21,239 bases of DNA from a virus. The stretch lies in the IMG/VR virus record IMGVR_UViG_3300020596_000119, positions 1-21,239 of that record; one strand, given 5' to 3'. The notes below the pieces were generated by a model, which was given only the letters and a program-made list of their open reading frames with translations, was not told the origin of the DNA and ran no database searches. Every line of letters begins with the position of its first letter. Position 1 is the first letter of the stretch. A program made the translations under genes and the position numbers. Positions 1 to 21,239 of this stretch are shown here, piece by piece.

Positions 1-946
1 CCACGTTCCCGCATTGTGAACAAGTTTGCGTCGTATAAGCGGGTTCCACCAAAATCACAATTTTACCAGCATTTTCGGCTTTGTAAATTATTTTCGATTT
101 CAGATCGCTGATCGCAAGATCGGCCCATCTACGATTTACATTACTAATTTTTCCCTGCATCATTCCTTTTACCTTGATATCCTCAAGGCACAAAATATCG
201 TAATCGTTCACTAGAGATCGGCTTAGCTTGTGATTGTAGTCATTTCGACAACGTTCGACTTTCGTGTAGCACTTAGCTATCGCTTTGTTGATCGGTTTAG
301 AGTTTTCGGGTTCGGCAAGCTTTTTGCGTTGAAGACGCGAGATATCCTTAGCTTTAGATTTTCGGAATTGGGGCGTTTCATAGTGCTTCCCTTCCGAAGT
401 TGTAACGCAAGACTTCATACCGAAATCGATGCCAACGGCCCGTTCTAAGACTAACTTATGGACCGATTCACGTTCAACGGTGACGTTGACGTACATCTGA
501 CCCTGCTTAAGTGTTACCGAGGCGTTCTTAATTTTACCCTCGATAGTGCGATGAAATTTACACGGAATATTTCCGATCATTTGGACGTAAACCAAGCCCC
601 TGTCTACGTTTAGCTTAATTCCATCGCCATATTTTCCATACTGGATCGTTCGGAATCGCTTTTTAAAACGAGCAAAACCTTTTTTATCCTTGAAGAATTT
701 TTTATATGCTTTGTCTAGTCTACGAACCGTTTGCTGCATACTGGCAGAGTTCGCCTTACCCTTAAGAGGCGGAACGTTACAGTTTATTTGATCGTAGCAT
801 TTTACAGAGATTCCGTCCGATTCGTAAAGCGAAATTCGTTCGGTTAAACACAGATTATACAATTCGCAATGCACCGCCAACTGACGCAAAAATTCTTTAC
901 GTTGTGTTTTAGAAGGAAATAGTCGGAAATTGTATGCGGTTATCAT
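1..946 (-). CDS. tnpB: TnpB-family RNA-guided nuclease, C-terminus outside the window
   Basis: An uninterrupted reading frame of 315 codons starts at ATG 946 (MITAYNFRLFPSKTQRKEF) and runs off position 1. The N-terminal half matches the usual TnpB helix-turn-helix/REC-like part. The RuvC core begins around residue 171 with VGIDFG (Asp174), followed by CLEDIKV (Glu about 255) and the first zinc pair CSQCG near the window edge. The last catalytic Asp and the second zinc pair would lie outside. TnpB proteins of IS200/IS605 elements are RNA-guided DNA nucleases that use an RNA made from the element's right end. No tnpA is visible. The second copy at 2341-3003 differs at scattered residues, so the two are not a very recent duplication. 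Confidence 0.93.
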   Translation of the reverse strand, partial: MITAYNFRLFPSKTQRKEFLRQLAVHCELYNLCLTERISLYESDGISVKCYDQINCNVPPLKGKANSASMQQTVRRLDKAYKKFFKDKKGFARFKKRFRTIQYGKYGDGIKLNVDRGLVYVQMIGNIPCKFHRTIEGKIKNASVTLKQGQMYVNVTVERESVHKLVLERAVGIDFGMKSCVTTSEGKHYETPQFRKSKAKDISRLQRKKLAEPENSKPINKAIAKCYTKVERCRNDYNHKLSRSLVNDYDILCLEDIKVKGMMQGKISNVNRRWADLAISDLKSKIIYKAENAGKIVILVEPAYTTQTCSQCGNV

Positions 947-1020
947 AATTCAATAAAAAAAGACCACAAAATCCCAGATTGGTCTCGACAATCGAAGAAA
1001 AGGTAGTCTTTGTTAATTTT
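947..1020 (-). mobile_element. Probable left end of the tnpB element
   Basis: The stretch just upstream of tnpB (reading the - strand) has a hairpin of AGACCA and TGGTCT (about 961-985). Its loop carries TGGGATT on the - strand. The right-end hairpins of the related copies (AGTCT/AGACT at 2368-2385 and 9776-9793) also carry TGGGATT in or next to the loop. Shared subterminal hairpins are what a Y1 HUH transposase recognises in IS200/IS605 elements. The exact outer boundary, somewhere before the promoter at 1036, is not determined. Confidence 0.5.
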
Positions 1021-1035
1021 TTGGAGTTTTGGCGG

Positions 1036-1064
1036 TTGACTTCGAGACGGTCATCCGGTACAAT
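1036..1064 (+). promoter_or_regulatory. Strong sigma70-like promoter
   Basis: TTGACT (1036-1041), a 17-base spacer and TACAAT (1059-1064) form a near-consensus promoter. It faces the zinc-finger gene at 1202 and the thymidylate synthase homologue at 1360. The implied leader is about 130 nt. Confidence 0.8.
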
Positions 1065-1070
1065 AGAATA

Positions 1071-1201
1071 CACAATTCAGTTTAGAACTGTGTTATTGTT
1101 ATAATTATTTTGTTACATAATGCCGTGTGGGGGCGGAACCCCACATGGAGACGGCCTTTAGCCTGTCGGAATAAAATTCATCTTACCAACCAGAGGTTGA
1201 A
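1071..1201 (+). promoter_or_regulatory. Structured 5' leader of the 1202-2265 operon
   Basis: Downstream of the promoter lie a small hairpin CAGTT-TAG-AACTG (about 1079-1091), a strong 7-bp hairpin TGTGGGG (1126-1132)/CCCCACA (1139-1145) with loop GCGGAA, and a weaker GGC/GCC stem around 1155-1168. No T-run follows, so this is not a simple terminator. It may regulate translation or protect the mRNA end. I do not recognise a riboswitch class. Confidence 0.4.
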
Positions 1202-1363
1202 ATGATTCATCGGTGTAAAATGTGCGGTAAGTTGCCCCCAGAAGAATTTGTTTGTACCCAAGCGGACGGGCATACTAACTGCTATCGTTTGGCCGTGGGG
1301 GATTCAACCATATACTTTTGTGGGCCATATTGTGTGAAAAAATATAAGGAAAATGAATTATGA
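1202..1363 (+). CDS. Small zinc-finger protein
   Basis: A 53-codon gene starts at ATG 1202 behind AGAGG. Its TGA (1361-1363) overlaps the ATG of the next gene, so the two are probably translationally coupled. The protein starts MIHRCKMCGK and ends with CGPYCVKKYKENEL. The C-x2-C and C-x3-C pairs, about 35 residues apart, suggest one treble-clef or MYM-like zinc site. I cannot assign a function. Its position directly ahead of the thymidylate synthase homologue, on the same transcript, is the only clue. Confidence 0.75.
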   Translation: MIHRCKMCGKLPPEEFVCTQADGHTNCYRLAVGDSTIYFCGPYCVKKYKENEL

Positions 1364-2265
1364 ATTATTTGGATACGCTTAGTACAAAAGAAAAAAATCC
1401 TAACTATATTCTTCGTGGATTTGATGAGAACCTAGCCCGAATTATGGACGATGGTTACGACATGGAAGATCGTACCGGAGTCGGGTGTCGTTACTTGCCC
1501 GGCATAACTACCACGATTGATATATCTGAGAGGGTCCCGGTGCCTACTCTTAGGGCGACCAAATGGAAGGCTATGTTGGGTGAGTACCTTTGGTTTCTTA
1601 CGGGTTCAGACAGAATTTCCGTCCTTAGAGAAAAATTTGGTAGTAAGGTGTGGGACTCATGGCAAAAATCCGAATGGGCAAAATCAGAGGGTTTGCCAGA
1701 AGACTCTATAGGGTATGGATATGGCCCCAACTTAATTAGGTATGGAGAACATCTTGGTAATTCATTAGACTGGAGCCCTGAAGGATTTAACCAAATCGAT
1801 CACGTCATCAATCTCTTAAAGACTAATCCAAATTCTCGGAGGATTTTGTTCAGTTTCTTTAGGCCTGATAAGCAGGGCCCAAAAAACGTCGTGCTCGACA
1901 CATGCCATTTAATTTATCAATTCATACCAGAACCAAACAAGAAATTGTCGTGCGTAGTCTACATCAGATCGAACGACATGTATGTTGGGGCCCTTTCGAC
2001 CAATCTTCAAGGTGCCGCATTCTACACTCATATGATTGGTCAGCAAACCGGCTTTACACCTAGTAAGCTGATTGTTATGTCGGCCCACGCCCATATTTAC
2101 TCTAACCATTTCGTATTCGTGGAGGAGTATCTGAAGAGGCCAGAGGTCAATTCTCCCATTCTTAGTTTAAACAAGAGAGGTTCTATTTACGATTATGGAC
2201 TTGACGACTTCGAACTTGAAGATTATAATCCACTAGAAAAAATGAAAATTCCAATAGCAGTCTAA
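1360..2265 (+). CDS. thyA: Thymidylate synthase family enzyme (dTMP synthase or dUMP hydroxymethylase)
   Basis: This full-length protein of 301 residues has the whole ThyA fold. Visible landmarks are RTGVG (Arg38), the EYLWFL block (Glu75), NSRR (159-161), the nucleophile in DTCHLIYQF (Cys182), RSND (203-206), THMIGQQ, HIYSNH (245-250) and a C-terminus IPIAV like the ThyA tail. The residue that distinguishes dUMP from dCMP enzymes aligns to Asn215, so the substrate should be a uracil nucleotide. The Cys motif has Thr-Cys-His where most ThyA have Pro-Cys-His. A 12-residue stretch around 118-129 (GYGYGPNLIRYG) diverges from the usual LGPVYG region. Phage relatives include both true dTMP synthases and dUMP hydroxymethylases, and the sequence alone does not decide between them. 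Overlaps the preceding gene by 4 bases. Confidence 0.9.
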   Translation: MNYLDTLSTKEKNPNYILRGFDENLARIMDDGYDMEDRTGVGCRYLPGITTTIDISERVPVPTLRATKWKAMLGEYLWFLTGSDRISVLREKFGSKVWDSWQKSEWAKSEGLPEDSIGYGYGPNLIRYGEHLGNSLDWSPEGFNQIDHVINLLKTNPNSRRILFSFFRPDKQGPKNVVLDTCHLIYQFIPEPNKKLSCVVYIRSNDMYVGALSTNLQGAAFYTHMIGQQTGFTPSKLIVMSAHAHIYSNHFVFVEEYLKRPEVNSPILSLNKRGSIYDYGLDDFELEDYNPLEKMKIPIAV

Positions 2266-2288
2266 GGAAAAATCTAGCGACACCCTAT

Positions 2289-2316
2289 TGACACCACCCA
2301 ATCTTCATGGTAGAGT
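2289..2316 (+). promoter_or_regulatory. Promoter cut off by the IS right end
   Basis: TTGACA (2289-2294), a 17-base spacer and TAGAGT (2311-2316) form a plausible promoter. The IS right end begins three bases later (2319). It probably once served the genes now starting at 3107. Confidence 0.55.
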
Positions 2317-2318
2317 AC

Positions 2319-3007
2319 GTGACTATTCCTCCGAATTAATTCAGAGGCTTTTAGGGTTTTTGCCCAAAGTCTGTAATCCCAGACTATTTTTGTTATATTT
2401 TAATAAACCGTTCACGAGTATATTTGTGGCGGCGTTTTCGTCCCGATCAAGTTCCATGCCGCACTTGCTGCATTGATACGTTCTTTGATCGAGTTCTTGT
2501 TTCGCCACGTTCCCGCATTGTGAACAAGTTTGCGTCGTATAAGCGGGTTCCACCAAAATCACAATTTTACCAGCATTTTCGGCTTTGTAAATTATTTTCG
2601 ATTTCAGATCGCTGATCGCAAGATCGGCCCACCTACGGTTGACGGCATGTTTATTACTTCCTTCCATCATTCCTTTTACCTTGATATCTTCAAGGCACAA
2701 AATATCGTATTCGTTCACCAGAGATCGGCTTAGCTTATGATTGTAGTCATTTCGACGACGTTCGACTTTCGTGTAGCACTTAGCTATTGCTTTGTTGATC
2801 GGTTTAGAGTTTTCGGGCTCGACAAGCTTTTTACGCTGAAGACGGGAGATATCCTTAGCTTTAGATTTTCGGAATTGGGGCGTTCCGTAATACTTCCCTT
2901 CCGAAGTTGTGACGCAAGACTTCATACCGAAATCGATGCCAACGGCCCGCTCCAAGACTAACTTATGGACCGATTCACGTTCAACGGTGACATTGACGTA
3001 CATCTGG
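2319..3007 (-). mobile_element. 5'-truncated tnpB element (IS200/IS605 type) with intact right end
   Basis: Homology to the first copy runs from the right end at 2319 through the tnpB 3' half and stops abruptly near 3007 (after the ACATCTG it shares with 489-499). Right-end hairpins are AGTCT/AGACT (2368-2385) and CCTC..GAGG (2328-2347, + strand). Reading the - strand, the boundary after AATAGTCAC is inferred from divergence against the solitary right end at 9842. No left end and no tnpA are present. Confidence 0.8.
2341..3003 (-). pseudogene. tnpB: N-terminally truncated TnpB (RuvC and zinc ribbon only)
   Basis: The 220-codon frame equals residues 151 onward of the copy at 946. An in-frame TAG lies just upstream, so it cannot extend. 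It keeps all three RuvC acids (Asp24, Glu105, Asp188 in DRDENAAT) and the four zinc cysteines (160, 163, 178, 181), but lacks the WED/REC half that grips the guide RNA and target. It is therefore unlikely to cut DNA alone. Its 3' end and right end still contain what would be the omega RNA scaffold, which could serve the intact copy in trans. Confidence 0.9.
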
Positions 3008-3020
3008 GGCCAATCCTAGT

Positions 3021-3058
3021 GGGTCGGGTAGCTCGCCCCATTACTATATTTTTTTCTT
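3021..3058 (+). terminator. Repeated GC box plus T-run, copy A
   Basis: GGGTCGGGTAGCTCGCCCC (3021-3039) is followed by TATATTTTTTTCTTTG. Near-identical elements occur at 8166 and 20136, each shortly before a + strand gene start. GGG..CG can pair with CG..CCC ahead of the T-run, which fits a rho-independent terminator. A regulatory leader or phage-specific promoter is the alternative. Confidence 0.5.
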
Positions 3059-3106
3059 TGTCAACCTATATTTCCAAACAATCTTATCCTTCATCCAGCC
3101 ATTAAC

Positions 3107-3352
3107 ATGCAAGATTCAGAAATCAAACAAAAAATTCAAGATCTAGAGTTGTTCCTAGAGCACGCTGAGGAGATTTGTCAAATCGCAAAAAGAAGTATTA
3201 ATGGGCAAATTGGTCAGATTAGAAAAGAGTGCACTCACACATCGACCAAGTATGTCCCGGATCAATCTGGTAATAATGACAGTTACTCTTACTGTGAGTC
3301 TTGCGGTTTAGAAGCTAAAAGGTTCCCAATTAAAGGTTCAATATTGAGGTAA
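3107..3352 (+). CDS. Small hypothetical protein, coiled coil plus zinc site
   Basis: An 81-residue protein starting MQDSEIKQKIQDLELFLEHA. The first 40 residues look helical and coiled-coil-like. The second half has CTHT, then CESCG some 20 residues later, which suggests a small zinc ribbon. Its TAA is followed two bases later by the next ATG. No function recognised. It is the first gene downstream of the truncated IS and of repeat box A. Confidence 0.7.
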   Translation: MQDSEIKQKIQDLELFLEHAEEICQIAKRSINGQIGQIRKECTHTSTKYVPDQSGNNDSYSYCESCGLEAKRFPIKGSILR

Positions 3353-3354
3353 AA

Positions 3355-3750
3355 ATGATTATATTCCAAAATTCCAAGTGCATCATCCGAACTATCGAAT
3401 CTTACGGTGATCAGCAGTTTCCTATTCCGGAACATATTAAACATCTTACCTGTGGCATAGTTCCGCACGTACTAGACAAGGAAGGCATCGGAGATTTTTT
3501 GTTTTTGACAATGTATGGCAGGGGTTTTTTCGGGGAATCATTGTTTTTCGACACACCGTCCCCCCTCAACAGATCCATAGATATATATGGTATTTTATAT
3601 TCTAAAGAAGAGCATATTTCAGAATATGTGCTTGGGCTTACCCATAGTTTAGTTCAATATGGATTATGTTTTGGGCCGACCCAAGTTACTAGCGACCAGT
3701 GCTATGAAAGAGCCCTAGAGATTGTGAAAGATTTTGCCCTATATGAATAA
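3355..3750 (+). CDS. Hypothetical protein
   Basis: A 131-residue protein I do not recognise, mixed alpha/beta in composition, with no membrane segment. It contains an aromatic and glycine-rich middle (DFLFLTMYGRGFFGESLFF). The start ATG lies two bases after the previous stop, and its end overlaps the start of the phosphoesterase gene (ATG 3743), so it belongs to the same tightly packed operon. Confidence 0.7.
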   Translation: MIIFQNSKCIIRTIESYGDQQFPIPEHIKHLTCGIVPHVLDKEGIGDFLFLTMYGRGFFGESLFFDTPSPLNRSIDIYGILYSKEEHISEYVLGLTHSLVQYGLCFGPTQVTSDQCYERALEIVKDFALYE

Positions 3751-4405
3751 AATCACCCTAATCTCAGATGTTCACAGTAATTGGCAAAAGCATCTAGAAA
3801 TCTGTAGTCAAAATGAATACACCGTACAAATGGGCGATTTAGGGTACGCCTACAGCTACTTGCAGCTAATGGATAGCGACAAGCATAAGTTCATATCTGG
3901 TAACCACGATGCCCACCAAGACACCATAGATGGGTCATCTTGCTACTCCTATCCCCACTGCCTAGGCAGGTTTGGTTACACGGCCCTAAACAATGTTAAT
4001 TTTTTCTTTGTATCGGGCGGTTTCTCATTAGATAAGGACCAGAGAATAGAGTTTGAAAGAAAAACTGGCATTAAAACATATTTTGAGAATGAAGAATTGT
4101 CTTACAGGGAAAGTATGGAATGTTTAGATTTATATAGCCTGATTATGCCAGATTTGGTCTTGACACACGAAGGTCCCCGCAGTATAGTTGATTTAATGTT
4201 TGATAGGACAAAACTCAAATACTTTGGAGTTAATCCGGAAACATTCACCACATCAACATCTGAATTATTAGACCAAATGCTAGAGATACACGTACCTAAA
4301 AATTGGTATTTTGGCCATATGCATGATAGTAGATCTCTAAGTAAAGATACGTGCGTGTTTCGTTGCTTGGCCGAATTAGAAACTTTGGAAATAACTAATG
4401 AATAA
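3743..4405 (+). CDS. Calcineurin-like metallophosphoesterase
   Basis: The 220-residue protein shows all the two-metal phosphoesterase motifs in order: DVH (Asp9, His11), GDLG (Asp32), GNHD (54-56), a late His in THEGP (142) and GHMH (191-194). Relatives hydrolyse phosphomono- or diesters, often of nucleotides, with Mn or Fe/Zn. ATG 3743 is chosen over an in-frame TTG at 3734. The ATG overlaps the stop of the previous gene, which is common in this operon. The next gene starts 8 bases before its end. The substrate cannot be read from the sequence. A role in trimming the nucleotide pool alongside the PurA/PurZ homologue is an inference from position. Confidence 0.85.
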   Translation: MNKITLISDVHSNWQKHLEICSQNEYTVQMGDLGYAYSYLQLMDSDKHKFISGNHDAHQDTIDGSSCYSYPHCLGRFGYTALNNVNFFFVSGGFSLDKDQRIEFERKTGIKTYFENEELSYRESMECLDLYSLIMPDLVLTHEGPRSIVDLMFDRTKLKYFGVNPETFTTSTSELLDQMLEIHVPKNWYFGHMHDSRSLSKDTCVFRCLAELETLEITNE

Positions 4406-4643
4406 AATTTTAGAATCTTTACAGTCCGATCTTATGAACTGGGCCCAATATAAACGAAAAGGTCTCTCCGAAATGCGTCCCTATATAGAAGGTGAGGGTA
4501 TTGCTGGAGTAAGTGTTAGCAAAGCTGACCGTGCTGCTGGATCTCCTAAGACTGGAGATATGATTGCACGAAACCCGGTTAATCATAAGGACCAGTGGCT
4601 GGTTGCTAAGAAATATTTCGAAGATAACCTAGAACCAGCTTGA
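4398..4643 (+). CDS. Conserved small phage-type protein
   Basis: An 81-residue protein (MNKILESLQSDLMNWAQYK...) with a helical first half and a C-terminal block SKADRAAGSPKTGDMIARNP followed by DQWLVAKKYFEDN. Similar blocks recur in uncharacterised phage proteins, as far as I recall; no function is known to me. It overlaps the phosphoesterase by 8 bases. The promoter for the next operon overlaps its stop codon. Confidence 0.75.
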   Translation: MNKILESLQSDLMNWAQYKRKGLSEMRPYIEGEGIAGVSVSKADRAAGSPKTGDMIARNPVNHKDQWLVAKKYFEDNLEPA

Positions 4644-4668
4644 TATGCTTGGCTTGGCATAGTACAAT
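4640..4668 (+). promoter_or_regulatory. Promoter of the PurA/PurZ-like gene
   Basis: TTGATA (4640-4645), a 17-base spacer and TACAAT (4663-4668). The -35 box overlaps the TGA of the preceding gene, so the synthetase gets its own transcript. Confidence 0.75.
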
Positions 4669-4692
4669 AAGCGAGTCAATTCGGCCCGCTTA
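4668..4692 (+). promoter_or_regulatory. Leader stem-loop ahead of the synthetase
   Basis: TAAGCG (4668-4673) pairs perfectly with CGCTTA (4687-4692) across a 13-base loop. It starts at the end of the -10 box, so it forms either the very 5' end of the transcript or an operator covering the start site. Confidence 0.45.
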
Positions 4693-4717
4693 CTTTAAAT
4701 AGATTTTGAGGATTATT

Positions 4718-5791
4718 TTGAAAGCAATTATTACTGTTGGCCTTGGATTTGGAGATGAGGCCAAGGGTTCTACCGTTGATTTCCTATGCAGGAATGTTAA
4801 AAAACCTTGCGTTGTTCGTTATAGCGGAGCCCATCAATGTGGCCACAATGTTCACACTAAAGACGGTAAAAGTCATTGCTTTTCTCAGTTCGGGGCTGGG
4901 ACTTTGGCTGGAGCCGACACCTATGTTGATCGGGATGTATTGATCGAACCGTTTGCTATGGAGCGAGAGGCCGAGCATTTAGTCGCATTGGGTATTAAAA
5001 ATCCATTTGATATGATCAGATTTCACCCAGAATGCAGTGTAACCACACCTTATCATAAAATCGTTAATAGGGCTATACAAAAAGAAAATAGTATTGGGTC
5101 ATGTGGACTTGGGGTGGGGATGACTCGCTTAACAGATCTCAGGGGGGTTTCAATTAAGAGCGGAGACTCTCCAAGTTTAATCCTTAATAAAATGTTTCAA
5201 ATTAGAGCAATTTTGGAGGATTTCTATTATTCCAAGTATAAGACTCCACTAGATTTTAGTGGATGTAGTATTAATTTTATTTGTAGAAAACTTTGCGAGT
5301 CACTCGATAAGTTGACTTTATCAATACCTTCAGGAGAAGATAATTATTCTCATGTTATTTTTGAGGGTGCCCAAGGAATGGCTCTTAATGAATATACTAG
5401 GTATGACCCCCTAGAAAGCACTTGGGGTAATGTTAGTCCTAGAAACGCCGTGGAGCTATGTGAGTTTACAGGTGTCTCCTACACCATTATGGGGGTGGCT
5501 AGGACTTACGCAACAAGGCATGGTGGAGAACTTCCTCGTAATTGGGCATCTATCAAGGTTCCCAAAGATGAAGGAAATCCCACCAATCCCTACCAAGGAG
5601 AAATGAATTATTATCATTGGCGTTCAGATGTTTTTGAAGAAATGTATGAAAAGTCCGGGGCTATTTGTTTAGCCTTGAACCATCTGGACGAATATGATGG
5701 TAATAGGGATTATTTTGACAAATTTAATGTTGTTATTGAGGGGCGAGGAAAAACCGCCCAAGACAAAAAAATGATAAAGGACGTTTTATAG
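4718..5791 (+). CDS. purZ: Adenylosuccinate synthetase family protein, PurZ-like
   Basis: PurA-family enzymes join aspartate to a purine nucleotide at the expense of GTP or ATP. Read from TTG 4718 (GAGG six bases upstream, at 4708) the protein has 357 residues, far shorter than PurA (about 430) and close to the phage PurZ size. An in-frame TTG at 4706 is less well placed. Landmarks: GLGFGDEAKG (Asp13), HQCGHN (His43), GSCGLGVG, FEGAQGMALN and RTYATRHGGELP. The family's catalytic Asp and His are both kept. From memory, characterised phage PurZ proteins often replace that Asp, whereas archaeal-like PurZ0 forms keep it. The Arg/Thr block around PurA residue 130 is replaced by SCGLGVGMTRLTDL. PurZ turns dGMP into N6-succino-2-amino-dAMP, the first step to 2-aminoadenine DNA. 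A PurA activity on IMP is the alternative. The stop overlaps the next start by one base. Confidence 0.8.
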   Translation: MKAIITVGLGFGDEAKGSTVDFLCRNVKKPCVVRYSGAHQCGHNVHTKDGKSHCFSQFGAGTLAGADTYVDRDVLIEPFAMEREAEHLVALGIKNPFDMIRFHPECSVTTPYHKIVNRAIQKENSIGSCGLGVGMTRLTDLRGVSIKSGDSPSLILNKMFQIRAILEDFYYSKYKTPLDFSGCSINFICRKLCESLDKLTLSIPSGEDNYSHVIFEGAQGMALNEYTRYDPLESTWGNVSPRNAVELCEFTGVSYTIMGVARTYATRHGGELPRNWASIKVPKDEGNPTNPYQGEMNYYHWRSDVFEEMYEKSGAICLALNHLDEYDGNRDYFDKFNVVIEGRGKTAQDKKMIKDVL

Positions 5792-6423
5792 TGTTTCACC
5801 ATAAATTTCAAAAAACCGATCAAGTTTGGGCTCTTGGAGACATGCACGTTAATCATGTTAACCTAACTAGGGGTGTTTCTAAATGGGACACTTCATGTAA
5901 TATTACCAGAGATTATGGCATGGTTGCCGAAATGAACGGGGCCGTTTTGGATTCCCTCCAAGCGATCCCCAAAGATGCATACCTTTTTCTTTTGGGCGAT
6001 ATTCTATTTGGAAACAAGGAAGATATTAATTTGGTTTTGGACGCTATCCCCACTAAGAATATTATTTATATTTTTGGAAATCATTGCGATTGGCTGCGTA
6101 AGCGTCTATCGGCAGATTTGGAATTAGGAGATAGGTTTTTGTGGACTGGGGACTATCTGGAGGTGTTTTGGGGCGGCAAATTGACCATTCTGTGCCACTA
6201 TCCACTTGCCTCATGGAGAGAGATGGGTAAGGACTCTTGGATGATTCATGGTCACTCTCATGGCTCTTACATGCCCGGTTTGCCAACCACCAAGGATCAG
6301 GGAAAGATTCTGGATGTGGGGTGGGATATTTTGAATCGCCCCCTTGACATGCACGAAATCTCTGCTATAATGGACTCCAAGGAGTTCGCCCAAGTAGATC
6401 ATCATAACCACAAAACGACATAG
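5791..6423 (+). CDS. Second metallophosphoesterase, coupled to the PurZ-like gene
   Basis: Starts at GTG 5791, sharing one base with the TAG of the synthetase, with AAAGGA at 5776-5781. Translational coupling is likely. The 210-residue protein has GDMHVNH (Asp17, His19), LLGD (Asp70), GNHCD (97-100), CHYPL (His136) and GHSHG (154-158). This is the pattern of YfcE-like or phage calcineurin-type phosphoesterases, with GNHC in place of GNHD. It differs enough from the phosphoesterase at 3743 that the pair is not a recent duplication. The coupling makes a nucleotide substrate in the same pathway plausible, but that is inference. Confidence 0.85.
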   Translation: MFHHKFQKTDQVWALGDMHVNHVNLTRGVSKWDTSCNITRDYGMVAEMNGAVLDSLQAIPKDAYLFLLGDILFGNKEDINLVLDAIPTKNIIYIFGNHCDWLRKRLSADLELGDRFLWTGDYLEVFWGGKLTILCHYPLASWREMGKDSWMIHGHSHGSYMPGLPTTKDQGKILDVGWDILNRPLDMHEISAIMDSKEFAQVDHHNHKTT

Positions 6424-6431
6424 GAAAAACA

Positions 6432-6608
6432 ATGGATTCAGAAACAAAGATGGTCGCAGGATTGGTGTCGTTAGTTATTATTTGTGTAACTATATGCGTC
6501 TTGGTGGCTATGGGCCAAAATCATTCCCAAACGCTTAACTATATTGAGGGCGGATATTCACAAAAATTTGAAGATGGTAATTATATTTGGAGTAAAGATG
6601 AAAAGTAA
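6432..6608 (+). CDS. Small single-pass membrane protein
   Basis: A 58-residue protein starting at ATG 6432 behind AGGAAAAAC. Residues about 8-28 (VAGLVSLVIICVTICVLVAM) form one clear transmembrane helix, followed by a short polar tail ending YIWSKDEK. The next gene starts inside its 3' end. Function unknown; phage membrane microproteins of this kind often act on the host envelope or lysis. Confidence 0.7.
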   Translation: MDSETKMVAGLVSLVIICVTICVLVAMGQNHSQTLNYIEGGYSQKFEDGNYIWSKDEK

Positions 6609-6981
6609 AAAATTCTCAGAAGTTAAAACAATCGAAGACAAGTTAAACTTTATTGTTGAAAATGAAGGCTGCGAACTAGCAGATGGAGTTAGTGGACTTC
6701 AAACATTTATGCAATATACAGGATATGAATATGACGAAAGATTAGCCCCCATTATTGAGGAAGTTTGGGAGAGTTTTGTTGAGTGTATGGAAGAAGAAGA
6801 GAAAGATGACGAATTCAAATTTTCAGATGTTTCCACTGGGGAAGTTTTCACTTTTGATAACAATATTTATTTTAAACTGATTTATTCGAAAGAATATAGA
6901 TATGGGGCCGTAGACATACATAATAATGTTAGGCAATTTAAGTCTGACGAAAAGGTTATGCTATGGCGTCCTCAATTTTGA
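6598..6981 (+). CDS. Hypothetical acidic protein
   Basis: ATG 6598 with GGAGT 9 bases upstream gives 127 residues (MKSKKFSEVKTIEDKLNF...). The middle is strongly acidic (ECMEEEEKDDEFKFSD), followed by what looks like a small beta domain. An upstream TTG in the same frame (6544) would overlap the membrane protein almost completely and is rejected. It overlaps the preceding gene by 11 bases. No family recognised. Confidence 0.7.
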   Translation: MKSKKFSEVKTIEDKLNFIVENEGCELADGVSGLQTFMQYTGYEYDERLAPIIEEVWESFVECMEEEEKDDEFKFSDVSTGEVFTFDNNIYFKLIYSKEYRYGAVDIHNNVRQFKSDEKVMLWRPQF

Positions 6982-7008
6982 ATAAATTCAATTTTTTAGA
7001 AAGATACT

Positions 7009-7644
7009 ATGAGTTTAGATTTAATGTTGTTGATTGAAAAAGTAAAAATTTCTATTACGAATACTTTACTTAACGAGTCAAAACTTGACGCAGAGTCCTC
7101 TGCGGTTCAGGGGTTCACCGGAATCAAAATTCGGCACCTACTTAATAATCTTGGATCGTTCTCCACTAATTATTTAGAGATTGGGGTCCATAAGGGAGCC
7201 ACTTTCGTCGCGGCTAATTTCGGAAATTCTATGAATTCGTATTGCTGCGATAACTGGGTGGACTTTGATGAACAAGGGCGATCAAGGAAAGAATTTTATT
7301 ATAATAAAGGTCGCCTGCTAAACAACCCAATTAAAGTGTTTGATCAAAGCTGTTGGGACTTGACAGCCGACCAAATAGATACTAAGATAGACTTTTACCT
7401 ATATGACGGCCCGCATGATTACGAAGATCAGGTTATGGCTCTTTCGGTTATCCATCCATTTTTAGCAGAAACATTTATTTATTGCGTTGATGATTGGGAC
7501 TGGGAGATGGTTCATACTGGTGCCCGAGAGGGTATTAGGAGGGCTAATCTAGAGGTTTTGTTTGAGCAGGAGTTTGTGGGCGGTGGCTCGGACCCAAATT
7601 GGTGGAATGGTTTTTATGTTGCGGTTTTGAGAAAGAAAGTATAA
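7009..7644 (+). CDS. SAM-dependent methyltransferase-like protein
   Basis: A 211-residue protein with a Rossmann-type motif I, YLEIGVHKGAT, a DNW acidic turn, DFYLYDGPHDYED and a late CVDDWDW. The order fits the Methyltransf_24 group of class I methyltransferases found in many phages and in carbohydrate clusters. It does not carry the NPPY or PC motifs of DNA N6/N4 or C5 methyltransferases, so base methylation is not indicated. The substrate is unknown. It is followed after one base by the kinase-like gene. Confidence 0.7.
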   Translation: MSLDLMLLIEKVKISITNTLLNESKLDAESSAVQGFTGIKIRHLLNNLGSFSTNYLEIGVHKGATFVAANFGNSMNSYCCDNWVDFDEQGRSRKEFYYNKGRLLNNPIKVFDQSCWDLTADQIDTKIDFYLYDGPHDYEDQVMALSVIHPFLAETFIYCVDDWDWEMVHTGAREGIRRANLEVLFEQEFVGGGSDPNWWNGFYVAVLRKKV

Positions 7645-7645
7645 A

Positions 7646-8101
7646 ATGCCTAAGTTAACCCTTATAAGAGCTTTACCGGGAGCCGGGAAATCGACTCTAG
7701 CACTAAAGTTAGCAAAAGAAAAAAATAATGTAGCTGTTGCTGCCGATGATTTCTTTACTCATGATGATGGGTCCTATAATTTTAACTTTAATCTAATTCA
7801 GGTGGCCCATGAGTGGTGCCTAGGAACAGCATTTTTCCATCTCTCTAGGGGGAAGGATGTTTTTGTTCATAATACGTTTGTCGAACGATGGACCATAGAG
7901 AAATATTGCGATTTTGCCCACAGAAATAATTATGACTGGGATATTGTTGAACCCACCACCAAGTGGCGTTATGATGTTAAGGAATGTGCGGTTAAGAATT
8001 CACACGGCTTAACAGAGACTATGATACAAAAGATGTGGGATAAATGGGAGACTACCAAAGATATCCTTAAGGCTTTTGAAAAATATCGAAAAGAGGCTTA
8101 G
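7646..8101 (+). CDS. P-loop kinase-like ATPase (N4BP2L1/AAA_33 type)
   Basis: The 151-residue protein opens with a Walker A (LPGAGKST, residues 10-17), then AADDFF (32-37) and GSYNFN, then a histidine/tryptophan segment AHEWC, DVFVHNTF, and a C-terminal EPTTKWRYDVKECAVKNSHG. This succession is the signature of small zeta-toxin/polynucleotide-kinase-like ATPases related to NEDD4-binding protein 2-like 1, common in phages. Relatives are proposed nucleoside, nucleotide or RNA-end kinases; the substrate here is open. ATG is one base after the methyltransferase stop. Confidence 0.8.
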   Translation: MPKLTLIRALPGAGKSTLALKLAKEKNNVAVAADDFFTHDDGSYNFNFNLIQVAHEWCLGTAFFHLSRGKDVFVHNTFVERWTIEKYCDFAHRNNYDWDIVEPTTKWRYDVKECAVKNSHGLTETMIQKMWDKWETTKDILKAFEKYRKEA

Positions 8102-8131
8102 CAAAGAAAAAATATAGGACCATTAGGTATT

Positions 8132-8204
8132 GACATGGGCCACCAAGTAGGGGGCCCACCCGATTGGGTCGGGTCGTTCGCCCCATATAGATATTTTTTC
8201 TTTG
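8132..8204 (+). terminator. Repeated GC box plus T-run, copy B
   Basis: GGGTCGGGTCGTTCGCCCC lies at 8166-8184, followed by ATATAGATATTTTTTCTTTG. Upstream, CCCGA-TTGGG-TCGGG (8159-8173) forms an alternative hairpin that excludes the first, so two structures compete. TTGACA at 8132-8137 lies about 30 bases upstream of the box with no clear -10. Probably terminates the 4718-8101 operon, possibly by attenuation. Confidence 0.5.
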
Positions 8205-8229
8205 TACCGTTTTTAATAAGGAATGTTTT

Positions 8230-8871
8230 ATGCAAATTTACGAAACCTGTGCTGGAGATGAAATTTCTCCCACTATTAATAATGCAATTTCACAAGCAAT
8301 AAGTTACGACGAGTTGATTACTTTTGAATTTAACGATGTTGAGGTTATTGTGGGGGGAAATTCAAACCCCGAATTGATTCTTAGAGATTGGGAGCGTGGA
8401 ATGAGTGGGTATTTAGGGGATGATCCAGTTGTGGGCCCATATCCAGACGAAGAATTGTCTGCAAGTGATTTAGAATCAGATTCAAAAATTAAGGCCCTTC
8501 AAGATGAGGAATCTAAAAAAACTCAAGCTGGGTACGATAAAAAGCAATCTGAACAAAAATTAGCTTTGCAGAATGCCTTACATTTAACGGGGCCCATTGA
8601 GCTATCGGATAAGCCTCTGTGGGACTCTCTTGTTGAATCTAATGATGATGACTATGGATTACGAGTCGTTTGCTATGCGGAAGATTGGGCTCGATTGATG
8701 CAGGGTCGTATTCATCTTGGGTCTACCGTGGCAGATTGTGCTAAAGACACGGGAGAATTGGCGGATGATGACGGGATTAGTGGGGCGATGCATGGCTTTG
8801 CAATGCAAACACTAGTTCAGTGCTGGAAACATGGTGACGAGTTACGGGCGTGGAAAAGTGGAGCAAAATAG
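8230..8871 (+). CDS. Hypothetical acidic protein
   Basis: A 213-residue protein with a small beta-rich N-terminal part (to about 75), a polar, likely coiled-coil middle (SDSKIKALQDEESKKTQAGY...) and a more hydrophobic C-terminal domain (from about 125) with DDDGISGAMHGFAMQTLVQCW. No motif I recognise. It is preceded by repeat copy B and followed by a fresh promoter at 8914, so it is probably a one-gene transcript. Confidence 0.7.
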   Translation: MQIYETCAGDEISPTINNAISQAISYDELITFEFNDVEVIVGGNSNPELILRDWERGMSGYLGDDPVVGPYPDEELSASDLESDSKIKALQDEESKKTQAGYDKKQSEQKLALQNALHLTGPIELSDKPLWDSLVESNDDDYGLRVVCYAEDWARLMQGRIHLGSTVADCAKDTGELADDDGISGAMHGFAMQTLVQCWKHGDELRAWKSGAK

Positions 8872-8913
8872 CTCTAAAGGACCCCTCTGGTTAATTTTTT
8901 ATGGCTTTGCCGG

Positions 8914-8941
8914 TTGACATGGACGTAGCTTGTGCTACAAT
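8914..8941 (+). promoter_or_regulatory. Strong sigma70-like promoter
   Basis: TTGACA (8914-8919), a 16-base spacer and TACAAT (8936-8941). It drives the small membrane genes and ssb. Its position rules out any start codon before about 8948 for the next gene. Confidence 0.8.
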
Positions 8942-8971
8942 GTGTGCAGTCTTAAATTTGTGGAGCTAATA

Positions 8972-9175
8972 ATAGATAAACAAAATCTTGGTTTTTTGTG
9001 CGTAATACTTTTTATGGTGTTAATAATGTCTTTGTTGGGAGCCTCGGCTGCCTATCTAGACGGTACGGCGAAAGCCAATTGGTTAAAGAAAAGCCGAGAT
9101 ATCGACATTCCTTGGCATGAGGCGACTTGGCTTAATGTTAATATTAGTTCGGTAGACACTCAAGTGAAAAAATAA
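8972..9175 (+). CDS. Small membrane protein, possible ATA start
   Basis: The open frame is clear (transmembrane segment LGFLCVILFMVLIMSLLGAS, polar tail ending DTQVKK), but its start is not. The only good ribosome-binding site, GGAG at 8962-8965, is six bases ahead of ATA 8972. Other in-frame choices are GTG 8960, with no ribosome site and almost no leader, and ATG 9014 or 9026, which would cut the membrane helix. ATA 8972 gives 67 residues. Function unknown. Confidence 0.55.
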   Translation: MDKQNLGFLCVILFMVLIMSLLGASAAYLDGTAKANWLKKSRDIDIPWHEATWLNVNISSVDTQVKK

Positions 9176-9184
9176 GGAATCAAA

Positions 9185-9247
9185 ATGTTAAGACATTATT
9201 TTATTAACTCTGTTGGAAGATATTATTTAGGGGGAATTGCCTCATGA
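9185..9247 (+). CDS. 20-residue microprotein
   Basis: ATG 9185 follows AAGGAATCAAA and reads MLRHYFINSVGRYYLGGIAS before TGA. Its stop overlaps the ATG of the next gene (ATGA at 9244). It may be a genuine microprotein or simply a leader peptide that couples translation of the next gene. Confidence 0.4.
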   Translation: MLRHYFINSVGRYYLGGIAS

Positions 9248-9393
9248 ACTCTTATCTTCTAGGCATAGTATGTTTAATTTACTCTGTTACTTTTCTAACA
9301 AGTTTATTAAACAAAAATTATAGTTTGGCCCTCATTTACTTTGCCTACGCACTTTCGTTAGTAGGCTTCATCATTCAAGAATCTCACGGTTAG
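9244..9393 (+). CDS. Two-helix small membrane protein
   Basis: 49 residues (MNSYLLGIVCLIYSVTFLTS... ending IIQESHG). Two hydrophobic helices are joined by LLNKNYSL, with N- and C-termini on the same side. GGGGGA lies 8 bases upstream. Proteins of this shape (short hairpin with a SLLNKKYS-like turn) recur in phages without known function. It ends 7 bases before ssb. Confidence 0.65.
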   Translation: MNSYLLGIVCLIYSVTFLTSLLNKNYSLALIYFAYALSLVGFIIQESHG

Positions 9394-9400
9394 GAAAAAC

Positions 9401-9763
9401 ATGTTAAACAAAGTTATGCTCATTGGTCGTATTACATCCTCGCCCACCCAAAAGCAGGTCGGCCCCCAGAACCTTTTACGCTTCTCTCTAGCGATCAATC
9501 GTAAGATGGGCGACAAGGAGGAGACCCTATTCATCGACTGCGACTTCTGGGGCGAGAGGAGCGTCAAAATCGCCCAGTGGATGGTCAAGGGTAAGGAAGT
9601 TTATGTTGAGGGCCGCCTAAAGGTGGACAAGTGGGAAAAAGATGGAGTTCCCTACAGCAAGATGTTTGTTGTGGTTGAAAACGTAGAATTTATTAATTCA
9701 GGCAAAAAAACTGAAAACGTAGAATCCGTAGATTCAGAAAACAAGGAGCCAGTCAATGTATAA
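9401..9763 (+). CDS. ssb: Single-stranded DNA-binding protein, C-terminus altered
   Basis: A 120-residue bacterial-type SSB. The OB fold spans residues 1 to about 100 with the usual MLNKVMLIGRI start, LRFSLAINRK, IDCDFWGE, KGKEVYVEGRL and a VVVENVEF end. It coats ssDNA at the replication fork. After the OB fold only a short acidic/polar tail (to NKEPVNV) is left, and the normal acidic tip ending in Pro-Phe that recruits partner proteins is absent. The stop codon (9761-9763) lies where homology to the tnpB element begins, so the tail may have been cut by an insertion. It uses more GC-rich codons than its neighbours. Confidence 0.93.
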   Translation: MLNKVMLIGRITSSPTQKQVGPQNLLRFSLAINRKMGDKEETLFIDCDFWGERSVKIAQWMVKGKEVYVEGRLKVDKWEKDGVPYSKMFVVVENVEFINSGKKTENVESVDSENKEPVNV

Positions 9764-9842
9764 TATAGCAAAACAAGTCTGGGATTACAGACTTTGGGCC
9801 AAAACCCTAAAAGCCTCCGGATTAATTCGGAGGAATAGTCAC
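9760..9842 (+). mobile_element. Solitary IS right end / orphan omega-RNA-like scaffold
   Basis: About 80 bases match the last codons of tnpB and the right end of the copy at 2319-2400, in the opposite orientation. The hairpin AGTCT-gggattac-AGACT (9776-9793) is kept exactly. The terminal hairpin is kept by pair-preserving changes: CCTCCG/CGGAGG here, against CCTCTG/CGGAGG in the other copy. The match ends with AATAGTCAC at 9842. In active TnpB systems the RNA scaffold ends at this boundary and the next roughly 16 bases act as guide. No tnpB or left end is attached. Confidence 0.8.
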
Positions 9843-9878
9843 CTACCTATATTTTTTATCTTGCTCATTAGTGTTGGA

Positions 9879-10142
9879 ATGGGAGATCCTCCAAAGAAAA
9901 CCCAGCCCCAAACACGAAACAATGGGCGAGCACTTTTGAACTCGACCCAGAACCGCCCTAATATGTACGGCGGGTATAATCAATTTGGTAATGATCATTT
10001 TGATAGGTTCTTTATGAACCAAATGGGCGGATTTACGTATCAGCGTGGACCAGTTCAGTATACACCGGCTAATCTATATGGGCCCGGTAACAGCAACTAT
10101 AGTAATGGGGGTCGATACGACAGTCGGAATGGCAATCGATAA
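9879..10142 (+). CDS. Asn/Gly-rich low-complexity protein
   Basis: The open frame extends up to 9756, but everything before about 9843 is IS right-end sequence, so the native start is probably ATG 9879 (87 residues, MGDPPKKTQPQTRNNGR...). The ribosome site is weak. The protein is rich in Asn, Gly, Tyr, Gln and Arg (NMYGGYNQFGNDHF, FMNQMGG), lacks hydrophobic core segments and is probably disordered. It resembles the linkers of SSB or RNA-binding proteins in composition. It could be a displaced part of the ssb region, but lacks an acidic tip. Function unknown. Confidence 0.5.
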   Translation: MGDPPKKTQPQTRNNGRALLNSTQNRPNMYGGYNQFGNDHFDRFFMNQMGGFTYQRGPVQYTPANLYGPGNSNYSNGGRYDSRNGNR

Positions 10143-10284
10143 CTTAGTGTAGAATGGTGGTTCGATTCCACCTCGCTTGTCGAGTTTTGGTAAGAAGGGA
10201 GCTTGGTTAAAATCCAAGTGATAGTCCTATTTGTAATAGCTTATAGGTAACTCTGCGAGACAAAGACACGGACGGCCAGTCCGA
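10143..10284 (+). other. Structured intergenic stretch with a tRNA T-arm-like hairpin
   Basis: GGTGG-TTCGATT-CCACC (10156-10172) is a perfect T-arm by stem length and loop consensus (TTCRANY), but no matching acceptor, D or anticodon arm precedes it. Downstream are CTTGG-ttaaaat-CCAAG (about 10202-10219), CTATT-TGT-AATAG (about 10228-10241), CTCGC/GCGAG (about 10172 with 10257) and CGGAC-GGCCA-GTCCG (10270-10284). It may be an untranslated RNA or a tRNA-derived relic. Confidence 0.4.
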
Positions 10285-10321
10285 TAAAATCTTCTTTGAT
10301 AGGAAGATGGGGGTATTTTTT
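10285..10321 (+). terminator. Hairpin plus T-run, direct repeat T1
   Basis: ATCTTC-tttgatag-GAAGAT is followed by GGGGGTATTTTTT. An identical stretch of about 36 bases lies at 12346-12382. It is probably a rho-independent terminator, although the bases between stem and T-run are more than usual. Confidence 0.55.
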
Positions 10322-10358
10322 AGAAGTAGGTATCTATATTGTTTTTTTGGAGTTTATG

Positions 10359-10568
10359 ATGACTATAACAATTTCGGGAAAAGTAAAGACAGGCAAGTCA
10401 GTGATTGCACAAGCGATTTCTAGGGCATTGAAAGCTCATGGATTAAACGTGTTGATCAACGACTGTGACCATCCTGATGGACTCAATGACAAATATATTC
10501 ATGGGTGTCTTGACTCTCTTAGGGATAAAGAAATACCAATTGAGATTAAGTTAATTCGTGAATCTTGA
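10359..10568 (+). CDS. Short P-loop protein
   Basis: ATG 10359 (GGAG six bases upstream; a second ATG at 10356 is too close) gives 69 residues. A Walker A (SGKVKTGKS) is followed by a helix AQAISRALKAHG, then VLINDCD, where a kinase's second acidic motif would be. The protein then ends, far short of a complete kinase. Such miniature P-loop proteins are recurrent in phages. It converges with and overlaps by 23 bases the - strand gene ending at 10546. Confidence 0.7.
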   Translation: MTITISGKVKTGKSVIAQAISRALKAHGLNVLINDCDHPDGLNDKYIHGCLDSLRDKEIPIEIKLIRES

Positions 10569-10776
10569 TTCCATGATGTTCGGTTGCGTGAGAGATGAAG
10601 TTTCTAATGTGACTTGGAGTAATCCAAGTTTTATCCGAGAGGTGCAATATCCAATTGAGAATTTTTTCCGAAGTGTTGCATCTATCAAAATCAATTTCAT
10701 ATGGACCGCCAGTATTCGGGCTAGGGTCTGTTAGAATAATGCAGTTTTCTGTTACGTGAACTAGTTTGTTTGCCAC
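10546..10776 (-). CDS. Hypothetical protein, convergent with the P-loop gene
   Basis: GTG 10776 is preceded by AAAGG at the right distance and gives 76 residues (VANKLVHVTENCIILTD...). The open frame continues upstream into repeat R1 (ATG 10818), but that part is repeat sequence. The protein seems a small alpha/beta fold with a GGPYEIDFDRC strand and a helical C-terminus. No family recognised. Its leader is repeat R1, which it shares divergently with the gene at 10916. Confidence 0.65.
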   Translation of the reverse strand: MANKLVHVTENCIILTDPSPNTGGPYEIDFDRCNTSEKILNWILHLSDKTWITPSHIRNFISHATEHHGIKIHELT

Positions 10777-10795
10777 GGAATTTACCTTTTGAATT

Positions 10796-10894
10796 GAAAA
10801 CAGAACGCCCGCGATCACCTAGTCGCGTAATTTTACAACTTTTTTTATTAACGGACGACACGCGACTTAGGTGCATCGCATTGTTCTGTTTGTT
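10796..10894. repeat. Palindromic divergent-leader repeat R1
   Basis: 99 bases, identical over the core to R2 and R3. Outer arms AAACAGAAC (10798-10806) and GTTCTGTTT (10883-10891), then GCGAT/ATCGC, then CACCTAGTCGCG against CGCGACTTAGGTG, closing on a 32-base AT-rich centre with seven T. Genes are read away from it on both sides. Confidence 0.9.
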
Positions 10895-10915
10895 TTCACA
10901 TTTTTTGGAGTTATT

Positions 10916-11116
10916 ATGAAGTTAAAATTAGTAGCAGATGGTAGTTTCTTTTATCCTAATATGAAGATAGTAAACGAAGAAACTGGAGAATTCGTTGAAG
11001 CTGTGGGGGCAATTGAAATCAAGACAGTCGTTAATGGGCGGGCATCTGTCGTAATTACTATGATGGACATGGCTATTGCCGTAAACGTAGACTGCCAACT
11101 TAACGACCAGCATTAG
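10916..11116 (+). CDS. Hypothetical small beta-rich protein
   Basis: ATG 10916 with GGAG 7 bases upstream, 66 residues: MKLKLVADGSFFYPNMKIVN, then AVGAIEIKTVVNGRASVVITM, ending CQLNDQH. Alternating hydrophobic residues suggest a small beta barrel or sandwich. The ATG is about 20 bases beyond repeat R1. It overlaps the convergent gene ending at 11113 by 4 bases. No family recognised. Confidence 0.65.
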   Translation: MKLKLVADGSFFYPNMKIVNEETGEFVEAVGAIEIKTVVNGRASVVITMMDMAIAVNVDCQLNDQH

Positions 11117-11322
11117 TTTCGAAGCGTTATGACGTATGGGTGTAGTTGTCCCGACTGATAGTCCACAAAAATTACCCCATCGTTTTTTAATTCTTCGGCA
11201 ACCATTCTCATGACGGATGGATCATCGGTCAAATCCTTAAATAATTCGGAAACAATTGCGTTTGTCTCTCCAGATTCGCGTATTTTGTTCAAACGCTCGA
11301 TACATTCAGATTTGATGGACAT
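11113..11322 (-). CDS. Hypothetical helical protein
   Basis: ATG 11322 gives 69 residues (MSIKSECIERLNKIRESGETN...DDPSVMRMVAEELKNDG...). The in-frame extension into repeat R2 (ATG 11355) is only repeat sequence. Mostly helical, ending in a short strand pair VIFVDYQSGQLHPYVITL. The leader immediately upstream (GGTTACTTTCG plus repeat) is shared base for base with the - strand gene starting at 11929, so both probably share expression signals. Confidence 0.65.
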   Translation of the reverse strand: MSIKSECIERLNKIRESGETNAIVSELFKDLTDDPSVMRMVAEELKNDGVIFVDYQSGQLHPYVITLRN

Positions 11323-11332
11323 GGTTACTTTC

Positions 11333-11431
11333 GAAAACAGAACGCCCGCGATCACCTAGTCGCGTAATTTTACAACTTTTTTTATTAACGGACGACACGC
11401 GACTTAGGTGCATCGCATTGTTCTGTTTGTT
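11333..11431. repeat. Palindromic divergent-leader repeat R2
   Basis: Same 99-base sequence as R1, including both outer arms. Together with R3 it additionally shares GGTTACTTTC on its left side (11323-11332). Confidence 0.9.
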
Positions 11432-11443
11432 ATGAGGGATATT

Positions 11444-11713
11444 ATGGAAACTTTGCCGCTAGATATGTCAAGAAACGTTCCTAGATCATTCAACAACTAC
11501 CCAATAGAGGTTGATGATACGGGGCATTTTTTATTGCAAACGATGAGGTTTGACGAGTTTGATTACCCACTCACGCTTAGCGTTTTAGACGCAATGAAAT
11601 TGTTGTCTAAATATGATCCAGAATGGGATAACCGATTATATGAATGCATGAGATTAGCCATTAAGGATGGTTCATTGACACATGACGATTACGTTAGTGT
11701 TCTAAAGTTTTAG
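11444..11713 (+). CDS. Hypothetical protein
   Basis: ATG 11444 (GAGGG 6 bases upstream) gives 89 residues, METLPLDMSRNVPRSFNNYP..., with a mostly helical second half (LDAMKLLSKYDPEWDNRLYECM). An earlier in-frame ATG at 11432 is possible but lacks a ribosome site. It overlaps the convergent gene ending at 11702 by 12 bases. No family recognised. Confidence 0.65.
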   Translation: METLPLDMSRNVPRSFNNYPIEVDDTGHFLLQTMRFDEFDYPLTLSVLDAMKLLSKYDPEWDNRLYECMRLAIKDGSLTHDDYVSVLKF

Positions 11714-11929
11714 TTGTACAAAGTTATTCCAATAGGCCCTAGCTTCTTTGTAATAGTCAGATATTTGCTGTGGAGTTCCCTCTACGACTAGATCGACGCT
11801 ATCGACCCCATCACAAACAAAACGAAATAGGTATCCCCCATTTTTTGGGTCTGATCTATCGACGCTAATAACGACAATCTGCCGATGTAGCAAATCTGCA
11901 AGTTGCGTTAGGATTGGGTTGTTTTTCAC
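11702..11929 (-). CDS. Hypothetical alpha/beta protein
   Basis: GTG 11929 occupies the position of ATG 11322 in the sister unit and gives 75 residues (VKNNPILTQLADLLHRQIVV...). It shows strand-like segments IVVISVD, GYLFRFVCDG and VDLVVEG, then a helix DYYKEARAYWNNFVQL. Leader sequence is identical to that of the gene at 11322. No similarity between the two proteins is apparent despite the shared leader. Confidence 0.65.
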   Translation of the reverse strand: MKNNPILTQLADLLHRQIVVISVDRSDPKNGGYLFRFVCDGVDSVDLVVEGTPQQISDYYKEARAYWNNFVQLKL

Positions 11930-11939
11930 GGTTACTTTC

Positions 11940-12030
11940 GAAAACAGAACGCCCGCGATCACCTAGTCGCGTAATTTTACAACTTTTTTTATTAACGGAC
12001 GACACGCGACTTAGGTGCATCGCATTGTTC
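11940..12030. repeat. Palindromic divergent-leader repeat R3
   Basis: Identical to R1 and R2 except that the right outer arm is cut after GTTC (12030), so the outermost pairing is lost. The inner arms and the AT-rich centre are intact. Confidence 0.9.
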
Positions 12031-12050
12031 GTCCGCTTGGAGTTTAGATT

Positions 12051-12290
12051 ATGTGGATATGGCGAGAAGATAAAGAAGAGACCAAAGAAGTAAAGTTGTT
12101 GATGATTTTGAAGTATTCGGATAAAATGTCCGAAGATCTCATTTTCGTAAACACAAGTACGGAATGTGGGGTTGGGACTATGTTAATGGGCCAACTTAAG
12201 GATGCCGGAATACCATGTAGGCCGATTTCCTACCATTATCCATTGGCCCCCGATCACAAAAGTCGTCGGGAAAAAATCATTCACGTTTAA
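12051..12290 (+). CDS. Hypothetical protein, last gene of the repeat array
   Basis: ATG 12051 with GGAG upstream, 79 residues (MWIWREDKEETKEVKLLMIL...). It carries a charged start, a strand KLLMILKYS, and a GVGTMLMGQLKDAGIPCRPISY segment that looks like a helix followed by a strand. Unlike the other array genes it has no convergent partner. The terminator-like repeat T2 follows 56 bases downstream. Confidence 0.6.
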   Translation: MWIWREDKEETKEVKLLMILKYSDKMSEDLIFVNTSTECGVGTMLMGQLKDAGIPCRPISYHYPLAPDHKSRREKIIHV

Positions 12291-12345
12291 GGTAGATCTT
12301 GGATTCTATCGCAACCAATTCGGATTTCAAAATCGTTAGCTCCCT

Positions 12346-12382
12346 TAAAATCTTCTTTGATAGGAAGATGGGGGTATTTTTT
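12346..12382 (+). terminator. Hairpin plus T-run, direct repeat T2
   Basis: Same sequence as at 10285-10321: ATCTTC-tttgatag-GAAGAT, GGGGGTA and a T-run. It closes the repeat array on its right side, as T1 does on the left. Confidence 0.55.
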
Positions 12383-12421
12383 TATAGACTGTGTTCGGTG
12401 AATTGTTTATTGAGGTAAATT

Positions 12422-12655
12422 ATGGTAGTTGATAAGAATGGTATTGGAATTATTTCTGGTCAGAAGGTATTAGCTCACTATGATGATGGTACACGACACG
12501 GTATTGTCGTTAAACCTTTTCCAGACAATCCCACAATCAATTCTCCCGGTCATTGGGTCGATATCAGCATCGAGAATGCCGGTCCAGAGGGTGTCCCGTC
12601 GTACATCTTGGAAGTCTACGAAATCCTGAGATCACCGCAGGCCGAGGAGAAATAA
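12422..12655 (+). CDS. Hypothetical small beta protein
   Basis: ATG 12422 with GAGG upstream, 77 residues. The first half (ISGQKVLAHYDDGTRHGIVVKP) reads like a small SH3- or PAS-like barrel with a polar strand-turn-strand pattern. The rest is VDISIENAGPEGVPSYILEVYEIL. Its TAA is followed directly by the next ATG (TAAATG). No function recognised. Confidence 0.65.
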   Translation: MVVDKNGIGIISGQKVLAHYDDGTRHGIVVKPFPDNPTINSPGHWVDISIENAGPEGVPSYILEVYEILRSPQAEEK

Positions 12656-12973
12656 ATGAGTAGTAAAGAAACTGAGATCGAGGACTTCGGTGCATCGCAT
12701 TGTTCTCTTGTGCTCACGAGGCAGGAGTTAATTGATGATCTGACTAAGTTCCTTTTGGATAAATGCCCGTGGAGCGAGGCAGGTGATTCGTGGGCACAGT
12801 TGTCACTTCATCATTCTGATTTAGAGTACGATTTGCTTGTGCGAAATTTATTTGCGATTGAGTTTGTTGATGGTTTTTTATCTAGCCAAAAGCAAGTGCG
12901 TCAAGATAATCGATCAGTTCTGGTTCCTGCCTCCATCGAGCAAGAACATGGTCAACAAATACCTACGGATTAA
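12656..12973 (+). CDS. Hypothetical protein carrying a half repeat
   Basis: 105 residues, MSSKETEIEDFGASHCSLVL..., with helical segments TRQELIDDLTKFLLDKCPW and LEYDLLVRNLFAIEFVDGFL, and a polar tail. Codons for DFGASHCS are a near-exact copy of the right arm of the R repeats (12683-12706), so part of the N-terminus derives from, or gave rise to, that repeat. No known family. Confidence 0.65.
   Translation: MSSKETEIEDFGASHCSLVLTRQELIDDLTKFLLDKCPWSEAGDSWAQLSLHHSDLEYDLLVRNLFAIEFVDGFLSSQKQVRQDNRSVLVPASIEQEHGQQIPTD
12683..12706 (+). repeat. Half copy of repeat R inside a gene
   Basis: 24 bases from GACTTCGGTGCATCGCATTG through TTCT match the right arm of R1-R3 with a single change (C for A). 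The left arm and centre are absent. Confidence 0.85.
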
Positions 12974-12996
12974 GGCAAATTACAATTACGTCACCA

Positions 12997-13473
12997 TTGA
13001 TAAAACGGGCTCTTAAATACTTCCTTATATCCACATTGTTGTGTTTTGCATTTTGGCCAACAAAAACTTATAAAGTTGTAGTTTCTGATTCTGATCCTGA
13101 TTCTGTTATGATCGAGCCGGAACTAATTCTGGAACCGGCAGATCGACCGACCCCTCCAAAGCTATTGGAGCCAGAGCCTGAAATTAAACAATCGTTTCAG
13201 GCATCTCCACCTAAAGAAAGTTATCTTCCTAAGGACGGTTATTTTTCTAGTCCTAAAACGGTTACTTCTTACAGGCCCATTAGTCCCGAAGACTTACCAA
13301 ACACCAAACCTTGGTACTATCGTGGTAAAGGAACTCTTAGGGATCACATACAAGAAGTCCATAGCATCACCCCATTTATGATGGCATTGTTTGACACCGA
13401 ATATGATCTAAAAAAATTACACTCTTTTCTTCACAATGGAGGTGATTTAAATTCTATACAAAGAAAAAAGTAG
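12997..13473 (+). CDS. Membrane-anchored proline-rich protein
   Basis: 158 residues if read from TTG 12997; no clear ribosome site, so the start is tentative. Residues 5-21 (ALKYFLISTLLCFAFWP) form a signal anchor. A long extended region rich in Pro, Glu and Ser follows (about 25-105), then a small helical domain (GTLRDHIQEVHSITPFMMALFD...). This is the layout of an envelope-spanning spanin- or Rz-like protein, but no such motif is recognised, so function is open. Confidence 0.55.
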   Translation: MIKRALKYFLISTLLCFAFWPTKTYKVVVSDSDPDSVMIEPELILEPADRPTPPKLLEPEPEIKQSFQASPPKESYLPKDGYFSSPKTVTSYRPISPEDLPNTKPWYYRGKGTLRDHIQEVHSITPFMMALFDTEYDLKKLHSFLHNGGDLNSIQRKK

Positions 13474-13510
13474 TATATAATCACCCTATAACATTAACCA
13501 AAAGGTCTTT

Positions 13511-14095
13511 ATGTCCGATTTTATGACTGTTGTAAAAGATCATCTAAAACCACTAAGGTCTTATATTAACCAAAGACTTTATTCTAAATTAAAAAAGATC
13601 GTTGACGCTGACGATATTCTTCAGGAAACTCTAATTAGTGCTGGGCGAAGATATGAAAAATTTCTTACCAGTAAAATACCATTCACCATTTGGCTTTATA
13701 AAATAGCTGAAGATGAGGTGATTGAAGCATATAGGGTTTATGTTAAGGCTAAAAAAAGAAGTATCTCAAGAGAATGCTCCGACGAAAATTACATTGAAAA
13801 TGAATATGGGGCGTTTTATAGCAATCTTCACGAGGCGAATATTGAACAGCCTTTAGAGTTAGCCATCTTGTCGGAAAACACTTCTATTCTAAAACAAGCT
13901 TTTAACAGGATGAATGATCAAGATAAAAAAATACTATATATGAAGCATATAGACCGGTTGAGTAACCGTGAAATAGCCGACCTAACTGGATTATGTGTAC
14001 ATACTGTATCTATGAGGGGCCTTAGGGCCTTTAACAGGCTAAGAAAAAGTGTCATAGATAACCCGGAGTTTATGGAGATGTTATGCCAGAAGTGA
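13511..14095 (+). CDS. ECF-type sigma factor, Planctomycetes-like
   Basis: A 194-residue sigma70-family protein. Region 2 covers about residues 15-80 (IVDADDILQETLISAGRRY, IPFTIWLYKIAEDEVIEAYR), and region 4 about 125-185 ends in a helix-turn-helix (LSNREIADLTGLCVHTVSMRG). Region 1 and region 3 are lacking, as in ECF sigmas. The DADDILQET form and the following KKRSISRE are typical of the planctomycete group. It would redirect host RNA polymerase to phage promoters. A weak TATAAT (13476-13481) precedes it. Overlaps the helicase gene by 13 bases. Confidence 0.82.
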   Translation: MSDFMTVVKDHLKPLRSYINQRLYSKLKKIVDADDILQETLISAGRRYEKFLTSKIPFTIWLYKIAEDEVIEAYRVYVKAKKRSISRECSDENYIENEYGAFYSNLHEANIEQPLELAILSENTSILKQAFNRMNDQDKKILYMKHIDRLSNREIADLTGLCVHTVSMRGLRAFNRLRKSVIDNPEFMEMLCQK

Positions 14096-15504
14096 TAAAT
14101 CAGGATTTAGCGTTTGAGAGGGCACTCTTGGCGGCATTTTGCCAGTTTGGGCTGGAGTGCTACATTGATGTGGATTTTGTGGAGATGGAAACTTTCACAG
14201 AGCAGACCAATCAGATCATATTCGAGTGTGTTAAAGCAACAATGGTTGAGGGGGCCAAGCCGGACCTTTCGACGATTCTTTCTAAGTCGGTCAGTATGGG
14301 TTTTAATTCCCTTCTTAAGGACGAGGAGATCGCATTTATACGGTCCCTGTACAATTTCCCGGTACACAAGGATAATGTTTCGTATTATGCGTCCAAACTT
14401 ACAAAGCTAAAGATAATTAGGGATTCTCGTAGGGTCTTAGATGCATGTAGGGGGCGAGTTGATACGTTTTCGGGCGAAGAAGATATTGGGGAAATTATGT
14501 CGGCTTTAGAGGGGCCTATTTCGGACCTAGTGGCCCAAGTTTATAACACCTCCACCCAAAAACCCGAACTAATGACTAAGGATCTAAAAGAATATGTCGA
14601 TGGGCTGATAAATAATCCGCATGAGATGATGGGGCTCAGCACTGGCATAGAGGCTTTCGACTATGCGATAGGGGGCGGTCTTAGGAGGGGCGGCGTTACA
14701 TTAATATCTGCACGTTATAAAGTGGGCAAGTCAACTATGGGGCTCCAAATAGCCGCTAATGTTGCTAGTAAAGGGGTTCCCGTACTTATTCTCGACACCG
14801 AAATGGACTATAATAGTCAGAAGAACCGTTTTGTCGCTAATCATTGTGAGATTAACATCAATAGATTGGCTGAAGGGAACGTAACCGAGCACGAATATTA
14901 TACGGTTGGGCTAAAGGAGGAGGGTTTTAACTCCCTAAATATATTTCACCTCAATGTTTCTGGGTGTTCTTTTGATACGGTAATATCGATGGCCCGCCAA
15001 TGGATTTATAGACACGTTGGCTTTGATGAAGAGGGTAAGGCTAAAGACTGTCTTGTCGTATATGATTATTTGAAGATGACTAGTGAAGACGGCCTCAATG
15101 ATTCCATGAAAGAGTATCAGATCATGGGGTTCCAAATGACGGCCCTCCACAATTTCTGTGTAAAACACATGGTTCCGTGCCTCTCGTTTGTTCAGCTAAG
15201 TAGGTCGGGCGACATTGCCCAATCTGACCGCATAGCGTGGCTCTGTACGTCCCACACAAAGTTTGAGGAAAAGTCCCCCGAGGAACAGGCCGACGATGTA
15301 CATGCGGGCCTAGTGCCCTACAATCGTAAATTAACCCCTATAGTGTCCCGATACGGCCCCTGCCTAGATCCCGGCGACTACATTAATATTAGGATGAAAG
15401 GTGAATACGCTAAAATAGAAGTTGGGCCCACACGCAATGAACTCCAGAAGTCAACAGACCCCTTCGAAGTACCTGACATCGCTACCGTTGGAGAAGATTC
15501 CTGA
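14083..15504 (+). CDS. dnaB: DnaB-type replicative helicase
   Basis: 473 residues. An N-terminal DnaB-like helical domain (about 1-110) precedes a RecA-type ATPase domain starting near 180. Walker A is ARYKVGKST (210-218, first Gly of the motif missing), the H1a Glu lies in LDTEMD (Glu240), and Walker B is LVVYDYL (324-330). The C-terminal part with QLSRSGD (around 363-370) would hold the DNA-binding loop. It unwinds DNA 5' to 3' ahead of the fork as a hexamer. ATG 14083 lies inside the sigma gene, with GGAG upstream. The primase gene follows with a long overlap, so the pair is probably co-translated. Confidence 0.9.
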   Translation: MPEVINQDLAFERALLAAFCQFGLECYIDVDFVEMETFTEQTNQIIFECVKATMVEGAKPDLSTILSKSVSMGFNSLLKDEEIAFIRSLYNFPVHKDNVSYYASKLTKLKIIRDSRRVLDACRGRVDTFSGEEDIGEIMSALEGPISDLVAQVYNTSTQKPELMTKDLKEYVDGLINNPHEMMGLSTGIEAFDYAIGGGLRRGGVTLISARYKVGKSTMGLQIAANVASKGVPVLILDTEMDYNSQKNRFVANHCEININRLAEGNVTEHEYYTVGLKEEGFNSLNIFHLNVSGCSFDTVISMARQWIYRHVGFDEEGKAKDCLVVYDYLKMTSEDGLNDSMKEYQIMGFQMTALHNFCVKHMVPCLSFVQLSRSGDIAQSDRIAWLCTSHTKFEEKSPEEQADDVHAGLVPYNRKLTPIVSRYGPCLDPGDYINIRMKGEYAKIEVGPTRNELQKSTDPFEVPDIATVGEDS

Positions 15505-16513
15505 CATACTTGATAGATTAGGAATAAAGTATTCATCTTCTAATAATAGATATTTTTTTTCTTGTCCAGTTCATGGTGGAGATAACAGTAACGGCTGTAC
15601 CATATTTGCAGACAATAAATTATGCTGGAAGTGCTGGACTCAGTCTTGTCATGAAGAGTATGGCTCGGGCATATTTGGGTTTGTTAGAGGGGCATTAACT
15701 AGGGCAAAAGGTAAGAATGTTACTTATGCTGAGGTAGCGTCTTTCTTAGGGTCGGAGTATTGCACTAAACAAGAGTACGACCCCTTAGCAGAAAAGTATA
15801 CGCCTTCGTCTCTCATAGAATACAAAAGAATTCAAGAGACCTTCTTAACAGAGCCCAACAGGAATTATGAGCACCATATAGATCGGGCCTATGCTATTCG
15901 TAATTTGGATATCCCTTCTCCGTATTATTTGGCTAAGGATCACCCTATACAGTCTTCCATACTTACCAAGTTCGACATTGGGGATTGTACTGAGGGTTAT
16001 ATGGAGGGTCGTGCTGTTACTCCAATATATAACGAGAACTATAGGTTCGTCGGTAATGCAGGGCGAAAAATTGGCTGGCAAAAAGGGGATGGGCCGAAAT
16101 GGACTTACGATTCCACCTTAGAAAAGGGTCATCACCTATATGGATTAAACTTGGCACGACAATATATTTTGGATAGCGGAACCTGCATATTGGTAGAGGG
16201 ACAAGCTAATATTTGGCGGCTTTGGGAGGCCGGTTTTCCTAACTGCGCGGGTATAATGGGGGCGAGCCTCACAGAACACCAGTTAATTCTTTTAGAGAAA
16301 TCCGGTTGTACGACTGTGGTTCTAATGATGGATTTAGATCAGGCTGGAGCAAAGGCCACATTACAAATAAAAAAAGTAGGGGGCCGTAGATTTAATTATG
16401 TGGGGCCCGAACTTATTAAGGGCGATCCCGAAGAACATACGGCGGAAGAACTGCGGGAAATATTGGGGAAATGTAAAGTGAATCAACTAATAACGAATGA
16501 GAAAAAGATATGA
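15437..16513 (+). CDS. dnaG: DNA primase, CHC2 zinc finger plus TOPRIM
   Basis: 358 residues from ATG 15437, which is 68 bases inside the helicase gene. The N-terminal zinc finger has CPVH (43-46) and CWKC (63-66). A linker and primase core follow, then TOPRIM motifs ILVEGQANIW (Glu254) and MMDLDQAG (Asp299, Asp301). It makes RNA primers with the helicase. It is smaller than cellular DnaG and lacks a helicase-binding C-terminal domain, as in many phage primases. The start has no strong ribosome site, so a start further in remains possible. It overlaps the next gene by 4 bases. Confidence 0.88.
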   Translation: MNSRSQQTPSKYLTSLPLEKIPDILDRLGIKYSSSNNRYFFSCPVHGGDNSNGCTIFADNKLCWKCWTQSCHEEYGSGIFGFVRGALTRAKGKNVTYAEVASFLGSEYCTKQEYDPLAEKYTPSSLIEYKRIQETFLTEPNRNYEHHIDRAYAIRNLDIPSPYYLAKDHPIQSSILTKFDIGDCTEGYMEGRAVTPIYNENYRFVGNAGRKIGWQKGDGPKWTYDSTLEKGHHLYGLNLARQYILDSGTCILVEGQANIWRLWEAGFPNCAGIMGASLTEHQLILLEKSGCTTVVLMMDLDQAGAKATLQIKKVGGRRFNYVGPELIKGDPEEHTAEELREILGKCKVNQLITNEKKI

Positions 16514-17310
16514 AAATTCTTGCATTTGCGGGTCTTAAAGGTTCTGGGAAAAATACTCTGGCGAATTTCCTGCATGGTTATCAGCTTAGGGCTAATAACT
16601 TGATAGAGGACTTTTCTCTGGACGTGGGGGGAAAGTTGCACGTCACTTATGAGGGTGGGAAATCGGGAATGCTCGATGTTGAGAGACAAGATCCACAATT
16701 TGCTATTTGGGCGTCTACGGGACTTTGGCCTTACGTTAAGTCTTATGCCTTTGCCCATCCTTTAAAAGATATGTGCGAGAGCTTGTTCGATATTCCTAGG
16801 GAGTGTTTATATGGAACCGATGAACAAAAGAATACGGTAGTGGAGCATTTGTTGTGGGAGAATATGCCCGGCGTTATCACGCCGGAAAAATACCAAGAAT
16901 TAACTCGGGAAGCTACTGCGTTATTTCGTTTGCCAGATAGTTCGTTCATTATTCACTCTCCCGGCCCTATGACAGCCCGAGAATTCATGCAGTTTGCTGG
17001 CACAGGAATATTCAGAAAGATGTATTCTCCCATTTGGACCAAGCGGTGCCTAAACCTAATCAAGGATGAAGAATCAGCCTTGGCTATTGTTACCGACCTG
17101 AGGTTCGACAATGAAGCCGAAGCTATCTTGGAAGCGGGTGGGAAGATTATACAACTTTCCAGAGGAATTGGTGGGGATGGACACTCTTCAGAGAAGGGGG
17201 TTTCTTCTGGGTTGGTGAATAATACGCTCGATAATGTTAGTTTGGATTTGGTTGATACATGTCAACAGGTACTTAATATCATAGAAAGTTACGGGTGGCA
17301 GGATGAGTAG
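16510..17310 (+). CDS. Deoxynucleoside monophosphate kinase (T4 gp1-like)
   Basis: 266 residues. Walker A GLKGSGKNT (8-16); an insertion at about 30-75; the family signature FAHPLKDMCESLFDIPRECLYGTDEQKN (split here by the reader at positions 84-111); GPMTAREFMQFAGTGIFR; VTDLRFDNEAEAI. These are the hallmarks of phage dNMP kinases, which convert dNMPs, including modified ones, to dNDPs. It follows the primase with a 4-base overlap. Its presence with the TS and PurA/PurZ homologues supports a phage that rebuilds its own dNTP pool, perhaps with an altered base. Confidence 0.88.
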   Translation: MKILAFAGLKGSGKNTLANFLHGYQLRANNLIEDFSLDVGGKLHVTYEGGKSGMLDVERQDPQFAIWASTGLWPYVKSYAFAHPLKDMCESLFDIPRECLYGTDEQKNTVVEHLLWENMPGVITPEKYQELTREATALFRLPDSSFIIHSPGPMTAREFMQFAGTGIFRKMYSPIWTKRCLNLIKDEESALAIVTDLRFDNEAEAILEAGGKIIQLSRGIGGDGHSSEKGVSSGLVNNTLDNVSLDLVDTCQQVLNIIESYGWQDE

Positions 17311-17395
17311 GATGCGTAGCCGCATCCGGACCTTATATTCACTGTGTTCATAACTCCGCTACTCGGTCTTGACGACCTCATAACACGCTACGTTT
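17310..17395 (+). other. Candidate structured RNA after the dNMP kinase
   Basis: Hairpin GGATGCG-tagc-CGCATCC (17310-17327) begins at the stop codon. CGTAGC (17315-17320) can instead pair with GCTACG (17387-17392), enclosing GTGTT/AACAC (17344-17348, 17382-17386) and GGTC-ttgac-GACC (17365-17377). The two folds exclude each other. No coding frame or known RNA class is seen. Confidence 0.4.
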
Positions 17396-17397
17396 GA

Positions 17398-17428
17398 CGG
17401 GGGAAACCCCCGCCGACCCCCGGTTTTT
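17398..17428 (+). terminator. Rho-independent terminator with competing 3' arms
   Basis: CGGGGG (17398-17403) pairs with CCCCCG at 17407-17412 (loop AAA) or with the CCCCCG at 17417-17422, directly ahead of TTTTT (17424-17428). A classic terminator for the sigma-helicase-primase-kinase operon. Confidence 0.75.
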
Positions 17429-17453
17429 ATTTACTTAATTTTGTGAGGATATA

Positions 17454-17585
17454 ATGGGGTATGTAGAGGGAAATGTGCAGTGGGTTCATAAGATAGTAAA
17501 TTTTATGAAGCAGGCCTTGCCCGATAACGAATTTATAAACTGGTGCCGGATAATAGTAAATAACAATATAGAAGGTAATATTTAA
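17454..17585 (+). pseudogene. C-terminal remnant of an HNH endonuclease
   Basis: A 43-codon frame with a good ribosome site (GTGAGGATATA) reads MGYVEGNVQWVHKIVNFMKQ... and ends CRIIVNNNIEGNI. The segment YVEGNVQWVHKxVNxMK followed by a Phe-Ile-x-x-Cys block is the tail of phage HNH endonucleases, normally preceded by an SLDRID-type metal motif. The catalytic part is missing. It may be only a relic, but it is translatable and its stop overlaps the next start by one base (TAATG). Confidence 0.6.
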
Positions 17586-18607
17586 TGGAAATAAAATTCT
17601 TAAGGTCGAGTTCGTACAACCAATTTGAATATTGCCAAATGTCTTACTATATAACGTATAATTTAGGAATAAGATCTAGAAACACGATTAAAACTAATTA
17701 TGGTACTGTCACTCATAAGGTTTTAGAAGGATTCGCTAATTGTAAAAAAACGATTCAGGATAATCCAAAAAAGAAAGATCTTTCATTTAAAGATGAAGAA
17801 ATGGGAATTCTTAATTTTAACGAAGATTCAATAATGTCAGAAGACTTTGTTAAAGAATTAACTGATAAATCATATGAATACTATAGAATAAATAATCCTC
17901 ACCTAGACCATAATGTTAAAAAAGATTATAAATTTTGTAGATCTATGGTTGACGTTGTTATAAATCATAACGACGGGCAATACGATCCTCGCAAGCAAAA
18001 TATAGTTGCGACTGAACCTTTATTCTCTATTCCTATTGATGAAGAATGGGCTAAATTTGATTACAATGGAGAGCTATACCAGCTAGAAGTAAAAGGTAGT
18101 ATAGATTTAATAACAGAAATAAATAAAGATACTGCTCAGATAACAGATTGGAAAACATCGGCCACGAGAAAAAACTGGGCGACAGGAGAAACGAAAGAAG
18201 AAAAAGACTTCTATAACGATTTTCAACTCCTACTCTATAGCTTCTCAGCACATAAAATGTATCCACAATATTCTCAGTTTATACCGACTATTTATTTTAT
18301 TCAGGCTGGCGGGCCATATTCTTTATGTTTCGACGAATCTCATAAGAAAAAAGTTTTATCTAAAATGAAAGATCGCTTATACGAAATATTAAAATGCAAG
18401 CTTCCAAAGCCAATCAATAAGTGGCGATCAGATTTTAGATGCACTAGGTTGTGTCAATTTTACAAAGATAATTGGCCCGGTACAGAAACCAGAATTTGTA
18501 ATTATGTAGAAGATCATATTAAACTTTATGGCATAGATAAAACATCTGTGGAATTAAAAGAAAAAAATCATTCGGTTTCACACTACCAAGCTCCCGGTTC
18601 CATTTGA
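17585..18607 (+). CDS. Cas4/RecB-like PD-(D/E)XK exonuclease with Fe-S cysteines
   Basis: 340 residues. SSSYNQFEYCQMSYYI (Cys17), GTVTHKVLE (His44), GSIDLITE (Asp174), ITDWKT (Asp188, Lys190) and QLLLYS (Gln214) give the RecB-family nuclease core. CTRLC (286, 290) and Cys305 with Cys17 make four cysteines, as in the 4Fe-4S site of Cas4 and AddB. It probably processes DNA ends in recombination or replication. No CRISPR genes are near. Codon use is distinctly more AT-rich than the helicase-primase block, suggesting a different history. Confidence 0.85.
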   Translation: MEIKFLRSSSYNQFEYCQMSYYITYNLGIRSRNTIKTNYGTVTHKVLEGFANCKKTIQDNPKKKDLSFKDEEMGILNFNEDSIMSEDFVKELTDKSYEYYRINNPHLDHNVKKDYKFCRSMVDVVINHNDGQYDPRKQNIVATEPLFSIPIDEEWAKFDYNGELYQLEVKGSIDLITEINKDTAQITDWKTSATRKNWATGETKEEKDFYNDFQLLLYSFSAHKMYPQYSQFIPTIYFIQAGGPYSLCFDESHKKKVLSKMKDRLYEILKCKLPKPINKWRSDFRCTRLCQFYKDNWPGTETRICNYVEDHIKLYGIDKTSVELKEKNHSVSHYQAPGSI

Positions 18608-18631
18608 TCTCACTAATTAGAGAAAGTCCCC

Positions 18632-18979
18632 ATGTCTTCACAAATCAGTTTTAAAGACTCTGTTTGGGTCTCCACAATGTCAGGTTATTTCTTCTACAGG
18701 CTCCTGCTAAAAAGTGGCTCCAAAGAATCAATTAATAGCTTATGTGCCTTGTACGAAAAAAAGTACGACAATTGGCTAGATGAAAAAATTCACATATTCG
18801 AGTGCAACAATCCTATTACGGTTCCCTATAGTGAGGCTAAAGATCTTATGGACGGACTAAAGGGAGATCAAACAATGTCGGTATCTATGTTTGCTATGAT
18901 TGACTCTGACATGCAGAAACATACTGACGAAAATAACCCCCCTCTAGCCCTTGCAATACCCGAAGGATTTTGGAAATGA
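18632..18979 (+). CDS. Hypothetical protein
   Basis: 115 residues, MSSQISFKDSVWVSTMSGYF.... A helix-rich first half and a YSEAKDLMDGLKGDQTMSVSMF middle. I recognise no family. A ribosome site (GAGAAAG) lies upstream, and its stop overlaps the next gene start at 18976. Confidence 0.65.
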   Translation: MSSQISFKDSVWVSTMSGYFFYRLLLKSGSKESINSLCALYEKKYDNWLDEKIHIFECNNPITVPYSEAKDLMDGLKGDQTMSVSMFAMIDSDMQKHTDENNPPLALAIPEGFWK

Positions 18980-19491
18980 TAGAACTACAGATAACAGACG
19001 AAGTGCGGCGATATGCTTGGGCTAAATCCCGAGATATGGGCAAGTTGAAAAATTCAATAACTAGTGGCGATGGAAATCAGTGTGGATTTATTGGTGAGCA
19101 ACTTGCCTCAGAATATTTGGGCGGCGTCTTGACAAACACTTACGACTATGATATATTGATCCCCGAGGGTTTTGTGGATTGTAAGGCTAAGCAAGTAAGT
19201 TCGGTCCCGTACCCACATTACGAGGTTTCGGTTGCACAATTCAATACTTTTCAGGAGTGTGATTATTATGCTTTTATGCGTGTTGAATTTTTAAACAACG
19301 TATATACTCGGGCGTGGTTCCTCGGGATCATCCGCAAGGAAGAGTATTATGACAAGGCCCGAAAGTTAATTAAGGGACAAAAAGACGGTTCTAATGGATT
19401 CACTGTTAGGGCCGACTGTTACAATTTGAGAATAGATCAACTTTACGATAGCGTGGAATCTGCTAACGGGACTTTACAAGAAAAAAAATAA
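18976..19491 (+). CDS. Small PD-(D/E)XK-like nuclease
   Basis: 171 residues from ATG 18976 (GAAGG upstream; the alternative TTG 18970 is less likely). The block GFIGEQLASEYLGG (Glu41), TYDYDILI (Asp57, Asp59) and VDCKAKQ (Asp68, Lys70) followed by PYPHYEVSV matches the E..D..(D)xK order of PD-(D/E)XK nucleases, with Cys in the x position. These small phage proteins act as restriction-like or Holliday-type nucleases in some cases; target unknown here. It overlaps the previous gene by 4 bases. Confidence 0.7.
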   Translation: MIELQITDEVRRYAWAKSRDMGKLKNSITSGDGNQCGFIGEQLASEYLGGVLTNTYDYDILIPEGFVDCKAKQVSSVPYPHYEVSVAQFNTFQECDYYAFMRVEFLNNVYTRAWFLGIIRKEEYYDKARKLIKGQKDGSNGFTVRADCYNLRIDQLYDSVESANGTLQEKK

Positions 19492-19492
19492 T

Positions 19493-19864
19493 ATGAATAA
19501 AAGTTCATTATATTCAAATTGGGTTTCAGAAAATGTTACTGAGCAATATGGCAAATGTGCAGAAGTAACCGAAAAGATGCAAAAGTCGTTTCCAGAACTT
19601 GAAAGGGTTAGGGGGCATTATTATTGTTATGTGTGGGGCGAGCGGCAGCACTGGTGGTTAGTTGATCGTGACAATAATATAATAGATCCAACGATGGAAC
19701 AGTTCCCAAGTAAGGGGAGGGGTCGTTATGAACCTTGGAACGAGGGGGCTCCAGAACCAACCGGAAAATGCCCAAATTGTGGAGAGTTAATTTATAGCGG
19801 AGATTTTGTATGTGGTGATATTTGCGGTAGGGAATATGTGTCGTTTTGTAGCAAAGGAATTTAA
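19493..19864 (+). CDS. Possible papain/transglutaminase-fold protein with zinc ribbon
   Basis: 123 residues. Residues 20-68 carry GKCAEVTEKM (Cys22), FPELERVRGHYYC, GERQHWWLVD (His53) and NNIIDPT (Asp65). A Cys, later a His in a strand, then an Asp-Pro is the order of a Cys-His-Asp triad in transglutaminase-like folds. The pattern is frequent in phage proteins of unknown role. A zinc ribbon ends the protein (CPNC at 93-96, CGDIC and a last Cys). Enzymatic activity is inferred from motif order only. Confidence 0.6.
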   Translation: MNKSSLYSNWVSENVTEQYGKCAEVTEKMQKSFPELERVRGHYYCYVWGERQHWWLVDRDNNIIDPTMEQFPSKGRGRYEPWNEGAPEPTGKCPNCGELIYSGDFVCGDICGREYVSFCSKGI

Positions 19865-19890
19865 AAATTTTACAAAAGAAAAAGTATAAT

Positions 19891-20055
19891 ATGGGACCAT
19901 CTATTAAGATTATTTTGGGCGGACTTATTACGGTGTTGGCGGGATCTTGTTTGATTCAAGCCGATCTTGTTGCTGTTGGGGTCGCAGTTATTGGTATAGG
20001 GATTTTTACAGTTATGGCGGGCCCGGTAGTGTGGGCTTCTTGTAAAGATAGATAA
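19891..20055 (+). CDS. Small two-helix membrane protein
   Basis: 54 residues (MGPSIKIILGGLITVLAGSC...), with two hydrophobic stretches (7-22 and 26-50) joined by IQAD, and a short basic tail CKDR. TATAAT lies directly before the ATG, but no -35 fits at normal spacing. Followed by AAGGAG for the next small frame. Function unknown. Confidence 0.6.
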   Translation: MGPSIKIILGGLITVLAGSCLIQADLVAVGVAVIGIGIFTVMAGPVVWASCKDR

Positions 20056-20068
20056 GGAGAGAAAATTT

Positions 20069-20128
20069 ATGATTAGGAGCTATCCCATAATTGTTTCTGT
20101 GGGGGCCATAATGTTTGTGGTGGGCTAA
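20069..20128 (+). CDS. 19-residue hydrophobic microprotein
   Basis: ATG 20069 behind AAGGAG reads MIRSYPIIVSVGAIMFVVG and stops at 20126-20128. The ribosome site is one of the best in this stretch and the peptide is one membrane span. Its stop lies 7 bases before repeat copy C. It could be real or chance. Confidence 0.4.
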   Translation: MIRSYPIIVSVGAIMFVVG

Positions 20129-20135
20129 CCCGGTT

Positions 20136-20178
20136 GGGTCGGGTCGCTCGCCCCCCTATATGTATTTTTTCTTTTGTA
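20136..20178 (+). terminator. Repeated GC box plus T-run, copy C
   Basis: GGGTCGGGTCGCTCGCCCC (20136-20154), followed by TATATGTATTTTTTCTTTTGTACC. CCCGG-TTGGG-TCGGG (20129-20143) repeats the competing hairpin of copy B, with a G.T pair where copy B has A-T. Confidence 0.5.
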
Positions 20179-20198
20179 CCATTTTTTTGAGAGATATT

Positions 20199-20459
20199 AT
20201 GAGCGGCGGGCATTTTGATATAAATAGTTGTAGGTTATATTGGCTTTGTGAAGAGATTCAAGAGTCTATAGAGAACAACAATGTAAAAGATGAGTATGGA
20301 TATTCTAGGGGATATTCTGAAGAAACTCTAGAAAAATTCAAAATCTTAATTATACAGTTAGAAAAAACTGCTAAGATGCTACATTTAGTTGATTATTTGA
20401 TTTGTAGTGATATCACAGAGTATTCTCTGGAAGATCAGTGGCCGAAGGATTCAGTATGA
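20199..20459 (+). CDS. Conserved small phage-type protein (MSGGHFD family)
   Basis: 86 residues starting MSGGHFDINSCRLYWLCEEI at ATG 20199, with GAGAG upstream. An N-terminal MSGGHFDY-like start followed by a helical IxxEIExxI segment, SEETLEKFK and a LxxxDYLIxxD end is, from memory, a recurrent small phage protein of unknown function. The in-frame extension to 20115 passes through repeat copy C and is not coding. Confidence 0.7.
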   Translation: MSGGHFDINSCRLYWLCEEIQESIENNNVKDEYGYSRGYSEETLEKFKILIIQLEKTAKMLHLVDYLICSDITEYSLEDQWPKDSV

Positions 20460-20528
20460 ACACAAATAATTATTGCGTGTTCGATATTGTGAGATAGCCA
20501 CTTTTAGTGCCATATATTTCTTTTTGTG

Positions 20529-20534
20529 TATAAT
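20529..20534 (+). promoter_or_regulatory. Candidate -10 box for the homing endonuclease gene
   Basis: TATAAT at 20529-20534, 42 bases before the start. No convincing -35 is seen, so this is only a weak promoter call. Confidence 0.35.
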
Positions 20535-20575
20535 ACTGTGTTCGATTACAGTCAAAAACACAAAAGGAAAATAAG

Positions 20576-21239
20576 ATGCCAGCTAAAGGTCAATTAAAAT
20601 ATAATATCACAAAAGAATTCTTATTAGAAGAATTGAAAACAAAATCTCCAAAACAAATATCTATTGAGGTAGGGTGCCGTAAAGAATACATAGCTAGAAA
20701 AATCAGAGAATTAGAAATTAAAAGACCTAAAAACCAACATTTAATTAATGGTGATTATTTTAAAACTTGGTCTTGTGACATGGCATATATTTTAGGATTT
20801 ATTTTTGCTGATGGTTGCGTCTATTCTAATCCTAAAATGAATAATAGGTCGTATATAACAGTATCCCTACATAGAAAAGATAAAGATATCTTAGAGTTTA
20901 TTTCATCAAAAATTTGTCCAAGTTTAAGAATACTTCAGCATGATAAGGTTGATAAAAAAAGAGATAAGGTATATAAAGTAGCTACTCTATCAATGTGTTC
21001 CAAGGTTATGTACCAAGATTTGGTGAACTTAGGATGTTTGCCAAATAAAAGTTATGAAGAAATAAGGGTTCCAGATGTGCCTGTAGAATACATCCCAGAT
21101 TTTATTAGAGGATATTTTGACGGAGACGGTAGCGTTTTTTATGGATATGGCAAGAAAGAGATTAAAAAATTAAAAACTGGCGCGTCTTTTTCTTGTTCTT
21201 CTGTCTCGTTTTTAAATGATATTAAAGAAATAATAAATA
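20576..21239 (+). CDS. LAGLIDADG homing endonuclease, C-terminus outside the window
   Basis: 221 codons are open to the window end from ATG 20576, with AAAAGGAAA upstream. A helix-turn-helix-like start (SPKQISIEVGCRKEYIARKI, 24-43) is followed by two LAGLIDADG motifs, AYILGFIFADG (70-80) and FIRGYFDGDGS (176-186), each with its acidic residue. Homing endonucleases cut a specific target and copy themselves by repair. It lies in an intergenic position, not visibly within an intron. It is notably AT-rich compared with the genes to its left, consistent with recent arrival. Confidence 0.85.
   Translation, partial: MPAKGQLKYNITKEFLLEELKTKSPKQISIEVGCRKEYIARKIRELEIKRPKNQHLINGDYFKTWSCDMAYILGFIFADGCVYSNPKMNNRSYITVSLHRKDKDILEFISSKICPSLRILQHDKVDKKRDKVYKVATLSMCSKVMYQDLVNLGCLPNKSYEEIRVPDVPVEYIPDFIRGYFDGDGSVFYGYGKKEIKKLKTGASFSCSSVSFLNDIKEIIN

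Follow-up and report, generated by a model that had tools for sequence, protein, structure and literature searches.

A phage gene island present or absent at a 37-bp terminator-like repeat, with palindromic elements between its small gene pairs

Phage accessory genes turn over fast, and the molecular units of this turnover are rarely seen. The PeSL cassettes associated with Arbiol et al. in 2010 and Comeau et al. in 2014 are said to be gained, lost and shuffled via their repeats, and excised circles were reportedly proposed. As cited in PMC4503421, PeSL (promoter-early stem-loop) repeats lie between small genes of the T4-type phages RB49 and phi1 and mediate shuffling. In the haloarchaeal myovirus HGTV-1, a TATA-like motif and an inverted repeat precede many ORFs, and shuffling has been suggested (PMC3950731). 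The ESAS/SAS of cluster K mycobacteriophages, imperfect repeats of 17 bp around a spacer of 4-13 bp, are tied to translation start (PMC3203893), and bidirectional bacterial promoters are presented in PMC12825309 and PMC10268837 as pseudo-symmetrical DNA driving divergent transcription. Finally, cyanophage S-PM2 offers a deletion of 9.5 kb in its ORFanage, for which mispackaging was proposed by the authors (PMC4503421).

Here we describe a locus at which near-identical phages show an island in its filled and in its empty state, a repeat (T) forming the junction, and in which identical elements (R), bidirectional in our reading, frame unrelated gene pairs. The feature is real and well-formed, and its kind is that of repeat-mediated phage accessory-gene cassettes.

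The phage and the layout of the island

The window, i.e. the whole stretch of DNA analysed, is a linear virus record of 21,239 bases from IMG/VR. Its replication and nucleotide genes encode a thymidylate synthase, an adenylosuccinate-synthetase family protein, an SSB and a DnaB-like helicase, accompanied by genes for a Toprim primase, a dNMP kinase and a PD-(D/E)XK nuclease. It belongs to a tailed phage, possibly with a planctomycete host. Rfam and tRNA scans of the whole window gave no matches. The island is flanked on the left by the SSB and glycine-rich protein genes (9401-10142) and on the right by the genes for a 158-aa protein and a sigma factor (12997-14095).

Between these neighbours the order is T1, A1 (+), A2 (-), R1, B1 (+), B2 (-), R2, C1 (+), C2 (-), R3, D1 (+) and T2. 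The ORF positions agree with the gene order, the strands and the 3' overlaps of the convergent pairs (23, 4 and 12 bp) given by the first-pass annotation, and BLASTP related no pair of the seven proteins, which it had called unrelated. Four genes lie on the + strand: A1 (10359..10568, 69 aa), B1 (10916..11116, 66 aa), C1 (11444..11713, 89 aa) and D1 (12051..12290, 79 aa). The three others, A2 (10546..10776, 76 aa), B2 (11113..11322, 69 aa) and C2 (11702..11929, 75 aa), are on the - strand. With a coding score built from the codon frequencies of the phage's other genes, the called frame of every one of these ORFs, A1 to D1, scored between 0.10 and 0.21 bits per codon and the other five frames were negative; since the coding signal is confined to the called frame, the small ORFs, those on the - strand among them, are all likely to be genuine genes. 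In codon usage and GC the island is the same as the phage, and blastn of the island DNA against annotated phages gave no match.

A1 encodes a small P-loop NTPase-like protein, with CbiA/ParA Pfam matches just under the cut-off (E 6e-5). A comparison with defence-system models gave nothing beyond weak P-loop matches for A1. A2 is the sole island gene placed in a phage family (phrog_12459/phrog_2559, at E 4.6e-12 and 2.1e-10). Relatives of A2 were found neither by DNA pattern nor in phages at 1e-5 (at a limit of 10, E was 5 or worse among the matches listed), nor in the PDB, and its predicted fold is too poor for use (pLDDT 57). B1 matched no family.

Several features elsewhere in the window deserve mention in their own right. 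The adenylosuccinate-synthetase family protein (4706-5791) is matched better by PurA models than by the PurZ model, both below cut-off. A TnpB-type gene region is present in two copies, 93% identical (1-499 and 2505-3006), the first being cut by the contig end; no TnpB relatives were found among genome contigs. An approximately 90% copy of the right end of the IS605/TnpB element (2311-2402) occurs without a transposase gene at 9762-9849, inside the ORF at 9756-10142; the contig L005, described below, has the same copy, which is possibly a solo guide-RNA end. An intergenic repeat, 85% identical between 8152-8214 and 20122-20186, ends in a terminator-like GGGTCGGGTCGTTCGCCCC and a T-run.

Boundary repeats and the empty site

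T1 (10285..10321, + strand) and T2 (12346..12382, + strand), the bounding terminator-like repeats already noticed by the first-pass annotation, are identical over exactly 37 bp. T1 consists of a hairpin followed by GGGGGTATTTTTT, a terminator-like arrangement; its 8-bp stem (-8.4 kcal/mol) is not better than that of shuffles. The hairpin of T2, also terminator-like, is stronger (-12.6 kcal/mol). In the noncoding DNA upstream of T1 (10154-10325), a tRNA-like T-arm (GGTGGTTCGATTCCACC) and more small hairpins are visible; a structured RNA at 10143-10325 was considered and rejected, its folding being no better than that of shuffles and neither Rfam nor tRNA models matching.

L005 is another IMG/VR contig, from metagenome 3300015360, which matches the window at 99.7% identity over 6989-10321 and at 99.8% over 12346-13235. 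It lacks the whole island of 2061 bp, and both flanks are joined at one copy of T, the sequence around the site being base-perfect for 1121 bp on the left and 92 bp on the right. To its left, this single T has the flank of T1, and to its right that of T2. One crossover between T1 and T2 would be expected to leave this arrangement; alternatively, it would be the site at which a circle with one T integrates. The island is thus present or absent as one unit, and the junction falls in the 37-bp repeats T. L073, a less close relative whose helicase is 73% identical, has the genes for the glycine-rich and the 158-aa proteins close together, and no island, T, E or F (the gene at 12656-12973) between them. 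As both L005 and L073 are without the island, the site is variable. A search for T outside the window returned only L005. Gain or loss by exchange between repeats, as suggested by the first-pass annotation, is therefore supported by L005, but the repeat involved is T and not R.

The window and L005 also differ at other places. At 17311-17590, L005 has about 1.5 kb more. In this segment lie a nucleotidase gene of the NT5C type (PF06941) and a large ORF whose tail, which is endonuclease-like, is all that the window keeps of it; since the tail remains and L073 has a nucleotidase-like ORF there, the window seems to have lost this segment. The PD-(D/E)XK nuclease gene at 17587-18621 is about 79% similar between the two, with near-identical stretches around it, a mosaic replacement adjoining the endonuclease-like ORF.

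The palindromic element R

R1 (10796-10894) and R2 (11333-11431) do not differ at any of 99 bp (100% identity). R3 (11940-12030) shares exactly a 91-bp core with both and its right end diverges after GTTC; R2 and R3 can be aligned over 104 bp at 99%. The identity of the copies claimed by the first-pass annotation is thus confirmed. R is palindromic far beyond chance, with a folding energy of -37.2 kcal/mol where shuffled sequences reach -18.4 +/- 3.1 (z = -6.0, 0/200), but the palindrome is imperfect: the right arm has two extra bases. The arms are inverted copies differing by small insertions and deletions, around a centre of roughly 31 nt. Palindromic repeats from other viral loci (L009, L017, L019 and L045) have, per base, less stable folds than R1.

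Each copy lies 10 to 22 bp from the start codons on either side, three times over, with a ribosome-site-like sequence directly outside. As R is flush with start codons on both sides, transcription of the - genes would most simply start within it. GTG codons are also seen in both arms (10803-10894 and the other copies). The reading frames that they open continue in phase into each of the - genes and into B1 and C1, with the shared peptides MIAGVLFS and MHRIVLFV; all this could be due to chance.

A fourth, half-length copy, outside the interval delimited by the first-pass annotation, is found on the - strand at 12683-12709 in gene F. It corresponds to the right arm (93% over 27 bp, 23/24 in the core) and is unlikely to be chance (BLAST E about 4e-4 within the window). 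It also occurs at the same place in L005 (3634-3660), the only contig in which a relative of gene F was found. A 21-bp R-like match in L073, located in coding sequence with E 0.09, was judged to be chance.

The position of R between start codons fits the divergent promoter that had been proposed at first pass; no sigma-70-like site reaching 9/12 was found in R1-R3, however, and the match to an ECF-type motif is tentative. By eye, the window does have sigma-70-like sequences outside R, for example TTGACA/TACAAT near 8912. Read inward, the arms of R show GAAC and then, after 15 (left) or 16 (right) bases, GTCGCGT; this core from GAAC to GTC is what the half-site in gene F spans. Each arm of each copy contains GAAC-N15/16-GTCGC (6 hits against 0.3 expected, the copies being homologous and not independent). 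Apart from these copies, the motif lies upstream of no gene, whether of the window or of L005 and L073. ECF promoters have AAC at -35 and CGT at -10 (PMC8103513), and the criterion applied here was an AAC -35 box and a CGT -10 box about 16-17 bp apart. The arms of R have the AAC, followed at 15/16 bp by GTC instead of CGT, which appears only at 19/20.

We consider it likely, from its sequence and placement, that R is a bidirectional promoter. Which sigma factor would read it is a more tentative matter. The phage encodes an ECF-type sigma factor (13511..14095, + strand), a candidate user of R, which scores above the cut-off of TIGR02937. Its best match is to TIGR02984, a subfamily specific to Planctomycetaceae, with E 1.3e-30 but under the cut-off of that model. 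The ECF reading is suggested by the proximity of this gene and by the AAC that matches the described -35 box; the non-canonical -10 match and the absence of the motif before other genes count against it. That this factor reads R is a guess, and a rather unlikely one.

In the mechanism that we propose, homologous recombination between the T copies would remove the island; alternatively, the island would enter as a circle carrying one T, by a single crossover. Every R would act as a bidirectional promoter/leader element with an inward-facing promoter in each arm, so that the two fire across each other, one into the - gene to the left and one into the + gene to the right. The left arm and the T-rich centre of R form, in all three copies, a terminator-like hairpin for incoming + transcripts, and no terminator-like sites are listed at the three convergent gene junctions. 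Transcripts arriving from the convergent partner would meet this strong hairpin, and read-through would be stopped.

Since all copies of R are identical, R x R recombination could in addition delete, duplicate or exchange modules consisting of R, a + gene and a - gene. Such exchange is plausible, as the modules, themselves unrelated, have near-perfect repeats of 91-104 bp between them. The first-pass annotation had proposed to search for R elsewhere, and this search, run on viral and genome contigs, found no second genome with R. Patterns for R or its arms returned, from 2.9 million viral contigs, the L005 half-site and chance-looking matches outside any palindrome context, and those for the R core returned nothing from genome contigs. 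With R in one genome only among the viral and genome contigs searched by pattern and the annotated phages searched by blastn, R x R exchange is unobserved. If R does exchange, a phage would be assembling arrays of regulated genes with no need for an integrase. The fullest version, in which R would be an ECF-sigma-read palindromic bidirectional promoter and also the exchange point of two-gene cassettes, with islands captured as circles via the terminator repeat, would amount to an integrase-free cassette array in a phage; we regard it as doubtful.

Alternative readings and described relatives

R might also be a divergent promoter/operator of the ordinary kind, whose copies arose by gene conversion and do not help to move genes; only the island as a whole would then move, via T. 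This explanation fits the facts that T is the site of the only observed event and that no R-bearing relative with other module content was found by pattern among viral and genome contigs. Perfect identity over 91-99 bp between unrelated genes would, however, be an efficient substrate for homologous recombination in the phage, from which some R x R loss would be expected, and we hold gene conversion to be possible but not probable. The island, or its absence in L005, could further be an assembly artefact, given that both sequences are metagenome contigs and that the repeats measure 37 to 104 bp. Against this, the L005 junction is base-perfect between long identical flanks, the GC and codon usage of the island are those of the phage, L073 is without the block too, and usual final assembly k-mers are longer than the 37 bp of T; an artefact is very unlikely.

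Two further explanations concern R as a mobile or recombinogenic element, and we give both hardly any weight. In an integron-like reading, R would be an attC site, and the phage would carry the island as an attC cluster that lacks an integrase. The palindrome of R, about 99 bp long, is indeed imperfect, one arm having two extrahelical bases, and it recurs between modules; attC clusters also occur in virulent phages (PMC9892861). Yet neither the RYYYAAC nor the GTTRRRY core box is present on either strand (10771-10930), R stands at gene starts on both sides and not after genes, and no integrase is found among the ORFs and families examined in this 21 kb fragment. A MITE-like insertion element that landed between genes by chance would account for a short inverted-repeat structure in several identical copies, but not easily for the fact that all three lie between the starts of divergent genes and are directly bordered by ribosome-site-like sequence; moreover, target duplications at the flanks were not seen (by eye) and the patterns used retrieved no related element from 2.9 million viral contigs or from genome contigs. 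Taken as a whole, an accessory-gene island subject to T x T recombination, with R as bidirectional element, is the explanation that we somewhat favour.

The statement of the first-pass annotation that no system of this form is described was too strong, the PeSL cassettes and the motif and inverted repeat of HGTV-1 being described relatives in kind. In HGTV-1, a proposed archaeal counterpart of the PeSL phages, as here, an inverted-repeat promoter-like motif is dispersed ahead of small genes; it is, however, one archaeal TATA-type motif per ORF, and neither a shared bidirectional element nor a repeat-bounded block is described. ESAS/SAS resemble R in being inverted repeats just upstream of some small non-structural genes, but they are shorter and almost all in one orientation, and no repeat-bounded loss is described in the extracts of that source; the 13-bp GGGATAGGAGCCC start-associated repeat is absent, by eye, from the flanks of R. 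The bidirectional bacterial promoters described are from E. coli and Salmonella plasmids, whereas the symmetry of R extends over about 99 bp. The S-PM2 ORFanage is likewise an orphan phage gene block lost as one unit, but boundary repeats are not reported in the text of PMC4503421, whereas the island has T1 and T2.

The likeness to PeSL is in composite regulatory elements that recur among small accessory genes unrelated to each other, and in a gain or loss of genes tied to repeats. The stem-loop of PeSL acts as a transcription terminator; in R, the terminator-like hairpin predicted on the + strand in the left arm of each copy may do the same. PeSL carries a strong sigma-70-like early promoter, whereas R has no match of at least 9/12. 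R is in addition a palindrome of about 99 bp serving two divergent genes, its copies are identical and the genes alternate between strands; the RB49 stretch that we examined has a run of small genes on one strand, with short, imperfect repeats (65 to 88%). The event seen here also took place at a separate boundary repeat, T, and not at R, in contrast to the shuffling at the PeSL repeats. The PeSL cassette of T4-type phages is nevertheless the nearest described kind, of which the island would be a palindromic, bidirectional variant with repeat-bounded loss or gain.
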